A stretch of 64,000 bases of DNA from Oscillospiraceae bacterium (GTDB taxonomy: Bacteria > Bacillota > Clostridia > Oscillospirales > Oscillospiraceae), in assembly GCA_017455685.1 (NCBI GenBank), contig JAFSZH010000021.1, forward strand, positions 1 to 64,000, read 5' to 3'. A model generated the notes under the pieces. The model had not been told where the DNA came from. It ran no database searches and saw only the letters and a program-made list of their open reading frames with translations. The translations under genes were made by a program, and so were the position numbers. Within the stretch, counting starts at the first letter, position 1, and every line of letters starts with the position of its first letter. This document shows positions 1 through 64,000 of the stretch, in pieces.

Positions 1-626
1 GCGTCCTGCATGGCGATATTCACCAGCATGATCCCCAGGTCCTCCTTCTCCAGGCGGGTGACGATCTTGTCCCGGATGGCGGACTGGATCTCCGCCTTGC
101 CGGTGGTGATCACGTCGTCCACGCCGTAGAGGCCGATGGTGTCGCGGATATAGCTCTGGCAGAGCATTTTCAGGATCTGCTCAGGCTCCCGGCTGTTGTA
201 GAGATACTTGACCGGATCGGTGATGCGGTACTCCACGTAGAAATCCACGTTGACGAAGTTGAAATCCACGCTGATCATCAGGGACTCGTCCTCGATGCTC
301 GCGTTGTTGTCCAGATTGTAGCCGATGGCAAAGCCCTGGGTCGCCTTGCTGACGATGGTCTTCTGCTGGATCAGCGGGATGCGGAATTTCAAGCCCGGGG
401 TGCTCACCACGGTGGGCTTGCCAAAGGTGGTGATGACCGCGTACTCGTCCTCCTGCAGCTGGTAGACCGAGGTGAAAGCCAGCGCTCCCACCAGCAGAAG
501 GAGCACGATAGGGATCACGATCCGCTTCACGGCGGCGGGACCTTTGGGAGATGATTCCTTCTTCCGCGGCGTGAAGAAGATCAGCAGCAGGGCCAGCGCC
601 AGAACGATAAGAAAAATCAGGGGCAT
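1..626 (-). CDS. SPFH/band-7 membrane protein, HflK-like (3' end outside window)
   Basis: Reads from an ATG at 626, preceded by GAAAGGAGAC, and stays open to the window edge, so the C-terminus is missing. Residues 1-20 and about 33-52 are two hydrophobic segments separated by a basic stretch (TPRKKESSPKG). After them comes the SPFH core, with EDEYAVITTFGKP and later VDFNFVNVDFYVEYRITDP, typical of HflK/prohibitin-type proteins that form membrane rings and modulate FtsH or organise membrane microdomains. The HflK label is by family resemblance; a flotillin or other SPFH subgroup cannot be excluded without the C-terminus. The gene has its own promoter and is separated from the cohesin unit by about 225 bp. 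Confidence 0.85.
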   Translation of the reverse strand, partial: MPLIFLIVLALALLLIFFTPRKKESSPKGPAAVKRIVIPIVLLLLVGALAFTSVYQLQEDEYAVITTFGKPTVVSTPGLKFRIPLIQQKTIVSKATQGFAIGYNLDNNASIEDESLMISVDFNFVNVDFYVEYRITDPVKYLYNSREPEQILKMLCQSYIRDTIGLYGVDDVITTGKAEIQSAIRDKIVTRLEKEDLGIMLVNIAMQD

Positions 627-668
627 ATGACCGTCTCCTTTCTTCGTTTGTTTCTTCCTCTTGAGAAA

Positions 669-697
669 AGAATAGCATATTCCGCCTCTCTTTACAA
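669..697 (-). promoter_or_regulatory. Promoter of the SPFH gene
   Basis: On the minus strand TTGTAA (692-697) and TATTCT (669-674) are separated by 17 bp. A TG one base before the -10 makes an extended -10. The predicted start lies about 35 bp upstream of the start codon. Confidence 0.6.
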
Positions 698-797
698 GAA
701 GCCGCGATCCGATGCGCAGTTTTCCCCCGCCGATCCGCACTTTTTGAGCAGTTTTTGCAGTTTGCCCGAGTTTTATCCATAATATTCTTTATATATT

Positions 798-836
798 GCT
801 GAAAGGGGCCCTTCGCCGCAGCGAAGAGTCCCTTTA
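798..836 (-). terminator. Hairpin after the cohesin gene
   Basis: The inverted repeat AAAGGG..CTTCGC / GCGAAG..CCTTT starts about 15 bp after the cohesin gene stop. It lacks a good downstream U-run, so it may be an inefficient terminator. Confidence 0.45.
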
Positions 837-851
837 AAAAGCGACAATGCG

Positions 852-1937
852 TTATCTGTCCCGGTTCCGGCTCTTCCGGGAGGTAAGGGCGCGGACCATC
901 GCCGTGCCCAGCACGGCGGCGGTGAGGAAAAACGCTCCCGCCGCCACGGCCAGGACCTTGACCAGATAGCGCAGCTCCTCATTTTCTTCCCGGAGCTGCT
1001 CCAGCTCCCCATTGGATGCCGGCGTGGGCGACGGGGTGGGTTTCGCCGTCGGGGAGGCCGTGGGCGACGGGGTGGGCGACGCGGTGGGGGCGGCCGAGGG
1101 CGAAGCGGAGGGGGACGCGTCCGGGCTCTCGTCAGGCTCGGGCGCGGGCGTTTCCGTGGGAGCGGGCGCTGCGCTCCGGACAGGGGCCGCGCTCGCAGGC
1201 GCGGTCTCAGCCGCCAGCCGGGTCACGGCGAGGGTATAAACCTTTTGTGCTCCGTTCCCGGCGGTGACGGTGACGGTCACAGTATTCATCCCCACGTTCA
1301 GCCAGTCGTTGCCCCGGACGACGTAGGACGCGGCCTCGTCGCTCTTCACAGGCGTTACCGCCAGCCACCCGGCGCTGTTGGGTACCGTCACGGAATAGTC
1401 GGTGACAGCAGAGGAAAAGGCAGGCGACAGGGCCCCCGGATCGATATACAGCGCCGCCAGGTCACAGTTGGAGGAGGCGGCGGTGATCGTCACCACGGAG
1501 CTGTGGCTCATATACTCCACGCTCATCTCGTCACCCCCCGCGTCGCTGGCCGAGCAGGCCGTGGGCCGGACGGAGGCGGAGCCCTGGTTCAGAGCGGTAA
1601 AGGTCAGGTTCAGAGAGAAGCGTCCCTCCCCGCTGCCGCAGTAATCCACGATATGCAGCGAGCCCGTCCCCGGCTGGACGGCGGTGTTGCCCAGACCTCC
1701 GGACCAGCCGGTGTAGTTCAGCCGGTCGGTATCGTAGACCAGCGTCAGGTCGATGCCTGCCACCGCCGCCGTAGAATATACGTTTACGGTGACGCTTCCG
1801 CCCACCAGCACGGAGGGGTCGGAGAACATGATGTCCGTACCCGCCGCGCTCGCCCTGCTGCCGGGACCGCCGGACAGCAAGGTCAGCACGAGAATCCAGA
1901 GAGCAAGCCGCAGAATCATGTCATGCCGTTTCTTCAT
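852..1937 (-). CDS. Membrane-anchored cohesin-domain protein
   Basis: 361 residues, started by ATG with AAGGAGG upstream. Order of parts: signal peptide (about 1-32); cohesin-like domain (about 34-152, with GGSVTVNVYS and DLTLVYDTDRLNY); cadherin-like beta-sandwich (about 158-240, ending KVYTLAVTR); a long Pro/Ser/Thr/Ala linker with SPTPSPT-type repeats (about 243-308); a short heptad stretch LEQLREENEELRYL; and a C-terminal membrane helix followed by SRKSRNRDR. The protein should display a cohesin outside the cell on a stalk. The gene lies 12 bp downstream of a dockerin-bearing glucosaminidase, so it is the natural receptor for that enzyme. Cohesin is read from pattern, not from a profile search; the pairing is inferred from adjacency. 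Confidence 0.8.
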   Translation of the reverse strand: MKKRHDMILRLALWILVLTLLSGGPGSRASAAGTDIMFSDPSVLVGGSVTVNVYSTAAVAGIDLTLVYDTDRLNYTGWSGGLGNTAVQPGTGSLHIVDYCGSGEGRFSLNLTFTALNQGSASVRPTACSASDAGGDEMSVEYMSHSSVVTITAASSNCDLAALYIDPGALSPAFSSAVTDYSVTVPNSAGWLAVTPVKSDEAASYVVRGNDWLNVGMNTVTVTVTAGNGAQKVYTLAVTRLAAETAPASAAPVRSAAPAPTETPAPEPDESPDASPSASPSAAPTASPTPSPTASPTAKPTPSPTPASNGELEQLREENEELRYLVKVLAVAAGAFFLTAAVLGTAMVRALTSRKSRNRDR

Positions 1938-1949
1938 TTCTATTCCTCC

Positions 1950-3746
1950 TTACTCCGGCAGGGTGCCGGCGCCGAGAAGATAGTTCCGGATACGGATGAG
2001 ATCGTTGATCTGTACCGTGCCGTTCCGGTCCGCGTCCGCCGAGCGAAGGGCGTTCCCCGTCAGCGGCGCCGTGCCGATGAGGTGATTCCGGAGCCGGATG
2101 AGGTCGTTGATCATCACTTTCCCATCCCCGTTCACGTCCCCGATGCGGATCGCCGGGGCGGGGGTCGGCGTCGGCGACGGGCTGGGCGTGGGAGCCGTCA
2201 CCGGCTCCACTACCACCGGTTCGTCCGTGGGCAGCGGCTCGCTCCCGTCGGGACGGACGATATGGACGGTATAAACCGCCGCGGCTCCGTTCTCTGCCGT
2301 CACGGTGACAGCCACGACGTTGTCTCCGGGCGCGAGGGCGATCTCTCCTCCGCCGCTGACCCGGGCCCCGCCGTAGGCCGCCCGGGCGTCCAGTTGAAGG
2401 GACCCGGTTTCCGGGGAGACGATGACGGTGTATTCCGTCACGTCCCGGTGGAATTCCGGCGCCATGGTCCCCGCACTGACGGTCAGTGAGCCGAGCTTGG
2501 CGTTGGGCGAGCCGTCGCCCCCCGGCAGGGGGCTGGGCTGGGACGGCATGCCGGTATAAACCGGGATGCTGAAAACCAGCGGCAGGGCGCGCATGCTCTC
2601 GGAATAGGCCCGTGAGAGAAGCTGTCCCTCACTCTTTGCCCCGGCCACGTTGGTCATGTACTGGTTGCGGTACATGTTCGCGCCCTGGACGTTGAAGCGC
2701 TTGAGATACAGCGTCGTCTGTCCGGCGTTTACGTAGTTGAGGGCGTAAAACTCCGCGCCGCCCGCGATGGCCCTGGCCAGAGTGGTCCAGGGCCGGCCAT
2801 AAGAGGTGCCCGCCCCGTTGCTGCCGCCGGCGGCGTACCAGAGCCCCCGCTCCACGGCGGAGAAGCCCGGCGTCTTGTAGGCCCCGATGTTGAAGGCATT
2901 GTACACCCCCGGGAACCGGGGATTCGTGCCGGTGATGCTCTGGGAGTTCCCCGCCGCACCCATTTCCTGGATCATCATGGCCGCCAGAACGTAAGGGTTG
3001 ACGCCGCAGGTCTGTCCGGCCTGAAAAAGGGTCTCTGTCAGGGTGTCGACGCCGTTGGAGGCGTCCTGATCCGCGTCATAGTCCTCCCGGCCCAGGAAAG
3101 TCCCGGCCGTCACGGAAGCCATGCCCTCCATGGTCTGGGTCTCCGCGTCGAAGCACTGGTCCAGGAACTGGAAAACGCTGCTGCTGTCCAGGGAGTTGCG
3201 GGGATCCATGTAGTAGGCGACGATCTCTCCGGAGGCTGCCACCCAGCCGCCGCTGTCCAGCTCGTTCCAGGTGCTGGTGGTCCAGTTATAGGCCCCGTCC
3301 TGGGTGGATTTCCAGGAAGAGACGGCGCTGCCCCATACCAGGCTGCGGCCCAGGACTGTTTCCTCCGCCACGGCGGAGGACCAGTCCGCTCCGGGAGTGA
3401 ACGGGCGGAAGCGCCAGCTGGGATAACTCTCGTGGAGAGTGCACAGAGGCGCTATGTAGGATTCCGGGAAGCCTGCCGCCCGCAGCGACGCTGCGAAGTC
3501 CTCCGCCTCGGTCGGCTCGTCGGCTGGTTCGGTCGGTACGGGATCGGGGGGCGTTTCCCCGGCCGCAGGCTCGGCGGTCGGAGTCTCCGGAGACACCGTG
3601 GGCTCCGGCGTCCCGGTAGGCGCGGCCGTGGCGTCGACGACAACGGCAACGTCTTCGCTGACGCCGGAGGCCAGCGCCCTGTCGGGGGCGAGCAGCGCCA
3701 GACACAGCAGCATCGCCGCGATCCGCCCGCTGTATTTCCGATGCAT
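1950..3746 (-). CDS. Dockerin-bearing N-acetylglucosaminidase (peptidoglycan hydrolase)
   Basis: 598 residues from the ATG at 3746 (AAAGGAGG eight bases upstream); an earlier in-frame ATG at 3785 has no ribosome site. Signal peptide about 1-26 (ending RALA), then a Pro/Thr/Glu-rich linker, then a catalytic domain of the clostridial glucosaminidase type. The segment AAMMIQEMGA carries the likely catalytic Glu, followed by GTNPRFPGVYNAFNIGA. Next is a cadherin-like sandwich (about 405-495) like the one in the neighbouring cohesin protein, a Pro-rich linker, and a C-terminal type I dockerin. Its two calcium loops, DVNGDGKVMIND and DADRNGTVQIND, are each followed by a helix LIRxRNxLxG. Predicted role: cleaving cell-wall glycan while docked on the adjacent cohesin. 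Confidence 0.88.
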   Translation of the reverse strand: MHRKYSGRIAAMLLCLALLAPDRALASGVSEDVAVVVDATAAPTGTPEPTVSPETPTAEPAAGETPPDPVPTEPADEPTEAEDFAASLRAAGFPESYIAPLCTLHESYPSWRFRPFTPGADWSSAVAEETVLGRSLVWGSAVSSWKSTQDGAYNWTTSTWNELDSGGWVAASGEIVAYYMDPRNSLDSSSVFQFLDQCFDAETQTMEGMASVTAGTFLGREDYDADQDASNGVDTLTETLFQAGQTCGVNPYVLAAMMIQEMGAAGNSQSITGTNPRFPGVYNAFNIGAYKTPGFSAVERGLWYAAGGSNGAGTSYGRPWTTLARAIAGGAEFYALNYVNAGQTTLYLKRFNVQGANMYRNQYMTNVAGAKSEGQLLSRAYSESMRALPLVFSIPVYTGMPSQPSPLPGGDGSPNAKLGSLTVSAGTMAPEFHRDVTEYTVIVSPETGSLQLDARAAYGGARVSGGGEIALAPGDNVVAVTVTAENGAAAVYTVHIVRPDGSEPLPTDEPVVVEPVTAPTPSPSPTPTPAPAIRIGDVNGDGKVMINDLIRLRNHLIGTAPLTGNALRSADADRNGTVQINDLIRIRNYLLGAGTLPE

Positions 3747-3803
3747 GCGCTCGCCTCCTTTTCCAAAAATGACAATAGATTTCAAATTGTTACTTTTGTC
3801 GTC

Positions 3804-3832
3804 ATGGTATCATCGAAGAAAAACGGCGTCAA
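3804..3832 (-). promoter_or_regulatory. Promoter of the glucosaminidase-cohesin unit
   Basis: TTGACG (3827-3832) and TACCAT (3804-3809) on the minus strand with a 17-bp spacer, about 60 bp before the start codon. Confidence 0.6.
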
Positions 3833-3885
3833 CTGACAATTCTTTCCATTATATTTGACTGTTTCAGAGATAAATCGGTTCATTG

Positions 3886-3920
3886 AGAAAAAACAACGCG
3901 GAGGCAGGTCTGCCTCCGCG
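3886..3920 (-). terminator. Rho-independent terminator of the wbp/LRR operon
   Basis: A near-perfect GC stem (3897-3920, CGCGGAGGCAG / CTGCCTCCGCG), followed on the minus strand by TTGTTTTTTC, just after the LRR-like gene stop at 3938. Confidence 0.85.
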
Positions 3921-3937
3921 TAATAACAGTATCAAAA

Positions 3938-5632
3938 TTATACAAACGGATTGGTGTCCCGGTACTGGTTTTCCTCGCCGGTGTAGGGATTGACGGGGAT
4001 CTCGTTGCCGTTCCAGTCGATGTAATACATATGAATGGCGTCGCGCATATCGAAGAAGGATTTGTCGCCCCGCCACACCTGATCCACCTCGCTGTCCTTC
4101 AGGTAGATCCTGGCGTCGGGAAGGGCTTCCCGCAGCTCCTCCACCTGCTGTTCCGTGAGCACACCGTAGGTCACCAGCAACAGCTTGAGATTGGTGCACT
4201 TCTTGAGCGTCTCAACGGCGGCTTCCTTGTCCCGGATATACCAGCATGTACCGATGTTCAGATACTGCAGGTTGGGCAGGTCCGCCAGAGCGGAAATATC
4301 TTCCACCTGGGACAGGAACATCTCCAGCCAGATCAGGTTGTCCAGCCCCCGCAGGTCGTCCAGATTCCGGACGGCGCACTTGCTGATCACCAGATATTCC
4401 AGCTCCGGAAGATAGTGCAGACAGGAGAGATTGCAGTGCCTGCTCACCAGCTTGCCCAGATCCATGGCCCGCATATGGGGACAGTACCGCAGCTCGTCCA
4501 GGGAGAAATTGTCCAGATCCAGGTCCTCACTGAACTTGTACGGCACGTTCCATTGGCTGAAGTAGGTGGCATCCGTACGCACGCCGAAGTGGCGCACCTG
4601 CACCATCCAGACGAATTCCACGTCCTCGTGGCGTTTGTTCAGCGCGTCCATGGTCTCGTTATCCACGCCGCACAGGCACATTTCCACTTTTTTCAGCCGG
4701 GGGAAATACGGCAGGGCGTTTTCGATTTCAGAAATATCCTCCACCGGGACACCGTTGAGGATCAGCTCCTCGGCCAGGGTGTCCGCCTCCACGCCGCAGA
4801 TGACCGTGTCCCAGCGCATCTCCGTCCCCGGCCGATAGTCGGCCAAGGCCCGGCGTCCCGCCTCCGACAGACCGCTGCCGGTGAGGTCCAGTTCCTGCAG
4901 CGTCGGCATCAGATCCAGCGCCTCTTTCAATTCCTCCAGAGAGGCGTCCGTCACCGGGTCCCCTGCCAGGGAGACGAAAACGCTGTCCGCCGGAAAGGTC
5001 TTCTCCCCCATCGGCACGTTCCATACAAACGCGAGGCTGGGGTATTCCGCCCGCAGGCGGGTCTGATCCGAAAGGGAAAGGATCCCGTCGGGCACAGTCA
5101 CGCTCTTCAGCCGGGAAAAATACCGCAGTCGTTCCGAGAGCTCCCGGCTGTCGACCGGGCCGCGCAGCTCAATCTCCGCCGCGTCGGCGGTATAGAGCGC
5201 CTCCCCCAGGGCGACCTGCCAGCGCACGGTCACCTCCGGATATGCCTTTTCCAGGGCGGCCAGGATCTCGTAATCCCGACAGTCCGACGCATCGATCTCC
5301 CGCAGACCGTGGAGATAAGCGAAAGCGGGCAGATCCTCTTTCCGGAGAGCGGAGATCGTCAGGCTCTCCGTGTCGTTCGGGTATTTCTCCCCGCCGATCC
5401 GCACGTTCCACAGGACGTCCGTCCCGGGAAGCGCCTGTTCCAGGCGGGAGACCTGCTCCGCCGTGACGTCCCTGCTCCGCAGGTCCACCGTCCGGGCATG
5501 GCGATAATACACGCGCCCGTCCACTACCGTAAAGAGCAGAAGAAAAACAACCCCCGCCAGACAAAGAAGGCCGAGAAGAAAGAGTCGTAACCCCAATTTA
5601 TTCATTTTGACACTTTTTTTCTCAGACGTCAT
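3938..5632 (-). CDS. Membrane-anchored extracellular LRR-like repeat protein (paralogue 1)
   Basis: 564 residues from the ATG at 5632, which has GAAAGG seven bases upstream; an ATG six codons earlier has a poor site. A short basic N-terminus and one membrane helix (LFLLGLLCLAGVVFLLLF) precede a long extracellular part. The first half is a series of about 70-residue units, each ending in a W-x-V-x-(I/L)-G-like strand (LWNVRIGGEKY, RWQVALGEALY, VWNVPMGEKTF, RWDTVICGVEA, VWMVQVRHFG). The second half has leucine-rich repeats (LEYLVISKCAVRNLDDL, LQYLNIGTCW). Near the C-terminus is FFDMRDAIHMYYIDWN. The protein at 27839-29749 shares the whole plan. Last gene of the wbp operon. The function is unknown; surface binding or organising polysaccharide export are guesses from context. 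Confidence 0.8.
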   Translation of the reverse strand: MTSEKKSVKMNKLGLRLFLLGLLCLAGVVFLLLFTVVDGRVYYRHARTVDLRSRDVTAEQVSRLEQALPGTDVLWNVRIGGEKYPNDTESLTISALRKEDLPAFAYLHGLREIDASDCRDYEILAALEKAYPEVTVRWQVALGEALYTADAAEIELRGPVDSRELSERLRYFSRLKSVTVPDGILSLSDQTRLRAEYPSLAFVWNVPMGEKTFPADSVFVSLAGDPVTDASLEELKEALDLMPTLQELDLTGSGLSEAGRRALADYRPGTEMRWDTVICGVEADTLAEELILNGVPVEDISEIENALPYFPRLKKVEMCLCGVDNETMDALNKRHEDVEFVWMVQVRHFGVRTDATYFSQWNVPYKFSEDLDLDNFSLDELRYCPHMRAMDLGKLVSRHCNLSCLHYLPELEYLVISKCAVRNLDDLRGLDNLIWLEMFLSQVEDISALADLPNLQYLNIGTCWYIRDKEAAVETLKKCTNLKLLLVTYGVLTEQQVEELREALPDARIYLKDSEVDQVWRGDKSFFDMRDAIHMYYIDWNGNEIPVNPYTGEENQYRDTNPFV

Positions 5633-5681
5633 AGAAAGGCCTTTCTTCATTCCGCGCAGCGGCGCGCGCAGATGTCAGGGA

Positions 5682-6704
5682 TCATACTTTCCGCCGCACG
5701 GCGGAGAACGCAAGCTTGATCAGCCAAGACAGCAGCATCAGCAGCACCAGGCGGAGCAGCGCCGCCGCCGCAAAGGGCAGATCCGGCGCCAGCTTTTCCG
5801 TCAGGATCATGACGGTGTTCTGGTTGAGATACATGAGATAGCTCAAAGAGCCGAGAAAGCCGGAGACGCCGTTGTCCATGATCCGGGACAGACCGCCCCG
5901 GCACAGGAAGAACACCGGCACCAGCGCCGCGATCCAAAGGATGGCCGCTCCGTCGCCCAGGCCCTGCCGGGCAAAAAAGAGGATCAGCAGACTTCCCGCA
6001 AACAGCGCCGTCTCTCCCGCCGTACGCAGCGCTTCGGGAATGCGGCGGCTCCACCGGGCCAGCGTCTCAAACGCGACGCACAGCTCGCAGCCGACGCCGA
6101 TCTCGGCGAAGGCCCGGAACAGGGTCACGGGCGCATATCGGTCCTGCGTCACGTCCACGGTGCCGAAGCGCCAGACGGAAAAGAGCAGCGCGGCCACGGC
6201 CGCCGGAACGACGAACCGGAGAAATACTTTCTCGTTGAAGCGAAGGAAGAAGACCACCGCCGCGGAGGCCCAGATCAGCGCGCTGACGAACCACAGAGGC
6301 CGCCCGATGCTGTAGGGCCGGATGAACGCCTGCAGTGCCAGGATATCCGGCAGGCCCCGGGTCAGAGCGCGGGTCAGAGAGATGCTGCCGGCAAGGAGCT
6401 TCGCGCCCATGAGCAGCAGCACCGAGATCAGGTACTCCGGATACAGCCGCACGTAGCGGCCCTTCAGATAAATCAGCGCCTCCCGGACGGGGGACTGCCG
6501 GGCGGGACGGATGCTCAGATGGCTGTAGAGCAGAAAGCCCGCCGTCAGAAAGAAGAATTCCACGCCCAGATACCCGCCGGTGAACGCCCGGGAGGAGGCG
6601 TATCCCCCGAACTCCCGGAAATGGAACAGAAACACGGCGCAGCAGAAGAGAAAGCGCAGCAGCTCTATGGCGTTGTTTTTCTCGCCGTCGGAACGGCTGT
6701 TCAT
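5682..6704 (-). CDS. Acyltransferase family 3 membrane protein
   Basis: 340 residues, about ten membrane helices, ATG with AGAAAGG upstream. The N-terminus (NAIELLRFLFCCAVFLFHF) and GGYLGVEFFFLTAGFLLYSHL are hallmarks of the OafA/YrhL-like acyltransferase 3 family. Its members transfer acyl (often acetyl) groups to sugars across the membrane. The gene lies 57 bp downstream of the aminotransferase and upstream of the LRR-like gene, within one operon, so the likely acceptor is the polysaccharide made by this locus. Substrate and acyl group cannot be read from sequence. Confidence 0.85.
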   Translation of the reverse strand: MNSRSDGEKNNAIELLRFLFCCAVFLFHFREFGGYASSRAFTGGYLGVEFFFLTAGFLLYSHLSIRPARQSPVREALIYLKGRYVRLYPEYLISVLLLMGAKLLAGSISLTRALTRGLPDILALQAFIRPYSIGRPLWFVSALIWASAAVVFFLRFNEKVFLRFVVPAAVAALLFSVWRFGTVDVTQDRYAPVTLFRAFAEIGVGCELCVAFETLARWSRRIPEALRTAGETALFAGSLLILFFARQGLGDGAAILWIAALVPVFFLCRGGLSRIMDNGVSGFLGSLSYLMYLNQNTVMILTEKLAPDLPFAAAALLRLVLLMLLSWLIKLAFSAVRRKV

Positions 6705-6761
6705 GTTACCTTTCTCCTCTCATGGCGTCAGGGCCGTTTATTATCGGGCACGGATCGACGA

Positions 6762-7892
6762 TTATTCCGTCAGGGCTTCACGCAGGGCGGCGGCCACCGT
6801 CTCCACGGTCCGGGCGTCCATATAGGGATGCATGGGCAGGGACAGCACCGTGGCGCAGAGCTCGTCGGTCACCGGGCAGTCCACGTACACCCTGTTGCCG
6901 GCAAAGGCGAGCTGGGTATGCATGGGCTTGGGGTAGTAGACCATGGTGGGGATGCCTTTGGCCTTCAGCGCCGCCTGCACGGCGTCCCGTTTGGAGGCGT
7001 CCTTCAGCCGGATCGTGTACTGGGCCCAGCTGGACAGCCATCTCTCCGGCACGGTGGGCAGGATCACGTCCATGCCGGCGAGGGCCTCGTTATACCAGCG
7101 GGCGACTTCGTTGACGTCATCCAGCTCGTAGCTCTCGAAGGCGTCCATTTTCACCAGCAGGATCGCCGCCTGGATGGTGTCCAGCCGGGAGTTCATGCCG
7201 ATACGGACGTTGTCGTATTTCATGGTGCCCTTGCCGTGGACGCACAGCGAGCGAATCAGCGCGGCGGTATCGTCGTCGTTGGTGAAGACCGCGCCGCCGT
7301 CGCCGTAGCAGCCCAAAGGCTTGGCCGGGAAGAAGGAGGTGGTGGCCATGTCGCCAAAGGCGCCGTTGCGCTTGCCATGATAGGCGCCGCCGAAGCCCTG
7401 GGCCGCGTCCTCCAGCATGTACAGGCCGTATTTCTTCGCCACGGCTTCGATGGCGCCGTGATCCGCGGGCAGGCCGAACAGGTCCACGTCGGTGACTGCT
7501 TTGGGAATGAGCTTTCCCTCCTCCTTCACCGCCAGAATGGCCTTTTCCAGACTATCGGCGTCGGCGTTGAAGGTGTCGGCGCACACGTCGTAGAACACCG
7601 GAGTGGCGCCGATGGCGGAGACCACCTCGCCGGTGGAGAAGAACGTGAAATCAGGCACGAACACTGCGTCCCCGGGGCCCACGCCCCAGGCCATCAGCGC
7701 CAGCTGCAGAGCGTCGGTGCCGTTGGCGCAGGCGATGCAGTGCTTCACGCCCACGTATTTGGCCAGCCGGTCCTCCAGTTCCTTTACCTGGGGGCCGCCG
7801 ATGTATTTGGAGGACGCCGCCACGGAGATCATGGCCTCGTCCATCCGGGGCTTCAACACCTCATACTGTTTTTGAAGATCACGAAACTGCAT
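6762..7892 (-). CDS. wbpE: DegT/DnrJ/EryC1 aminotransferase, WbpE type
   Basis: 376 residues, full length for the family. The PLP lysine is K191 in SFFPAKPLGCYGDGG, and the EDAAQGFGG motif that contacts PLP is present (about 161-169). In the Wbp pathway this enzyme converts the 3-keto sugar made by WbpB to UDP-GlcNAc3NA using glutamate. Its start codon overlaps the stop of the acetyltransferase upstream (TAATG), so translation is coupled. The WbpE call depends on the adjacent acetyltransferase, oxidoreductase, epimerase and dehydrogenase; alone it could only be called a sugar aminotransferase. Confidence 0.85.
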   Translation of the reverse strand: MQFRDLQKQYEVLKPRMDEAMISVAASSKYIGGPQVKELEDRLAKYVGVKHCIACANGTDALQLALMAWGVGPGDAVFVPDFTFFSTGEVVSAIGATPVFYDVCADTFNADADSLEKAILAVKEEGKLIPKAVTDVDLFGLPADHGAIEAVAKKYGLYMLEDAAQGFGGAYHGKRNGAFGDMATTSFFPAKPLGCYGDGGAVFTNDDDTAALIRSLCVHGKGTMKYDNVRIGMNSRLDTIQAAILLVKMDAFESYELDDVNEVARWYNEALAGMDVILPTVPERWLSSWAQYTIRLKDASKRDAVQAALKAKGIPTMVYYPKPMHTQLAFAGNRVYVDCPVTDELCATVLSLPMHPYMDARTVETVAAALREALTE

Positions 7893-8458
7893 TACTCTGC
7901 CTCCTTGAGACCGTTTTCATATTCCACATATTTCCTGCCGCAGTCGGAACACGCCAGCATATCGTCCAGCAGCGCGCCGCACTCGCAGGCCCAGCCCCGC
8001 CGACGGGCGGGGACGCCCAGCATCAGCGCATGGTCGGGCACGTCGTCCGTCACCACGGCCCCGGCGCCGATCAGCGCCCAGCGGCCGATGGTGTGGCCGC
8101 AGACCACGGTGGCGTTGGCGCCGATGGAGGCGCCCTCTTTCACCAGCGTCTTCTTGTATCCGGCCCGGCCCTTGGGGTACCTGGCCCGGGGGGTCAGGTC
8201 GTTGGTGAACACGCAGGACGGGCCGCAGAAAACGTAATCCTCCAGCTCCACCCCTTCGTAAAGGGAAACGTTGTTCTGCATCTTGCAGCCGTTGCCCACG
8301 CGGACGTTGTTGGAAACGTTCACGTTCTGACCCAGGGAGCAGTTTTCCCCGATGACCGCGCCGCTCTGGACGTGGCAGAAATGCCAGATCTTCGTCCCGG
8401 CGCCGATGGTCACGTCGTCGTCGATAAAGCTTGTCTCATGCACAAAGAAGTCGCTCAT
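7892..8458 (-). CDS. wbpD: Left-handed beta-helix N-acetyltransferase, WbpD type, with Cys-rich tail
   Basis: 188 residues of hexapeptide repeats (TIGAGTKIWHFCHVQSGAVI, then NCSLGQNVNVSNNVRVGNGC) in the WbpD/WlbB acetyltransferase pattern, including FTNDLTPRARYPKG and ASIGANATVVCG. Predicted to acetylate the 3-amino group of UDP-GlcNAc3NA using acetyl-CoA. The C-terminus adds CECG...CSDCG, a four-cysteine pair that looks like a small zinc ribbon. Its ATG overlaps the upstream stop (ATGA). Confidence 0.85.
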   Translation of the reverse strand: MSDFFVHETSFIDDDVTIGAGTKIWHFCHVQSGAVIGENCSLGQNVNVSNNVRVGNGCKMQNNVSLYEGVELEDYVFCGPSCVFTNDLTPRARYPKGRAGYKKTLVKEGASIGANATVVCGHTIGRWALIGAGAVVTDDVPDHALMLGVPARRRGWACECGALLDDMLACSDCGRKYVEYENGLKEAE

Positions 8459-9525
8459 TTTTCAAATCTCCCCACGTAGTCCATGGTCGAGCCCCGCTCC
8501 AACGGGAAGCGCACAGGCGTTCCCCGGGCGGCGGACTCGTAGATCCCCAGTACCAGCTCCAGGGCCTTGCGGCCCTCGGCGCCGGAGCAGACCGGCTCTC
8601 TTCCCTGCTCCACAGCCTGGATCATATCCCGGTACAGCGGCGTGTGGCCGGCGCCCAGGTCGACCACGGCGTATTTCTCCAGGCTCTCCGGGAGCGAGGC
8701 GGGCCCTTCGGCAAACTGCCAGCGCTCCGCCTGATCCAGGAACTTGCCGCTGACGGACACCGTGCCCTTTTCCCCGAAGAAGGCCATGGAATCGCTGAGA
8801 TTGTTGGGATAGACGTTCACCGTGCCCTCGATGAGAGCGTAGGCGCCGCTTTTGAACTTCACCAGGGCCAGGCCCATGTCCTCCGCCTCGGTGTAGGGAT
8901 GGCACAGGTTGTCGGTGTAAGCGAAGACCTCCTCCGCGTCCCCCAGGATCCACTGCAGCAGATCGGTGTAATGGATGCACTGATTCATCAGCGTGCCGCC
9001 GTCGTTCTTCCAGGTGCCCCGCCAGGGGCCGACGTCAAAATATGCTTTGTTCCGGTTCCGGCGCACCTGGGCGGCGGCGTGGAACATTTTGCCGAAATCG
9101 CCGCCGTCCGCCGCCGCCTTCACGGCCCGGACGGAGGGAACGAAGCGGAGCTGATGGTTCACGCACAGCTTCACGCCGTTCCTTTTCGCGCACTCGATCA
9201 TGGCATCCGCGTCCTCCAGCGAGAGGGCGATGGGCTTTTCCACGATCACGTTGGCCCCCGCGTCCATGCAGTCGCAGGCGATGGCGCGCTTGACGCCGCT
9301 GCCCAGAGCCACGGCCGCAAGCTCCGGCCGGACCTCCGCGAGCATGGCGCGGTAATCGGCAAAGAGCTTCACGCCCTGCCGCTTTTCCTCCGGCAGGAGG
9401 GAGAGGGCTTTCTCCCGGTTTTCCTCCACCAGATCGCACAGCGCCGCGATCTCCAGCCCGCTTTCCAGCGCAGCCTTGATATGAGCCGCGGAGATCATGC
9501 CGCAGCCGATGAGCGCGTATTTCAT
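8455..9525 (-). CDS. wbpB: Gfo/Idh/MocA oxidoreductase, WbpB type
   Basis: 356 residues from the ATG at 9525, which overlaps the epimerase stop (ATGA); longer upstream readings run through the epimerase gene and are not real. The N-terminal Rossmann motif ALIGCGMISAAH, the VEKPIAL lysine motif, and GGTLMNQCIHYTDLLQW in the catalytic domain match WbpB/WlbA, which oxidise C3 of UDP-GlcNAcA. It has overlapping junctions with both neighbours, and the next two genes encode the aminotransferase partners needed for WbpB-WbpE coupling. Confidence 0.85.
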   Translation of the reverse strand: MKYALIGCGMISAAHIKAALESGLEIAALCDLVEENREKALSLLPEEKRQGVKLFADYRAMLAEVRPELAAVALGSGVKRAIACDCMDAGANVIVEKPIALSLEDADAMIECAKRNGVKLCVNHQLRFVPSVRAVKAAADGGDFGKMFHAAAQVRRNRNKAYFDVGPWRGTWKNDGGTLMNQCIHYTDLLQWILGDAEEVFAYTDNLCHPYTEAEDMGLALVKFKSGAYALIEGTVNVYPNNLSDSMAFFGEKGTVSVSGKFLDQAERWQFAEGPASLPESLEKYAVVDLGAGHTPLYRDMIQAVEQGREPVCSGAEGRKALELVLGIYESAARGTPVRFPLERGSTMDYVGRFEK

Positions 9526-10592
9526 AGCGTCACGTCCCTCAGGATATCGCAGATCTTCTCCGCCGCGTGGCCGTCGCCGAAAGGATGATAATTCGGGTCG
9601 ATGGTCTGTTCGGCGGACAGCTTGCGCAGGATGTCCTCCCGGTCCGGCTTGCCCAGCTGGTTGCGGTTGCCCACCATGGTCTCGGGCCAGGCCACGTAGT
9701 CCAGAATGAACACGCACTGCACCCCGGCGTAAAAGGCCTCACACTGGAGCCCGCCGGAGTCGGTGACGATCTTTTTCGCGTTTTTGGTCAGATGTACGGA
9801 GTCGGAATAGCCCACCGGCTGGGTGAGGATCACGTTTTGCAGACCCTCTTTGGCCTTGATGCGGGCGGCCCGGTCGTGGTTCCGGGGATGGACCGCGTAA
9901 ATGGTGGGGGCGTCCAGGCTGTTCATAGCCAGCAGGATCTCCGTCAGCGGTTCGTCGGTGCCGGTGTTCTCCTGCCGGTGGCAGGTCATGTAGTAGTACT
10001 CCTTCGGCACCGTGACGGCGTTGCCCTCAAAGTCCAGGATATGGGGCTCCCAGGGCAGGTCGGCAAAGTGGAGGAAGGAATCGTACATGATATTGCCCAC
10101 CACGTAGGCCCGCTCGCCCAGGCCCTCCCGCTCCAGCTTGCTCCTGGCGTCCTCGGTGGCGGCGAACAGCAGCCGGGAGCAGTGGTCGGTGACGATGCGG
10201 TTGACCTCCTCCGGGTTGGAGAGGGTGCCCAGACGGTTGCCCGCCTCCACGTGGAGCACGGGGATCTGAAGCTTCACCGCCGCCAGGGCAGCCGCCATGG
10301 TAGAGTTGGTGTCGCCGTAGACCAGCAGGGCGTCCGGTTTTTCTTTCATGAGCACCTGCTCCAGCTCGATGAGCATGCGCCCGGTCATCTCTCCGTGGCT
10401 GCCGCCGGAGATGCCCAGGTTGTAGTCCGGGGCGGGGATGCCCATTTCCCGGAAAAAGATCTCTGACATATTCGGATCGTAATGCTGGCCCGTATGGACC
10501 AGGATCTCCGTATGTTCCCGGCGCAGAGCACGGGAACCGGCCGCAGCTTTGATAAACTGCGGCCGGGCTCCTACTACCGTCACTATTTTCAT
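9522..10592 (-). CDS. wbpI: UDP-N-acetylhexosamine 2-epimerase, WbpI type
   Basis: 356 residues, typical length for WecB/WbpI. It starts MKIVTVVGARPQFIKAA and has HTGQHYDPNMS, VYGDTNSTMAAALAAVK, HVEAGNR and the C-terminal TDSGGLQCEAF. This family inverts C2 of UDP-GlcNAc or its diacetamido uronic acid. Four neighbours make UDP-GlcNAc3NAcA, so the likely product is UDP-ManNAc3NAcA; a WecB role giving UDP-ManNAc is the alternative. The start overlaps the wbpA stop (TAATG). Confidence 0.85.
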   Translation of the reverse strand: MKIVTVVGARPQFIKAAAGSRALRREHTEILVHTGQHYDPNMSEIFFREMGIPAPDYNLGISGGSHGEMTGRMLIELEQVLMKEKPDALLVYGDTNSTMAAALAAVKLQIPVLHVEAGNRLGTLSNPEEVNRIVTDHCSRLLFAATEDARSKLEREGLGERAYVVGNIMYDSFLHFADLPWEPHILDFEGNAVTVPKEYYYMTCHRQENTGTDEPLTEILLAMNSLDAPTIYAVHPRNHDRAARIKAKEGLQNVILTQPVGYSDSVHLTKNAKKIVTDSGGLQCEAFYAGVQCVFILDYVAWPETMVGNRNQLGKPDREDILRKLSAEQTIDPNYHPFGDGHAAEKICDILRDVTL

Positions 10593-11899
10593 TACAGTAC
10601 CTCAATATTGTCCCGGCAGGCCACGTTCTTCATGGCGTTCTTGGTATCGAACACCAGCCTGGCATGGCGCTGGACCAGTTCATAATCCACGTTGGTATGG
10701 GCCGCCGTGACCATCACCAGATCTGCGTTCTTCACCGCCTCCGGCGTGAGGGCGGGGATGCTCTCCATGGTAAGCGCACCCTTGCGGAATTTGGGGACCC
10801 AGGGATCGTAATACTCCACCTGCGCGCCGCGCTTGAGCAGCTCCTGGATCACGCTGATGGCCGGGCTCTCCCGGTAGTCGTCGATGTCCTGCTTGTAGGC
10901 CACGCCCAGCACCAGGAACTTCGACCCGTTGACGGATTTCTGCACCGCGTTGAGGATCCGGCCCGCCCGGTCCACGCAGTACTCGGGCATCCGGTCGTTG
11001 ACCATCATGGACGCCTCGATCATGGAGGTGTGGAAGCCGTATTCCCGGGCCTTCCAGCTCAGATAATAGGGGTCCAGGGGGATGCAGTGCCCGCCCAGGC
11101 CGGGGCCGGGATAAAACGCCTGGAAGCCGTAGGGCTTGCTCTTGGCGGCGTCCACCACTTCCCAGATGTCGATGCCCATCCGGTCGCAGAGGATGGCCAG
11201 CTCGTTGATCAGACCGATGTTCACGTTCCGGTAAGTGTTCTCCAGGATCTTCTCCATTTCCGCGATGGCGGGCGAGGAGACCTTGTAGACCGGCGCTTCC
11301 AGCACGGTCTCATACATGGCGGCGGCCACCTCCGTACACTCGGGAGTACAGCCGCCCACCACCTTGGGGGTGTTCTTGGTCTTATAGATCAGGTTTCCCG
11401 GGTCCACTCGCTCCGGGGAGAAGGCCAGGTAAAAGTCCTTGCCGCATTTGAGCCCGGAGGTCTCCAGAATGGGCTTCACCAGCTCCTCGGTGGTGCCGGG
11501 ATAGGTGGTGGACTCCAGCACAACCAGCATATCCTTGTGGACGTAAGGGGCGATGCTCTCCGTGGAGGAGCGGACGTAGCTGATATCGGGCTGCTGATGG
11601 GCGTCCAGCGGCGTGGGGACGCAGATGCACACGCAGTCGCAGGAGGCGGCCTCGGCAAAGTCGGAGGTGGCCGACAGCCGACCGTTCTCCACCAGGGTCT
11701 TCAGGTCCTCGTTGACCACGTCGCCGATGTAGTTGTGCCCGGCGTTGACCATGTCCACTTTTTCCTTCTGCACGTCAAAGCCGATGACCCGGAAGCCCGC
11801 CTTGGCCTTTTCCACCGCCAGAGGCAGCCCCACGTAGCCCAGGCCGATGACGCCCAGAGTCGCTTTCCGCGCCAGGAGCTTATCCTTCAGATTGCCCAT
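10592..11899 (-). CDS. wbpA: UDP-N-acetylglucosamine 6-dehydrogenase, WbpA type
   Basis: 435 residues; ATG preceded by GAGGGA. N-terminal NAD-binding motif GVIGLGYVGLPLAVEKAKAG, VCICVPTPLD, LESTTYPGTTEE, AFSPERVDPGN, and the catalytic cysteine in GPGLGGHCIPLDPYYLSWKA. The length and these motifs fit the UDP-GlcNAc dehydrogenase (WbpA/WecC) branch better than the shorter UDP-glucose dehydrogenase at 21522. It oxidises UDP-GlcNAc to UDP-GlcNAcA with NAD. First gene of the operon, about 60 bp after its predicted transcription start. Confidence 0.88.
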   Translation of the reverse strand: MGNLKDKLLARKATLGVIGLGYVGLPLAVEKAKAGFRVIGFDVQKEKVDMVNAGHNYIGDVVNEDLKTLVENGRLSATSDFAEAASCDCVCICVPTPLDAHQQPDISYVRSSTESIAPYVHKDMLVVLESTTYPGTTEELVKPILETSGLKCGKDFYLAFSPERVDPGNLIYKTKNTPKVVGGCTPECTEVAAAMYETVLEAPVYKVSSPAIAEMEKILENTYRNVNIGLINELAILCDRMGIDIWEVVDAAKSKPYGFQAFYPGPGLGGHCIPLDPYYLSWKAREYGFHTSMIEASMMVNDRMPEYCVDRAGRILNAVQKSVNGSKFLVLGVAYKQDIDDYRESPAISVIQELLKRGAQVEYYDPWVPKFRKGALTMESIPALTPEAVKNADLVMVTAAHTNVDYELVQRHARLVFDTKNAMKNVACRDNIEVL

Positions 11900-11965
11900 T
11901 TCGATCCCTCAAATCTGTTTATTCTATGATTCCCGCCGGTCCGGGATAGCCCGGCACGACAGTTA

Positions 11966-11994
11966 AATATACCACGTTTTTGCTTTTTTCGCAA
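11966..11994 (-). promoter_or_regulatory. Promoter of the wbp operon
   Basis: TTGCGA (11989-11994) and TATATT (11966-11971) with a 17-bp spacer on the minus strand. The leader that follows contains a short GCCGGG/CCCGGAC stem. Confidence 0.65.
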
Positions 11995-12018
11995 TATGAC
12001 CGGGGAAGAACTGTTCAC

Positions 12019-12041
12019 AAAAGGCGCCCGTCATGCCTTTT
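12019..12041 (-). terminator. Weak hairpin at the flippase stop
   Basis: AAAAGGC / GCCTTTT arms with a 9-base loop overlap the flippase stop codon. The stem is weak and has little U-run beyond the arm, so some read-through into the wbp operon is likely. Confidence 0.3.
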
Positions 12042-13590
12042 TCTTTTTGGCGAAGTGGCGAAGAAGTCCCGCCGCCTTGTTTTTCATGTAAAGGAACTGG
12101 GGACTGCGGCGGAACAGCAGATACCACAGCCCGTTGGGGATCACCGCGCAGAGCACGCCGCAGGCGAAGAAGCCGCCCCAGGAGGGCGTGGAGAACGGCA
12201 GCGTGGCCAGCTTGACCAGCGCGCCGGTGGCCATGACCAGTGCCAGATCCCGGAAATACATCCGGTAGAACTCCCAGGCCTTTTTGCCGAAGGCCTCCCG
12301 GTAGACCAGGCTGGGGTCGAAGGACAGCATGACGATCAGGCTGACAGTGGTGCCCAGCAGCGCGCCGCCCACGCCCAGTCCGGCAGGTCCTACCAGCACG
12401 ATGGACAGGGCCGCGTTCAGCACCGAGGAGAAAATATAGCGATACCGTGTCTGCCAGAACAGGCCGTGCACGTCCCGGTACTTCACCACCGCCCCGGCCA
12501 GGCCCTCGATGAGGAAGTTGAAGACCAGCAGGAATTCCTCCCAGGGGGCCAGCAGCCACTTGGTGTCGTGCAGCCACACGCCGATGATGAAGGGCCGGAA
12601 CATGATCCACAGGCTGATGGAGCAGAAGCCGTAGACCCAGAAATAGATGAAGTGGAGGTTACGTAGGAATTCCTCCTTCCGCTCCGGTGTCTCTACAGCG
12701 CAGAAATTGCCGATGCTGGAGTGCATGGAGCCGAAGATGGTCCGCAGGATGGCATCCACCGAGGAGCGCAGCATCAGGTAGTTGGAGAAGACGCCGGTGC
12801 GGGCCACGCCGATCAGCGCAGAGATCACCGTGGAGTCGATGCCGTCGTTCAGCACCCGGCAGATCCGGTTGGCGGCCATACCCGCCACGTTGCGCAGGAT
12901 GGGCGCTTTTTCCTCTTTGGTCAGCGGGGTGATATTCTCGTCGCGCAGATAGGGGTACATCCTGTCCACCTGGCGCTTGACCAGGTAGTTTGAAAGGATG
13001 TTGGTGGTGATGCCCACCGCGGAATAGACGTAGAAGGACAACCGGGGATCGCTGCGCAACAGCAGCAGCAGGACGATGCGCAGTACGGAATTCAGCAGCG
13101 AGATCAGAAAGCTGATGATGGATATCACGTAGCCCTTCTGATCCGCTTCCAGGATCGCGCCCTTGTAGGCGAAAAACCAGTAGGAAGAGGTCATCTCCAG
13201 TACCATCATCAAATAGATGACCTTGAGATTGACCAGATCCGTGCCGCCCTTGGCCAGATACGGCAGAACGGGCGTCAGCGCCGTGCCCACGATGAGGAAC
13301 ACCGTGCCGATGACCCGGAAAGCCCGGCGGTAAAAGTCCATGAGGGACTTGATCTTTTCCGTGTTGCTGTCGGCGATGGGCTTGTACAGGGCGTAAATGA
13401 TGCACGAGCCGATGCCCAGGTCCGCCAGGCACAGCACCGTCAGCACGCTGCCGAACAGGCCGTTGATGCCCAGGTATTCCTCGCTCAGGCAGTAGATGAA
13501 TACTGTGCGGGATATAAAGCCGATCAGGAACTTCAGGATCTGCCCGGCAAAGCCCGTGGCCATGTTCCGCAGAGAATAGATCGTTCGCAT
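12031..13590 (-). CDS. Wzx-type polysaccharide flippase
   Basis: 519 residues with about 12-14 membrane helices and the usual start of the family (SLRNMATGFAGQILKFLIGFISRTVFIYCL, a conserved loop then EEYLGINGLFGSVL). Predicted to move the lipid-linked repeat unit across the membrane (MOP/PST superfamily). It is the last gene of the glycosyltransferase operon, 42 bp after a GT2, with GGGAGG ahead of the ATG. Its presence with an initiating phosphotransferase points to a Wzx/Wzy-style pathway. Confidence 0.88.
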   Translation of the reverse strand: MRTIYSLRNMATGFAGQILKFLIGFISRTVFIYCLSEEYLGINGLFGSVLTVLCLADLGIGSCIIYALYKPIADSNTEKIKSLMDFYRRAFRVIGTVFLIVGTALTPVLPYLAKGGTDLVNLKVIYLMMVLEMTSSYWFFAYKGAILEADQKGYVISIISFLISLLNSVLRIVLLLLLRSDPRLSFYVYSAVGITTNILSNYLVKRQVDRMYPYLRDENITPLTKEEKAPILRNVAGMAANRICRVLNDGIDSTVISALIGVARTGVFSNYLMLRSSVDAILRTIFGSMHSSIGNFCAVETPERKEEFLRNLHFIYFWVYGFCSISLWIMFRPFIIGVWLHDTKWLLAPWEEFLLVFNFLIEGLAGAVVKYRDVHGLFWQTRYRYIFSSVLNAALSIVLVGPAGLGVGGALLGTTVSLIVMLSFDPSLVYREAFGKKAWEFYRMYFRDLALVMATGALVKLATLPFSTPSWGGFFACGVLCAVIPNGLWYLLFRRSPQFLYMKNKAAGLLRHFAKKKKA

Positions 13591-13632
13591 ATTCGGGCAG
13601 TCCCTCCCTTCTTCCGATTCTTATTCAGCCGG

Positions 13633-14577
13633 TCAGCGTCCTCCGGCCAGACGGTAATAGGTCTCCGGCGACAGCCGGTAGAGCAGCCGGGCCAGCGCGG
13701 CGCGGGCGCGGTGCTCTCCGCCGGTCCTGCGGCTGTACTCCAAGCGGGTCTTTTTCAGTGTTTCCAGCGCCTCACGCCGGTTTTCCAGCGCAGAGGCGGC
13801 ATAAGCCTTATACAGGCTGTCGCAGTCGTGCACCAGCTTCTTCGCCGCAAAGGGACACAGTGCCGGGGCTTTTTCCTCCAGCAGGCCATAGATCTCCTGC
13901 CATGCCAGTACCTGGTCCACGGAACGGGCGTTCACCGCGCCGGTGGTGGCGCTGCCGCTGCGCCGGAAATACCGGTAGGTAGCGTCCTCCGTCACTGTCA
14001 TATCCGGACATTCGGCGAGCACCCGGGCACAGTAGAGGGCGTCCTCCGCCCTGGCATAGGGCGGGAAGCGGTGCTTTTTCGCCGCCTCGGCCGGAAAGAG
14101 CTTGTTCCAGCAGCCGTAGAGCCCGTCGGAATCCAGAAAAAAGGCCGGGAGGACCGCGTCGTCTTCATACCTGCCCGGTTTTGGCTGAAAGCGTGTCCCC
14201 TCCGCGCCGGTTTCGTCCACGCTGACAGCTGCGCAGGCGGTCACGGCGGCGCCGCTCTCCCGGGCGGCTGCATACAGCCGCTCCAGATGTTCGGGCGCAT
14301 AGGCGTCGTCGCTGTCGAGAAAGGTGATATACTCCCCCGCCGCCGCGTCCAGTCCGGCGTTCCGGGCGGCGCCCACCCCGGCGTTGGCCTGGTCGAGGAC
14401 ACGGATCCGACTGTCCCCCGCCGCCAGAGCGCGGCAGAGCTTTTCGGAGCCGTCGGTGGAGCCGTCGTTCACCAGGATCAGCTCCCAGTCGTTCATGGTC
14501 TGGGCCAGCACGCTCTCCACGCACTTTTCCAGATAGTCTTTCACGTTGTATACGGGGGTAATGATGCTGATCGTCAT
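13633..14577 (-). CDS. Glycosyltransferase family 2
   Basis: 314 residues. GT-A fold start TISIITPVYNVKDYLEKCVESV, VNDGSTDGS, and the DxD-type metal motif in FLDSDD (about 101-106). The C-terminal third is helical and probably sets acceptor specificity. The start follows the previous stop by one base, with GGAGGG upstream. Likely adds one sugar to the lipid-linked repeat unit in the cytoplasm; donor unknown. Confidence 0.88.
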   Translation of the reverse strand: MTISIITPVYNVKDYLEKCVESVLAQTMNDWELILVNDGSTDGSEKLCRALAAGDSRIRVLDQANAGVGAARNAGLDAAAGEYITFLDSDDAYAPEHLERLYAAARESGAAVTACAAVSVDETGAEGTRFQPKPGRYEDDAVLPAFFLDSDGLYGCWNKLFPAEAAKKHRFPPYARAEDALYCARVLAECPDMTVTEDATYRYFRRSGSATTGAVNARSVDQVLAWQEIYGLLEEKAPALCPFAAKKLVHDCDSLYKAYAASALENRREALETLKKTRLEYSRRTGGEHRARAALARLLYRLSPETYYRLAGGR

Positions 14578-14578
14578 A

Positions 14579-15700
14579 TCATCCCTCCAGCACCCGGCGG
14601 TACAGCGCCGTCAGCTGCCCGGTCACCGCCGATTCGGAAAATCGTTCCGCGCAGATGGCCGCGATCCGGGCGGGATCGTAGCTGTCATAATTTTCCAGCG
14701 CGGTCACCATGGCGTCCGTCAGGGCGGGCACGTCCTCCACGTCCACGGCTATGCCGGTCTCCGGCAGGGCCAGCAGCTCCCAGGCGTTGGTCTTTGTCAT
14801 GATGATGGGCAGGCCGCAGGCCATGGCTTCCACGTATACCACACCGAAGGTCTCCGTGCGGCTGGGCAGCACGAAGATCTGGTTTCGGCGCAGGGTGCTG
14901 GCCACTTCCTCCCGGGAGACGTTCCCGGCAAAGGTGACCTTCTCCCGGATCCCCAGCTCCTCCGCCAGCGCTTCCAGCGCGGAGCGCTCAACCCCGTCGC
15001 CGCAGACGGTGAGCGTCAGTTGTTTTTCCGTCCTCTCCGCCGCCGCAGCAAAGGCCCGCAGCAGCAGATCGAAGCCCTTTTTATAGTCCAGCATTCCAAC
15101 GGACACAAAGCCGATGCTCTCCCCTGCCTGCGCGCGGAGCTCTCCTGAGAAGAACCGCTCGCTGACCAGATTGGGGATCACGGCGATCTCCTTGCCGCCG
15201 CAGTACGGGCGGATCTGCTCCCGCAGACCGGGGCTTACGGCAACGATCGCGTCCGTGGCGGCGTAGTCCCGGGCGACAGAACGCAGCTGCTTTTCATTCA
15301 GCAGCCCACGCTCGAACCAGGTGACGTGCTCGGTGACCACGATGGGCAGGCCGAAAAGGGCTTTCAGCCCCCGGGCGTAGCGGACGGCACGGAAGGAGTG
15401 GACGTGGATGATCTCCGGCCGTTCCTCCTTCGGCATGGCGCGCAGGAGCTTGATCATGGCGTTCATGATCCGGAAGTATGTCAGATGACAGGGAATTCGC
15501 TTGACAGAAATGGCGTATTCTGTCACTTCGCCACGACGGGACTTTTCCACCCGGCAGGGGATCGACCTGCTGGAAAACACCGCGAAAACGCTGACGCTGT
15601 GCCCGGCGCGGGCAAGCGCCTCCGCCTGCTCGGCAAAAAAGGAACCGCGCACGGGGTCGTTTTTCGTGGGGTACCAGGAGGGCAGGATCAGAATACGCAT
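14579..15700 (-). CDS. Glycosyltransferase family 4 (GT-B)
   Basis: 373 residues. N-terminal PSWYPTKNDPVRGSFFAEQA is typical of GT4 enzymes in exopolysaccharide loci. The C-terminal domain has VGMLDYKKGFDLLLRAF and the retaining-GT E-x7-E motif in SRTETFGVVYVEAMACGLPII. AAGGAG stands six bases before the ATG. Second-to-last transferase of the operon that starts at wbqC. Confidence 0.88.
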   Translation of the reverse strand: MRILILPSWYPTKNDPVRGSFFAEQAEALARAGHSVSVFAVFSSRSIPCRVEKSRRGEVTEYAISVKRIPCHLTYFRIMNAMIKLLRAMPKEERPEIIHVHSFRAVRYARGLKALFGLPIVVTEHVTWFERGLLNEKQLRSVARDYAATDAIVAVSPGLREQIRPYCGGKEIAVIPNLVSERFFSGELRAQAGESIGFVSVGMLDYKKGFDLLLRAFAAAAERTEKQLTLTVCGDGVERSALEALAEELGIREKVTFAGNVSREEVASTLRRNQIFVLPSRTETFGVVYVEAMACGLPIIMTKTNAWELLALPETGIAVDVEDVPALTDAMVTALENYDSYDPARIAAICAERFSESAVTGQLTALYRRVLEG

Positions 15701-15710
15701 GGATAACTCC

Positions 15711-16787
15711 TTACCGTTTCTTTTCGAGCAGGTCCTCCGCCACCCGGCGGGCCCGGTGGATCCACAGGTTCCCCTGCTCCAGGGCCGCGGCGGCCTGCCG
15801 CCGCCAGTTTTCCAGCCGCTGCGGGTCGGAGAGCATGTCCCGGACGTTATCGGCGATCTCCGCAGGACTGTCCCCGGAGACCTGGCCCACGCCGTTTTCC
15901 CGCACCAGGGCCGCGATGGCGGTCACGTCGGTGGAGGCCACCGGCATGCCGTAGCTAAGATATTCAAAAAACTTGATATTCACGGAAACGTCGGTGTAGG
16001 CGTTGCGCTGCACCGGGATCATGGCCAGAGAAGCCCGGGCGTACAGCGGGTCCAGCCCCGCGCCGGAGGTGTGATGGATCTCCAGCCAGGGGGCGGAGCG
16101 CAGTGCCTCCGGGATAAGGCCGACCTCTTTTTCCCGGCAGGCCAGGATCAGGCGGAAGGTCTCGTCCCCCTCGTTGAGCAGCCGGAAAGCCTCCAGCAGC
16201 TGCCGGCCGCCGTAGTCGCCTTCGATGCCGCCCACGTAAATGCAGGTGTTCTCCTCTCCGGGGCCTGTCAGTTTGCCCGCTTCCCCGGCGGGAGGCAGGG
16301 CGCGCATATCCCGGTAACGGAAATACTCCGACGCGGCTGTCGACGGAAAATACACGATATCCGCCAGCTCCAGCAGCTTGTCGGTCCGCCGCTGCATTAT
16401 ATCCAGATACGCGTCCTTCAAGCGCCCTGACAGGTCGGTGCGCCGGGGATAGAACTCCGGGAATTTCCAGTAGAAATCCCGGTAGAAATAGCCGATGGGA
16501 ACGCCCTTTTCGCTGACCTTCCGGATCAGGCGGTGATCCTCCGGCCAGAGGATGGGATAGACCGGGGATTCGATATAGCAGATATCCGGGGTGTGGTTGT
16601 CCAGCCAGGAGGAAACCTTTTCCACCTGCTCTCTTCTGTCGACGCGTTCCGCCTTGTTCTGGGATCCGGCAAGCAGCAGCACCTCGTGTCCCTCGTCCAG
16701 AAAGGCCCGGTACATCTTCTGCGGGCGTACCCCGGAGCCGGATACAGCCTGTCCGAAGCTTATATAGGTGATATACAGGATCAGCAT
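15711..16787 (-). CDS. Glycosyltransferase, GT4-like, divergent
   Basis: 358 residues, GT-B-like. The N-terminus (YITYISFGQAVSGSGVRP) and the C-terminal VNIKFFEYLSYGMPVASTDV stand where family 4 enzymes bind the nucleotide sugar. The usual E-x7-E is replaced by a shorter KFFEYLSYGMP segment, as in several divergent capsule enzymes. The start overlaps the upstream stop by 7 bp, with AGGAGG ahead of it. Donor and acceptor cannot be assigned. Confidence 0.8.
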   Translation of the reverse strand: MLILYITYISFGQAVSGSGVRPQKMYRAFLDEGHEVLLLAGSQNKAERVDRREQVEKVSSWLDNHTPDICYIESPVYPILWPEDHRLIRKVSEKGVPIGYFYRDFYWKFPEFYPRRTDLSGRLKDAYLDIMQRRTDKLLELADIVYFPSTAASEYFRYRDMRALPPAGEAGKLTGPGEENTCIYVGGIEGDYGGRQLLEAFRLLNEGDETFRLILACREKEVGLIPEALRSAPWLEIHHTSGAGLDPLYARASLAMIPVQRNAYTDVSVNIKFFEYLSYGMPVASTDVTAIAALVRENGVGQVSGDSPAEIADNVRDMLSDPQRLENWRRQAAAALEQGNLWIHRARRVAEDLLEKKR

Positions 16788-17908
16788 GAAAGTGCCTCCT
16801 CATACACCGCCGTCAGCTGCCGGGCAACGGTCTCCGGAGAAAAGTTTTCCCGGGCGTAGGCGGCGATGGCGGCACTGTCGTAGTTTTCCCTTGTTTTGAC
16901 CATCCGCTCCATGGCGTCGGTGAGCGCGGTCACGTCTTCCGCCGGGATCAGGATGCCGTTGGTCTCGTTAACGAAGTCCTCCGGCCCGCCGCAGACCGTG
17001 GCGATCACGGGCAGCCCCGCGGCCATGGCCTCGATATACACCACGCCGAAGGTCTCCATCCTGGAAGGAAGCACGAAGGCGTCACAGCGCTCATACTGCC
17101 GGGCGATGTCTTTTCTTTCCAGTCGGCCCAGGAATTCCACCCGGTCTCCCAGGCCAAGTGTCTCCGCCATCGCCTCCAGCGAAGCACGCTCCGGCCCGTC
17201 CCCGATGACGGTCAGGCAGGCGTCGATCCCCCGGCTGCGAAGCTCCGCCAGGGCGGGGAGCAGAAGATCGTACCCCTTGCGGGGAATGAGATTGCCCGTG
17301 GCGGCAAAGCGGAAACTCCCCTCCCTCTTCCGGGGCGCGCCCGGCAGAGCGAAGCTCTCCAGATCCACCACGTTGTGGATCACCTGTACTGAACGGCCTG
17401 TGTTGCGCCGGATCTGTTCCGCCTGGGGGGCGCTGACGCACAGCAGCCTGTCCGCGAAACGGTAGGCCTCGTTCTCCCGGTCCAGCTCGCCCTGATCCGG
17501 TTCCGGCGTCGCGGAGCGGGAATCATGCTCGGTATAGACCGTAGGCACGCCCAGCTTGTGGGCCAGGGGGAAAAAGCCCGTGCCGAAATGGGAGTGGATC
17601 AGCTCCGGCTGCCAGCCGTCAGCCAGCACCCTTTCCCACAGCCGTTTGGCGGCCAGCTGCTGGGCGACGTAGGCTAGAGAGCTGGGATGCCGCCCCACGG
17701 GGATGGCGCAGTAATAAACCGGCATTCCGTCCAGCTCAAAGGTCCGTAAGCCCCAGGGCCGGCGGCGGCGTGCCGAGCGGGTGTCCACGGCGGCAAACCG
17801 CACGTCGTGTCCCGCGGCGCGCAGCGCTCTGGCCTGGTCCAGTTCAAAGATCCCCAGTTCCCGGCTGCCGTTCTGATCCAGCCCGCGGCCGGTGACCAAA
17901 ATGCGCAT
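16781..17908 (-). CDS. Glycosyltransferase family 4 (GT-B)
   Basis: 375 residues. GT4 pattern: LIHSHFGTGFFPLAHKLGVP and VYTEHDS in the N-terminal domain, GNLIPRKGYDLLLPAL at the linker, and the E-x7-E motif in SRMETFGVVYIEAMAAGLPVI. Part of the four-GT4 block; its start codon directly abuts the stop of the gene before it (TAAATG). It resembles the 14579-15700 enzyme in its C-terminal half, consistent with an older duplication. Confidence 0.88.
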   Translation of the reverse strand: MRILVTGRGLDQNGSRELGIFELDQARALRAAGHDVRFAAVDTRSARRRRPWGLRTFELDGMPVYYCAIPVGRHPSSLAYVAQQLAAKRLWERVLADGWQPELIHSHFGTGFFPLAHKLGVPTVYTEHDSRSATPEPDQGELDRENEAYRFADRLLCVSAPQAEQIRRNTGRSVQVIHNVVDLESFALPGAPRKREGSFRFAATGNLIPRKGYDLLLPALAELRSRGIDACLTVIGDGPERASLEAMAETLGLGDRVEFLGRLERKDIARQYERCDAFVLPSRMETFGVVYIEAMAAGLPVIATVCGGPEDFVNETNGILIPAEDVTALTDAMERMVKTRENYDSAAIAAYARENFSPETVARQLTAVYEEALSC

Positions 17909-19051
17909 TTATCTTTTTCCTTTCCCGGTCTCTCCGACTACGTCGGCGTAGATCTGCCGGTAAGTCCCGGTGATCTTCTCCCAGTTGAAGCGTGCGGCCA
18001 ACTCCGGGCCCCGGGCGCTGATCTCTCTGTAATGCTCCAGGCACAGCAGGATCTTTTCCACCACGTCCTCCGTGGACCGGGGGGCGGCGCCGTAGCCCGC
18101 AGCACCCTCGGGGAACTGGCCGTAAAAACCCTCACCCACCGAATAGATCACCGGCAGACGCTGGCTCAGCGCCTCTGGGTAAACCAGTCCGAAGGTCTCA
18201 TCCGTGGAGGGCATGACGAACAGATCGTGCTCCCGGTAGACGCGGATCAGCTGCTCCTTGGGCATGGGCTCCAGGTAGGTGAAGAAATCGTCCTCCCGCA
18301 GCTTTTCCAGCATCTGGGCGTCCTCCGCTTTGCCTACCAGAGTGAAATGGACGTCATAGCCCCGCCGGATCAGCTCCCGGGCGGCGTCCGCGGTGCGCAG
18401 GGGGTTTTTGTACTTCATCAGCCGCCCCACCAGCAGAAAGCGCAGCCTGCCGCTCTCGACAGCGCGCAGTCTCTCTTCGTCCAAAGGCGGCGCAGGATTT
18501 TCGATCCAGAAGGAGTCGATGCCGTTGGGAACGATCACGCTCTTTTCCAGCACCATGTCCCACAGGGCCCGGGGGACGTACTTCTCCAGCAGGATGCGCC
18601 GGTATTCCTCCGAGAGGAAGAAAACCCGGGAGGCGTTTTTCAGGATCCGGATCCCCCGGGGACGCAGCAGCCAGCGGCGCTTGAAAAAGCCGTTGACGTC
18701 CGTATTCCGGACGGCCACCACGTAGGGGATGCCATATTTTTTCGACAGCCGCATGGCGCAGTTGCCGTCTGTGAACAGCGTATAGGCGTGGATGCAGTCA
18801 AACTCCCCCACGGGCCAGGTCTGCTCCACGCTTTTGAGGATCTGCTCCTGTTTTTTGAAATAGATATACCGGTCAAAGCGACGGAAGCAGACGGAGACGT
18901 GCTCGTCCTTCTCCGGGACAAAATCTTTCCAGGCCTCCCGACCGTCGCTGGGGATGAACACCCGGTGCTCCCCCTCACGGTCCAGCAGGCGGAACATGGT
19001 GCGGTGGAGCTTCGTGCCGATATAGTTGCAGTTGATGTGAAGTACCCGCAT
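17909..19051 (-). CDS. Glycosyltransferase family 4 (GT-B)
   Basis: 380 residues. Starts MRVLHINCNYIGTKLHR; contains IVPNGIDSFW, LLVGRLMKYKNPLRTADAA and PSTDETFGLVYPEALSQRLPVI with the E-x7-E motif. TGAGGAAG precedes the ATG; 16 bp separate it from the deacetylase stop. Predicted cytoplasmic sugar transfer to the growing lipid-linked oligosaccharide. Confidence 0.88.
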   Translation of the reverse strand: MRVLHINCNYIGTKLHRTMFRLLDREGEHRVFIPSDGREAWKDFVPEKDEHVSVCFRRFDRYIYFKKQEQILKSVEQTWPVGEFDCIHAYTLFTDGNCAMRLSKKYGIPYVVAVRNTDVNGFFKRRWLLRPRGIRILKNASRVFFLSEEYRRILLEKYVPRALWDMVLEKSVIVPNGIDSFWIENPAPPLDEERLRAVESGRLRFLLVGRLMKYKNPLRTADAARELIRRGYDVHFTLVGKAEDAQMLEKLREDDFFTYLEPMPKEQLIRVYREHDLFVMPSTDETFGLVYPEALSQRLPVIYSVGEGFYGQFPEGAAGYGAAPRSTEDVVEKILLCLEHYREISARGPELAARFNWEKITGTYRQIYADVVGETGKGKR

Positions 19052-19067
19052 GCGGCTTCCTCAGCGT

Positions 19068-19712
19068 TCAAAGGACCCACCGGACGGTCTCGAAGACCTC
19101 GGCGTACTGTTTCCCGATCTGGATTCCGTGGCAGTGGGCCAGAGAGAGCAGGTAATCCTCGGAGGTATAGTCCCGGATGCCCTGAGAGGCATAGCAGGCC
19201 ACCGCCCGGGCCTTGGCGCGGACGTGACGCTCCTCCAGGGTAATATAGATCTGATTGTCGAAGCTCAGATCGTTCCAGGGCTCTTCATAGCCAAGGATGC
19301 CGGTTTTTTTGAATGCCCGCAAGGCCTCCTCGGCCACGGTGTGGTGGTCCTGATGAACGTCATGAAGCGAGGGGGCGAACACCAGATCCGGCCGGATGGT
19401 ACGGTTGAGCTTTACCATGTCCTCCAGGATTTCCTGGCGGAAGGCGGGGAATTTGCGCACAGGGTAATGGAAGAAGGTCACGCGGTCCTCCCCTACTCCC
19501 AGGCTGGCCGCGGCGGCCAGCTGCTCCCGGCCCAGAATGTCTTTGGGGAAGCCCGCCGGTACGGATTCCTCGCAGGTGGAGAATACCGCATAGAAGACCT
19601 CCGCGCCCTCCTCCAGCAGCCGGGCCACGGCGCCGCCGGCACCCAGTTCTCCATCGTCGGTATGGGGCGCCAGCACCAGGATCCTTTTATCTTTGGCGTT
19701 CAATCCCATCAT
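19068..19712 (-). CDS. PIG-L/LmbE family N-deacetylase
   Basis: 214 residues from the ATG at 19712 (GGAGGAG upstream); an ATG one codon later is equally placed, while longer readings run into the neighbouring gene. The zinc motif PHTDDGELGAGG corresponds to the family's AHPDDxE pattern, and DVHQDHHTVAEEA provides the second metal/catalytic histidine region. Enzymes of this family remove N-acetyl groups from GlcNAc-like sugars. In this operon it may deacetylate a sugar of the repeat unit or of a nucleotide sugar. Confidence 0.85.
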   Translation of the reverse strand: MMGLNAKDKRILVLAPHTDDGELGAGGAVARLLEEGAEVFYAVFSTCEESVPAGFPKDILGREQLAAAASLGVGEDRVTFFHYPVRKFPAFRQEILEDMVKLNRTIRPDLVFAPSLHDVHQDHHTVAEEALRAFKKTGILGYEEPWNDLSFDNQIYITLEERHVRAKARAVACYASQGIRDYTSEDYLLSLAHCHGIQIGKQYAEVFETVRWVL

Positions 19713-19713
19713 G

Positions 19714-20433
19714 TCAAATCTCCTCCTGTCCGGCGCGGACGTTCTCCCAGAAGATCCGCCGTGTTTCGTCGATGCCGCAGTTGAAAAGGACATCCAGGCC
19801 GCTGATGCCCGGCACAAAGACGCTCGTGTTTTTCTGTGGGTATTCCGGCAGCTTAAAGGACTGATAAACCACCCGGATCCCCGCGTCGGCAAACATCTGC
19901 ATATCCATATACTTTCTGGCCCCATTGCCGGAAAGATAGGAGTCCGCTCCCACCTGCCGCAGCAGCTGGATGAGATAATCGCTTTTCTTTCCCTCCGTCT
20001 CCCCCAGGGCGCTCTGATAGACCAGAGGGGTCTGTACGTCCAGCAGGCGGCGCATGATATGGACAGAGGCGTCCGTCACCTGCCAGAGATAGTCGTATTT
20101 CTCCGTGAAGATCGGCTCGATCTCCGCCCAGATCTGGTCATAATACGGATGACGGCGGTAGTTGTCCCAGATAAAATTCTTCTGCCGTGTCTGCCAGTCC
20201 ACTGCGGTGTTGATCTCCAGCTCGTTATAGGGCCGGTCCATGTAGCCCTTCTTCTGGAACGGAATGGTGATGTACTTTTTTTCCCCGTTTTTTGCCAGAA
20301 GCTGGTGGCGGAACATGTAAGAGGCGTCCGTGAGCTGCACTCTGTCCAGCAGGATGAACACGTCGCTCTTTGCCATTTTATCCATGTACCCCATCCAGGG
20401 GAAATAGTGATGCTGATGGATCCCAGCGATCAT
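19714..20433 (-). CDS. WbqC-like family protein
   Basis: 239 residues. The opening IAGIHQHHYFPWMGYMDKM, then DVFILLDRVQLTDASYMFRHQ and TIPFQKKG, match the WbqC-like family found in O-antigen and capsule loci, whose biochemical role is not settled. First gene of the operon, about 50 bp after the predicted transcription start, with AAAGGA before the ATG. In other loci these proteins accompany deacetylase or amino-sugar genes, as here. Confidence 0.82.
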   Translation of the reverse strand: MIAGIHQHHYFPWMGYMDKMAKSDVFILLDRVQLTDASYMFRHQLLAKNGEKKYITIPFQKKGYMDRPYNELEINTAVDWQTRQKNFIWDNYRRHPYYDQIWAEIEPIFTEKYDYLWQVTDASVHIMRRLLDVQTPLVYQSALGETEGKKSDYLIQLLRQVGADSYLSGNGARKYMDMQMFADAGIRVVYQSFKLPEYPQKNTSVFVPGISGLDVLFNCGIDETRRIFWENVRAGQEEI

Positions 20434-20490
20434 GTGGCGTCCTTTCCCGCCCGCCGAAAAGAGCGGTCGAAAATATGTCTATTCTTATCT

Positions 20491-20518
20491 ATTATATCAG
20501 TACAGGCCTTTTTTGCAA
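20491..20518 (-). promoter_or_regulatory. Promoter of the glycosyltransferase operon
   Basis: TTGCAA (20513-20518), a 16-bp spacer, and a consensus TATAAT (20491-20496) with the extended TGA immediately before it, on the minus strand. Confidence 0.75.
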
Positions 20519-20573
20519 TCTTTTTTTCCCTCCGTCCGGGTCGGGACGCAGGGAAACGGGGCGAAAATAGGCC

Positions 20574-20602
20574 TTGTGATTTACCGCTCCGAATGGTATA
20601 AT
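20574..20602 (+). promoter_or_regulatory. Promoter of the GT2-ugd unit
   Basis: TTGTGA (20574-20579), a 17-bp spacer, and consensus TATAAT (20597-20602). Divergent from the glycosyltransferase operon promoter 80 bp away. Confidence 0.75.
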
Positions 20603-20697
20603 TTTTTGATGTGAATGCCGACCGTCTTCGTTCTTTTGGCTTTTTCCGAAAACGAAACGGTCCCGGGCACGGAAAAAGGTCGAATGAGGGGTCCGAT

Positions 20698-21501
20698 ATG
20701 TCTTCACTTGTGAGCGTCATCATGCCCACGTACAACTGCGGAAAATATATAGCCGATTCCCTGGATTCCGTGCTCCGGCAGACGGTGGACGACTGGGAGA
20801 TCCGGATCGTGGACGACTGCAGCACGGACGACACGGCGGAGGTCGTCAGGCCGTATCTGGAGAGATATCCCAACATCCACTTTGCCCGTCTTCCCCGGAA
20901 CGGGGGCCCGGCCGCGGCGCGCACGGAGGCGATCCGCCAGGCCGAGGGCAAGTTCTGCGCGTTTCTGGATTCCGACGATCTATGGATGCCGGACAAGTTG
21001 GAAAAGCAGCTGGCTTTTATGAAAAAGACCGGGGCCGCGTTTTCCTGCGCCGCCTATCGGCAGATGGACACCGACGGAAACGATCTTGCCACGGTGGTCG
21101 TCCCGCCAGAGAAGACCGATTACGGAAAATGCATCCGGCTCTCCAACCCCATCGGGAATCTGACCGCCGTGTACGATCAGGAAGCGCTGGGTAAGTTTGC
21201 CGTGCCGCCCATCCGCAAGAGAAACGACTTTGCCCTGTGGCTGCAGATCCTGAAAAAGACCACGTACTGCTATGGCATGGACGAGGTGCTGGGGGTCTAC
21301 CGGGTGGGCCGGTCAGAGTCGGTGAGCCACAACAAGCTGGCCCAGGCGACGTATCATTGGCAGCTCTATCATCAGATCGAAGGCCACAGCCTTCTGCGGA
21401 GCGCGTTTGAGATGGGCTGCTGGGCGTTCGTAAAGGGTACCGGCATCGGGCTGGATATCCGGCGCGCGGAAAAGCCGACTGACCCCACGGAAAAAGACTA
21501 A
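20698..21501 (+). CDS. Glycosyltransferase family 2
   Basis: 267 residues from the ATG at 20698 (GAGGGG six bases upstream); an earlier ATG at 20611 has no ribosome site and would add a non-conserved tail. [29 protein letters not shown] and FLDSDDLW (DxD) define the GT-A fold. Forms a two-gene unit with the UDP-glucose dehydrogenase, so a uronic-acid donor is possible, though this is only context. Confidence 0.88.
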
Positions 21502-21521
21502 TCACCAAGGAGGATATATTC

Positions 21522-22745
21522 TTGAAAATCACCGTTGCCGGCGTTGGCTACGTCGGGCTGAGTCTGGCGGTCCTGCTGGCCCAGAACCACGAGGTCACCG
21601 CCATCACCACCACGGAAAAGAAAGCGGAAAAGCTCAATCAGTTCATCAGCCCCATCCGGGACGACGAGATCGAGCGCTTCTTCCGGGAGGTCAAGGAGGG
21701 CTCCCGGAAGCTGGATCTGCACACCACCACGGACAAGGCCGCGGCCTACGGCTCCGCCGATCTGGTCATCGTGGCCACACCTACCAATTACGACGACGAG
21801 AACCAGTTCTTCGACACCTCCGCCGTGGAAGACGCCATCGAGTGGTCGCTGAAGGTCAATCCCGACGCCCTGATCGTCATCAAGTCCACCATCCCTGTGG
21901 GCTACACCGATTCCGTATTGAAGAAATACGGCGTGGACAACATCATTTTCAGCCCGGAATTCCTGCGGGAATCCAAGGCGCTGTATGATAACCTGCACCC
22001 CAGCCGCATCGTGGTCGGCGCCTGGGACGACCGCCGGAAGGACGCGGAAATGTTCGCGGATCTGCTGCTGGAGGGCGCCCGGACCGAGGAGCGCAGAGCC
22101 GGCGCGCCGGCCCAGGACATTCCCGTCCTTCTCGCCCATCCCACGGAGGCAGAGGCCATCAAGCTCTTTGCCAACACCTATCTGGCCGTCCGGGTCAGCT
22201 ATTTCAATGAGCTGGACACCTACGCCCAGAAGCGGGGTCTGGATACCCAGATGATCATCGACGGCGTCTGCATGGACCCGCGCATCGGCGGTCACTACAA
22301 CAACCCCTCCTTCGGCTACGGCGGCTACTGCCTTCCCAAGGATACCAAGCAGCTCCTGGCCAACTACAAGGACGTTCCCCAGACGCTGATCGAGGCGGTG
22401 GTGAAGTCCAACTCCGTCAGAAAGGATTTCATCGCCGATCAGATCATCGCCAGGAATCCGGGGACGGTGGGCGTTTACCGGCTGACCATGAAATCCAACA
22501 GCGACAACTTCCGTGCCTCCGCCATCCAGGGTGTGATGAAGCGCATCAAGGCCAAGGGTATCCCCATCATCATCTACGAGCCCACGCTGGAGGACGGCAG
22601 CGAGTTCTTCCGTTCCCGGGTCGTAAACGATCTGGAGCAGTTTAAGGCACAGAGCGACGTGATCCTGGCCAACCGCTTCGACGCCGACGTGCTGGGCGAC
22701 GTGAAGGACAAGGTCTATACCCGGGATCTTTTCCGGCGGGATTGA
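21522..22745 (+). CDS. ugd: UDP-glucose 6-dehydrogenase
   Basis: 407 residues, starting at a TTG eight bases after [27 protein letters not shown] binds [37 protein letters not shown], and the catalytic cysteine in [15 protein letters not shown] follow. The short length and YGGYCLPKD variant match the UDP-glucose dehydrogenases found in capsule loci. It would supply UDP-glucuronate to this locus, in addition to the uronic acid from the wbp operon. Confidence 0.88.
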
Positions 22746-22760
22746 TTTTCGCCGCGCCCG

Positions 22761-22803
22761 ATAATAAAAGCTCTGCCGAGTTGCTCGGCAGAGCTTTTAT
22801 TAT
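22761..22803. terminator. Bidirectional terminator between ugd and the sugar transferase gene
   Basis: A perfect 20-bp stem with a TTG loop, flanked by A- and T-rich arms (ATAATAAAAG..CTTTTATTAT). Serves both converging genes and overlaps the sugar transferase stop codon. Confidence 0.9.
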
Positions 22804-24182
22804 GTCCGGGGTTCCGGCGTCTTTTCGGTCTGTGTTCCGCTCTGCTCCACGCCCTCCGTGCTTTCCTTGATGAAGATGATCTTCAGCGTGTAGAAGATCA
22901 GCTGCAGGTCCCACAGGAAGGAGGCGTGCTGGATGTAATAGAGGTCCAGCTTCACCTTGTCAGCGAAGGTGGTATTGTACTTGCCGTAGAGCTGGGCGTA
23001 GCCGGTGAGGCCCGCCTTGACCTTCAGCCGGTAATCGAACTCCGGGTATTCGGCACAGATCTGCTCATAAAATTCCGGACGCTCCGGCCGGGGCCCCACG
23101 ACGGACATGTCCCCTTTCAGGATGTTCCAGAGCTGAGGCAGCTCGTCGATGCGGGTGGCGCGGATGAACTCGCCCACTTTGGTGATACGGCTGTCGGACT
23201 TGCCCGCCATCACCGCGCCGGTGTCCTGCTCGGCGTTGACGATCATGCTGCGGAATTTGGTCAGCTGGAACTCCCTGCCTCCCTGGGTCAGCCGGGTCTG
23301 CCGGTAGAATACCGGGCCGCCGTCCTGTCGCTTCACGGCGATGGCCGTGGCAAGCATCAGCGGAGAGAGGATCACCAGTCCCAGAACGGAAGCCGCGATA
23401 TCAAAGAGCCGCTTTGCCCGCAGGTAACCCATATCCGGGCCCTCGGTATTGAGATTGAAGAGCAGCGCGTCTCCCAGAATGAAGCTGGAGGCGCTGCCCA
23501 CCATCACGTCGGAAACGCTGGGCAGCAGAATGGCCTCCTTGCCGGTGCGGAAGCAGTAATCCATGATATCCTGCCGCAGGGCGGGAGAGGTCTCCCCGAT
23601 GAGAACGGTCCTGTTGGCCCGGAGCGCCCGCTCGATCTCCTCCCAGGGGCGGTCGGCGGAGACCACGGTCTTGACGGAATAGCGGCTCCGGCGGCTGTCG
23701 AACTTCCGGAGGAAAAGATCGTTCCGGTCCTCGTCCTCCCGGATGTACAGCGCCTCCACAGGCGGCTCCATGACGGGCAGGACGACTCTCGCCAGGACGT
23801 ACAGCCCCGTCTCCACGATCCACTGGGCAAACGTCGTCAGAATGACGGCCCAGGGCCGCAGGATCCTGCCGGAGATCAGACACATGACGATGTAGATCAG
23901 CATGTTGGTGATGGTGCTGGCCAGAGCGAAGGAGAATACCAGCTCCCGGGTCCGGAACTGTCTGATCCGGTAGCCGCTGTACACCACCATCAGCAGTGCC
24001 AGCAGCAGACAGTACAGCAGCGAGAACAGCACGTTTCCCTTGTTGTAAAACGTGGCTGTCCTGTAAAAGTGCAGATACGTAAAATGGAACATATAGACGG
24101 GAACGCCCGTCAGCAGCACGTTGAATACGATGCTGGCACTGCTGCGCCGTGACCCCGGCTTGACGCCGCGAATTCTGTCCAT
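22800..24182 (-). CDS. Polyprenyl-phosphate sugar phosphotransferase (initiating enzyme)
   Basis: 460 residues. Four to five N-terminal membrane helices, a central Rossmann-like region, then the bacterial sugar transferase domain: AKRLFDIAASVLGLVILSP (membrane hairpin), GGPVFYRQTRLTQGG, FRSM, RIDELPQLWNILKGDMSVVGPRPE. These proteins (WcaJ/CpsE type) transfer a sugar-1-phosphate to undecaprenyl phosphate and begin repeat-unit assembly. AGGAGAG precedes the ATG. It has its own promoter and converges on ugd. Confidence 0.9.
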   Translation of the reverse strand: MDRIRGVKPGSRRSSASIVFNVLLTGVPVYMFHFTYLHFYRTATFYNKGNVLFSLLYCLLLALLMVVYSGYRIRQFRTRELVFSFALASTITNMLIYIVMCLISGRILRPWAVILTTFAQWIVETGLYVLARVVLPVMEPPVEALYIREDEDRNDLFLRKFDSRRSRYSVKTVVSADRPWEEIERALRANRTVLIGETSPALRQDIMDYCFRTGKEAILLPSVSDVMVGSASSFILGDALLFNLNTEGPDMGYLRAKRLFDIAASVLGLVILSPLMLATAIAVKRQDGGPVFYRQTRLTQGGREFQLTKFRSMIVNAEQDTGAVMAGKSDSRITKVGEFIRATRIDELPQLWNILKGDMSVVGPRPERPEFYEQICAEYPEFDYRLKVKAGLTGYAQLYGKYNTTFADKVKLDLYYIQHASFLWDLQLIFYTLKIIFIKESTEGVEQSGTQTEKTPEPRT

Positions 24183-24222
24183 GTGTGAATTCTCTCCTGT
24201 GTCAGTTTGCGTCTATCGGGCG

Positions 24223-24262
24223 AAAAAACGCCCTTATCTGATGATTTTATCAGATAAGGGCG
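24223..24262 (-). terminator. Terminator of the upstream GT-C gene
   Basis: A 14-bp perfect stem (CGCCCTTATCTGAT / ATCAGATAAGGGCG), followed on the minus strand by TTTTTT. Overlaps the next gene's promoter. Confidence 0.85.
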
Positions 24263-24272
24263 TTGATTGCAA
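24244..24272 (-). promoter_or_regulatory. Promoter of the sugar transferase gene, overlapping a terminator
   Basis: TTGCAA (24267-24272), 17 bp, TAAAAT (24244-24249) on the minus strand. The -10 lies in the loop of the preceding terminator, so a transcript starting here cannot form that hairpin. Confidence 0.6.
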
Positions 24273-24323
24273 GCCGCAAAACTTTAGTGGAAATAACACG
24301 GCATATGGAGATCATTCCCTGTT

Positions 24324-25799
24324 TCATGAACTGCCTCCCACGTATCTGTATATGGCAATGTCGTATCTATTCTCTATTACAGCGACACGCTCAAAAGAAA
24401 ACTCGTTTTCAAGACGCTCTGTCATATCGGAGCTGCTTCTTAAAAAGATCCACTCCGGAGGATCGTTCTGCAGCATGTCGTCTATTTCGTCCATGATCTC
24501 CGGCTGCGCTTCTGCCATCCATTCCTGTAAAGCAAAATACCGATAGCACGGCATCAGATCCGTATATAGATAGATTTGCGCGTTGTAGTTGTATCCCCAG
24601 ACCCGTTCTGTTCCTGCCGGGATGTACTCATTCAGTTGTTTGTATCTTGCGGCATCTCCGTCAAGCGAATGATAGATATCATAATAGTACGCTTTTCCCA
24701 CCTGCCGGACAAATTGGGGAGCAAACGGCACGAGAAAAAGCACCGTACAGAGAATGATGAGCGCTTTCAAGCGGTTTTTGTCAAAGTACGTTGTTATGTA
24801 TTCTATCAGGAGCGCGTAGTCAGCCGTTATGATCGGCGCCAGGATCAGATAGTAGTGCCGATACCCATACCCCAGCGTCATGGCGGCCGCCCCGGCAAGT
24901 CCAACGCAGTTCAGCGTCAACAGCACGGGAAAAGACTCTGCCGAGGCCTTTCGGAGAAATGGGCTAACGCATAATGTCATCAGGATTGGGAACACTCTTG
25001 CAAGAATGACAAGCCAATCCAACAAGGTTTTGGAAGAAGCGCCGCCCACGGCATAATGAAAATTGTGAAACAGGCTCGCTTCCATAAAACTGTCCAGTGC
25101 GCCAACCCGTGCAAAATAGACCAGAAAGGGTGTCACCACCAGCATCATACCTAAAATAACCGTTACAGCGTTTTTGCAGAGATCCAAAGGTTTTTTCTCC
25201 TTAATAAGCATGATGATGAACGCCAGGATCAGACCGCAGAGTGGGGCTGTGTTGGTGGCACGAAACATAAATAATACACCGAAACAGACACCATAAATCA
25301 AGCTGTACCGCAGGGGGTGCCCGAATGCACGCCTGTTTCTGCGAAGAAACTGCAGAGAAAGAAGCAGCGGGCGGATCAAAAAGGGAAGGGACCACTCCTC
25401 GGTCATGTTGCCCTCTTGTACTGTGCCGCAGAAAACAAAACAGAATACAAACAACGCCATATATTCATCCCGGGATTGCAACCAGTTCCGGGATATTTTT
25501 TTGATCCAAAGCAGAGATACGAAAAAAGAAAGCACCTGCAGCAGAAAAACGCCGAATCGGGACCCAGTGAGCGCATATCCGAGAGCGTTGATATAAAATA
25601 TCATGGGGCCTTTTTGATCATAAAGGTCCAGGTATGGCAAAAGGCCCTGGCGAATCCCCTTGCCGATCAACAGAAAAAAGGCTGAATCATATCCGTAATA
25701 GGAATTGAGAGGAGTATTGTATACCGACACGACCGCAATAAAGAGAAAGCTGAACGCCAACATGGACGGGCCCGACATGTATTTTTTCCAATGCCTCAT
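24324..25799 (-). CDS. Polytopic GT-C-like membrane protein
   Basis: 491 residues with about 11 membrane helices. An early extracytoplasmic loop carries YYGYDSAFFLLIGKGI and DLYDQKGP, in the place where GT-C enzymes keep acidic catalytic residues. The C-terminal soluble part (about 390-491) follows the last helix. Family assignment is tentative: a GT39/GT83-like transferase or an unrecognised polymerase are both possible. The gene is clearly richer in A/T at third positions than its neighbours, as is the regulator next door, which suggests recent acquisition. The ribosome site is weak (GTGGGG) and a start seven codons later is possible. Confidence 0.72.
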   Translation of the reverse strand: MRHWKKYMSGPSMLAFSFLFIAVVSVYNTPLNSYYGYDSAFFLLIGKGIRQGLLPYLDLYDQKGPMIFYINALGYALTGSRFGVFLLQVLSFFVSLLWIKKISRNWLQSRDEYMALFVFCFVFCGTVQEGNMTEEWSLPFLIRPLLLSLQFLRRNRRAFGHPLRYSLIYGVCFGVLFMFRATNTAPLCGLILAFIIMLIKEKKPLDLCKNAVTVILGMMLVVTPFLVYFARVGALDSFMEASLFHNFHYAVGGASSKTLLDWLVILARVFPILMTLCVSPFLRKASAESFPVLLTLNCVGLAGAAAMTLGYGYRHYYLILAPIITADYALLIEYITTYFDKNRLKALIILCTVLFLVPFAPQFVRQVGKAYYYDIYHSLDGDAARYKQLNEYIPAGTERVWGYNYNAQIYLYTDLMPCYRYFALQEWMAEAQPEIMDEIDDMLQNDPPEWIFLRSSSDMTERLENEFSFERVAVIENRYDIAIYRYVGGSS

Positions 25800-25829
25800 T
25801 CGTCAACCCCACTAAATTTAACAAAACGC

Positions 25830-25856
25830 AAAATGACATTCAGTGAATGTCATTTT
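25830..25856. repeat. 27-bp perfect palindrome, candidate operator 1
   Basis: Two 13-bp arms (AAAATGACATTCA / TGAATGTCATTTT) around one base. It contains TGACA-N9-TGTCA and lies between the GT-C promoter and its start codon. The one-base loop argues for a protein-binding site, not a hairpin. Confidence 0.65.
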
Positions 25857-25863
25857 TGTTTTG

Positions 25864-25893
25864 ACTATATCACATAATGGTGGCAGTTGACAA
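25864..25893 (-). promoter_or_regulatory. Promoter of the GT-C gene
   Basis: TTGTCA (25888-25893), 18 bp, TATAGT (25864-25869) with an extended TGA on the minus strand. It is flanked and overlapped by the two candidate operators. Confidence 0.55.
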
Positions 25894-25907
25894 GTAGTAA
25901 ATGTCAA
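25887..25907. promoter_or_regulatory. Candidate operator 2 (TGACA-N9-TGTCA)
   Basis: TTGACA / TGTCAA arms spaced by nine bases, the same half-sites and spacing as the palindrome at 25830-25856, 54 bp away centre to centre. Overlaps the -35 of the GT-C promoter and lies just upstream of the XRE gene. Confidence 0.55.
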
Positions 25908-25922
25908 ATGGGGCGATCTGTT

Positions 25923-26171
25923 ATGTACAAAAATAAAAGTGAATGGGGAAACAACCTGTGCGGGAAAAACGTTGCGCTTATCAGGAAGAAAAGGGTTCCG
26001 CGTACATCTCAAAGGGCTCTTGCGGAAATGCTCCAGCTTCAGGGAGTAGATCTGGACAAGAATGCTATCCAAAGGATTGAATCGGGGGAACGATTTGTGA
26101 CGGATATTGAACTGGTCGCGCTGGCAAAGGTGCTTGATGTGAAGATGGAAGAGCTTGTAAAAAACGTCTGA
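25923..26171 (+). CDS. Small XRE-family DNA-binding regulator
   Basis: 82 residues from the ATG at 25923 (GGGG nine bases upstream); an in-frame TTG at 25887 would place the operator inside the gene and has no ribosome site. A helix-turn-helix of the Cro/CI type fills the protein: NVALIRKKRVPRTSQRALAE, then DLDKNAIQRIESGERFVTDI, and ELVALAKVLDVKMEELV. Probably binds the two TGACA-N9-TGTCA sites as a dimer, controlling itself and the divergent GT-C gene. A/T-rich compared with surrounding genes. Confidence 0.85.
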   Translation: MYKNKSEWGNNLCGKNVALIRKKRVPRTSQRALAEMLQLQGVDLDKNAIQRIESGERFVTDIELVALAKVLDVKMEELVKNV

Positions 26172-26199
26172 ACGCCGAAGAAAGGGAGGGAAACACCTT

Positions 26200-27792
26200 A
26201 TGGAAACTCAAAGCCGTGTAAATACACGCCGGATCGTTCTCTTCGGTCTGGTCATGACGGCCTGCATCCTGCTGACCCGGATCGTCACGCTGACCCACAA
26301 CATGGGCCTGCATCCGGATGAGCACGTGTTCTATCTCGCCTCGGACAGTCTGGCAAAGTATCTGACCGGCCGGGCCTCCGGTTTTCAGGAGATCAAGGAG
26401 TATCCGGAGGGCGCCATCATTCTGCTGGCCCCCTTCCATCTGCTTGGAATGGCGGTCACCGCTCTTTCCGGCATTTCTGCTCCGCCCCAGGTTTGGGGCC
26501 GGATCGGATCGCTGGTATATTTCATCCTCGGCGCCTGGGTGGGGCTGGTCCTCATGGTAAAGTATTTCGGCCGGAGCCGAAGCGCTTTGGCAGTCTACTG
26601 CGCGACCGTCGTTTTTTCCCTGCTGCATTTAGAGCAGTCCCGCTACGGCACCGGTGAGTCGCTCTCCTTCTTCCTGCTGACGCTGCTCCTGCTTCTGAGC
26701 GCTGACGCTCTCTCTGACGGTGCAGGGCGGCCCTTTGGGAAGCTCTGCGCCGCCTCCTTCCTCACCGGTCTGCTGGGCGCGGTGAAATATCCCCAGGTGT
26801 TCTTCTTTGCCATCCCCTGCTTCGCGCTCTTCCGTCTCGTCGGGAAGAGCTGGTGGAAGAGCAAACGGTTTTTCCTGATGCTGCTCCTGCTGCTGGCAGG
26901 ATTTCTGGCCGTCTCCCCCAAGCTGCTGGCCAGCCCGTATCAGTTTTTATTCCATCTCATTGCCAAGGAGTCGCACGCCTACGTCCGCTACGGCAACCCC
27001 TGCGAGATCGGCGGGCCCATCAATCACCTGCTCTCCCTGACGGTCTATTTCACACTGTACTCCGCTCTTCCGGCGTCGCCGGTCTTTTTGTGGGCAGGGA
27101 TAAAAAAAGCCGGTCCGGACCGGGACGGAACGGACCATCAGAAAGCGCTTTTCTGCCGGTTTCTGCCGGTGCTGCTGGGGGTGTTCTTCCTTTACAATCT
27201 GTTCGCCAAATCCCTCTTTATGCGAACCTACTACCCCTTCTTTTTCCTCTCCGATCTGTACGTCGCCGCAGCCGCCGGGAAGTGGCTGGAGCGCGGCGGA
27301 TGGCGCCGGGCGGCGGTGGCCGCCGCTGTACTGGTGCTGGTGCTGCGGGGCGGGGCCAATGTGGCCGCCATGACGGAGGATACCGGCACCGCCCGGCTGC
27401 AGGCCATTGTAAATGCTTCCGTTACGGACAGCTGGAACAAAACGACTCTCCTTCTTCCCGGGCACTTTCTGGAAATAGACTACACCGGGCTGAAAGCTCC
27501 TGTGAATCTGGACCTCACCTTTGAGGAATCCCCCGGCGAGCTGGAGAGCGGTGAGCTGGTGATCGCCTCCACGCTGGACCACAGCCGGGCCAATCATTAC
27601 ATCGTACCGCCCTTCAACCGCGATGTGAAAGACATCATCCGCCGCTGGGACGATTTCAAAGCTGTCAACGAAAAATACCGGGTCGGCAGCGTCTATCCGG
27701 AGTATTACTACTGGCTTTTCGGTTACTGGGTAAAAGGCACCACCGGAACGGATTACGAGTTCCCCACCAACACGATCTACTATAAACCATAA
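26200..27792 (+). CDS. Polytopic GT-C-like membrane glycosyltransferase
   Basis: 530 residues, about 11-12 membrane helices, AAAGGGAGG upstream. The first outer loop contains GLHPDEHVFYLASDSL, the position and form of the acidic motif of GT39-type dolichyl/polyprenyl-phosphate-sugar-dependent transferases. The C-terminal 150 residues are soluble and probably outside. The gene follows the XRE regulator by 28 bp on the same strand, but its base composition is like the rest of the locus. Likely modifies the polysaccharide or a surface protein outside the membrane; substrate unknown. Confidence 0.75.
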   Translation: METQSRVNTRRIVLFGLVMTACILLTRIVTLTHNMGLHPDEHVFYLASDSLAKYLTGRASGFQEIKEYPEGAIILLAPFHLLGMAVTALSGISAPPQVWGRIGSLVYFILGAWVGLVLMVKYFGRSRSALAVYCATVVFSLLHLEQSRYGTGESLSFFLLTLLLLLSADALSDGAGRPFGKLCAASFLTGLLGAVKYPQVFFFAIPCFALFRLVGKSWWKSKRFFLMLLLLLAGFLAVSPKLLASPYQFLFHLIAKESHAYVRYGNPCEIGGPINHLLSLTVYFTLYSALPASPVFLWAGIKKAGPDRDGTDHQKALFCRFLPVLLGVFFLYNLFAKSLFMRTYYPFFFLSDLYVAAAAGKWLERGGWRRAAVAAAVLVLVLRGGANVAAMTEDTGTARLQAIVNASVTDSWNKTTLLLPGHFLEIDYTGLKAPVNLDLTFEESPGELESGELVIASTLDHSRANHYIVPPFNRDVKDIIRRWDDFKAVNEKYRVGSVYPEYYYWLFGYWVKGTTGTDYEFPTNTIYYKP

Positions 27793-27793
27793 A

Positions 27794-27825
27794 AAGCGTC
27801 CCCGGGCGGTCGCCCGGGGACGCTT
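27794..27825. terminator. Bidirectional terminator between converging genes
   Basis: A 15-bp perfect stem (AAGCGTCCCCGGGCG / CGCCCGGGGACGCTT), with A-rich sequence on the left and T-rich on the right. Confidence 0.75.
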
Positions 27826-27838
27826 CGTATTTCGGCTG

Positions 27839-29749
27839 TCAGCCTCTGTCTCTGTCGTGGGAGGTGTCGCCCTGATTGGCGATGAACTCCGGATCCAGCT
27901 CATATCTGACGCCGTCGATGATCTTGTAGTTGATCCGGTAGTTTTCGTCCATGTAAAACATATTCATGGCGTCACGCATATCATAGTAGTCCGCGTCGAA
28001 TCTCCAGGGGTTCTCGCAGGCGTTGCCATTTGTCATCATATGGAGCATCAGGTCGGGATTGTTTTTCTGGATTTCTTCCAATTGCTCATCGGTAAACTCC
28101 CCATAGGAATACCACAGCCGCTCCAGCCAGGGCATTTCCAGGATCGTCTGATAGGTAATCTCCCGGTCCAGATAATTGTTGTATATGATATTCAAATCTG
28201 TCAGAGCATGACATTCCTTCAGAGGAGAGATATCTTCAACCCTAGCCTGGTTCAGTTCCAGCCAGATCAGCTTGTCACAGCTGGCCAGCGGCGAAAGATC
28301 TGTTGCTTTGCAGTCCATCAGGACCAGATATTTGAGATTTGGCATGTAATAGACGAAATCCAATATGGGAACGTACCGGTGACCCAGGTCCAGCGCCACC
28401 ATATCCTCGCAGTAATTCAGCTTGTGGATCGTCTCATCAGTAAAGTCGCTGTACCGGTTGCTGGAAGCCCGGAAGCCGATGGCGTCGGTTCGGATCTTAT
28501 AATAAATGATGTGGATGGTCCAGACGAAACGCACGTCCTCATAGCGCTTGTTGAGGGCGTCCATCTCCTCGTCGGTAAAGCCGCAGTCGCTCATGTCCAC
28601 CTTTTCCAGGTGAGGCATGAAGGGCAGGATGTTCTCCACGGGCTCCGTAGACTCCATCTCGATCTTGGAGAAGTCGATAAAGGTGTCCATGGAGTTGATC
28701 TCCACGCCGTACAGTTCAAAATCCCAGATGATATCCACGCCGGGCAGGGCTTCGTACAGGGGCTTGACGGCGTCGAAGTCCAGGCCGCAGCCGGTGAGGT
28801 CCAGCGTCTTCAGCTCCGAGACGTAGGGCAGCCACGCCGCCATCTCCTGCAGATCCGCCGCCGAGAGCTTTCTGCCGGCAAAGGAGATCTCGGTCTCGTC
28901 GCCCTGGAAGGTCTTACCGCAAATGGTCACAGGCCAGCGGAAGCGCACGTCCGGGTACTTTCCCGCCAGCGCCGAACGTTCTTCGCCGGTCCAGGTGCAG
29001 CCCGGCACCGTGACCTCCCGAACCGCGGGCAGGAAGCCCAGCGCCCTGTCCAGCTCGGCAGCGGCAAGGCCGCTGCCCTCCACCGTGAGAGCGTCGGTAT
29101 CCTGGGCAAAAACGCTCCCGGCCAGGGGCACGTTCCATACGATTTCCAGCGCGGGATACGCCTCCCGGAGGGCCATCAGAGCGTCCAGGGTAGTGCAGTT
29201 CCGAGCGTCGATCCGCTCCAGCCGGTCAAAATACCGGAAGAGGCCGATATCTTCCGCTGTGAAGTCGCCCAGGACGATCTCGGTTTCATAAGAAGGATAG
29301 AACGCGCCGCCGATGGGGACCGCCCAGCGGATCTCAGCCTCCGGCAGCGCAGCCCGCAGGGAATCGAACTGCTCCGGCGTCAGGTTCATCTTTTCAGCGT
29401 CCACGGCGCGCAGGTTTTCCAGATAGCGGAGGTTGGGCAGCTCCGCGCTGTCGAAGCCGGTGAGCGTGATGCTCTCGGCGCGGCTGTCGAACCGGCCGCC
29501 GCCAAAGGGCACGGACCAGAGGATCTGACTGTCGGGAAGCTTTTCCCGGAGCGCATCATATTCCTCTGTGGTAACGGCGGATTCCCGCAGATCCAGCGTT
29601 TCCACGCCCTTTCGGTAAACATGTCCGCCGATAACCAGATAATTCCGCAGGAAGAAAAATGCTCCCGCAGCCAGCAGCGCCAGCAGAACGAGTACCCATA
29701 TGTACCATTTCCCGCCGCGGCGTTTTCTGCGTTTGGAGGAAGAGACCAT
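27839..29749 (-). CDS. Membrane-anchored extracellular LRR-like repeat protein (paralogue 2)
   Basis: 636 residues. A basic N-terminus (SKRRKRRGG) and one membrane helix are followed by at least six units of about 70 residues, each with a W-x-V/F strand: LWSVPFGGGRF, RWAVPIGGAFY, VWNVPLAGSVF, RWPVTICGKTF, IWDFELYGVEI, VWTIHIIYYKI. Then leucine-rich repeats (LKYLVLMDCKATDLSPL, LIWLELNQARVEDISPL), and near the end YYDMRDAMNMFYMDEN. Both the DMRDA motif and the repeat order match paralogue 1. Single-gene unit with its own promoter and a hairpin leader. Function unknown; a conserved, secretion-side structural role in this locus is inferred from its presence at two separate places in it. Confidence 0.8.
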   Translation of the reverse strand: MVSSSKRRKRRGGKWYIWVLVLLALLAAGAFFFLRNYLVIGGHVYRKGVETLDLRESAVTTEEYDALREKLPDSQILWSVPFGGGRFDSRAESITLTGFDSAELPNLRYLENLRAVDAEKMNLTPEQFDSLRAALPEAEIRWAVPIGGAFYPSYETEIVLGDFTAEDIGLFRYFDRLERIDARNCTTLDALMALREAYPALEIVWNVPLAGSVFAQDTDALTVEGSGLAAAELDRALGFLPAVREVTVPGCTWTGEERSALAGKYPDVRFRWPVTICGKTFQGDETEISFAGRKLSAADLQEMAAWLPYVSELKTLDLTGCGLDFDAVKPLYEALPGVDIIWDFELYGVEINSMDTFIDFSKIEMESTEPVENILPFMPHLEKVDMSDCGFTDEEMDALNKRYEDVRFVWTIHIIYYKIRTDAIGFRASSNRYSDFTDETIHKLNYCEDMVALDLGHRYVPILDFVYYMPNLKYLVLMDCKATDLSPLASCDKLIWLELNQARVEDISPLKECHALTDLNIIYNNYLDREITYQTILEMPWLERLWYSYGEFTDEQLEEIQKNNPDLMLHMMTNGNACENPWRFDADYYDMRDAMNMFYMDENYRINYKIIDGVRYELDPEFIANQGDTSHDRDRG

Positions 29750-29780
29750 TGAAAAGTAACCCCCTGACTTTCACGTTGAC

Positions 29781-29811
29781 CGTTCCGGAGGCAGAAAGCT
29801 GCGCCGGAACG
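29781..29811 (-). promoter_or_regulatory. Leader stem-loop of LRR paralogue 2
   Basis: An 8-bp perfect outer stem (CGTTCCGG / CCGGAACG) with an inner GCAG/CTGC pair, located between the promoter and the ribosome site. No U-run follows, so it is more likely an mRNA-stability or folding element than a terminator. Confidence 0.45.
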
Positions 29812-29819
29812 TAACAAGT

Positions 29820-29848
29820 ATTGTAGCACACCCGGCGAAGCAGGGCAA
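29820..29848 (-). promoter_or_regulatory. Promoter of LRR paralogue 2
   Basis: TTGCCC (29843-29848), 17 bp, TACAAT (29820-29825) with an extended TGC before the -10, minus strand. Confidence 0.6.
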
Positions 29849-29891
29849 GAGCTATTCCGCGAAAGCCGGCGAAGAAGCGCGAAACGCGGCG

Positions 29892-29920
29892 TTGACTTTG
29901 CCCCGGGAACATCGTAAAAT
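29892..29920 (+). promoter_or_regulatory. Promoter of the GT14 pair
   Basis: TTGACT (29892-29897), 17 bp, TAAAAT (29915-29920), 25 bp before the start codon of the first GT14 gene. Confidence 0.65.
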
Positions 29921-29944
29921 GCACGTAGGAAAGGAGGCGGTCGC

Positions 29945-30844
29945 ATGCGTCACGCGTATCTGATCATGGCCCATGGGAATTTTCCCATTCTGGAAAAGCA
30001 GATCCGGTTCCTGGACAGCCCCAACGCGGATCTCTATATCCACATTGACGCCAAGGTTCGCAACTTTGATTTCGACGCCTTCCGCTCCCTGCCCCGCCAT
30101 TCCCGGCTGATCTTCACCGACAGGATCCCGGTGATCTGGGGCCATCACTCCCAGATCGAATGCGAGCTGCTGCTGCTGAAAGCGGCGGTCCCCGGGCAGT
30201 ATGACTACTACCATCTGCTCTCCGGTGTGGACGTGCCCGTCAAGACCCGATCCTACATCGAAAACTATTTCGCCGGGCACAGCGGCGTCAACTTTCTGCA
30301 CTTTCACAACGACCCCATCAACCGGGAGCACTCCGACCGGGCCCGGTACTACTACCCGCTCCAGCCACTGGATATCCACAACCGGATCATTCGGCTGGGT
30401 CTGCGGCGGCTGACGGTGCTGGTGCAGAGGCCCTTTGTGGATCGGACGAAGGCTTTGGAGCCCGGGATCGTGCTGCAGAAGGGCGCCAACTGGTTCAGTA
30501 TCACCCATGAGCTGGCAGCGTACGTTCTCTCCAAAGAGGACTGGATCCGGGAGCATTTCCGCTCCACCTTCTGCGCGGACGAGGTGTTCCTCCAAACGCT
30601 GGTGGCCAGCTCCGATTTCAAAAACACCCTGCCCGACGACTATCACGGGCTGGATCACAAAAACTGTCTGCGCTACGTGGACTGGCGCCGGGGCAAGCCC
30701 TACACCTTCCGCCCCGAAGATTACGAGGAGCTGATCCACACCGGGCCGGAGTATCTCTTCGCACGCAAATTCGACTACCGCGCTTCGCCGGAGCTGGTGG
30801 ATCGGCTTTTTGAGCACTTCTCCCGGGAGGAGGATGCCATATGA
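29945..30844 (+). CDS. Beta-1,6-N-acetylglucosaminyltransferase-like protein, GT14 family (copy 1)
   Basis: 299 residues, AAAGGAGG seven bases before the ATG. AYLIMAHGNFPILEKQIRFLD, LYIHIDAKV, VIWGHHSQIECELLLLKAA and YYHLLSGVDVPVKTRSYI are characteristic of the core-2/I-branching (GT14) family, which uses UDP-sugar without a DxD motif. Bacterial members occur in capsule and exopolysaccharide loci. Overlaps the second copy by ATGA, so the two are co-translated. The exact sugar is not predictable. Confidence 0.87.
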   Translation: MRHAYLIMAHGNFPILEKQIRFLDSPNADLYIHIDAKVRNFDFDAFRSLPRHSRLIFTDRIPVIWGHHSQIECELLLLKAAVPGQYDYYHLLSGVDVPVKTRSYIENYFAGHSGVNFLHFHNDPINREHSDRARYYYPLQPLDIHNRIIRLGLRRLTVLVQRPFVDRTKALEPGIVLQKGANWFSITHELAAYVLSKEDWIREHFRSTFCADEVFLQTLVASSDFKNTLPDDYHGLDHKNCLRYVDWRRGKPYTFRPEDYEELIHTGPEYLFARKFDYRASPELVDRLFEHFSREEDAI

Positions 30845-31728
30845 AAAACGCGTGGATGATCCTGGCCCACAACCAGTTCCCGCTGCTGGAAAAGCTGATC
30901 GCCTTTCTGGACAGTGAGAACAGCGCGTTCTTCCTCCATATCGACGCCAAGGCCGTAGACGCGGACGCCGCACGCCTCGCCGCCGCTGCGAAGAAATCGC
31001 CGGTGACCTTCGTGGACCGGGTCAGCATTTCCTGGGGTGATTTTTCCATGGTAGAAGCTGAGCTCCGTCTGCTGCGGGCCGCTCTGGACGCCGGATGCGA
31101 CAGGTTTCACTTGCTCTCCGGGGTGGACGTGCCCATCAAGTCCCGGCAGTATATCGAAGACTTCTTTGCCAGCCATCCGGAGACGAATTATGTAAACTTT
31201 CAGAATCCGGAGATCGACATAAAGAATCTCTGGCGGGTACGGTTCTACTATCCCTTTCAGCGCTTCAACATCCGGAAAAACGGCCTGCGGCGGCTGCTGC
31301 GCAACGGCTCCGCCGGGGTGCAGCTCCTGCTGGGCGTGGACCGGACGAGGAAATACGATCCCTCCATCGTTTTTCAGAAGGGCACCCAGTGGTTCAGCAT
31401 CACCCGGCCTCTGGCGGAGTACGTTTTGAGCCGGGAAGCGGAGATCCGGCAGATCTTCCGCAGCACCTACTGCCCCGACGAGCTGGTGATCCAGACCATG
31501 GTGGCCTCGTCCGCCTTCCTCGAAACGCTGCCCTCCACCGCTTTCGACGGAAAGCACCGCAACTGCTGCCGGTACATCGACTGGAAGCGGGGCAATCCTT
31601 ACGTCTTCCGGGACGGGGACTATGACGAGTTGGTGAACGCCGATCCCAGCTGTCTCTTTGCCCGGAAGTTCGACTATGAGAAATTCCAGGGCATTGTAGA
31701 TCGGCTCTATGAGAAATACGGAGAATGA
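30841..31728 (+). CDS. Beta-1,6-N-acetylglucosaminyltransferase-like protein, GT14 family (copy 2)
   Basis: 295 residues with the same motifs in the same order as copy 1 (WMILAHNQFPLLEKLIAFLD, FFLHIDAK, SISWGDFSMVEAELRLLRAA, HLLSGVDVPIKSRQYI), and a matching C-terminus (CLFARKFDYEKF against YLFARKFDYRAS). A tandem duplication that has diverged substantially. Both copies probably act on the same glycan, one as the branching or successive step. Confidence 0.87.
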   Translation: MKNAWMILAHNQFPLLEKLIAFLDSENSAFFLHIDAKAVDADAARLAAAAKKSPVTFVDRVSISWGDFSMVEAELRLLRAALDAGCDRFHLLSGVDVPIKSRQYIEDFFASHPETNYVNFQNPEIDIKNLWRVRFYYPFQRFNIRKNGLRRLLRNGSAGVQLLLGVDRTRKYDPSIVFQKGTQWFSITRPLAEYVLSREAEIRQIFRSTYCPDELVIQTMVASSAFLETLPSTAFDGKHRNCCRYIDWKRGNPYVFRDGDYDELVNADPSCLFARKFDYEKFQGIVDRLYEKYGE

Positions 31729-31729
31729 A

Positions 31730-31757
31730 AAAAGCCCGTCCTGCCGGACGGGCTTTT
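31730..31757. terminator. Bidirectional terminator
   Basis: The stem AAAAGCCCGTCC / GGACGGGCTTTT sits between the converging GT14 and GT2 genes, with A- and T-runs on both sides. Confidence 0.88.
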
Positions 31758-31759
31758 CT

Positions 31760-32734
31760 TTATGATTCCAGCCGCTTGAGATCTTTTCGGCGGTAATAGG
31801 CGCCGGCAAACCGGGGAAAGTACTGCAGTACCAGTTTTTTGATCCGGCGGGAGGGGGTATAATACCGGCTCTGGGGCACATGGGAGAGCTGCTTTTCCAT
31901 GTCTGCCAGCATGGGAAGATACGCCTCCCGCTCCGGCCAACGGGCCAGCTTCATATCGCAGCGGAGACGATAGATCTGGATATACCAGTACAGCTCGTTC
32001 ATCTCCAGCAACTCAGGTTCCTTTTTTTCCCGGTAGAACTCCTCCCGGAGCTCGTAGACCCGTAGCATGTCGAAGCGTTTCTTTGAGAAGGGCGCGCGCA
32101 TGACGCTGTTGTCCGAGAGATAATAATAGTAGCACTTCCGGTTGGAGAGCACGATCTTCCGACAGTCGTAAAGCAGCTGGGCGGTGATGGCGTCGTCCTC
32201 GTAGATCATGCCCTCCGGGAAACGGACGCTCTCGAACACCTCTCTGCGGTAGATCTTCGGCCAGATCTGGGATTTCCAGGCGTCCACCCTGACCAGGGCT
32301 TCCCGGCCGGTCTGCGTCCGGATCTGCTCCGGAGGCTGTTCCACAGGGAGAATTCGGCGGTCCCGGGTATAGATCCCCTCCGCGGATACGATGTCCGCCT
32401 GCTCCCGCTCCGCCAGGGCGAGCAGGTATTCCACCATGTCGGGAAAGGCGAAATCGTCGCTGTCCACGAAGGTGACGTAGTCCCCTCGCATCACGTCCAA
32501 GGCCGTGTTCCTGGCCGCGGCGGCGCCGCCGTTTTTCTTGTGGATCACACGGACCCGGGGATCCCGGGCGGCGTATTCGTCGCACAGCGCGGCGCATTCC
32601 GCCCCGGAGCCGTCGTCCACCAGCAATATCTCCAGTTCCCGCCAGGTCTGGCCCAGCACCGTCTCCATACACAGGGGGAGATACGCCTCCGTGTTGTAGG
32701 CAGGGATGATAACGCTTACCAGCTTACTGTCCAT
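31760..32734 (-). CDS. Glycosyltransferase family 2
   Basis: 324 residues from the ATG at 32734, which overlaps the LCP gene by 11 bp; an ATG eight codons earlier adds a tail with no ribosome site. VSVIIPAYNTEAYLPLCMETVL, LLVDDGSG and TFVDSDDF (DxD) mark the GT-A fold. Co-transcribed with the LCP gene, which suggests the transferred sugar belongs to the polymer that LCP attaches to the wall. Confidence 0.87.
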   Translation of the reverse strand: MDSKLVSVIIPAYNTEAYLPLCMETVLGQTWRELEILLVDDGSGAECAALCDEYAARDPRVRVIHKKNGGAAAARNTALDVMRGDYVTFVDSDDFAFPDMVEYLLALAEREQADIVSAEGIYTRDRRILPVEQPPEQIRTQTGREALVRVDAWKSQIWPKIYRREVFESVRFPEGMIYEDDAITAQLLYDCRKIVLSNRKCYYYYLSDNSVMRAPFSKKRFDMLRVYELREEFYREKKEPELLEMNELYWYIQIYRLRCDMKLARWPEREAYLPMLADMEKQLSHVPQSRYYTPSRRIKKLVLQYFPRFAGAYYRRKDLKRLES

Positions 32735-33998
32735 AATAGTATCCGGTTTCCGGATCATAAACGAGGATGGCGTTTCCGGTCCAGTAACTCACCAGCTCGG
32801 ACTGGGGCATCTCCTCCCCGTAGATGGTGGCCCGGAGGAAGTTGCGGTTCACCCGGAAGTCTGCGTTATAGATGGACAGGTTGTAGTCGTCCCGTCCCTT
32901 CCAGAACGCGCCGGGGGTGGGACACTGCTGGGCTTTGATATCATAGTTGAGCATGGCGGGGGCCTGCAGCAGCAGCGAGGCGCATTGCCCCTCCGTCATG
33001 TCAGTGTTGACGATGCCGAAGACAGTGTTGGCCAGCTCGTACATCTCCCGCAGAGACATCTTTTTGACGTTGTTCCACATCTGCATCAGCACTTCACGCT
33101 GCTTGGCGCTCCGGCCGGTATCGCCGCCGAAGTACCTTTCACGGCAGTAGCCCAGGATCTGGAAGCCATCGGAAATGGTAAAGGTGCCGCCCTCCTCCGG
33201 GAAATAGTACCGGGGGATCCCATGGTCCTCCGGGAGGCCATGGGCTCTGTCGTAGATCTGGCATGCCTCACGAATCCGCCCGTTAATGTCCTTTGCTTCA
33301 TCCGGCGTCACGGTGACGGTCACAGGCCCCAGCAGATTGGCGACCTCGGCAAAATCCAGGAAGTCCACCAACGCCCAGTTATTGACGTCGACGGAAAAAT
33401 TCTGCCCATACTCGATCGTGTCGATCAGCATATCCACCCCGCCCATGGAGGTCGCCCAGTTCAGGTGTCCCTGGCCGCCGCCCGGCCAGTAAACCTGGGT
33501 ATCACGCATCAGAGAGGTAAGCCAAATGGTCTTGGTGCGGTGGTTGACGGACAGCAGGATCATGGCGTCGCTGCGCTCCAGCGTCTCTGTACGGCCGTCG
33601 GCGCCCAGCAGCAGGATATTATAGACGTCGTCGCTGGTGATCAGCTCTTCCGCGCTTTCCTGCAGCTCCTGGATCAGATGCTGCTCCTCCAGCTTCGCCA
33701 ACTCCTCCTCCGTCAAAGGCGCCGGGGTGGGCTCCGGGGTGGCGGTGGGCTCCGGAGTAGGCGTCATATTGGGGTCCGGCGTTGACACTGCCTGGGTCGG
33801 GGCCGCGGTAGCTTTGGGGCTGCTGGTGGTGTTCATCATGCCGTAAAAATGATGGAACACCGCGTAGCCCGCCGCGGCGATCACCAGCAGCGTGCAGAGC
33901 ACCGTGATCAGCACCACCCAGCCGGTGGCCATTTTTCTGCGCCTTCTGCGTCTGCCCGGTGCCCGGGTGTTTCTCACATGTCCGCCCTGTTGACTCAT
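32724..33998 (-). CDS. LytR-CpsA-Psr (LCP) family wall-polymer ligase
   Basis: 424 residues from the ATG at 33998, which has AAGGG ten bases upstream; an earlier ATG lies almost at the predicted transcription start. A short cytoplasmic basic region (RRRRRRK), one membrane helix, then a Pro/Thr linker with repeated TPEPT, then the LCP domain: NILLLGADGRTETLERSDAM, SLMRDTQVYWPG and GCYCRERYF-like LGYCRERYFGGDTGRSAKQ. LCP enzymes move lipid-linked polymers onto peptidoglycan. The polymer here is presumably the polysaccharide of this locus. Confidence 0.88.
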   Translation of the reverse strand: MSQQGGHVRNTRAPGRRRRRRKMATGWVVLITVLCTLLVIAAAGYAVFHHFYGMMNTTSSPKATAAPTQAVSTPDPNMTPTPEPTATPEPTPAPLTEEELAKLEEQHLIQELQESAEELITSDDVYNILLLGADGRTETLERSDAMILLSVNHRTKTIWLTSLMRDTQVYWPGGGQGHLNWATSMGGVDMLIDTIEYGQNFSVDVNNWALVDFLDFAEVANLLGPVTVTVTPDEAKDINGRIREACQIYDRAHGLPEDHGIPRYYFPEEGGTFTISDGFQILGYCRERYFGGDTGRSAKQREVLMQMWNNVKKMSLREMYELANTVFGIVNTDMTEGQCASLLLQAPAMLNYDIKAQQCPTPGAFWKGRDDYNLSIYNADFRVNRNFLRATIYGEEMPQSELVSYWTGNAILVYDPETGYYYGQ

Positions 33999-34055
33999 AT
34001 CTTTCTGACCCTTTCCGACTTTTCGTCCTGGACTCGCGTTCATAATCGTTTAATT

Positions 34056-34084
34056 ATGATAACACATCCCGGTGTTTTTTGCAA
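34056..34084 (-). promoter_or_regulatory. Promoter of the LCP-GT2 unit
   Basis: TTGCAA (34079-34084), 17 bp, TATCAT (34056-34061) with an extended TGT, minus strand. Confidence 0.65.
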
Positions 34085-34106
34085 TCTTTCCGGGAAACAG
34101 GCCGAT

Positions 34107-34142
34107 GAAAAACTCCGACGGCCGCATCGGCGGCGTCGGAGT
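34107..34142 (-). terminator. Terminator of plsY
   Basis: The stem ACTCCGACG / CGTCGGAGT, followed on the minus strand by TTTTTC, nine bases after the plsY stop. Confidence 0.82.
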
Positions 34143-34150
34143 ATCGGGCA

Positions 34151-34807
34151 TTATTGGCTTTTCCCGTCCTCGGCGGCCCGGTTACGTTTTCTGAAAATGC
34201 TTATCCCCATCCTGTTTTCCTTCCCGGCGAAAAAACGGGTGAAATTGCTACGGTGCTTCCAGAAGATCAGCGCAACGATCCCCAGCAGTACCGCCAGATC
34301 AGCGATGCTTTTGCCGGAGAAGTAGTACCACAGCCAGTAGCCCACCGCGGCGGTCAGCGTGGCGATGAACATATAGTCCGTGAGCAGCAGGATCAGCCCG
34401 ATGCCCACCAGCATCACCAGGAACACCCGCCAGTCCAGCGCCAGAGCGCTGCCCAGCAGCACAGCCACGCCCTTGCCGCCCCGGAAGTCCAGATAGAACG
34501 GATACAGGTGTCCCAGAACGCAGCAGGCGGCGGTCACCGTCTGGATGGCAGGGCTGCCGCTGAAGAAATAGCCCGCCATGAACACCACCGCAGCGGCCTT
34601 GATCACGTCCAGCGCGAACACCGCGCCGCCGACGGCCAGGCCCATGGTGCGTCCGGCGTTGGTGGTGCCGGCGTTGCCGGAGCCCTTGGTGCGGATGTCG
34701 AAGCCCTTCCGCTTGGCGATCAGCCAGGCGAAGTTCACGCTCCCTGACAGATACGCCGTCATGCCGCAGAAGATATACGGCAGGATCATTTTCACAAAAG
34801 CCGTCAT
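34151..34807 (-). CDS. plsY: Acyl-phosphate:glycerol-3-phosphate acyltransferase PlsY
   Basis: 218 residues with five or so membrane helices and the three PlsY motifs: GSGNAGTTNAGRTMG, GHLYPFYLDFRGGKGVA and WKHRSNFTRFFAGKE. Makes lysophosphatidic acid from acyl-phosphate and glycerol 3-phosphate, the first step of membrane lipid synthesis. The C-terminal 20 residues are a charged tail not needed for the family fold. Own promoter and terminator. Confidence 0.93.
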   Translation of the reverse strand: MTAFVKMILPYIFCGMTAYLSGSVNFAWLIAKRKGFDIRTKGSGNAGTTNAGRTMGLAVGGAVFALDVIKAAAVVFMAGYFFSGSPAIQTVTAACCVLGHLYPFYLDFRGGKGVAVLLGSALALDWRVFLVMLVGIGLILLLTDYMFIATLTAAVGYWLWYYFSGKSIADLAVLLGIVALIFWKHRSNFTRFFAGKENRMGISIFRKRNRAAEDGKSQ

Positions 34808-34855
34808 TGCTTTCCCCGATCTATCAAAAAATGGATATAGTTCCGTCTTTCAAGT

Positions 34856-34884
34856 ACGGTATCATGCCCGCCCTGGTTTGTCAA
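34856..34884 (-). promoter_or_regulatory. Promoter of plsY
   Basis: Consensus TTGACA (34879-34884), 17 bp, TACCGT (34856-34861) with an extended TGA, minus strand. Confidence 0.6.
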
Positions 34885-34944
34885 TGAATTATCCGTGAAT
34901 TTTTCCCCCCGGCCCCGGAGTCGGGCTGGAGACGACAAAAACTC

Positions 34945-34973
34945 TTGCGTTTCCTGCATTTTCAAGGTAAACT
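34945..34973 (+). promoter_or_regulatory. Promoter of the flavodiiron gene
   Basis: TTGCGT (34945-34950), 17 bp, TAAACT (34968-34973), 34 bp before the start codon. Confidence 0.55.
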
Positions 34974-35006
34974 GTAGGCCGAAAACACATAGGAGGTTTA
35001 TGGTAT

Positions 35007-36215
35007 ATGTACTGCACCAAAAGAATCAGCAACGATCTTGTCTGGGTCGGCGGGAATGACCGCCGCCTTGCCATGTTTGAGGGCGCGTATCAGGTGCCCC
35101 GGGGCGTTTCTTACAACGCGTATCTGCTCACCGATACGGAAACCGTGCTCTTCGACACGGTGGACAAGGCCGTGGAAAAAGTCTTCTTTGAGAATCTGGA
35201 GCACGAGCTTGCCGGGCGGAAGCTGGATTACGTGGTGGTCCATCACATGGAGCCGGACCACTCCGCCACGCTGGCGGAGCTGCTGCGGCGCTATCCCGAC
35301 GTCCGGGTGGTCTGCAACGCCAAGATCCTGGGCATGATCGCCCAGTTCACCCATCTGGAGCTGGGCGAGCGGGCCAAAGTGGTCAAGGAGGGCGACACGC
35401 TCTCTGCCGGCAGCCACGAGTTCAAGTTCCTCATGGCCCCCATGATCCACTGGCCGGAAGTCATGATGAGCTACGATCTGACCACGAAGACCCTCTTCTC
35501 CGCCGACGCCTTCGGCACCTTCGGCGCGCTCAACGGCGCCATCTTCGCCGATGAGGCCGACATCGATCGGGACTGGCTGGACGAGTACCGGCGGTACTAT
35601 ACCAACATCGTCGGCAAGTACGGCGCGCAGGTCCAGGCCTTCTTCCGCAAGGTGAAGGACACTCCCATCGAAATGATTTGCCCCCTCCACGGCTTCGTGT
35701 GGCGGAAGGATTTGGGATACGTGCTGGAAAAGTACAATCTCTGGAGCACCTATACCCCCGAGGTGCGCGGCGTGCTCATCGCCTATGCCTCCGTGTACGG
35801 CAACACGGAGAACGCCGCCGAGATCCTGGCCTCCAGGCTGCGGGAGAGGGGCGTGAAGGCAGATATGTACGACGTGTCCGTCACCCCCGGGGACGAGGTG
35901 CTGAGCCAGTGCTTCCGGTGGAGCCATCTGGTCTTCGCCGCCACTACCTATAATAACGGCATCTTCATCCGCATGGAGGAGCTGCTCCACGATCTGGTGA
36001 ACCACGCGCTGCAGAACCGGACCCTGGCCTTCGTTGAGAACGGCAGCTGGGCCCCCGCAAGCGGCAAGCTGATGCGGGAGCTGATGGGCACGCTGAAAGG
36101 CATGACCGTGCTGGATGAGACCCTCTCTCTCCGCTCCTCTCTGCGGGAGGATCAGCTCTCCCAGATCGACGCCATGGCTGAAGCGCTGGCCGCCTCTGTG
36201 GCCGGACAGGGCTGA
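35007..36215 (+). CDS. Class A flavodiiron protein (FprA-type flavoprotein)
   Basis: 402 residues. The N-terminal metallo-beta-lactamase-like domain (1-250) holds the diiron ligands HHMEPDHSA, the later FSADAFGTFG Asp and CPLHGFVWR His. The C-terminal flavodoxin domain (about 255-395) starts GVLIAYASVYGNTENAAEI, the FMN phosphate loop. These enzymes reduce oxygen or nitric oxide to harmless products in anaerobes. There is no fused rubredoxin, as usual for class A, so the electron donor is encoded elsewhere. AGGAGG precedes the ATG. Confidence 0.93.
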   Translation: MYCTKRISNDLVWVGGNDRRLAMFEGAYQVPRGVSYNAYLLTDTETVLFDTVDKAVEKVFFENLEHELAGRKLDYVVVHHMEPDHSATLAELLRRYPDVRVVCNAKILGMIAQFTHLELGERAKVVKEGDTLSAGSHEFKFLMAPMIHWPEVMMSYDLTTKTLFSADAFGTFGALNGAIFADEADIDRDWLDEYRRYYTNIVGKYGAQVQAFFRKVKDTPIEMICPLHGFVWRKDLGYVLEKYNLWSTYTPEVRGVLIAYASVYGNTENAAEILASRLRERGVKADMYDVSVTPGDEVLSQCFRWSHLVFAATTYNNGIFIRMEELLHDLVNHALQNRTLAFVENGSWAPASGKLMRELMGTLKGMTVLDETLSLRSSLREDQLSQIDAMAEALAASVAGQG

Positions 36216-36236
36216 CATACCGCGCTGACATATAAC

Positions 36237-36268
36237 GGCGGGGCCCTTGACGGGCTCCGCTGTTTTTT
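36237..36268 (+). terminator. Terminator of the flavodiiron gene
   Basis: The GCGGGGCCC / GGGCTCCGC stem, followed by TGTTTTTT. Confidence 0.82.
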
Positions 36269-36400
36269 GGAAGAAAATGGAAGGGTTTTGCGGCAAAAAA
36301 ACTTTAAGCCGAGGAAACCTTTTCTTCTCCCCTGCCGTCTATATGGCAGGAAGACAAATGCCGCGGACCCGCTCCGCTGTATTGAGGAGGTACATAACCT

Positions 36401-39400
36401 ATGAAAACGACTGTTCGTTCCGGGCTGAACCGGGCGCTGGCCCTGTGGCTGGCCGTTCTGCTGGCTCTCTCCGTGCTGCCCGTGGCCGCCCTGGCGGCGG
36501 ATTCGGCAGCCGGTTCCCAGGAGGAACTCTTCTCCGCCGTGGGTGAGGCCGAAGCCGGGGATACCGTCAAGCTCACCGCTTCCGTTGAGCTGACCGAGCC
36601 CCTGACCATTGATAAAAAGATCACCATCGAGCTGGGCGAGGGCGTGGTCCTCAGCGCGAAGTACGGCGTGGAGACCGCGGACCCCTTTGCCGCCGTGATT
36701 GTCAAGGCGCACGGCGAGCTGACCCTCACCGGCAGGGGAACCGTGCGCCCCGCCGAGGACGCCGACGAGGAGGCCGAGCACCGTACTTATGCCATCGTGA
36801 TGGAAGACGGCGCCAAACTCAAACTGGACGGCGAAGTCAACGTGACGGCCAAAAACGACGATGAGTCCTCTTATCTGATCTCCTATACCGGCAGCACCGC
36901 GCTGACGCTGAAAACCTCCGGCAGCCTTTCCGGCGGCGCCTGCGGCGTCAAGGCCGGGTCCTCCGTCAGCGGCAGCGTGACCGTGGACATGGCCGGGACC
37001 ATTTCCTCCGGCGTGGCCATGGATCTGGGCGGCACTCCCGCCGTCTCCATCGTCCGGGCCGATCTCCAGGGCCGGAGCGGCGGGCGGGCTCTCTCCTCCG
37101 AGTTGAAGTTCAACGCCATCATCGATCCCGCTCAGACCCATATCACCGCCGACGGCACGCTCTATACCACGGCCGATCTGGATCAGACTCCCCCCGCCGC
37201 CCTGCGGCTGGTGTTTGCCGCCGGGGCCACCCAGGACCCGGAGCCCGAACCTCCCCAGATCCTGCCTCCCGCCGCGCCCGCCGATCCCGCGTGGCAGGAC
37301 GCCACAGCCCGTTGGAGCGCCGTGGAGGACGCGGACGGCTATCAGCTGGAGCTCTATAAGGACGGCACCGCCGATGAAAACAAGCTGGGCGAGACCCCGT
37401 CCGTCAGCGGCACCGAAAAGGACCTGAGCTACGAGACCCGGTTCAACGGCAGTTACTATTTCCGTGTCCGGGCCGTAAAGGGCGAGCTCACCGGCGAATG
37501 GTCTGATTTCAGCGGCGCTTTTGAGAACATCGTCGTGATCACCATTTCCGCTCCCACGGATCTGGCCTGGGACGGCACCGCCGCCACCTGGCAGAGCGAC
37601 AATCCCTCCGCATCCTACAAGATCCAGCTCTACTATAACGGCGAAGCCTCCGGCGACCCCGTGGACTGCACCGCTCTTACCTGCGATCTCACCGACAGCA
37701 TCACCGCCGACGGCAGCTATACCTTTACCGTCCAGGCCATTCTGGGCGAATACTCCAGCGACTGGAGCGAGCAGAGCCCGGCCTACGTGAAGGAGACGCC
37801 CGTGGTCGTCCCCGTGCCCACGGATCTGGCCTGGGACGGTACCACCGCCACCTGGCAGGGCAGCGACGCTTCTTCCGGCTATAAAGTACAGCTTTACTTC
37901 AACGGCGAAGCCTCCGGCGACCCTGTGGACTGCGCCGCTCTCACTTATGATTTTACCGACAGCATCACTGCCGACGGAAGCTATACCTTCGCCGTCCGGG
38001 CCGTCCAGGGCGAGCACGCCAGCGACTGGAGCGAGCAGAGCCCGGCCTACGTGAAGGAGACGCCCCCCGCCGTCTTCACCGTGACGCTCACCGAGGGAAC
38101 GGGCTATTCCCTCGCTCCCGTCCACGGATCCAGCCTGACCGTGAACGCCGGCGCTGACTTCAACTTCACCGTGACCGTTGCAGCGGGCTACGTGAAGAGC
38201 GACGACTTTGCCGTGAAGACCAACGGCACGGCCCTCACCGCCGTCAACGGCGTTTACACCATCAGCGATATCCAGGCCAACCAGACCGTCACCGTAGAGG
38301 GCGTCACGTTGAAGCCTGCCGACCCCGAGCCCGAGCCTTTGGGCACGTCCTCGGATCTGGGCTGGAACGGGACCAAAGCCCTGTGGAGCAGCGTCCCCGG
38401 CGCGAAAAGTTACAGTCTGCAGCTCTACTTCAACGGTACCGCCGACGCCAACAAGTCCGGCAGCCCCATTGCCGTCACCGGCACCTCCTATGAGCTCTCC
38501 TCCGCCATGAATCAGGACGGCACCTGGTACTACAAGGTGCAGGCCCTGGACGGCGACCGCTCCGGCGACTGGTCCGCCGCCAGCACGGGACACCTGCGGG
38601 ACACCGTCGCCCCCACGGTGACCAGCTATCCCGAAACCAAGCGGGACAGCGAGACCCAGGCCAGCGTATACTTCTCCTCCAGCGAGGCGGGCAGCTTCTG
38701 GGCCTATCTGAGCACCAGCGGCACCGCTCCCGAGGTGGGGACCATCGTCAACGGCAAGGACCCCAACGGCAGCTGCAACGCCGGTGAAAAGAAAAAGATC
38801 ACCGTGACGCTCCAGAACAAGGACGCCATTTACCTCTACATCGTGGTGAAGGACAGAAGCGGCAACGCCAGCACGCCCCACCGCATCGCCATCAGCGCGT
38901 ACACGGCTCCGTCCGTTTCGCCCTCTCCTTCGCCCTCTGCCTCTCCTTCGCCCTCTCCCACGACCACTGCCGCCACCGTGACCTATACCGTCACGCTCAA
39001 CGGCGGCACCGGCTATACCATCGCCGCGGCCAACGGCTCCAAGTCCCCGGTGAACGCGGGCGGCTCCTTCAGCTTTACCGTGACCATCGCCAACAGCTAT
39101 TCCCGGGGCACCGGCTTCGCGGTCAAGGCCAACGGAGTGACGCTGGCTTCCAGCAACGGCGTCTACACCATCAGCAACATCAACGCCAACCAGAACGTGA
39201 CCGTCACGGGCGTGACCTACGTGCAGCCCCAGAGCAACCCGGTCAGCGTTCCCACCTCTCCCACCATTACCACCACCCTGCTGCCCTCGGCCTCCGTGGG
39301 CAAGGCCTACACCCAGCAGCTGGCGGCCAACGGCGGCGGCACCATCACCTGGTCCTACTCCGGCAACCTGCCCGCCGGGATGACCTTCTCCAACACGGGC

Positions 39401-40231
39401 CTGCTCTCCGGCACGCCCACGGCGGAGGGCTCCTACCGGCTGACGGTCAAGGCCTCCAACTCCACCGGCAGCGCCACCCGGCAGATGACCCTGGTGGTCA
39501 CCGGCGTCAGCTACAACGTGACTCAGGGCGCCAACGCCAGCTGGACATCCGGCAGCGAGGACGGTCTCACCTTCCGGGGCAACGGAAAGACCGGCTTCAC
39601 CGTGTCCATCGACGGCACTACCGTGCCCGAAAAAGACCTGACCTACTCCGAGGATAAGGCGTCCGTCACTGTCTCTCCGGATTACCTGGGATCTCTGACC
39701 ACCGGTTCGCACACTGTCACACTGGTATATCCTGACGGCAATGCCAAAGCCAAGTTCACCGTCAAGGGTCAGGAGCGCAGCGTGGCCGCCGCCATCACCG
39801 CCCAGCCCCAGAGCACCGAGGCCAACGAGGGCGACAACGTGACCTTCACCGTCACCGCGTCCGGCTCCGGCGTGCTGAAGTTCCAGTGGCAGGTGGACAA
39901 GAACGACGGTGCCGGCTGGACCGATATCGAGGGCGCCGACAAGGCCCTCTTCACCGTGGAGAAGATCACTCCCGAGCAGAGCGGCTGGAAATACCGCTGC
40001 GTGGTCACCAACAACGAGGGCAAGGCCGAGAGCAACGGCGCCACTCTTACCGTGAAGGAAGAGCTGGGCACCGTGACCGCCTCGCCCGAGCCGGAGACCC
40101 CCGCCAAAAAGCGCAGCATCGGACGCATCCTGCTGCCACTGCTGCTCATCGGCGCCGCCGGCGGCCTGGGCGGAGGGCTGTACTTCTACTTCCGCCGCCG
40201 CTCCGACAGCTTCGACGACTACGACGAATAA
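36401..40231 (+). CDS. Large multi-domain cell-surface protein (FN3/Ig-like), C-terminally membrane-anchored
   Basis: 1276 residues. Signal peptide 1 to about 33. Then, approximately: a beta-rich region like a right-handed helix (35-270); FN3-type modules at 290-385, 386-467 and 474-555; a module starting FTVTLTEGTGYSL (558-645); another FN3 (650-735); an Ig-like module (736-835); an SPSPSPSAS linker (837-856); a second TVTLNGGTGYTI module (858-945); an Ig-like domain with LPAGMTFSNTGLLSGTPT (955-1035); an X2-like module (1040-1125); and a Trp/Cys Ig domain with QPQSTEANEGDNVTF (1128-1220). A final helix IGRILLPLLLIGAAGGLGGG and tail YFRRRSDSFDDYDE anchor it. No catalytic or sortase (LPxTG) motif is seen. 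Probably an adhesin or surface scaffold. GGAGG lies ten bases before the ATG. Confidence 0.85.
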   Translation: MKTTVRSGLNRALALWLAVLLALSVLPVAALAADSAAGSQEELFSAVGEAEAGDTVKLTASVELTEPLTIDKKITIELGEGVVLSAKYGVETADPFAAVIVKAHGELTLTGRGTVRPAEDADEEAEHRTYAIVMEDGAKLKLDGEVNVTAKNDDESSYLISYTGSTALTLKTSGSLSGGACGVKAGSSVSGSVTVDMAGTISSGVAMDLGGTPAVSIVRADLQGRSGGRALSSELKFNAIIDPAQTHITADGTLYTTADLDQTPPAALRLVFAAGATQDPEPEPPQILPPAAPADPAWQDATARWSAVEDADGYQLELYKDGTADENKLGETPSVSGTEKDLSYETRFNGSYYFRVRAVKGELTGEWSDFSGAFENIVVITISAPTDLAWDGTAATWQSDNPSASYKIQLYYNGEASGDPVDCTALTCDLTDSITADGSYTFTVQAILGEYSSDWSEQSPAYVKETPVVVPVPTDLAWDGTTATWQGSDASSGYKVQLYFNGEASGDPVDCAALTYDFTDSITADGSYTFAVRAVQGEHASDWSEQSPAYVKETPPAVFTVTLTEGTGYSLAPVHGSSLTVNAGADFNFTVTVAAGYVKSDDFAVKTNGTALTAVNGVYTISDIQANQTVTVEGVTLKPADPEPEPLGTSSDLGWNGTKALWSSVPGAKSYSLQLYFNGTADANKSGSPIAVTGTSYELSSAMNQDGTWYYKVQALDGDRSGDWSAASTGHLRDTVAPTVTSYPETKRDSETQASVYFSSSEAGSFWAYLSTSGTAPEVGTIVNGKDPNGSCNAGEKKKITVTLQNKDAIYLYIVVKDRSGNASTPHRIAISAYTAPSVSPSPSPSASPSPSPTTTAATVTYTVTLNGGTGYTIAAANGSKSPVNAGGSFSFTVTIANSYSRGTGFAVKANGVTLASSNGVYTISNINANQNVTVTGVTYVQPQSNPVSVPTSPTITTTLLPSASVGKAYTQQLAANGGGTITWSYSGNLPAGMTFSNTGLLSGTPTAEGSYRLTVKASNSTGSATRQMTLVVTGVSYNVTQGANASWTSGSEDGLTFRGNGKTGFTVSIDGTTVPEKDLTYSEDKASVTVSPDYLGSLTTGSHTVTLVYPDGNAKAKFTVKGQERSVAAAITAQPQSTEANEGDNVTFTVTASGSGVLKFQWQVDKNDGAGWTDIEGADKALFTVEKITPEQSGWKYRCVVTNNEGKAESNGATLTVKEELGTVTASPEPETPAKKRSIGRILLPLLLIGAAGGLGGGLYFYFRRRSDSFDDYDE
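37553..38065 (+). repeat. Tandem near-identical 249-bp FN3-encoding repeat
   Basis: Two copies, 37553-37801 and 37817-38065, offset by 264 bp (88 codons), encode adjacent FN3 modules with nearly the same protein sequence (PTDLAWDGT...YVKETP). The DNA is also highly similar, implying recent duplication and a place where copy number may vary. Confidence 0.85.
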
Positions 40232-40247
40232 TCCCGAAAACATGATA

Positions 40248-40285
40248 AACCGGCTCGGTCCCGCAGGATCGAGCCGGTTTTTTCA
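40248..40285 (+). terminator. Terminator of the surface protein gene
   Basis: The stem AACCGGCTCG / CGAGCCGGTT, followed by TTTTTTC, between converging genes. Confidence 0.88.
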
Positions 40286-40293
40286 TATTCATT

Positions 40294-41475
40294 TTACGCG
40301 AAAATGGCTTCCTTGAACCGGTTTGCCTCCTCCTCCGAGGGGAAGCAGGCTAGGAACATATAATCTCCCATGTCCGTGGCCAGCGCCGGGTCCACCCGGC
40401 CCTCCTCCCGGATGCAGCCGGAGTAGCGCTCCAGCACCTGCTCCCGGGAGAGCGCATAGCTCCGGGCGTCTCGCCGTCCGGCGAAAGCGCAGATCTGATG
40501 GCCCTCCGCCGCCTTGTCCGTGGCGTCATAGGCGATCATGTCCGCCCAGATCTCGTACACGTCCGTGCTGTTGGCATAGTTCATCATGGTGGGGCCCATG
40601 CCGCCGCAGGGGCGCATGTTGACCTCCAGCGCCACGACCTGCCCTTTCTTTCCGATGTGTTGGTCGGAATTGAGCCGGAAAAACTCGAAGTGCACGAACC
40701 GGCTCCGGACGCCGAAGGCCTTCAGCGCCCCTCTTCCCGCGGTGCGGACGTCCTCGGGCAGCCTGTCCCGGATGTAAAACCAGCAGTTGCCCTGCTCGTT
40801 GACGATGTCCATGGGGCTGATGGGCGACACGTTTCCCGTCTCGAAAATCGGCTCTCCCCGGCTGTCGACGATGGCGTCGTAGGAGTTGATGGTGCCGTCG
40901 ATGAACTCCTCCATGATGTACACGTTGTCGTCCCGCCGGGCGAAAAACTGCTCCAGATCGTCGTCGCAGCCGATCTTGTAGGTGCTGACCGCCCCCACGC
41001 CGTTGTCCGGCTTGACGATGACAGGGTAACCCGTCCGGGCAATGAAGTCCCGGCAGCCTGCCATATCCTCCGCCATGTGCCAGCGGGCAACGGGAATGCC
41101 GGCCAGGGCATAGCGCTCCTTCATCCGGGACTTACATTTGACCCAGGGCATATCCTCCGGCTGGAAGCCGGTGGTGATGTTGAAATCCCGCCGCAGCGCA
41201 GCGTCCCGCTCCAGCCAGTATTCGTTGTTGGACTCCAGCCACTTGACGCGGCCGTATTTGTGGGTGAAAAACGCCACTGCCCGGTAGACCTGATCATAGC
41301 TTTCCAGCGTGTCCACCCGGTAGTATTCGTCCAGGCTGGAGCGCAGCTCCGGCGACAGAGCGTCGTAGGGGCAGTCTCCGATCCCCAGTACCCGCAGGCC
41401 GTTTTCCTTCAGGCGGCGGCAGAACTGCCAGTAGTTATCGGGGAAATTGGGGGAAATGAAAACGAAATTCTCCAT
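40294..41475 (-). CDS. ATP-grasp domain enzyme
   Basis: 393 residues. An N-terminal Rossmann-like region (FVFISPNFPDNYWQFCRRL) is followed by an ATP-grasp core: YPVIVKPDNGVGAVSTYKI (ATP-binding Lys and loop), VYIMEEFIDG, and VALEVNMRPCGG with the metal-binding Glu and Asn. Such enzymes form amide or ester bonds through acyl-phosphates. Substrate unknown. Last gene after the esterase (26 bp gap) and the threonine genes, so the ligated group may be an amino acid; that is speculative. Confidence 0.8.
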   Translation of the reverse strand: MENFVFISPNFPDNYWQFCRRLKENGLRVLGIGDCPYDALSPELRSSLDEYYRVDTLESYDQVYRAVAFFTHKYGRVKWLESNNEYWLERDAALRRDFNITTGFQPEDMPWVKCKSRMKERYALAGIPVARWHMAEDMAGCRDFIARTGYPVIVKPDNGVGAVSTYKIGCDDDLEQFFARRDDNVYIMEEFIDGTINSYDAIVDSRGEPIFETGNVSPISPMDIVNEQGNCWFYIRDRLPEDVRTAGRGALKAFGVRSRFVHFEFFRLNSDQHIGKKGQVVALEVNMRPCGGMGPTMMNYANSTDVYEIWADMIAYDATDKAAEGHQICAFAGRRDARSYALSREQVLERYSGCIREEGRVDPALATDMGDYMFLACFPSEEEANRFKEAIFA

Positions 41476-41501
41476 AAGCTCTCTCTTTCTTTCAGCAGGT
41501 C

Positions 41502-42275
41502 TCAGGGCAGTTCGTAGAACAGCGTGGGCAGGAAAAACTCCATCTGCCGCTCCCAGGAAGCCTCGGAGTGAAAACCTCCCGGCACCACCCGGTCCGTGAG
41601 CAGGACGCCCTTGCGGATCAGCTCGGAGGCGAAGGCGGCGTAGCGCTTTTTGGCCCGCTGGGAACGCATCTCCTGCTGGCCCAGGTCCATGTACAGCACC
41701 GTCTCGCCGACGTCGGCGCTGCGGATCAGCTCCGTCATCTCCCGGGAACAGAAGTCAAAGGCCGGAGACAGGGCCGCGCCCCGGGAGAAAACCTCGTTAT
41801 ACTCCATCAGGGCGTAGATGGTCATGAGCCCGCCCATGGAGCTGCCGCCGATGAAGGTGTGCTCCCGGTCCGGGAGCGTGGGGAAGTTTTCGTCGATATA
41901 AGGCTTGAACTGATTTACATAATAATTCATCGTCAGAGGGCCCCGGCCCTTGATGAAGCCCAGACGCCGCAAGGTCACGTCAAAGGGAGAATACTCCGAC
42001 AGCCGCCCGCCGCACTCGTCGGTCTCGGCGTGATGGCTGCACTCCACCCCCGCCACGATCAGCGGCACGTTGTGCTCCGTCAGGTAGTCCAGAAAGCCCC
42101 AGCTCTTGCCGTAGGTGGCGTCCTCGTCCCGGAAGAGATTCTGTCCGTCGAACATATACAGCACCGGGTAGCGTCTGTCGCTGCGGGTCAGGGCGGCGTC
42201 CGGCACGTAGATGCAGGCGTTCCGCTCCTCCTCCCCCGTCAGATCGGGGAGCGTCACGCTCCATTGCTGATACAT
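41502..42275 (-). CDS. Putative esterase, alpha/beta hydrolase (esterase D/Fes-like)
   Basis: 257 residues, no signal peptide. PVLYMFDGQNLFRDEDATYG and GGSSMGG (nucleophile Ser146) followed by a late His in VPGGFHSEASWERQM complete a likely catalytic triad of the putative-esterase family (relatives include S-formylglutathione hydrolase, Fes and feruloyl esterases). GAGGGA precedes the ATG. The adjacent ATP-grasp enzyme suggests paired making and breaking of one bond, or sequential steps. Confidence 0.83.
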   Translation of the reverse strand: MYQQWSVTLPDLTGEEERNACIYVPDAALTRSDRRYPVLYMFDGQNLFRDEDATYGKSWGFLDYLTEHNVPLIVAGVECSHHAETDECGGRLSEYSPFDVTLRRLGFIKGRGPLTMNYYVNQFKPYIDENFPTLPDREHTFIGGSSMGGLMTIYALMEYNEVFSRGAALSPAFDFCSREMTELIRSADVGETVLYMDLGQQEMRSQRAKKRYAAFASELIRKGVLLTDRVVPGGFHSEASWERQMEFFLPTLFYELP

Positions 42276-42308
42276 TGGCTGTTCCCTCTTTTCTTCGCTT
42301 TGGTCTTT

Positions 42309-43529
42309 TCAGCTCCGGCGTTCCAGAAGCCGGCCCATGAGCCGGAAGGCTTCGTCCTCCCGGTCCTTTGCGGCGGCGGCTTCCGCCTCGGTAAAGCGGC
42401 GGGGCGTCGTTTCCCGCTGCTCCCATGAGCGGTAAAGGGCAAAGGGCACCGCGTCCGCAGTGTGGACCCTTTTTTCCAGCGGCGTGGGGTGGTCCGGCAT
42501 GAGCAGCACAGACCAGTCCTCCCCGGAGGATTGGAGCCAGTCCAGCACCGGGCCGACGATCTTCCCGTCGATCTCCTCGATGGAGCGGATCTTTTCCGCC
42601 GCCCGTCCGTGGTGACCGCACTCGTCCGGGGCCTCCACGTGGATATACACGAACTCCGCCCCGCTCTCCAGCGCTTCGATGGCCCGGCGGCCTTTGGCGG
42701 CGTAATCGGTGTGCTCGTCCCCGGTGGCGCCGGGGACCGTCACGGCCTCCAGTCCGGCGCAGAGGCCGATGCCCCGCACCAGATCCACGGCGGAGATCAC
42801 CGCTCCGTTCTCTACGCCATACTTCTCCCGAAAAGACGCCAGGGCGGGACGGCGGCCCTCCCCCCAGAACCACACGCCGTTGGCGGGGAGCTTTCCCTCC
42901 GCCTTTCGACGCTGATTGACCGGATGATCGCGCAGACACGCATATGCTTTTTCCATCAGCTGCCGCAGCAGCTCGGCGTTGGCGCCCTCGGGCAGACAGT
43001 CACCCACCCGGCGGCCGGCGATCTCGTGGGGCTGGGCCAGCTTCGCGCCCGCCCGGGCGGAGCGCAGCACCAGACAGTGGCGGTAGCGAAAGCCCGTGAT
43101 CAGCTCTGCGCCGGAAAACGGGAGCTCACGGCGGAGAAAGGAAAGCAGCTCCTCCGCCTCCGGCTGGGTGATCTCCCCGCCGGAATAGTCCAGCATGACG
43201 CTGTCCGGGAAGCTGTCCGCCTCCGCGAGGGCCACCAGGTTGCAGCGGTATGCCGCGTCTTCCGCTCCCAGCCTGACGCCCATGCTCACCGCTTCCAGCG
43301 GCGAGCGGCCGGTATAGCAGGCCGCCGGGTCGTAGCCGAAGACGGACAGGTTCGCCGTATCGCTGCCGGGGAGCATTCCCTCCGGTACAGTCCTGGTCAG
43401 GCCGAAACGGCCCCTGGACGCCAGCTCGTCCATCCGGGGATGGCTCGCCAGCTCCAGCGGTGTCTTTCCTCCCAGGACGGCGCAGGGCTCGTCCGCCATG
43501 CCGTCGCCCAGGAATACCACGCTCTTCAT
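42309..43529 (-). CDS. Phosphoglycerate-mutase-like protein, proposed homoserine kinase
   Basis: 406 residues from the ATG at 43529, which overlaps the thrC stop (ATGA); a GTG four codons earlier is an alternative. KSVVFLGDGMADEP is the metal-binding start of the alkaline-phosphatase superfamily; GSDTANLSVFGYDP carries the Ser nucleophile, and HVEAPDECGHHG and LLMPDHPTP supply further metal ligands. It belongs to the archaeal-type independent phosphoglycerate mutase (ApgM) group. Bacterial members next to threonine genes have been proposed as homoserine kinases in genomes without ThrB. Coupling to thrC supports that here; phosphoglycerate mutase activity remains the alternative. Confidence 0.82.
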   Translation of the reverse strand: MKSVVFLGDGMADEPCAVLGGKTPLELASHPRMDELASRGRFGLTRTVPEGMLPGSDTANLSVFGYDPAACYTGRSPLEAVSMGVRLGAEDAAYRCNLVALAEADSFPDSVMLDYSGGEITQPEAEELLSFLRRELPFSGAELITGFRYRHCLVLRSARAGAKLAQPHEIAGRRVGDCLPEGANAELLRQLMEKAYACLRDHPVNQRRKAEGKLPANGVWFWGEGRRPALASFREKYGVENGAVISAVDLVRGIGLCAGLEAVTVPGATGDEHTDYAAKGRRAIEALESGAEFVYIHVEAPDECGHHGRAAEKIRSIEEIDGKIVGPVLDWLQSSGEDWSVLLMPDHPTPLEKRVHTADAVPFALYRSWEQRETTPRRFTEAEAAAAKDREDEAFRLMGRLLERRS

Positions 43530-45004
43530 TCCGTCAGCCACTTTTCCACCGCCGAGGCCATTCCGGCGGGTGTCACACAGTCAAGGAAACGCTCTCGTTT
43601 CCCCCGCAGGTCCAGCGGCGCGGGCACGCGCTGCCCGGAAAAAGCGGCCAACCGCTCCTGGGCTGCGAAGCCGTTTTCCGCTTCCTGCTGACCCAGGGAC
43701 GCCAGCATGGCCGGAGCGAACTTGAACGGCGAGGCGGTGGAAAGCACCACGCAGGGTGCGCTGCCGCCCGTCTTTCGCACCTGCCGGGCGGCGTACAGCG
43801 CCACCGCCGTGTGGGGGTCGACAAGATAGCCGGTCTTCTCCCACGTGCCGCGGATGGTCGCGCCGGTCAGAGCCTCGTCCGACCAGCAGGCGGCAAAGCC
43901 CTCTCCCTTCAGCCGTGCCAGCGTCTCCGGGCCGATATTGTAGCAGCCGGTCTCCCCCAGCTCCGTCATCCAGCGGGATACCTGTTCCCCGCTGCCAGTG
44001 AGAAAATACAGCAGCCGCTCCAGATTGGAAGAGAGCAGGATATCCATGGAGGGAGACATGGTCAGCAGGAACGGACGGTTTCTGTTGTATACGCCGGTCT
44101 GCAGGAACTCCGTGAGCACATTGTTGCTGTTGGAGGCGCAGATCAGCCTGCCCACGGGCAGGCCGCTGCGCTTTGCCAGATACCCGGCCAGTATGTCGCC
44201 GAAGTTGCCGGTGGGCACGGAAAAGTCTACCGGGTCGCCCATTTTGACGGCGCCGGAGCGAAGCAGCTGGAAGTAGGCCGCGTAGTAATAGACGATCTGC
44301 GGCACAAGCCGACCCCAGTTGATGGAGTTGGCGCTGGAAAATACCACCCCGGCCTTTTCCAGCCGTTCCTTCAGCGCCATATCGGAAAAGATCTTTTTTA
44401 CCCCGGATTGGGCGTCGTCAAAATTGCCCACCACCGAGAGCACCAGCACGTTGTCCCCTTCCTGGGTCACCATCTGGGCGCGCTGGATATCTGACACGCC
44501 TCCCCGGGGATAGAATACGCCGATCCGGGTGCCCGGCACGTCCGCGAAGCCCTGCAGCGCCGCCTTGCCCGTGTCGCCGCTGGTGGCCACCAGAATGGCC
44601 ACGGTACGGTCCTCCCCGCACTTGCGGAGGGCGGCGGAGAGCAGGTAGGGCAAAAGTTGCAGCGCCACGTCCTTGAACGCGCAGGTGGGGCCGTGGAACA
44701 GCTCCATGGTCCACAGCCCGTCTTCCAGGGTGTGCAGCGGCGTCACGGCGCTGTCGTCAAAGGAGGCGTAGGCCTTTCGTGCATATTCCAGCAGCTCCTC
44801 CCGGGTGAAGCCGGGGAGAAAGCGGTATAGGATCTCCGAGGCCAGCTCCGGATAAGGCAGCGCGGCCATGCTCTCGATCTCACTGCGGGAAAACGCGGGG
44901 ATCTTATCCGGCACGAACAGGCCGCCGTCCGGCGCCAGCCCGCGGAGGATGGCCCCGGGCGCGTCCACGCGCAGGTCCGAAAGCCGGGTGGTGATCAGCT
45001 CCAT
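43526..45004 (-). CDS. thrC: Threonine synthase
   Basis: 492 residues. The PLP lysine is K111 in HGPTCAFKDVALQLLPYLL; VATSGDTGKAALQGF and VPTGNFGDILAGYLAK are the phosphate-binding and catalytic-loop motifs of ThrC. Converts O-phosphohomoserine to threonine. GAGGGGG precedes the ATG. First gene of a minus-strand operon that continues with the proposed homoserine kinase, the gene that would make its substrate. Confidence 0.93.
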   Translation of the reverse strand: MELITTRLSDLRVDAPGAILRGLAPDGGLFVPDKIPAFSRSEIESMAALPYPELASEILYRFLPGFTREELLEYARKAYASFDDSAVTPLHTLEDGLWTMELFHGPTCAFKDVALQLLPYLLSAALRKCGEDRTVAILVATSGDTGKAALQGFADVPGTRIGVFYPRGGVSDIQRAQMVTQEGDNVLVLSVVGNFDDAQSGVKKIFSDMALKERLEKAGVVFSSANSINWGRLVPQIVYYYAAYFQLLRSGAVKMGDPVDFSVPTGNFGDILAGYLAKRSGLPVGRLICASNSNNVLTEFLQTGVYNRNRPFLLTMSPSMDILLSSNLERLLYFLTGSGEQVSRWMTELGETGCYNIGPETLARLKGEGFAACWSDEALTGATIRGTWEKTGYLVDPHTAVALYAARQVRKTGGSAPCVVLSTASPFKFAPAMLASLGQQEAENGFAAQERLAAFSGQRVPAPLDLRGKRERFLDCVTPAGMASAVEKWLTE

Positions 45005-45043
45005 TCTCTTGTCCCCCTCGGAAAAACAGTTGTTTTCCTCTGC

Positions 45044-45072
45044 AATATACCATGTTTTCCGGTGTAAGTAAA
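45044..45072 (-). promoter_or_regulatory. Promoter of the thrC operon
   Basis: TTTACT (45067-45072), 17 bp, TATATT (45044-45049), minus strand. The leader contains a GGAAAACA/TGTTTTTCC stem. Confidence 0.55.
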
Positions 45073-45106
45073 TTGAAAAAAGGCAGAAAAAGCGCCAAAT
45101 GCACTG

Positions 45107-45134
45107 TTGAAATTTAGGGAGAGTGTGTTATACT
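45107..45134 (+). promoter_or_regulatory. Promoter of the permease gene; decides its start
   Basis: TTGAAA (45107-45112), 16 bp, TATACT (45129-45134) with an extended TGT. It overlaps an in-frame GTG at 45123, so that GTG cannot be the start; the TTG at 45165 is used instead. Confidence 0.65.
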
Positions 45135-45164
45135 CCAAACTACCACTTTTTCGGAGGCGCCGCC

Positions 45165-46013
45165 TTGTTCTGGGATGCTTTGCTCGATACCGTTCTGGAC
45201 AGCCTGAAGCTGCTGCCCTTTCTTTTTGCCGCCTACCTGGCCATTGAGATCATCGAGGACAGGGCGGAGGAAAAGACCATCGCCATCATCCACCGGGCGG
45301 GACGGCTGGGGCCCGTGCTGGGCGCGGGGCTGGGCATGATCCCCCAGTGCGGCTTTTCCGCCGCCACCTCCAACCTGTACGCCGGCGGGCTGATCACCCG
45401 GGGCACGCTGCTGGCGGTGTTCCTCTCCACCAGCGACGAAATGCTCCCCATCCTGATCTCCGGCGGCGCCGGGGCGGGCTTCATCGCCAAGGTGCTCGGC
45501 TACAAGGTACTGGCGGGCGTGATCGTCGGTCTGCTTGTCGACACGCTGGAGGCCAGATTCGGCAAGCCCCGGCACAAGACCCTCCACGAGCTCTGCGAAC
45601 AGGAGGACTGCCGCTGCGAGGACGGCATCCTCAAATCCGCGCTGCGGCATACCGGAAAGATCTTCGCGTTCCTGTTTGCCGTGACGCTTCTGATGAATCT
45701 GGCGGTGGAGCTGCTTGGTCAGGACCGGTTGGGCAGCTTCATCCTCAACCGGCCCGTAGCGGGCGAGCTGCTGGCGGGTCTCATCGGTCTCATTCCCAAC
45801 TGCGCGGCCAGCGTGGTGCTGACGAGCCTCTATCTCCAGGGCGCCACCTCCGCCGGGGCTATGCTCTCGGGCCTTTTGGTGGGCTCCGGCGTAGGTCTGC
45901 TGGTACTGCTGCGGATGAACAAGGACTGGAAGGACAATCTGATCACTCTGGCTGTCCTCTACTTCGGCGGCGTGTTCTTCGGCTCCCTGGCGGGCGCGCT
46001 GGGATTGTTCTGA
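45165..46013 (+). CDS. Putative heavy-metal/Mn exporter-like permease (ArsP_2 type)
   Basis: 282 residues starting at TTG 45165, seven bases after GGAGG. About eight to ten membrane helices in two homologous halves, each with an IPxCxxS/A signature: GMIPQCGFSAATSNLYAGG and GLIPNCAASVVLTSLYLQG. Between them is a hydrophilic stretch with HKTLHELCEQEDCRCEDG, whose His and Cys could bind metal. This fits the putative ten-helix metal-exporter family (also annotated as manganese or arsenic transporter). The substrate is not proven. Divergent from thrC. Confidence 0.8.
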   Translation: MFWDALLDTVLDSLKLLPFLFAAYLAIEIIEDRAEEKTIAIIHRAGRLGPVLGAGLGMIPQCGFSAATSNLYAGGLITRGTLLAVFLSTSDEMLPILISGGAGAGFIAKVLGYKVLAGVIVGLLVDTLEARFGKPRHKTLHELCEQEDCRCEDGILKSALRHTGKIFAFLFAVTLLMNLAVELLGQDRLGSFILNRPVAGELLAGLIGLIPNCAASVVLTSLYLQGATSAGAMLSGLLVGSGVGLLVLLRMNKDWKDNLITLAVLYFGGVFFGSLAGALGLF

Positions 46014-46030
46014 ATCGAAAAATCAAAAAA

Positions 46031-46061
46031 AGCCCGGTCTTCCGTGAAGGAAGACCGGGCT
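46031..46061. terminator. Bidirectional terminator
   Basis: A 13-bp stem (AGCCCGGTCTTCC / GGAAGACCGGGCT) ending the SLC13 operon with TTTTTTT on the minus strand, and with TTCTTTTTCC on the plus strand. Confidence 0.9.
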
Positions 46062-46075
46062 GATTCTTTTTCCAC

Positions 46076-47353
46076 TTATGCCGCCAGGGAATAGAACAGA
46101 GGCGTCAGGCCGACGATCATCACATAGGCGATGATCGTAGGTACGAAGCTGTACCGGACGTAATCGCTGAACTTGTATCCGGCGGAGGCCGTCATGCCGA
46201 TATGTCCGTTGGCCAGCGGGGTCAGGTAGGTCAGCGCGGCGCCCAGGCACATGCCGTAGGCGAAGGTATAGGGGCTGAGGCCCCGGGAGATCACCATTTC
46301 CAGCGTGCCGGGCAGGATCACGATCAGGCAGGCCATGTTGGACATGAACTGGCTCATGAGCATGGCAATGGCCACCATAGCCGCGAAGAGGACGATGGGA
46401 GCTGCGCCTTCCCCGACGATGCCCAGCATCCAGTTGCCGATGAGGGCGGAGCCGCCGCTGGAGCTGAGGGCTTTGCCCAGACCCAGGCAGGCGCTGAGCC
46501 AGACCAGAGTGTTCCAGTCCATATGGGAGAGGGCCTTCTTCCAGCCGACGCAGCCGGTGACGACCACCAGCACGGCGCCGATGACGGCCGCCACGCCGCT
46601 GGAGGTCCAGCCCGTGACGAAGAGAAGGATCACCAGGCCGAAGATGGCCAGGGTCTTGGCGCCCTCTTTGCTCAGCTTGACCTCTTTGATCTCCACCTTG
46701 TTGACGGATTTGGTGTCGGCCTCATCCGTCCGGCTGCCCCAGATCTTTTTCCCGGTGCCGTAGCCCACGTAGGTCATGTAAAGGATGGTGACCAGGGTGA
46801 TGGGCAGACAGACCTTGCCCAGGTCCCACATGCCGAAGGTCTCGCCGGAGGCGGCCTCCAGCAGACCCTGGGTGGTGAGCTGGGTGGTGGACCCGGCCAT
46901 GGTGCAGTGGCCGCCCAGGATGGCGGCAATGGCCACCGGGATCACCAGGTTGCGGTATTTCATGTTCTCGGAGCTCTCCGACACCGCCAGGCAGATGGCC
47001 ATCATCATGGCGATGACCGCCGTGTTAGTCAGAAAAGCGCTGAGAGCCGCGGAGATCAGGCAGGAGATCAGGATGAACCGGCGCTCGTTGTTGGCGGAGA
47101 GCTTCACGGCGTAATAGCCGATGAAGCCCGCAGCGCCGCTGGAGAACATGGCTTCGCCCATGATCAGCATACCAAACACCAGCAGGAAGATATCGCTGGC
47201 GAACCCGCTCATGGCATCCGCAGTGGAGCAGCATTTGAAGACCAGCATGGCCATCAGGCCGGCCATGGCAACGACGCCGTTGGGGAACTTGTCCAGGAGG
47301 AACAGCACGACAACGGCTGCCAGGATAATGATGCTAATGACTGAGGTCGGCAT
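46076..47353 (-). CDS. SLC13/DASS-type anion permease
   Basis: 425 residues from the ATG at 47353 (GAGGTGAT upstream); the in-frame GTG three codons earlier is part of the ribosome site. About 11-12 helices. Motifs SAFLTNTAVIAMMM (helix-hairpin 1) and SNMACLIVILPGTLEM / YGMCLGAALTYLTPLANGHIG (second half) match the sodium-dicarboxylate and sulfate class. Last gene of the LysR-controlled operon, 21 bp after the second UroD-family gene. Likely imports or exports the organic anion handled by the operon. Confidence 0.82.
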   Translation of the reverse strand: MPTSVISIIILAAVVVLFLLDKFPNGVVAMAGLMAMLVFKCCSTADAMSGFASDIFLLVFGMLIMGEAMFSSGAAGFIGYYAVKLSANNERRFILISCLISAALSAFLTNTAVIAMMMAICLAVSESSENMKYRNLVIPVAIAAILGGHCTMAGSTTQLTTQGLLEAASGETFGMWDLGKVCLPITLVTILYMTYVGYGTGKKIWGSRTDEADTKSVNKVEIKEVKLSKEGAKTLAIFGLVILLFVTGWTSSGVAAVIGAVLVVVTGCVGWKKALSHMDWNTLVWLSACLGLGKALSSSGGSALIGNWMLGIVGEGAAPIVLFAAMVAIAMLMSQFMSNMACLIVILPGTLEMVISRGLSPYTFAYGMCLGAALTYLTPLANGHIGMTASAGYKFSDYVRYSFVPTIIAYVMIVGLTPLFYSLAA

Positions 47354-47374
47354 AAGGATCACCTCATAATCTTT

Positions 47375-48751
47375 TTACAGGAACATCTTCATGATCTTGC
47401 TGGTGAAATCTTTGGCGTAGGTCTCCTCTCTCCTGGCCACGTTGGGGTTGGAGCTCTTCACGGTCACATGGCCGAACAGATCGTCCAGAACCTCGGAGTG
47501 GATATCGCCGATGTGCTCGTCGATCTCGTAGTTTTCCGAGTTGAGAGGCGTACCGAAGCTCTCGCCGGGGTGCTCGAACCTGGCGTTGTCCCGCAGGTAC
47601 TCGGACACGGCCCTGTAGTTCTCCAGGTTCACGTCGCCCATGTTCATGGGCACCTTGTCGGTGTTGAGGATATAGCCGCAGCCGGGAAGCATGATGTCCA
47701 GCAGCTCTTTGGCCTTGTCGACGCACTGCTCAGGGGTGCCGCTGCGGATCAGCATCAAGGGATAGAAGCCGCCCAGCAGCATCTTGTCGCCCAGCTTTTC
47801 CTTGATCTGTTTGGGGTCGCCGCCCTCGAACTTCATGTTGGTGCCGGCGGGCAGATCATACAGCATGTCCAGGAACCGGGTCCAGTCGGACTCCACAAAG
47901 GGGCTGGTGCGCACGCCGCGGGCGGCGTACTGTTCCAGCAGCTTCTTGTAGGTGGGGAACCACAGTTCCTCAACGTCCTTGGTGCGCATGAAGGGAGGCA
48001 TGTGCAGCGGCATGCCTACGGCGCCCACGGGGTGGGGTTTCTTGGGCAGGCCCACGTTGAACATATAGGGCAGAAGCGCCTCGCAGGCTTCCTTGATCTG
48101 GGTCTTTTTCCGACGCACGTCGGCGCTGATGCCGCTGAAGCTGCGCAGCTGGTCAGCCAGAAAGTCGAAGGGGGCCGCCGTGAAGCCGCCGCTGCCCATG
48201 GGGGCGCCGCCAAAGTAGCCCTTTCTGGCTTTCAGCTTGCCCAGAAACGGCATGAGAGCGCCGCCGTCCGTTGCATTGGACATGTCGCCCATCTGGAAGG
48301 CAAAGAGCGCGCGGTAGGGATCTTCCCTGAAGTTCAAGTTGGCGTACTGCCGGGGCAGGATGTGATCCATCACGCATTTGAGCGGATCGGCGATCAGCTC
48401 GTCATACTCGGTATCCAGCATGCCGACCACCTCGGGGTGCTGCACGAAGCCGGCGTCGCTCATCTGGAAGGACTGAGATCCCAGCAGAGCATAATACAGC
48501 GGCGGACGGGCAGTCTGTCCAATGGGGTTGATCGGGCAGCTGTCGGAGTAGATCAGATCCGCCAGCTCGTCCATGTAGGGGCCGAGCAGGCCGTAGTCAA
48601 ACTGGAAGTCCAGCGGGCTGACGTTGTTGCGCTGCGCCAGGAGCATCACGGGGATGGTCATCATGACGGGCATGCGCTCCGGCGTCACGTTGTGGAAATA
48701 ATCGCTGAATATTTTGTCGCGTTCCGCTCTCAGTTCTTCCGGTGTTTTCAT
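47375..48751 (-). CDS. Uroporphyrinogen-decarboxylase-family protein (copy 2)
   Basis: 458 residues, longer than the 340 or so of HemE or MtaA. TIM-barrel family resemblance is clearest in the C-terminal half: LGDKMLLGGFYPLMLIRSGTPEQCVDKAKELLDIMLPGCGYIL. The segment where corrinoid methyltransferases have an H-S-D-G or H-x-C site reads VESDWTRFLDMLYDLPAG here, so the usual zinc ligands are not visible. About the same plan as copy 1, so a heterodimer or two-step pathway is possible. AGGAG precedes the ATG; 15 bp from copy 1. HemE itself is unlikely given length and context. Confidence 0.8.
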   Translation of the reverse strand: MKTPEELRAERDKIFSDYFHNVTPERMPVMMTIPVMLLAQRNNVSPLDFQFDYGLLGPYMDELADLIYSDSCPINPIGQTARPPLYYALLGSQSFQMSDAGFVQHPEVVGMLDTEYDELIADPLKCVMDHILPRQYANLNFREDPYRALFAFQMGDMSNATDGGALMPFLGKLKARKGYFGGAPMGSGGFTAAPFDFLADQLRSFSGISADVRRKKTQIKEACEALLPYMFNVGLPKKPHPVGAVGMPLHMPPFMRTKDVEELWFPTYKKLLEQYAARGVRTSPFVESDWTRFLDMLYDLPAGTNMKFEGGDPKQIKEKLGDKMLLGGFYPLMLIRSGTPEQCVDKAKELLDIMLPGCGYILNTDKVPMNMGDVNLENYRAVSEYLRDNARFEHPGESFGTPLNSENYEIDEHIGDIHSEVLDDLFGHVTVKSSNPNVARREETYAKDFTSKIMKMFL

Positions 48752-48766
48752 AGTTTTTCTCCTGTC

Positions 48767-50134
48767 TTAAATATTGCCGAGAATGAGCTTGAAGAAGGCG
48801 TCTTCCTGAGCAGCGGCCTGGGAAGCCATGATCTCCTTGCAGTCGGGCAGGATGTAATCGCCCTGCATATAATCTTCCTTGCCCTTGTAGTACTTGGCCT
48901 TGAACTCGGGGATGGTATCCAGGCACTTGTGGATGGTGTCCTCGGTGTTCAGCTTGAAGGACTTCTCACCGGCGTTGGCGTACTTGGTGTTCTCCGCCAC
49001 GTAATCGCACACGGCGAACAGGTTCTCGGGCACGATGCTGTTGAGGGTGATGATGGTCTTGTCGAAGCCGAAGTAGTAGTTTCCGCCGGGAGCCAGGATA
49101 TCGACCAGCTCCTTGGCCTTGTCAACACACTGCTCCTTGGTGCCGGACTTCAGCAGCATGATGGGATAGAAGCCCGTGAGGATCATCTTGTCGCCCAGCT
49201 TGTCCTTCCACTCCTTGGGATCGCCTTTTTCCACTACCAGACGGGTGCCCTGGGGGAGATCCTGCAGGTAGTCAAGGTATCTGGTCCAGTTGTCTTCGCA
49301 GAAGATCTTGAACGCCTGACCGTTCTCGGCGGTAGCGTGGATCAGCTTGGAGAAGCTGGGATGATAGCACTTTTCAAAGTCCTTGGGACGCATGAAGGTG
49401 GGCATGTGGCCGGGCATCCAGGCGCTGCCCAGGTGGGACTTGACAGCGGGCTTGGCGTACTTGACCAGCATGGGGACGTTGGCCATGGCAGCGGCCGCGA
49501 CCTTGTCGCCGTGACGGCGGATGTCCATGCTGATGCCGGTGAAGCCCCGGATATAGTCGCTCAGCAGGTCCATGGGAGCCAGGGACCGGGAGGCGTAGTA
49601 ACCGGGCATGGAGTAGAAGCCCAGCTTCTGGGAGACTTTGCCCCAGATCTGTCCGTACTTCGCCATGACCTGGTTCTTGGCCACGGTAGCCATGTAGAAC
49701 ACAGCCATCCAGCGGGCCGGATCCTCATCGGTCATGGCGCCGTACAGACGGGGAATGACCTTGCCGAGAATGAAGTCGTAGGGAGAGTCGATGTATTCGT
49801 CATACTCCTCGGGCTCCATACAGTGGATCTCGGGGTGCTGCATAAAGCCGCTGGAACCCATGACCTGGCCCCGGCATCCGCTCATGGTGGAGAAGATGGG
49901 AGGCGCGCTGGAGTTTTTGGGGAGCGTGTCGGCCTTCATCTGGGAGGCCATCTTCATATATGCCTCTTCAACGCCCTCCTGGGTCCAAAGGGTCTTGCCG
50001 ATGGGCAGGCCGGCGTATTCCGCATAGGTCTCTGTGGAGACCCAGAATTCGATGGGCACACGATCGGGAATAATGCCGCTGAAAAGGTCGTTCCACAGTT
50101 TGCCTCTGTATTCACTCAATTCTTTGGGATCCAT
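48767..50134 (-). CDS. Uroporphyrinogen-decarboxylase-family protein (copy 1)
   Basis: 455 residues, GAGGAGG before the ATG. N-terminal DRVPIEFWVSTETYAEYAG; RRHGDKVAAA and MPGHMPTFMRPKDFEKCY in the middle; IFCEDNWTRYLDYLQDLPQG at the expected metal site; LGDKMILTGFYPIMLLKSGTKEQCVDKAKELVDILAPGGNYYF near the end. The family includes methyltransferases that move methyl groups from O- or N-methyl substrates to a corrinoid protein. No corrinoid protein gene is in the window. Strong codon bias suggests good expression. Confidence 0.8.
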   Translation of the reverse strand: MDPKELSEYRGKLWNDLFSGIIPDRVPIEFWVSTETYAEYAGLPIGKTLWTQEGVEEAYMKMASQMKADTLPKNSSAPPIFSTMSGCRGQVMGSSGFMQHPEIHCMEPEEYDEYIDSPYDFILGKVIPRLYGAMTDEDPARWMAVFYMATVAKNQVMAKYGQIWGKVSQKLGFYSMPGYYASRSLAPMDLLSDYIRGFTGISMDIRRHGDKVAAAAMANVPMLVKYAKPAVKSHLGSAWMPGHMPTFMRPKDFEKCYHPSFSKLIHATAENGQAFKIFCEDNWTRYLDYLQDLPQGTRLVVEKGDPKEWKDKLGDKMILTGFYPIMLLKSGTKEQCVDKAKELVDILAPGGNYYFGFDKTIITLNSIVPENLFAVCDYVAENTKYANAGEKSFKLNTEDTIHKCLDTIPEFKAKYYKGKEDYMQGDYILPDCKEIMASQAAAQEDAFFKLILGNI

Positions 50135-50176
50135 AAAAAAAGTTCCTCCTCTAAGTTTATGCGCGCTTTTACAAAA

Positions 50177-50209
50177 TCAGGGGCTGCAGCCAAAGGCCGC
50201 AGCCCCTGA
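50177..50209 (-). terminator. Intra-operon terminator after the MFS gene
   Basis: An 11-bp stem (TCAGGGGCTGC / GCAGCCCCTGA), extended by GGCC/GGCT pairing and followed by TTTTG on the minus strand. It lies between the MFS and UroD genes and could set a ratio between transporter and enzymes. Confidence 0.7.
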
Positions 50210-50251
50210 AAGGCTTACAGGATATCGCTATATGTAGGGAAAAACAGGAAC

Positions 50252-51577
50252 TTACGCGTCCTCTTCGAAAGCGGGCAGCAGCTTATCCTTCGCAAGCAGC
50301 ACGCAGATGCAGCCCACGATGGAGACGCACAGCTGGAACCGGGCGGCCTTCATGAAGGAGCCGGCGGAGTACTCGACGTCGATGATCTTGCCCCAGATAG
50401 TGGTGCAGATCGAGGTGCCGAGCAGCCAGGCGGCAAAGTTGGTCAGGCCAACGACGGTGCCGAAGTTCTTCTTGGTGACCTGGTCCTTCAGCATGGCGTA
50501 GATGGTGGTGACCTCGATGGAGGAACCGAAGCCGATCAGCGCGAACACGATGCTCCAGCCGGTGATGCCCAGCTTGGGGAACATGAAGGCGGCCATGGCC
50601 TCGCCGATGATGAACAGGGCGAAGGAGAACAGGGTCATGTTCTTGTTGTTGGTGCCCTTGATCTTCATGATCTGGCCCAGCAGCAGGCCGGAGATGATGC
50701 CGGCGACGGTGTTGACAGTGATGATATTGGTGGGAATGGTGCCTTCAAAGCCGGCGCCCTTGGCCAGCATGGTGCGGCCGTAGTTGGTGATGAAGGTGTT
50801 GATAGCGCCGTTCATGGAGATGGAGCCGAGCAGAACCAGCCAAACCTGGGGCTGAACAATGATCTTGCCGATGCCCTTGAACGGGTTCTGGGCCTTGCGG
50901 ACCTGGGGCTTCTCGCGGCCTTCCAGCTCGTCGACGGTCAGCAGACCTTTCTCGGCGGGAGACTCGCGGGTGAACAGGAAGATGGCGACGGTGATGGCGA
51001 TGACCACGGCGGCGATGCTCAGCAGGGCGTTCTTACGGCCCATGTTGGCGATCATCAGAGCCAGCGGGGTGGCAGCGTAGAAGGTGCCGACCTTGGAAGC
51101 GGCCATGACCTTGGCGTTGACGTCCGCGTAGGCGGAGGACTTGGTCCAGTTGGCGATCAGACGGCTCAGAGCAACGAACACCACGGAGCCGCCGAAGCCC
51201 ATGAGGCCACGGGACAGGATGAGCAGAGGATAGCTGCTGGTCAGGGACTGGAGCAGCAGACCGACAGCCATGATCACGTAAGCGCTGGCGATCAGCTTCT
51301 TGCCGCCGATGGAGTCAACCAGCAGGCCGGCGGGCAGGTTCGCGAAGGAGTAAACATAGGAGAAAACGGAGGTGAACAGGGCCAGCTGGGTGGGAGCCCA
51401 GCCAAGCTCGTCGACCAGGTCCTTGCCGATCGTGCCGCCGGAAGTCCGGATCAGAACGAACACGACGTAGGCCAGGATAACGGGAGCCAGAGAAATAGCT
51501 GCCGCTTTGCGGGTCTTTGCGATCTGTTCTTTCTTTTCGGCTTCGGACAGATCAGCGACGTTGATAGGATTTGCCAT
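50252..51577 (-). CDS. MFS transporter of the UroD-family operon
   Basis: 441 residues from the ATG at 51577 (GAGGGGG upstream); a longer reading with an ATG at 51649 begins at the promoter -10 and has no ribosome site. Twelve helices; FANLPAGLLVDSIGGKKLIASAYV is the MFS loop 2-3 signature, and RGLMGFGGSVVFVALSRLIANW follows. It resembles organic-acid importers. First gene after the LysR boxes, so it probably brings in the compound sensed by the regulator. Confidence 0.85.
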   Translation of the reverse strand: MANPINVADLSEAEKKEQIAKTRKAAAISLAPVILAYVVFVLIRTSGGTIGKDLVDELGWAPTQLALFTSVFSYVYSFANLPAGLLVDSIGGKKLIASAYVIMAVGLLLQSLTSSYPLLILSRGLMGFGGSVVFVALSRLIANWTKSSAYADVNAKVMAASKVGTFYAATPLALMIANMGRKNALLSIAAVVIAITVAIFLFTRESPAEKGLLTVDELEGREKPQVRKAQNPFKGIGKIIVQPQVWLVLLGSISMNGAINTFITNYGRTMLAKGAGFEGTIPTNIITVNTVAGIISGLLLGQIMKIKGTNNKNMTLFSFALFIIGEAMAAFMFPKLGITGWSIVFALIGFGSSIEVTTIYAMLKDQVTKKNFGTVVGLTNFAAWLLGTSICTTIWGKIIDVEYSAGSFMKAARFQLCVSIVGCICVLLAKDKLLPAFEEDA

Positions 51578-51647
51578 TGAGTATCCCCCTCTTTGTGTAA
51601 TAATTTGGTTTTTCCCTTTTGCCCATAGCCTTTTTTTGGGCATATTC

Positions 51648-51653
51648 ATAATA
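51648..51653 (-). promoter_or_regulatory. -10 element of the MFS-UroD operon
   Basis: TATTAT on the minus strand with no convincing -35 at 17 bp, as expected for an activator-dependent promoter. Confidence 0.5.
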
Positions 51654-51683
51654 CACCAAATTAAACCAAAAGAAAATATCGCG

Positions 51684-51716
51684 TTAGTAATACTTAACGT
51701 TTAGCATTGCTTAATG
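51684..51716. promoter_or_regulatory. Two LysR-type T-N11-A boxes
   Basis: Two related 16-bp sites in direct order, TTAGTAATACTTAACG (51684-51699) and TTAGCATTGCTTAATG (51701-51716), 17 bp apart. Each has the T-N11-A form. They lie at about -43 to -75 from the expected start of the MFS operon. Confidence 0.65.
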
Positions 51717-51836
51717 TTTGCGACTTTTTGTTGTAATTCGACCTGTTTTTTCAATCAGAATGAATCTTTCTTTTTTATGAAGTACTGTATTAAAATAAAG
51801 CATCGAAAAATGGATCGATCCGGAGGAGTGATCGGC

Positions 51837-52757
51837 ATGGAGTTATTTCAGCTGAGACAGTTTTCCGCTATCGCCGAATTCGGGAACATGCGGGAAGCGG
51901 CGGACCATCTGTACATAACCCCGTCGGCCATGAGCCAAAATCTGAAAAAGCTGGAGGAGGAGCTGGGCACGCCCCTCTTCGACCGGGCGGGACGCCGGCT
52001 GGTGCTCAACGAGCCGGGCCGCCTGCTGCTCAAATGCACCCGGCAGGTGGAAAGCGAACTGGCGGAATTCCGGGTGGGTCTGGATCATCTCATCCCCCAG
52101 GCGCCGGTGACGGAACGGCCCATCGTGGTGGGCGGCGACGACTCCGGCTTTATCTCCTACGTGCTGCCCCTGTGCCTTCGGGACAAAAGCGGCTTTGACG
52201 TGCTGGGCAAGCAGCTGGTCAATACCGAGGCTGCCTTCACAAAAGCGCTGCTCCGGGGCGAGGCGGACGTAACCGTAGGCATGAAGTACATCGGCCGGGA
52301 GGACGAGAGCATCATCAGCGTACCCATTCTGGAGAGGCAGCTCTTTATTTCCGTGCCGGAATCCAACGAACTCTATGACCGAAAGGTGCTCACCCCCATC
52401 GATCTGGACGGCCAGCGCTGCCTGCAGGACTACTCCAAGGCCTCCTCCTCCCTGAAAAGCATGTTCGCCAAGATGGGCGTGCATCCCATCCGGGCTTATC
52501 AGTGCGACCGGTCCAGCTTCCCGCTGCTCTACGACAACCCGGAGCTGCTGTATCTGGTGAACGTGTTCCGGCTGCTGCAGTACCGCCGGATCCCCGGCCG
52601 CCGGCTCATCAAGTTCGAGATCCCCAGCGAGTATTTCGATCCGCTGTACTATATGTCCTACCGGAAAAGCAATCCCTATGCCAAGAGATTCTATGAGTGG
52701 TTCATGGGCGAGTATTACGAAATGTTCAAGAATATCCGGCGGAAGAATTTTGAGTGA
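51837..52757 (+). CDS. LysR-family transcriptional regulator
   Basis: 306 residues from the ATG at 51837 (GGAGGAG upstream); a longer reading from 51714 is unsupported. The N-terminal winged helix has FQLRQFSAIAEFGNMREAADHLYITPSAMSQNLKKLEEELGTPLF. The C-terminal effector domain (about 90-300) is of the periplasmic-binding type. Divergent from the MFS-UroD-SLC13 operon and separated from it by the T-N11-A boxes, so it is the likely activator responding to the operon's substrate. Confidence 0.9.
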   Translation: MELFQLRQFSAIAEFGNMREAADHLYITPSAMSQNLKKLEEELGTPLFDRAGRRLVLNEPGRLLLKCTRQVESELAEFRVGLDHLIPQAPVTERPIVVGGDDSGFISYVLPLCLRDKSGFDVLGKQLVNTEAAFTKALLRGEADVTVGMKYIGREDESIISVPILERQLFISVPESNELYDRKVLTPIDLDGQRCLQDYSKASSSLKSMFAKMGVHPIRAYQCDRSSFPLLYDNPELLYLVNVFRLLQYRRIPGRRLIKFEIPSEYFDPLYYMSYRKSNPYAKRFYEWFMGEYYEMFKNIRRKNFE

Positions 52758-52774
52758 CCCCCTATTGACGGCAA

Positions 52775-52808
52775 AAAACGCCCCGTAATTCAAAACGGGG
52801 CGTTTTTC
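52775..52808 (+). terminator. Terminator of the LysR gene
   Basis: The stem AAAACGCCCCGT / ACGGGGCGTTTT, then TTC. Confidence 0.88.
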
Positions 52809-52841
52809 TGTCGGGAAATGGCGGGTAAATAGTTTACATAA

Positions 52842-53333
52842 TTATTTTTTCTTTTCCTTCTGCGGGGCGGTGTTGATGGAATCGCCGAAGACGATGAAGC
52901 GGTTGAAGAGGAATTCCGTCACCGCGTTGATGATCATGGTGGGGATAAGGATGGCGTACTCGTTCCAGCCCCGCTGGGCCAGCGCCTCCCCCCACCAGAT
53001 GGACAGGGGCGTGAACACCAGATAGTAGCCGATGACCTTGGCCATGGCGATGGGCACGTTGTTGGCGCTGCGGAAGGTGTATTTCCGGTTGGCGGTGAAG
53101 TTGAAGATCACCGACAGGGCCAGGGCGACAAAATAGGACGGGCCGTACTTGAGCTCTTCCACCGCCGCCAGCGGGAACAGCTTTAGGAAGATCGGCAGCC
53201 GGTCGAAGTGCAGCAGCGAGTTGAGGATGCTGAAACTGACGAACTGGATGATCCCGGCGCCGGAGGTGCACATCAGGTATTTCAGCGCCATGACGGCGTT
53301 GTCTTTTTTCGTGAGAACAGGCTTCTCGTTCAT
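52842..53333 (-). CDS. GtrA-family membrane protein
   Basis: 163 residues, four membrane helices. The family features are LKYLMCTSGAGIIQFVSFSILN, FVALALSVIFNFTANRKYTF and MIINAVTEFLFNRFIVFGDS. GtrA proteins help move lipid-linked sugars for modification of surface polysaccharides. It stands alone here, with a promoter that overlaps a large palindrome. Confidence 0.88.
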   Translation of the reverse strand: MNEKPVLTKKDNAVMALKYLMCTSGAGIIQFVSFSILNSLLHFDRLPIFLKLFPLAAVEELKYGPSYFVALALSVIFNFTANRKYTFRSANNVPIAMAKVIGYYLVFTPLSIWWGEALAQRGWNEYAILIPTMIINAVTEFLFNRFIVFGDSINTAPQKEKKK

Positions 53334-53355
53334 GGTCCCATTTCCTTTGCAACAT

Positions 53356-53385
53356 ACTATAATGAATATCGGATGGCGAAATCAA
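53356..53385 (-). promoter_or_regulatory. Promoter of gtrA
   Basis: TTGATT (53380-53385), 18 bp, TATAGT (53356-53361), minus strand. The -35 is inside the palindrome at 53376-53407. Confidence 0.6.
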
Positions 53386-53407
53386 TCGAGGATTCGATTG
53401 ATTTCGC
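53376..53407. repeat. 32-bp palindrome, candidate operator
   Basis: Two perfect 14-bp arms (GCGAAATCAATCGA / TCGATTGATTTCGC) around GGAT. There is no T-run on either side. It overlaps the gtrA -35 and lies upstream of the galK promoter. Confidence 0.7.
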
Positions 53408-53441
53408 TGCCAAACGACAAGTACAGTAATTATAACAGACA

Positions 53442-53471
53442 TTGACAGCGGACACAACCGGGATTTATTAT
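53442..53471 (+). promoter_or_regulatory. Promoter of the galK operon
   Basis: Consensus TTGACA (53442-53447), 18 bp, TATTAT (53466-53471), 34 bp before the galK start. Confidence 0.6.
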
Positions 53472-53504
53472 TACTATGGTATAAAAAGTCGGGAGGATGG
53501 AAAA

Positions 53505-54788
53505 ATGCTCGTCCGCGAATGGATCGAAAAGCTCAAAAGCGGCGCTCTGGACGGAGAACTGACGGCTGCCTACGGCAGCGCGGCGGAGCCCGGGGCGCGG
53601 TATCTCTCCCTGCTGGAGGAATATGAACGCCGGTTCGGGAACGGCGAAGCGGAGCTCGTCAGCGCTCCGGGCCGGACGGAGCTGGCCGGGAATCACACCG
53701 ACCACCAGAACGGCATCGTGCTGTGCGCCGCCGTAGCCATGGACACCCTGGCGGTGTCCTCTCCCGCTCCCGACGGGAAAGTGACGCTGTTTTCCTGGGG
53801 CTTCGGGGAGATCGGGGTCGATTTAGCGGACCTCGCCCCCCGGCGGTCGGAATACGGCGGCAGCGCCGGTATCGTCCGGGGCGTGGCCGCCGGGATGACC
53901 AAGCGGGGCTATGCCGTGGGCGGGCTTCGCGGCGTGATGGACTCCCGGGTCCCCGCCGGGGGCGGGCTCTCCTCCTCGGCGGCCTTTGAGGTGCTGCTGG
54001 GGGCCCTGTTCTCCCGGTTTTACAACGCCGACGCAGTGGATCCCATGACCCTGGCCATCATCGGCCAGGGCTCCGAGCGGGACTACTTCGGCAAGCCCAG
54101 CGGTCTCATGGACCAGGCCGCCAGCGCCTGCGGCGGCATCACCATGATCGACTTTGCGGACCCCGCTGCCCCCGCCGTGGAGCGCATCTGCTTTGATTTC
54201 CGCTCCGCGGGGTACGTGCTCTGCGCGGTGGACACCCGCACCAGCCACGCGGACCTCACCGACGATTACGCCGCCATCCCCCGGGAAATGAAGGACGTCG
54301 CCGCCTTTTTCGGGAAGGATGCGTTGCGTTATGTAAACCAGGACGCCCTGGACGATCCGGACACGCTGGCCCGGCTGGAACAGCGCGTATCGCCCCGGGC
54401 GATACGGCGGGCAAAGCACTTTTTTGCCGAAAACGCCCGGGTCCCCCGTATGGCCGAGGCGCTGAAGGCGGGGCGTGTCGACGAATATATCCAGCTGATG
54501 AACGAGTCCGGCCGATCCTCCCGGGAGCTGCTGCAGAACGTGGTCCCCTCCCTTCACCCGGAGAAGACCGAGATGGCGGAGGCGCTGGATCTGGCGGGGT
54601 CCCTGCTGGAGGGCAGGGGCGCCTGGCGGGTACACGGCGGCGGCTTCGCCGGGTGCATCCAGTGTTTGGTGCCGGAGGCGGACTACGGCGATTTCGTCCG
54701 GGCCATGGAGGCGCACTACGGCCGGGGCGCCTGCTTTGAGCTGCGGGTGCGGCCCTGGGGCGTCCACGCCGCCGGGCAAGGACTCTGA
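53505..54788 (+). CDS. galK: Galactokinase (GHMP kinase)
   Basis: 427 residues from the ATG at 53505 (GGGAGG upstream). The three GHMP motifs are PGRTELAGNHTDHQNG (galactokinase signature), VPAGGGLSSSAAFE (ATP loop) and RVHGGGFAGCIQC. Phosphorylates galactose at C1. A close GHMP relative such as GalNAc kinase is the alternative. In the same strand unit as an MFS carrier and a GH2 glycosidase, which fits uptake and breakdown of a galactoside. Confidence 0.9.
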   Translation: MLVREWIEKLKSGALDGELTAAYGSAAEPGARYLSLLEEYERRFGNGEAELVSAPGRTELAGNHTDHQNGIVLCAAVAMDTLAVSSPAPDGKVTLFSWGFGEIGVDLADLAPRRSEYGGSAGIVRGVAAGMTKRGYAVGGLRGVMDSRVPAGGGLSSSAAFEVLLGALFSRFYNADAVDPMTLAIIGQGSERDYFGKPSGLMDQAASACGGITMIDFADPAAPAVERICFDFRSAGYVLCAVDTRTSHADLTDDYAAIPREMKDVAAFFGKDALRYVNQDALDDPDTLARLEQRVSPRAIRRAKHFFAENARVPRMAEALKAGRVDEYIQLMNESGRSSRELLQNVVPSLHPEKTEMAEALDLAGSLLEGRGAWRVHGGGFAGCIQCLVPEADYGDFVRAMEAHYGRGACFELRVRPWGVHAAGQGL

Positions 54789-54800
54789 AAGGAGCATTTT

Positions 54801-55559
54801 ATGCATAACGATCTTTTTTCCATCGGGCCGCTGACTGTCCACGGCTACGGTCTGATGATCGGGCTGGGAGTGGTCGCCGCGCTGTGCCTCTCCTGGCGCC
54901 GGGCCAGGGTCCGGCAGCTGGACGATGATTTCGTGACCAACATCGCCATCGCTCTGCTGCTGATGGGCTTTCTGGGAGCCAAGGTGCTGTACGTGATCGT
55001 CAGCTGGAAGGATTTTCTGGCCGATCCCTGGGCCGTGCTGGGCACGGAGGGCTTCGTGATCTACGGCGGCATCATCGGCGGATTGCTGGCCGTGTATCTC
55101 TACTGCCGGAAAAAGAAGGAATCCTTCTTCCGCTGGATGGATATCATCATCCCCGGCGTGGCGCTGGCCCAGGGGCTGGGCCGAATCGGCTGCTTTCTGG
55201 CGGGCTGCTGTTACGGCCGCCCCACCGATTCCTGGCTGGGCGTGGTCTTCCCTGCGGGGTCCATGGCCCCGGCGGGGGTGCCGCTGCTGCCGACCCAGCT
55301 CTTTTCCGCGGCTGGCGATATGCTCATCGCCGTGATACTGCTGCTGCTCGACAGAAAAAAGCACGAGGAAGGCATGCTGACGGTCTGGTATCTGCTGATG
55401 TACGCCGTGGGGCGTTTCTGCATTGAGTTCTTCCGCAGCGATTACCGGGGCGCGGTGGGCTTCCTGTCCACCTCCCAGTTTATTTCCATCCTCATCGCCG
55501 CTCTGGCGCTGCTGCTGGCATGGCGGCTGAAAAAAAGGAGCGCAAGCCATGAAGAATGA
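54801..55559 (+). CDS. lgt: Prolipoprotein diacylglyceryl transferase
   Basis: 252 residues, seven membrane helices, AAAGGAG before the ATG. HGYGLMIGLGVVAAL, GFVIYGGIIGGLLAVYLYCR (the substrate Tyr-Gly-Gly region) and GRIGCFLAGCCYGRPT (Lgt signature, clostridial variant), then YAVGRFCIEFFRSD. Attaches diacylglycerol to lipoprotein cysteines. Sits 12 bp after galK and overlaps the MFS gene by 11 bp, although unrelated in function. Confidence 0.92.
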   Translation: MHNDLFSIGPLTVHGYGLMIGLGVVAALCLSWRRARVRQLDDDFVTNIAIALLLMGFLGAKVLYVIVSWKDFLADPWAVLGTEGFVIYGGIIGGLLAVYLYCRKKKESFFRWMDIIIPGVALAQGLGRIGCFLAGCCYGRPTDSWLGVVFPAGSMAPAGVPLLPTQLFSAAGDMLIAVILLLLDRKKHEEGMLTVWYLLMYAVGRFCIEFFRSDYRGAVGFLSTSQFISILIAALALLLAWRLKKRSASHEE

Positions 55560-56904
55560 GTCTTCCGTGATCCGCAAAGCCACGCCTCTGGGCGGCCGGG
55601 TCTGGGTGAGCCTGCTGGTGTTCGGCTTTATGGGACAGATCGCCTGGATGGTGGAGAACGTGTATTTCGCCACCTATATCCAGAAAAACATCACCGCCGC
55701 GGGCTGGGCCACCTCCGCCACCGTGGCCGCCAGCGCCGTCGCCGCGGCGCTGGCTACCCTTTTCAGCGCCGCCTGGTCGGACCGGGTGGGCCGCCGCCGG
55801 GCCTTCGTGTGCTGGGGCTACCTGCTCTGGGGCGCCTCCACCGCCGCCTTTGCCCTGTTCGGCAACGGACAGGTGGCCCTGGGCGTGGGGACCGCCGTGG
55901 CGCTGTTCGTGTTCATGGACTGCGTCATGTCCGCCATCGGCAGCGCCGCCAACGACGCCGCCTTCTCCGCCTGGATCACCGACGTGACGGACGTGTCCAA
56001 CCGGGGCACCGTGGACATCGTATTGAGCATCATGCCCATCGCCGCGCTGATCGTGATCTTCGCCGGCTTCGACGGCATGACCACCAGCGGCAACTGGACG
56101 GGCTTCTTCCTGGTGCTGGGCGGCCTCACCGCCGGCGCCGGTCTGCTGGGACTGTGGATCTTCCGGGACAGCCCCACCCTGCGCCCCACCCCCGGCGGCA
56201 GCTATCTGCGGGAGGTGCTTTACGCCTTCCGGCCTCAGGTCATCCGGGAAAACAAAATGATCTACGTCTGCTTCCTGGGCATGATGTTCTCCGGCCTGGC
56301 CATGCAGATGTGGCAGCCCTATATGATCTCTCTGGTGGAGGTCACCCTCGGCATCGAAAACTACATCGTGCCCATCGGCATCGTGGTGCTCACCTCGGCG
56401 GTGATCTCCGTGCTGGCCGGCAAGGCTATGGACAAGTTCGGCAAGGAAAAGCTCTATACCCCCGTGGCGCTGATGCAGGTGCTGGGAGGGCTGCTGGCCT
56501 ACTCCATCAAATTCCTGGGCCACGCCATGGCTCTGCTGTGCGTGGGCGGCACGCTGATCATGGCGGGCAACCTGATGATGGCGGGGCTCTTCACCGCCTC
56601 CTCCCGGGACTACACCCCCGAGGGCCGGGCCGGTGCCTCCCAGAGTGTGAAGATGGTGATCTACATCATGCTGCCCATGGTCCTCTCCAGCATCATCGAC
56701 CCCTGGATCATCAAGGCCGCCGCCATGGAGCCCACGGCGGAGATCCTGGCCAAATACCCCAGCTACGCGGGCAGCTACCTCTATCCTTATGAGCTGTTCC
56801 TGGGAGCCGCTGTTGCGGCGCTGTTCATCTTCTTCCCCGCCCGGATCGTCCGGCGCGACGCCGCCCGGCTGCGGCTGGAGAAGATCCGGGAGATGGGAAA
56901 ATGA
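55549..56904 (+). CDS. MFS transporter next to GH2
   Basis: 451 residues, twelve helices. The loop 2-3 motif SAAWSDRVGRRRAFV and a final basic tail ARIVRRDAARLRLEKI are visible. AAAGGAG precedes the ATG; the start lies inside lgt and the stop overlaps the GH2 start (ATGA). Probable importer of the oligosaccharide or glycoside cleaved by the GH2 enzyme. Confidence 0.85.
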   Translation: MKNESSVIRKATPLGGRVWVSLLVFGFMGQIAWMVENVYFATYIQKNITAAGWATSATVAASAVAAALATLFSAAWSDRVGRRRAFVCWGYLLWGASTAAFALFGNGQVALGVGTAVALFVFMDCVMSAIGSAANDAAFSAWITDVTDVSNRGTVDIVLSIMPIAALIVIFAGFDGMTTSGNWTGFFLVLGGLTAGAGLLGLWIFRDSPTLRPTPGGSYLREVLYAFRPQVIRENKMIYVCFLGMMFSGLAMQMWQPYMISLVEVTLGIENYIVPIGIVVLTSAVISVLAGKAMDKFGKEKLYTPVALMQVLGGLLAYSIKFLGHAMALLCVGGTLIMAGNLMMAGLFTASSRDYTPEGRAGASQSVKMVIYIMLPMVLSSIIDPWIIKAAAMEPTAEILAKYPSYAGSYLYPYELFLGAAVAALFIFFPARIVRRDAARLRLEKIREMGK

Positions 56905-58634
56905 GCGTTATGTTAACTAATTGGGGAAAAGATCTGGACCGGGAGGCCCCCTTACCGGAGTACCCCCGGCCCCAGTTGAAGAGAGATAGTTATGTAAACC
57001 TTAATGGTCTGTGGGACTACGCCTTTACCGAGAGCGAGGCCAAACCGGCCCGCTGGGACGGACAGATCGTGGTGCCCTTCTCCCCGGAGGCCCCTTTGTC
57101 CGGGGTTAACCGCCGGCTGAAGAAAACTGAAACGCTCCACTATCGCCGGAGCTTCACCCTCCCCGAGGGCTTCCGGCTGGACCGGGTGATCCTTCATTTC
57201 GGCGCGGTCGATCAGATCGCCAAGATTTATGTAAACAATATTATGGTAACTGAACATCGGGGGGGATACTGGCCGTTTTCCGCAGATATCACCCCTGCCC
57301 TGCGCTCTGGGGAAAATGAGCTGCGCGTTTCCGTCCGGGACGATGCCGATGACGACGCTCTTGCCTACGGGAAGCAGCGGTATAAAAGCGGCGGCATCTG
57401 GTACACTGCCCAGAGCGGCATCTGGCAGACGGTTTGGATGGAGAGCGTCCCGACGGTTTACATAAAATCTATCAAGATCACGCCGGAGTATGACCAGAGC
57501 CGGGTGCGGATCAAAGTCGCCGCCTCCGCCGACACGGCCTGCACCGTGGACGTGCTGGACGCGGAGGGCGCTTTCGTTGCCGGGAGCTGGACGAAAAACG
57601 GCGAGTGCGTGATCCCCCTGCCCGGCTTTCATCCCTGGTCGCCGGAGGACCCGTATCTCTACTCCCTCCGGCTGGAGCTGGGCAAGGACCGGGCGGAGAG
57701 CTATTTCGCCATGCGGAAGTTCTCCTATACGACCCACAACGGTCACCGGGTCTTCGCCCTCAACGACAAGCCCTGCTTCCACAACGGGCTGCTGGACCAG
57801 GGCTACTGGCCCGACGGGCTGCTGACGCCCCCCGCCGACGAGGCCATGATCTTTGACATTCAGACTGCCAAAAGCTGCGGCTTCAACATGCTCAGAAAGC
57901 ACATCAAGATCGAGCCCCTCCGCTGGTACTACCACTGCGACCGGCTGGGGATGCTGGTGTGGCAGGACATGGTCTCCGGCGGACAGCCCTACGATCCGGT
58001 GCGGACCTCTTGGCTGCCGCTGATCGGCACTGTGAAGCTCCCCGACCGGGACGCCCGGCCCTTTGGACGGCGGACCGAGGAGTCGAAAAAACAGTATTAT
58101 ACCGAGCTGCGGGACACGGTGGCACTGCTCTATAACTGCCCCTGCATCGCCCTGTGGACTCCCTTCAACGAGGGCTGGGGCCAGTTCGATGCGCTGAAAG
58201 CAGCCGGGACCCTCCGGGAGCTGGACGATACCCGCTTTATCGACCACGCCAGCGGCTGGCAGGACCAGGGCTGGGAGGAGATCCAGAGCCGGCACATCTA
58301 TTTCCGCCCCGTGCGGCTGAAAAACGACGGGCGGGCCCTGTGCCTGACGGAATTCGGCGGCTACACCCTGGCGGTGGAGGGCCACCGCTGGTGCGACAGG
58401 GTCTTCGGCTACAAGATCTGCCGTGACGCCGCCGCGCTGGAACGGGATTACCGGAAGCTGTTCCGGCGGCAGATCGTCCCCCACGTGCAAAAAGAGGGCC
58501 TCACCGCCGCCGTCTACACACAGCTCACCGACGTGGAACAGGAAATGAACGGTCTGCTGACCTACGACCGTGCGGTGCTGAAGATCGGCGCCGACGCTCT
58601 GCGTGAGATCCATGAGCCTCTTAAGTTTACATAA
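56901..58634 (+). CDS. Glycoside hydrolase family 2
   Basis: 577 residues, no signal peptide, so cytoplasmic. Sugar-binding domain (1-185, with PRPQLKRDSYVNLNGLWDYAF), an Ig-like middle domain (about 186-275), and a TIM barrel with acid/base Glu424 in TPFNEGWG and nucleophile Glu484 in CLTEFGG. Shorter than LacZ. Likely a beta-galactosidase or a related exo-beta-glycosidase; linkage and sugar are open, though galK nearby favours galactose. Several copies of TTATGTAAAC lie in this gene. Confidence 0.9.
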   Translation: MSVMLTNWGKDLDREAPLPEYPRPQLKRDSYVNLNGLWDYAFTESEAKPARWDGQIVVPFSPEAPLSGVNRRLKKTETLHYRRSFTLPEGFRLDRVILHFGAVDQIAKIYVNNIMVTEHRGGYWPFSADITPALRSGENELRVSVRDDADDDALAYGKQRYKSGGIWYTAQSGIWQTVWMESVPTVYIKSIKITPEYDQSRVRIKVAASADTACTVDVLDAEGAFVAGSWTKNGECVIPLPGFHPWSPEDPYLYSLRLELGKDRAESYFAMRKFSYTTHNGHRVFALNDKPCFHNGLLDQGYWPDGLLTPPADEAMIFDIQTAKSCGFNMLRKHIKIEPLRWYYHCDRLGMLVWQDMVSGGQPYDPVRTSWLPLIGTVKLPDRDARPFGRRTEESKKQYYTELRDTVALLYNCPCIALWTPFNEGWGQFDALKAAGTLRELDDTRFIDHASGWQDQGWEEIQSRHIYFRPVRLKNDGRALCLTEFGGYTLAVEGHRWCDRVFGYKICRDAAALERDYRKLFRRQIVPHVQKEGLTAAVYTQLTDVEQEMNGLLTYDRAVLKIGADALREIHEPLKFT

Positions 58635-59799
58635 TTCTTCCGGCCCCCGCCCTCCCCGGCGGGTGCTGACGGAACTGGCCTGGGCGATGCTGCCCGCCCT
58701 GGGGCTGCTCATCTATGACCTGGCCCGGGGCGAGCTGGTCCGGCTGCAGCCGGACGCACAGCTCTATCTGAGCGTGGCTGACAACTTTCTCGCTTCGGGC
58801 CGTTTTATCCAGAACGTCCGGGCCGCCGGCAGCTTCGTGGTGCCGCCGGGACTTCCTGTGATCCTGACGCTGCTGCGGCTGGTGGGCCTGAGCCCCGGCG
58901 GGATCGCGGCGGTGCAGTACGCTCTCTTCGCCCTTTCCTGCTTTTTGCTGCGTCGGACGGAGGAGGCGCTGTTCGGCCGACCCGGTATCTCTCCCGCCGT
59001 TTACGCCCTGGCGCTGTTCCGCGCCCGGCTGACGCTGGGAAACGTCTTTGTGGAGCATTGGTTCCTGCCGGTGCTTTGCGCGATCCTGTATATGGCGGCC
59101 CGGAAAGACATCACGCCGGGAAAGCGGCTTTTTTGGCTCCATTTGCTGACGCTGTTCGCCGCGGCGCTGCGTCCGGTGCTGGCTGTCCTCTATATTCCCG
59201 TGCTGGTCTATACTTTTTCGGTGCTGCGAAAGGGCGCCGCGCCTTGTCGGGTTTTATGGCTGCTGCTCCTCCCCTGCCTGCTGTGGAGCGCCAACGCCGC
59301 TGTCAATCACCGGGAGACCGGGCACTGGATCGCGGCGGAGAACTACGCCGGGGAGGATATGTATCTGGCCAACAATCCCGGCACCCGGACGGAGCTGTAC
59401 GAGTACGAAAACCGCACGCTTTTCCTGGGCGGAGACGAAAGCGCCCTCGCGGCGTACGACGACCCCGACCCCACGGTCCGGGACGCTGCGCTGCGCAGCG
59501 CGGCGCTCCGCTGGATCGCCGGACACCCGGGGGCGTTCTGCCGGAACACGGCGATGAAATTTCTCCGGCTCTTCGGCCTCTACTGGCTGGGCGGGTTTTT
59601 CCTCTCTCTGGCCGCCGGGGTCTGGCTGGCGGGAAAAAGCAAAAACCGGGTCCTGCTGCGGACGGCCGTGGGCACTGCGCTGGCGCTGGCGCTCGTCACC
59701 TCCGCCGGGCTGGCGGTAGGGCGCTACTCCATCGTGGTCTGGCCGCTGAGCTCGGTGCTGCTGAGCGTCACCGCCGTCAGGCTGTTCCGGAAAAACTGA
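58612..59799 (+). CDS. Polytopic membrane protein, possible GT-C type
   Basis: 395 residues with about nine to ten helices. The start at ATG 58612 overlaps the GH2 gene by 23 bp; the ribosome site is weak (GTGAGA), and an in-frame GTG three codons earlier is an alternative. An outer loop reads LQPDAQLYLSVADNFLASGRFI, reminiscent of the acidic loop of GT39/GT83 enzymes. The hydrophilic part near residues 235-300 (YAGEDMYLANNPGTRTELYEYENR) resembles that of other Clostridia membrane transferases. No firm family. Confidence 0.72.
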   Translation: MSLLSLHNSSGPRPPRRVLTELAWAMLPALGLLIYDLARGELVRLQPDAQLYLSVADNFLASGRFIQNVRAAGSFVVPPGLPVILTLLRLVGLSPGGIAAVQYALFALSCFLLRRTEEALFGRPGISPAVYALALFRARLTLGNVFVEHWFLPVLCAILYMAARKDITPGKRLFWLHLLTLFAAALRPVLAVLYIPVLVYTFSVLRKGAAPCRVLWLLLLPCLLWSANAAVNHRETGHWIAAENYAGEDMYLANNPGTRTELYEYENRTLFLGGDESALAAYDDPDPTVRDAALRSAALRWIAGHPGAFCRNTAMKFLRLFGLYWLGGFFLSLAAGVWLAGKSKNRVLLRTAVGTALALALVTSAGLAVGRYSIVVWPLSSVLLSVTAVRLFRKN

Positions 59800-59812
59800 G
59801 TAAATGCAAATG

Positions 59813-59846
59813 AAAAGGACTGCGTCCCGGGGACGCAGTCCTTTTT
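59813..59846. terminator. Bidirectional terminator
   Basis: The stem AAAAGGACTGCGTCC / GGACGCAGTCCTTTT between converging membrane-protein and GH13 genes. Confidence 0.88.
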
Positions 59847-59861
59847 CGTTTTCCGGATGCT

Positions 59862-61544
59862 TTATACCTCCACCGGCCCCCGGCGGTCCTGGAAAAGATA
59901 GACCCGGGTCTCGTAAGGTCTGGTGACAAAGCCGTTGTTTTCCACCTTGTCCCCATGGCTCCGGAGGATCAGCTGACCCTTTTTCAGATCGTAGCCCCTG
60001 GGGGCCCGGAACTTCACCGGGTCCGGAGAATAGGAGCAGATCACCAGCAGCCGCTGGGCCTTGCTGCGCCGCTCATAAACGAACAGCTTGCGGCTGAGAG
60101 GATAGTACATTTTGAACGTACCGTAGCGCACGACCGGCAGCGTGGAGCGCAGTTCCGCGGCCCGACGGTAGAAGTTCAGCAGAGATTCCGGGTCGTCTTC
60201 CTGGGCCGCCACGTTGATCTCCGGGTAATTCGGGTTTACATAAAACCATGGCTTCCCCTCCGTGAAGCCGGCGTTCTCGCTGTCGTCCCACTGCATGGGC
60301 GTCCGGGCGGACTCCCGGGTGGCCTGCCAGATGCGCTCCATCCGCTTCTGCTCCGGCTGGTTGGCTCTGAAGGAGTGGTAGTTGTTGATGGTCTGCACGT
60401 CCTCGTACATGTCGATGCTCTTGAGCCGGATGTTGGTCATGCCGATCTCCTGGCCCTGGTAAATGATGGGCGTGCCCTGCTGGAACAGGTAGGACGCCGC
60501 CAGGGATTTCCCGCTCTCCACCCGGTACTTCTCGCTGCCGTATCGGCTGATGATCCGGGGATGGTCATGGTTTTCCAGGTAGAGGAAATTCCAGCCCCTG
60601 CCCCGGAGGGCGTCCTGCCAGTGGCGCCAGATGTGCTTGAGCTTCAGGAGAGAAAAGGGATGGTGCACATAGTCGATGAGGATGCAGTCCCCTTCCATGC
60701 ACTGGAACGGGATCATCATGTCCAGCTCGGGCCGCTTGCCGCCGATGAACTGCAGCGCCCGCCGGGCGGTGACAAGAGGCGCTTCACCGATGGTGACGCA
60801 GTCGTACTGATCCAGCACGTCCCGGAACTCCATCAGATACTCGTGGAGATGGGGGCCGTTGGAATAATGGGTGATGCCCTTGGCAGCGGGCATGAGGAAG
60901 AAGCCGTTGGGAAGGTCCTTGTCCTTGGAAATGAAGGTGATCACGTCCTCCCGGAAGCCGTCCACGCCCATATCCAGCCAGAAGCGCATGATTTTTTTGA
61001 CCTCGTCCCGGACCCGGGGATTGTCCATGTTCAGGTCCGCCTGCTTGATGGCGAAGAGGTGGAGATAGTACTCCTTCCGCTCCTCGTCGTACTGCCAGGC
61101 CTTTCCCTCGAACATGCTGTCCCAGTTGTTGGGCAGGGTACCGTCCCGCTTGGGCTTGCGCCAGATGTAGTAATCCGTGTAGGGCTCCTCCCGCCGGCGG
61201 CTGGCCTGGAACCAGGGGTGCTCGTCGCTGGTGTGGTTCACCACCAGGTCCATGATCACCCGCATCCCCCGCTGGTGGGCCCCGTCCAGGACCTTTTTGA
61301 AGGCCTCCATGCCGCCGTATTCCCCGGAGATGTCCATGTAGTCCATCACGTCGTAGCCGTAGTCCGCGTTGGGCGACGGATACAGCGGAGAGAACCAGAT
61401 GGCGTCCACGTGCAGGGATTTGATGTAGTCCAGCTTTTCATAGACCCCCATCAGATCCCCCACTCCGTCGCCGTCGCTGTCCTTGAAGCTCCGGGGCCAG
61501 ATCTGATAAAAGACCGCGTCCTTATACCAGTATGTACGCTCCAT
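59862..61544 (-). CDS. GH13 alpha-glucosidase (oligo-1,6-glucosidase type)
   Basis: 560 residues, cytoplasmic. The GH13 set is present: DLVVNHTSDEHPWF; GVDGFREDV with nucleophile Asp200; acid/base Glu254 in TIGEAPL; and ENHDHPR with Asp327. The start WYKDAVFYQIWPRSFKDSDGDGVGD and length match oligo-1,6-glucosidase, sucrase-isomaltase-like and trehalose-6-phosphate hydrolase enzymes, which cannot be told apart here. AAGGAG precedes the ATG. Last gene of the TPR-DUF4037-DUF2804 unit, 29 bp downstream. Confidence 0.9.
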   Translation of the reverse strand: MERTYWYKDAVFYQIWPRSFKDSDGDGVGDLMGVYEKLDYIKSLHVDAIWFSPLYPSPNADYGYDVMDYMDISGEYGGMEAFKKVLDGAHQRGMRVIMDLVVNHTSDEHPWFQASRRREEPYTDYYIWRKPKRDGTLPNNWDSMFEGKAWQYDEERKEYYLHLFAIKQADLNMDNPRVRDEVKKIMRFWLDMGVDGFREDVITFISKDKDLPNGFFLMPAAKGITHYSNGPHLHEYLMEFRDVLDQYDCVTIGEAPLVTARRALQFIGGKRPELDMMIPFQCMEGDCILIDYVHHPFSLLKLKHIWRHWQDALRGRGWNFLYLENHDHPRIISRYGSEKYRVESGKSLAASYLFQQGTPIIYQGQEIGMTNIRLKSIDMYEDVQTINNYHSFRANQPEQKRMERIWQATRESARTPMQWDDSENAGFTEGKPWFYVNPNYPEINVAAQEDDPESLLNFYRRAAELRSTLPVVRYGTFKMYYPLSRKLFVYERRSKAQRLLVICSYSPDPVKFRAPRGYDLKKGQLILRSHGDKVENNGFVTRPYETRVYLFQDRRGPVEV

Positions 61545-61573
61545 GATTCCGTCTCCTTCCCGGAAAGCGCCTG

Positions 61574-62560
61574 TCAGCGGCGCTCCTCCGCCTGTTCGAT
61601 GACAAAATGGTTGTTCTCCAGAATGTACTCCGCTCCGTCGGATAGCTTCACCTTTCCGTAGATCTTGCCGAAGAGCTGATGGATCTTCTCCTCCCCGCCC
61701 AGATAGCCGATGCGCTCATAGTTGTCAAAGGTGGGGTAAAACTCCAGATGCAGCCGGCGCTGTTCGTCGGAGATCCGCCAGGGCTGCCGAAGATCGTCCT
61801 CTCTGTATTTGAAATAGACCTTGCCCAGCTTCTGCAGCTTTCCGTTGAAGAAAAGGGCGTTTTCCGTGATCTCCTCGTCGGGGCCGAAGTCCTCGCCCAG
61901 GTTCAGCGCCAGATAGCCGTCCTCGGTGCGGAAGCCGCCCACGGCCCAGATCCGGCTGGTGGAAAAGGGCAGCACGCCCCGGTCGCTGGAGAGCGCCGCC
62001 GCCGTATCCTCCGTGAGGCGGTAGTCCAGCTTATGCATGTGGATATGGCCGCTGAATTCCGGAAAAACCTTTTTGTACTGGTACAGGAACCGGGCATACT
62101 TCCCAAAGGGCACCGCCACGGCGATGGCGTCCCCGGTATCCGGAAAGATCAGCTCCGCGTCGAAGCGATCGGAACGGACCGTGACCTGCCGGACCGCGCC
62201 GTCATAGCTGATGGAGAGGAACAGCCCGTCGTCCTCGTATTTCAGCGTATGGGGCTCGCCGGGCGAGAAATCCAGGTCCAGGCTATCTCCGGGAAAGCGG
62301 AACCGCTTGCCGGAGACGTACTTTTCTCCGGTGTCGAAATCCACCAGCGTCACCGCCACGCGGCCGCCGCCGGGGCCGTGGCCGTAGTAGACCTGAAAGG
62401 TGAAGCGGGGATTGGATACCCGGTAGCACTCCCACTCCCGCAGCCGGGAGGATGGGCGCAGGGGTTTGTTGTATTCAAACACGTCCCGGCTGGCCCAGCG
62501 GGATTCCCACAGGCGTCCCCTGTCCGTCAGCATGGGCTGGCGGCCGTTCTCTTCCGACAT
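61574..62560 (-). CDS. DUF2804-family protein
   Basis: 328 residues from the ATG at 62560, spaced six bases from GGAGGG; an ATG two codons earlier directly abuts it. All-beta protein with SSRLREWECYRVSNPRFTFQVYY, a tandem beta-sandwich pattern, and KLSDGAEYILENNHFVIEQ at the end. The family resembles a carbohydrate or lipid-binding sandwich of unknown role. In the operon it lies between DUF4037 and an alpha-glucosidase; the partnership suggests a glycan-related role but proves nothing. Confidence 0.8.
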   Translation of the reverse strand: MSEENGRQPMLTDRGRLWESRWASRDVFEYNKPLRPSSRLREWECYRVSNPRFTFQVYYGHGPGGGRVAVTLVDFDTGEKYVSGKRFRFPGDSLDLDFSPGEPHTLKYEDDGLFLSISYDGAVRQVTVRSDRFDAELIFPDTGDAIAVAVPFGKYARFLYQYKKVFPEFSGHIHMHKLDYRLTEDTAAALSSDRGVLPFSTSRIWAVGGFRTEDGYLALNLGEDFGPDEEITENALFFNGKLQKLGKVYFKYREDDLRQPWRISDEQRRLHLEFYPTFDNYERIGYLGGEEKIHQLFGKIYGKVKLSDGAEYILENNHFVIEQAEERR

Positions 62561-62562
62561 GC

Positions 62563-63474
62563 TCATCCCTCCATTACGTGCAGCGCGGCGATCTCGCCGT
62601 TTTCGATCCGCTCCATGACCTCGTAGGCATGGGGCTCCAGATAGTCCCAGTGCCCGTCGGTGAGCCCCTGGGCTGTCAGTTCCCGGATGACGGCGGCGCT
62701 GACCGCTTCGATGGCGTCCTCCGAGGGCGATGCGAGGATGCCCTCCAGCGCGTCGGCCAGCTCCGCCAGCACCGGCAGCTCCCGCATGGCCCGGAAGGCC
62801 CATTTATAATAGGGCATGTGGCGCCGGTTCAGCAGGAACACCATGCCCAGACATTCCCGGACGAACTCCCCCGCAGCCAGGCGGGCGGCGCCCTCCTCCC
62901 CGTGGCGGCGGCAGCGGGTAAAATTGTACTGCCCCGACTGGGCCATCAGCGCGGCCCGGGCGGCGATCTTCTTGCGCCGCACGTCCTCGGGCATGCCGGT
63001 CTCGATCTCCCGCCGGAGCCGGGTGAATTCCCCGAGGCCGTCAAAAAACACTTCTCCCGCCGCGGCCTCCGCCAGGGCGTGGGAGGGCAGGGCCAGCCAC
63101 TGCCGCCAGCTCTCCGGAGCCCCGGGGCCGCCGGTGAGGGGCAGGAAAAAGCCCTCTATGGTCTTTACGCCGTAGCGTCCGTCCCCCTGCCGGCTCCGGT
63201 GCTCCGTGGGCACCCCGCGAAACTCCCGGGGCAGCCGGTCGTAGACGGCCGAAAGACGGAACAGCTCCTTCTCCGGTGTGTCGCCGGGAAGGAACAGCAT
63301 GCAGCCGGCGGCGTAGGCGTGGTCGTGGGAGATCTCGTCGTCGTAGCCCAGGCAGTCCGACCCGGCCCCGCAGAGGCCCGCCGCCGTCCGTTCCAGAAGC
63401 TCGGGGCACTGCGCCTCCATGGCAGGGCGCAGGGCCTCTTCCCAGAACAGCCGGGAAAGCTCAAGTCCCTTCAT
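62563..63474 (-). CDS. DUF4037-domain protein with nucleotidyltransferase-like N-terminus
   Basis: 303 residues. The N-terminal half has GAGSDCLGYDDEISHDHAYAAG, a pattern like the GS-x(9-12)-DxD core of nucleotidyltransferases with an extra His. The C-terminal half (about 150-300) is helical with YNFTRCRRHGE and HMPYYKWAFRAMRELP. Overlaps the TPR gene by 14 bp and the DUF2804 gene follows two bases after its stop, so all are co-translated. Possible small-molecule or RNA nucleotidyltransferase, or an antitoxin-like partner; not determined. Confidence 0.8.
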   Translation of the reverse strand: MKGLELSRLFWEEALRPAMEAQCPELLERTAAGLCGAGSDCLGYDDEISHDHAYAAGCMLFLPGDTPEKELFRLSAVYDRLPREFRGVPTEHRSRQGDGRYGVKTIEGFFLPLTGGPGAPESWRQWLALPSHALAEAAAGEVFFDGLGEFTRLRREIETGMPEDVRRKKIAARAALMAQSGQYNFTRCRRHGEEGAARLAAGEFVRECLGMVFLLNRRHMPYYKWAFRAMRELPVLAELADALEGILASPSEDAIEAVSAAVIRELTAQGLTDGHWDYLEPHAYEVMERIENGEIAALHVMEG

Positions 63475-64000
63475 AGATCATCTCCGCCCTTTCCTCCAGC
63501 TCGTCGGCGTCCGCCTGCCGGCCCAGGGCCGCGAACGCCCCGGCGCATTTCTGCGCCGTGTGGGCGTAGTAGCCGTCCCAGCGCATCTCCGGGTCGTCGA
63601 AGCACGCCATGGCTTTGTCAAGACATTCGTTCACCCGCTCGTCCTCCCGGTCCTGCCGGGCGTAGAGCTGCGCCAAGTTTACATAACTCGTCCCCAGATC
63701 GGGGTGATGGTCCAGCTTTTCCAGCACGGAGATGGCCATGCGGATATGCTCCTCCGCCTGTGAGAACTCCCCGCAGTCGGCCAGCGACGCCGACAGATTG
63801 TTGAACAGCGCCGCGAACCGGTAGTCCCCGGCGTCCAGCCGCCGGAGGTAACAGCCGTAGGCCTTCTGATAGATGGGAACGGCCTCCCGGGCGCGGCCGA
63901 AGGCGGCCAGACCCGTGGCGCCGCTGATGAGGATGGTGCCCCGGCTCATGTCCCCCACGTCCAGCTCTGAGAGCAGCTCCTGCGTCCGCTGCCAGGCCAG
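63461..64000 (-). CDS. Tetratricopeptide-repeat protein (5' end outside window)
   Basis: Frame open to the window edge; at least 179 residues are visible. TPR helices: FGRAREAVPIYQKAYGCYLRR, FAALFNNLSASLADCGEFSQAEEHIRMAI, and TSYVNLAQLYARQ. A scaffold or sensor protein, probably a partner of the DUF4037 protein whose gene overlaps its stop. The true start is not in the window; an internal GTG at 63958 is not the start. Confidence 0.82.
   Translation of the reverse strand: MAWQRTQELLSELDVGDMSRGTILISGATGLAAFGRAREAVPIYQKAYGCYLRRLDAGDYRFAALFNNLSASLADCGEFSQAEEHIRMAISVLEKLDHHPDLGTSYVNLAQLYARQDREDERVNECLDKAMACFDDPEMRWDGYYAHTAQKCAGAFAALGRQADADELEERAEMIYEGT

Follow-up and report, generated by a model that had tools for sequence, protein, structure and literature searches.

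A predicted GH73-like glucosaminidase with a dockerin and its neighbouring cohesin protein: a probable membrane tether for a cell-wall hydrolase in Oscillospiraceae

Two adjoining genes on the minus strand of the window (the whole 64,000-nucleotide stretch analyzed here, from contig JAFSZH010000021.1 of the Oscillospiraceae bacterium assembly GCA_017455685.1) probably encode a dedicated two-part tether that holds wall cutting near the membrane. The upstream ORF (598 aa) specifies a predicted peptidoglycan hydrolase with a dockerin, and the ORF that follows (361 aa) a partner with a cohesin domain. A dockerin-hydrolase/cohesin-protein pair was proposed in the first-pass annotation of this DNA, and ORF and profile searches confirmed its domains, gene order and adjacency; the 12-bp spacing is borne out by the sequence, and PF12733 was matched in both proteins, as expected from the cadherin-like domain claimed for each. 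The features are as follows.

1950..3746, minus strand: GH73-like glucosaminidase of 598 aa (start codon ATG at 3746), predicted to be secreted and bearing a cadherin-like domain and a dockerin (ORF; PF12733; PF00404; PDB matches 5wqw, 6fxo, 4pi7, 6u0o)
3666..3746, minus strand: hydrolase signal peptide, approximate (by reading of the sequence)
2538..3491, minus strand: hydrolase catalytic region, residues about 86-403 (PDB matches; conserved block of alignment A1)
2964..2966, minus strand: codon of hydrolase Glu261 (alignment with 4pi7; alignment A1)
2253..2489, minus strand: hydrolase cadherin-like domain (PF12733)
1974..2141, minus strand: hydrolase type I dockerin, two repeats (PF00404; recognition segments INDLIRLRN and INDLIRIRN)
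1938..1949, minus strand: intergenic gap of 12 bp with GGAGG (sequence)
852..1937, minus strand: cohesin-cadherin partner, predicted membrane-anchored, 361 aa (ORF; Pfam; profile A3)
1842..1937, minus strand: partner signal peptide, approximate (by reading of the sequence)
1479..1844, minus strand: partner cohesin domain (profile A3; predicted fold; PF00963 below cut-off)
1218..1427, minus strand: partner cadherin-like domain (PF12733)
1008..1211, minus strand: partner Pro/Ser/Thr-rich linker (sequence)
894..956, minus strand: putative membrane anchor of the partner, a hydrophobic helix at the C-terminal end with a basic tail after it (by reading of the sequence)

The GGAGG in the gap is consistent with separate translation of the second gene, which may be coupled to that of the first, and the Pro/Ser/Thr-rich linker is a possible spacer through the wall.

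The catalytic part of the hydrolase matches the solved GH73 members 5wqw (E 2.4e-8), 6fxo (3.8e-8) and 4pi7 (3.8e-5), and more weakly chain 6u0o_B (1.8e-4), which we take to be SagB. Glu261 is invariant across the 29 sequences of alignment A1 and aligns with a Glu of the autolysin 4pi7, and also with a Glu of 5wqw in a sub-threshold stretch; the equivalent residue is catalytic in GH73 enzymes. PF01832, which we take to be the Pfam glucosaminidase model, is absent from the matches of the hydrolase at E up to 1, and the NCBIfam SagB match is weak (31 bits versus 425), so we name the enzyme GH73-like only. The earlier claim of a secreted glucosaminidase thus agrees with the PDB matches and the position of Glu261, and secretion is predicted from a signal peptide recognized by reading.

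The dockerin is recognized by PF00404 at 37.2 bits for the whole protein and 43.6 bits for the domain (cut-off 22.9), and its predicted structure has the dockerin fold. Dockerin calcium loops have Asp or Asn at positions 1, 3 and 5 and Asp at 12; both loops of the hydrolase, DVNGDGKVMIND and DADRNGTVQIND, show this pattern, and the two intact loops claimed previously are therefore present. The recognition segments of the two repeats also match each other (INDLIRLRN versus INDLIRIRN). Across the family, identity between repeats at the recognition positions is 0.81 within proteins versus 0.35 for shuffled partners (0/5000), whereas at the loop positions it is 0.40 versus 0.36 (62/5000); positions 3, 9 and 20 are matched too, although they lie outside the recognition set. 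Such matching is as expected for the dual binding mode of dockerins, which is described in PMC4728124.

Assignment of the cohesin depends on fold and family profile. PF00963 scores the window's partner at 14.1-15.7 bits, under the cut-off of 24.1, and is carried by 42 of 104 partner homologues and by none of the best 40. Structure prediction nevertheless gave a cohesin fold for this domain, and profile A3, the family profile of the partner's cohesin domain, finds a single cohesin in the window's genome (72% complete), even at E up to 1; no multi-cohesin scaffold was found there. Hits of the partner search to Pro/Ser/Thr linkers and to circumsporozoite protein were discarded as composition artefacts. 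The HMM check suggested with the first-pass annotation therefore succeeded for the dockerin and fell short for the cohesin, for which PF00963 alone stays below cut-off. The cohesin-like domain of the partner holds by fold and by A3, and membrane anchoring is predicted from one hydrophobic C-terminal helix read by eye; no CAAX-protease-like Pfam match was found in the protein. The description of the hydrolase as wall-tethered is not borne out: the partner appears to be anchored in the membrane, and inspection of the sequence by eye revealed no wall-anchoring signal.

The folds of cohesin and dockerin and their fixed arrangement are predicted by modelling. Joined in tandem, the two domains gave pTM 0.74, which is not an interface score, and pLDDT 89.6, and a control tandem of cadherin-like domain and dockerin gave 0.52 and 90.4.

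The pair recurs widely. Catalytic matches extend to further genomes (e.g. G335, G330, G107, G178 and G396); among the best 30 hydrolase loci, 29 have a dockerin, and all 29 genomes concerned, the window's included, contain a cohesin match, compared with 115 of 394 genomes overall (hypergeometric 1.9e-17, relatedness uncorrected). The dockerin hydrolase and the cohesin gene are adjacent in 20 of these 29 pairs, and in eight the cohesin was not found within 1.5-kb flanks. In the larger set of named loci, a cohesin gene stands beside 36 of 40 dockerin-bearing hydrolases: 30 downstream (L139 with one gene between) and six divergently upstream, in a Ruminococcus group. L166 and L187 have no cohesin neighbour that we could find, and in the neighbours of L134 and L157 a cadherin-like domain alone was detected, without a cohesin. 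Eight dockerin loci were initially counted as neighbourless; six of them turn out to have the divergent gene, which escaped the count because profile A3 does not reach it. Five of the six divergent partners, as full low-complexity proteins, have no Pfam match at E up to 0.01 (L140 scores 36.7 bits). Their N-terminal pieces exceed the PF00963 cut-off in L140 (39.2 bits), L142 (32.4), L146 (52.9) and L168 (32.5); those of L138 and L150 fall under it and are assigned to cohesins by similarity to L146.

In another reading, the hydrolase is one cargo among several and the cohesin protein a general surface dock for dockerin proteins. Dockerins were counted in 26 genomes of our own choosing. A scan for further dockerin proteins, suggested in the first-pass annotation, found none in the 72%-complete genome of the window beyond that of the hydrolase; a second could be missing from so incomplete a sequence. 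Exactly one dockerin, on the hydrolase, was likewise found in G008, G060, G156, G174, G212, G275 and Ruminococcus bicirculans (G430), where it adjoins the sole cohesin above cut-off. Pseudoflavonifractor sp. An44 (G432) gave the same result with the coordinates of G060 and is probably the same genome, which leaves seven distinct genomes besides the window's. These counts speak against a general dock, which we consider unlikely. On its side are L139, where a second dockerin enzyme, a D-Ala-D-Ala carboxypeptidase (wall metabolism), lies between hydrolase and cohesin gene so that two dockerin enzymes precede one cohesin, and other genomes in which dockerin-bearing subtilases, a polysaccharide deacetylase, a protein with a VgrG3-like C-terminal domain and others adjoin a cohesin-cadherin gene.

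Relatives without the dockerin complicate the picture. The same cohesin-cadherin protein is adjacent at 30 of 40 loci, mostly of Lachnospiraceae, whose hydrolases are dockerin-less, i.e. without a match to the A1 dockerin profile at E up to 0.01, with 22 protein ends also read. The census found no dockerin anywhere in the genomes of Anaerocolumna MB42-C2, Catonella morbi and Mobilitalea sibirica, and two, both elsewhere, in that of G428. If the pair bound in that way only, the cohesin should decay in dockerin-less relatives, but no such decay was found: median likeness to an independent cohesin profile is 7.4 bits without the dockerin versus 6.4 with it (p 0.29). PF00963 at E up to 0.1 is found in 14 of 32 partners without the dockerin (best E 5.1e-5) and in 16 of 32 with it (9.6e-11), these sets including three and two partners, respectively, that lack an A3-detected cohesin. 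Since such relatives keep the pair, cohesin and dockerin alone cannot account for the link between its two proteins family-wide. Within the genus, distribution of the pair is patchy; only G000 and G008 of nine genomes, some incomplete, have a catalytic-domain match, and in G001, G005 and G007 a partner-like protein is retained but the catalytic domain is not. On the catalytic tree (81 rows) dockerin presence needs six changes, at least three by starred branches. Dockerin-bearing rows lie on deep branches under a midpoint root used for display only, which would favour loss of the dockerin.

The two proteins might instead be joined mainly by their cadherin-like domains, the cohesin-dockerin pair being a lineage-specific addition or a relic. 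PF12733 is present in both proteins of the window, whose genome (72% complete) has no other cadherin-like domains than these two, and in nearly all partners (32/32 in the dockerin group, window included, and 29/32 in the dockerin-less group). With catalytic and cohesin distances removed, the two cadherin-like domains covary, at 0.26 (16/2000) with the dockerin and 0.40 (0/2000) without it, where four of 30 pairs were dropped; the hydrolase cadherin-like domain covaries with the partner cohesin at 0.25 (7/2000) without the dockerin versus 0.04 (614/2000) with it. However, cadherin-cadherin covariation could also be the product of common ancestry, or of recombination where the sequences are alike. 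Catalytic and cohesin distances are still strongly correlated after cadherin removal (0.46 and 0.65; 0/2000), and such controls therefore do not fully remove shared descent. Moreover, the cadherin-like match is missing in the Ruminococcus-type partners L140, L142, L146 and L168, which carry PF00963 in the N-terminal piece, and in L212. The dockerin recognition residues, in addition to staying matched between repeats, track the neighbouring cohesin (partial correlation 0.22; 1/2000) over the partner's cadherin-like domain (0.07; 417/2000), which a relic would not do; for other dockerin residues the correlation with the cohesin is 0.09 (232/2000). This comparison used 40 of 46 pairs, six being dropped with a catalytic, cadherin or cohesin part missing or short. 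We regard joining mainly by cadherin-like domains as a somewhat doubtful possibility. Coincidental resemblance, with the partner domain a generic beta-sandwich and the dockerin in some other calcium-dependent role, might account for the low PF00963 score, its absence from the 40 closest homologues and the cohesin retained in dockerin-less relatives, but seems to us very improbable.

In the tether that we favour, the hydrolase dockerin would be bound by the cohesin of the adjacent, predicted membrane-anchored protein, with calcium and in either of two orientations, and the glucosaminidase would be held close to the membrane. The dockerin-bearing carboxypeptidase of L139, likewise an enzyme of the wall, also speaks for this tether. 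The substrate of the hydrolase would be the wall of its own cell; SagB-SpdC of staphylococci suggests, by analogy, that it may trim new glycan strands near the membrane. A second contact through the cadherin-like domains of the two proteins is plausible, and would explain why the pair is kept where the dockerin is absent. The pairing first proposed from this DNA is thus upheld in its dockerin HMM, fold and genome scan, and strengthened by repeat matching and covariation; a tether to the wall is not borne out, and the pairing cannot be the sole tie across the family.

To our knowledge, nearly all work on cohesin and dockerin concerns their part in holding together cellulosomes and comparable complexes that degrade polymers. 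If true, a one-to-one pair that recurs and carries the cell's own wall hydrolase as cargo would bring the interaction into the envelope of the cell itself. It would hint at how a lytic enzyme is positioned or held in check in some gut Bacillota, and would supply natural orthogonal cohesin-dockerin pairs. The pair could be tested in R. bicirculans or in Pseudoflavonifractor sp. An44, a named strain. Where the dockerin was lost or never gained and the partner is kept, the question arises of what joins the two proteins. More tentatively, and with considerable doubt, cohesin-dockerin might be a wall-remodelling scaffold across many gut Bacillota, in which a membrane cohesin gathers the GH73 glucosaminidase, in one lineage a D,D-carboxypeptidase and elsewhere perhaps a deacetylase; it would be independent of fibre digestion and could equal or exceed the cellulosome in age.

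No description of this hydrolase-cohesin pair was found in the open-access literature, subscription papers being mostly outside the search. The type I pairs of cellulosomes (Clostridium thermocellum CipA and relatives) have the same two folds and a two-repeat dockerin with matching recognition residues. In contrast to a cellulosome, with its several-cohesin scaffoldin and several dockerin enzymes, the window's genome (72% complete) yielded one of each, side by side, with a predicted wall glucosaminidase as cargo. In Clostridium perfringens NagJ the cohesin is part of a secreted glycoside hydrolase whose substrates are host glycans; this and other non-cellulosomal cohesins differ from that of the window pair, which sits on a putative membrane anchor for a wall enzyme. 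A table in PMC4081043 includes GH73 among R. albus enzymes. Ruminococcus flavefaciens RflaF_05439, with NlpC/P60 modules and an X-dockerin, binds the cell-surface ScaE cohesin according to unpublished results cited in PMC3573020; like the window hydrolase it is a predicted wall-type enzyme (a peptidase) with a dockerin, but it belongs to a large cellulosome system and another enzyme class, and the accessible part of that paper describes no dedicated neighbouring cohesin gene. Lachnoclostridium sp. MSJ-17 has scaffoldins that, like the window partner, combine one cohesin with a C-terminal membrane helix (PMC11557425); together with other scaffoldins they are counted as potential binding sites for as many as 39 proteins with dockerins, and no one-to-one neighbour or wall hydrolase is described in the part of that paper available. 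In Staphylococcus aureus, the glucosaminidase SagB, which weakly matches our catalytic part, is scaffolded by the membrane partner SpdC (PMC10581084). SpdC is an integral CAAX-protease homologue and SagB is itself membrane-associated, and the accessible text describes no cohesin or dockerin; the likeness of SagB-SpdC to the window pair, a glucosaminidase with a membrane partner, would thus be an analogy of function only.

The first-pass annotation described a dockerin hydrolase gene next to a cohesin-cadherin gene, and the present analysis confirms this pair:

1950–3746, minus strand: hydrolase gene, encoding a signal peptide (by reading), catalytic region, cadherin-like domain and dockerin
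852–1937, minus strand: partner gene, encoding a signal peptide (by reading), cohesin, cadherin-like domain, Pro/Ser/Thr linker, one hydrophobic helix and basic tail

The 12 bp of sequence between the hydrolase stop and the partner ATG contain GGAGG, and no LPxTG motif was seen by eye in the partner. The catalytic region matches the solved glucosaminidases 5wqw (2.4e-8), 6fxo (3.8e-8), 4pi7 (3.8e-5) and 6u0o_B (1.8e-4), and a Glu of 4pi7 aligns with hydrolase Glu261, which is invariant in 29/29 sequences of our hydrolase alignment (A1). The upstream gene (3938–5650, minus strand) encodes a leucine-rich-repeat protein (PF12799) whose N-terminus reads as a hydrophobic stretch, and the gene downstream of the pair (1–628, minus strand), cut by the window edge, is suggested by reading to encode an SPFH/band-7 type membrane protein.

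Scanning the window genome (1.89-Mb assembly, 72% complete) for further dockerin proteins, as the annotation had advised, revealed one dockerin only, the hydrolase's own, and one match to our cohesin family profile (A3) even at E up to 1; both lie in the pair, and PF00963 had no match in this genome at 0.001. The two cadherin-like domains found there by profile search likewise lie in this pair. Among 26 genomes selected for a census, G008, G060, G432 (in all probability identical with G060), G156, G174, G212, G275 and R. bicirculans G430 likewise showed exactly one dockerin, borne by the hydrolase; the one dockerin of R. inulinivorans G429 is encoded in a 71-aa frame that overlaps its hydrolase's end. 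Several dockerins occur in R. albus KH2T6 (60), G078 (29) and G269 (17), and none in four of the 26. R. bicirculans 80/3 bears its sole dockerin on the hydrolase, and its sole cohesin above the cut-off (53.1 bits) belongs to the divergent neighbour; a second cohesin match scores 21.6 bits. At the R. bicirculans locus L146, the cohesin of a protein (5709–7256) divergent from the dockerin hydrolase is missed by a full-length Pfam scan and scores 52.9 bits in the N-terminal piece, an example of how cohesins can escape annotation when low-complexity tails follow.

PF00404 was detected in 114 of the best 120 of 3195 hydrolase relatives, and a cohesin match in 115 of the 394 genomes of the order. 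Dockerins are present on 29 of 30 fetched hydrolase loci, and all 29 genomes are among those 115; at these loci 20 pairs are adjacent, one hydrolase (G238) is at a contig edge, and a cohesin is absent from the flanks read at eight. Our named-locus set comprises 80 loci, 40 with a dockerin on the hydrolase and 40 without a detected one. The dockerin-bearing loci show a cohesin gene downstream in 30 (with one gene between at L139), a divergent upstream cohesin gene in six, a neighbour with only a cadherin-like domain detected in two, and no such neighbour in two. Within the window's genus the distribution of the pair is patchy: the catalytic domain is matched in two of nine genomes (G000 and G008), some of the nine being incomplete, and in G001, G005 and G007 a partner-like protein remains, with no catalytic-domain match. 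The pair is also carried by locus L147, from a MAG titled Muribaculaceae (Bacteroidota) but nested among Lachnospiraceae in the tree; the label is probably a binning error.

In 45 distinct dockerins, repeat-to-repeat identity at what we take to be the recognition positions is 0.81 within versus 0.35 between proteins (0/5000), and loop positions are barely matched (0.40 versus 0.36; 62/5000); positions 3, 9 and 20, in neither set, are matched between repeats too. Matched recognition positions are what one would expect of two repeats that each have to fit the same partner. Such dual-mode binding is described for cellulosomes in an excerpt of PMC4728124. Once catalytic and cadherin distance are removed, variation at the recognition residues follows that of the cohesin in the 40 pairs used out of 46 (0.22; 1/2000). 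This effect is modest, and permuting distance matrices is a liberal test. In the same 40 pairs the remaining dockerin residues show no such correlation with the cohesin (0.09; 232/2000), and the recognition residues show none with the cadherin domain of the partner (0.07; 417/2000). A dockerin-cohesin tandem, read through the intervening stop, was predicted with pLDDT 89.6 and pTM 0.74 (37 rows, 16 with both domains), and a control tandem of the hydrolase's own cadherin-like domain, ~32-residue linker and same dockerin with pLDDT 90.4 and pTM 0.52 (34 rows), the two alignments differing. A low pTM with both domains confidently predicted points to the lack of a fixed arrangement; the value of 0.74 thus suggests, as support rather than proof, that the dockerin docks onto the partner's cohesin. 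The block between cadherin-like domain and dockerin has at least 70 residues in 30 of 34 hydrolases, and is shorter in the window (32) and at loci L184, L195 and L126.

At the 40 dockerin-less named loci a cohesin neighbour is present at 30, a cadherin-only neighbour at three and neither at seven, and cohesin domains beside dockerin-less hydrolases were not found to be weaker (p 0.29). Thus, cohesin-dockerin binding cannot be the link between hydrolase and partner everywhere in the family, and the first-pass interpretation is only partly supported: matched dockerin repeats and covariation with cohesin speak for cohesin-dockerin pairing, these 30 loci against its being the only link, and the partner looks anchored in the membrane. 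Among 22 dockerin-less hydrolase ends read, 18 stop at most three residues past the cadherin-like domain, three have a 44–57-residue tail and one has no cadherin-like match. No dockerin was found anywhere in three of the four census genomes with a dockerin-less hydrolase. The catalytic-domain tree needs six changes of dockerin state, with loss favoured under midpoint rooting only.

With catalytic and cohesin distance removed, the cadherin-like domains of hydrolase and partner covary both in dockerin-bearing pairs (0.26; 16/2000) and in dockerin-less pairs (0.40; 0/2000). The hydrolase cadherin domain tracks the partner's cohesin domain in dockerin-less pairs (0.25; 7/2000) but not in dockerin-bearing ones (0.04; 614/2000). 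These correlations between sequences fit a second contact, common to both groups, made by the cadherin-like domains; they could also stem from recombination or from descent incompletely removed, and catalytic and cohesin distances do remain strongly correlated in the covariation analysis (0.46 and 0.65).

Other dockerin proteins adjoin cohesin-cadherin genes elsewhere. Subtilase-Big_3-dockerin proteins of 2971 and 2400 aa (L202:2712–11624 and L203:2126–9325; see also L063 and L077) each lie directly upstream of a cohesin-cadherin-cadherin gene; a protein that combines a dockerin, a ricin-B lectin domain and a VgrG3-like C-terminal domain (L205:2652–5153) adjoins a cohesin-cadherin gene, as does, among others, a divergent polysaccharide deacetylase with dockerin in other genomes. 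Locus L139 (Lachnospiraceae MAG, water-buffalo rumen) has GH73-dockerin, carboxypeptidase-dockerin and cohesin genes in a row, the middle one adding a second wall enzyme to what is putatively one operon:

L139:9682–11088: D-Ala-D-Ala carboxypeptidase (PF00768) with dockerin, between the GH73-dockerin and cohesin genes

Given this variety, the cohesin protein looks like a reusable dock; its commonest neighbour in the loci read is a wall hydrolase, the loci having been largely picked via that hydrolase. Proteins at L110/L211 (L211:1663–5181) and L091 (1123–2550), beside the same system, combine an A3 cohesin match with a dockerin, the dockerins alone being confirmed by Pfam, and are possible adaptor or chain-forming forms. 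A 1173-aa protein of G315 matches catalytic, cadherin-like, weak cohesin and dockerin domains, of which Pfam confirms the dockerin only.

Judging from its parts, the hydrolase would be secreted, its dockerin would bind the membrane protein's cohesin in either of two orientations, and the partner's linker would let the enzyme reach a limited wall depth. No paper on this pair was found in the open-access literature searched. Excerpts of published work mention single cohesins on C-terminal membrane helices in Lachnoclostridium sp. MSJ-17 (PMC11557425), and Christensenellales dockerin genes, in cockroach-gut single-cell genomes, assigned to KEGG stage II sporulation protein K06381 (PMC10266427), which may be a further case of a peptidoglycan enzyme bearing a dockerin. 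Among dockerin proteins the nearest parallel is R. flavefaciens RflaF_05439, an NlpC/P60 protein said, in part of PMC3573020, to bind surface ScaE; unlike the window pair, it sits within a cellulosome. The nearest functional parallel is SagB-SpdC, in which, according to an excerpt of PMC10581084, a membrane protein acts as the scaffold of a glucosaminidase that reduces glycan-strand length.
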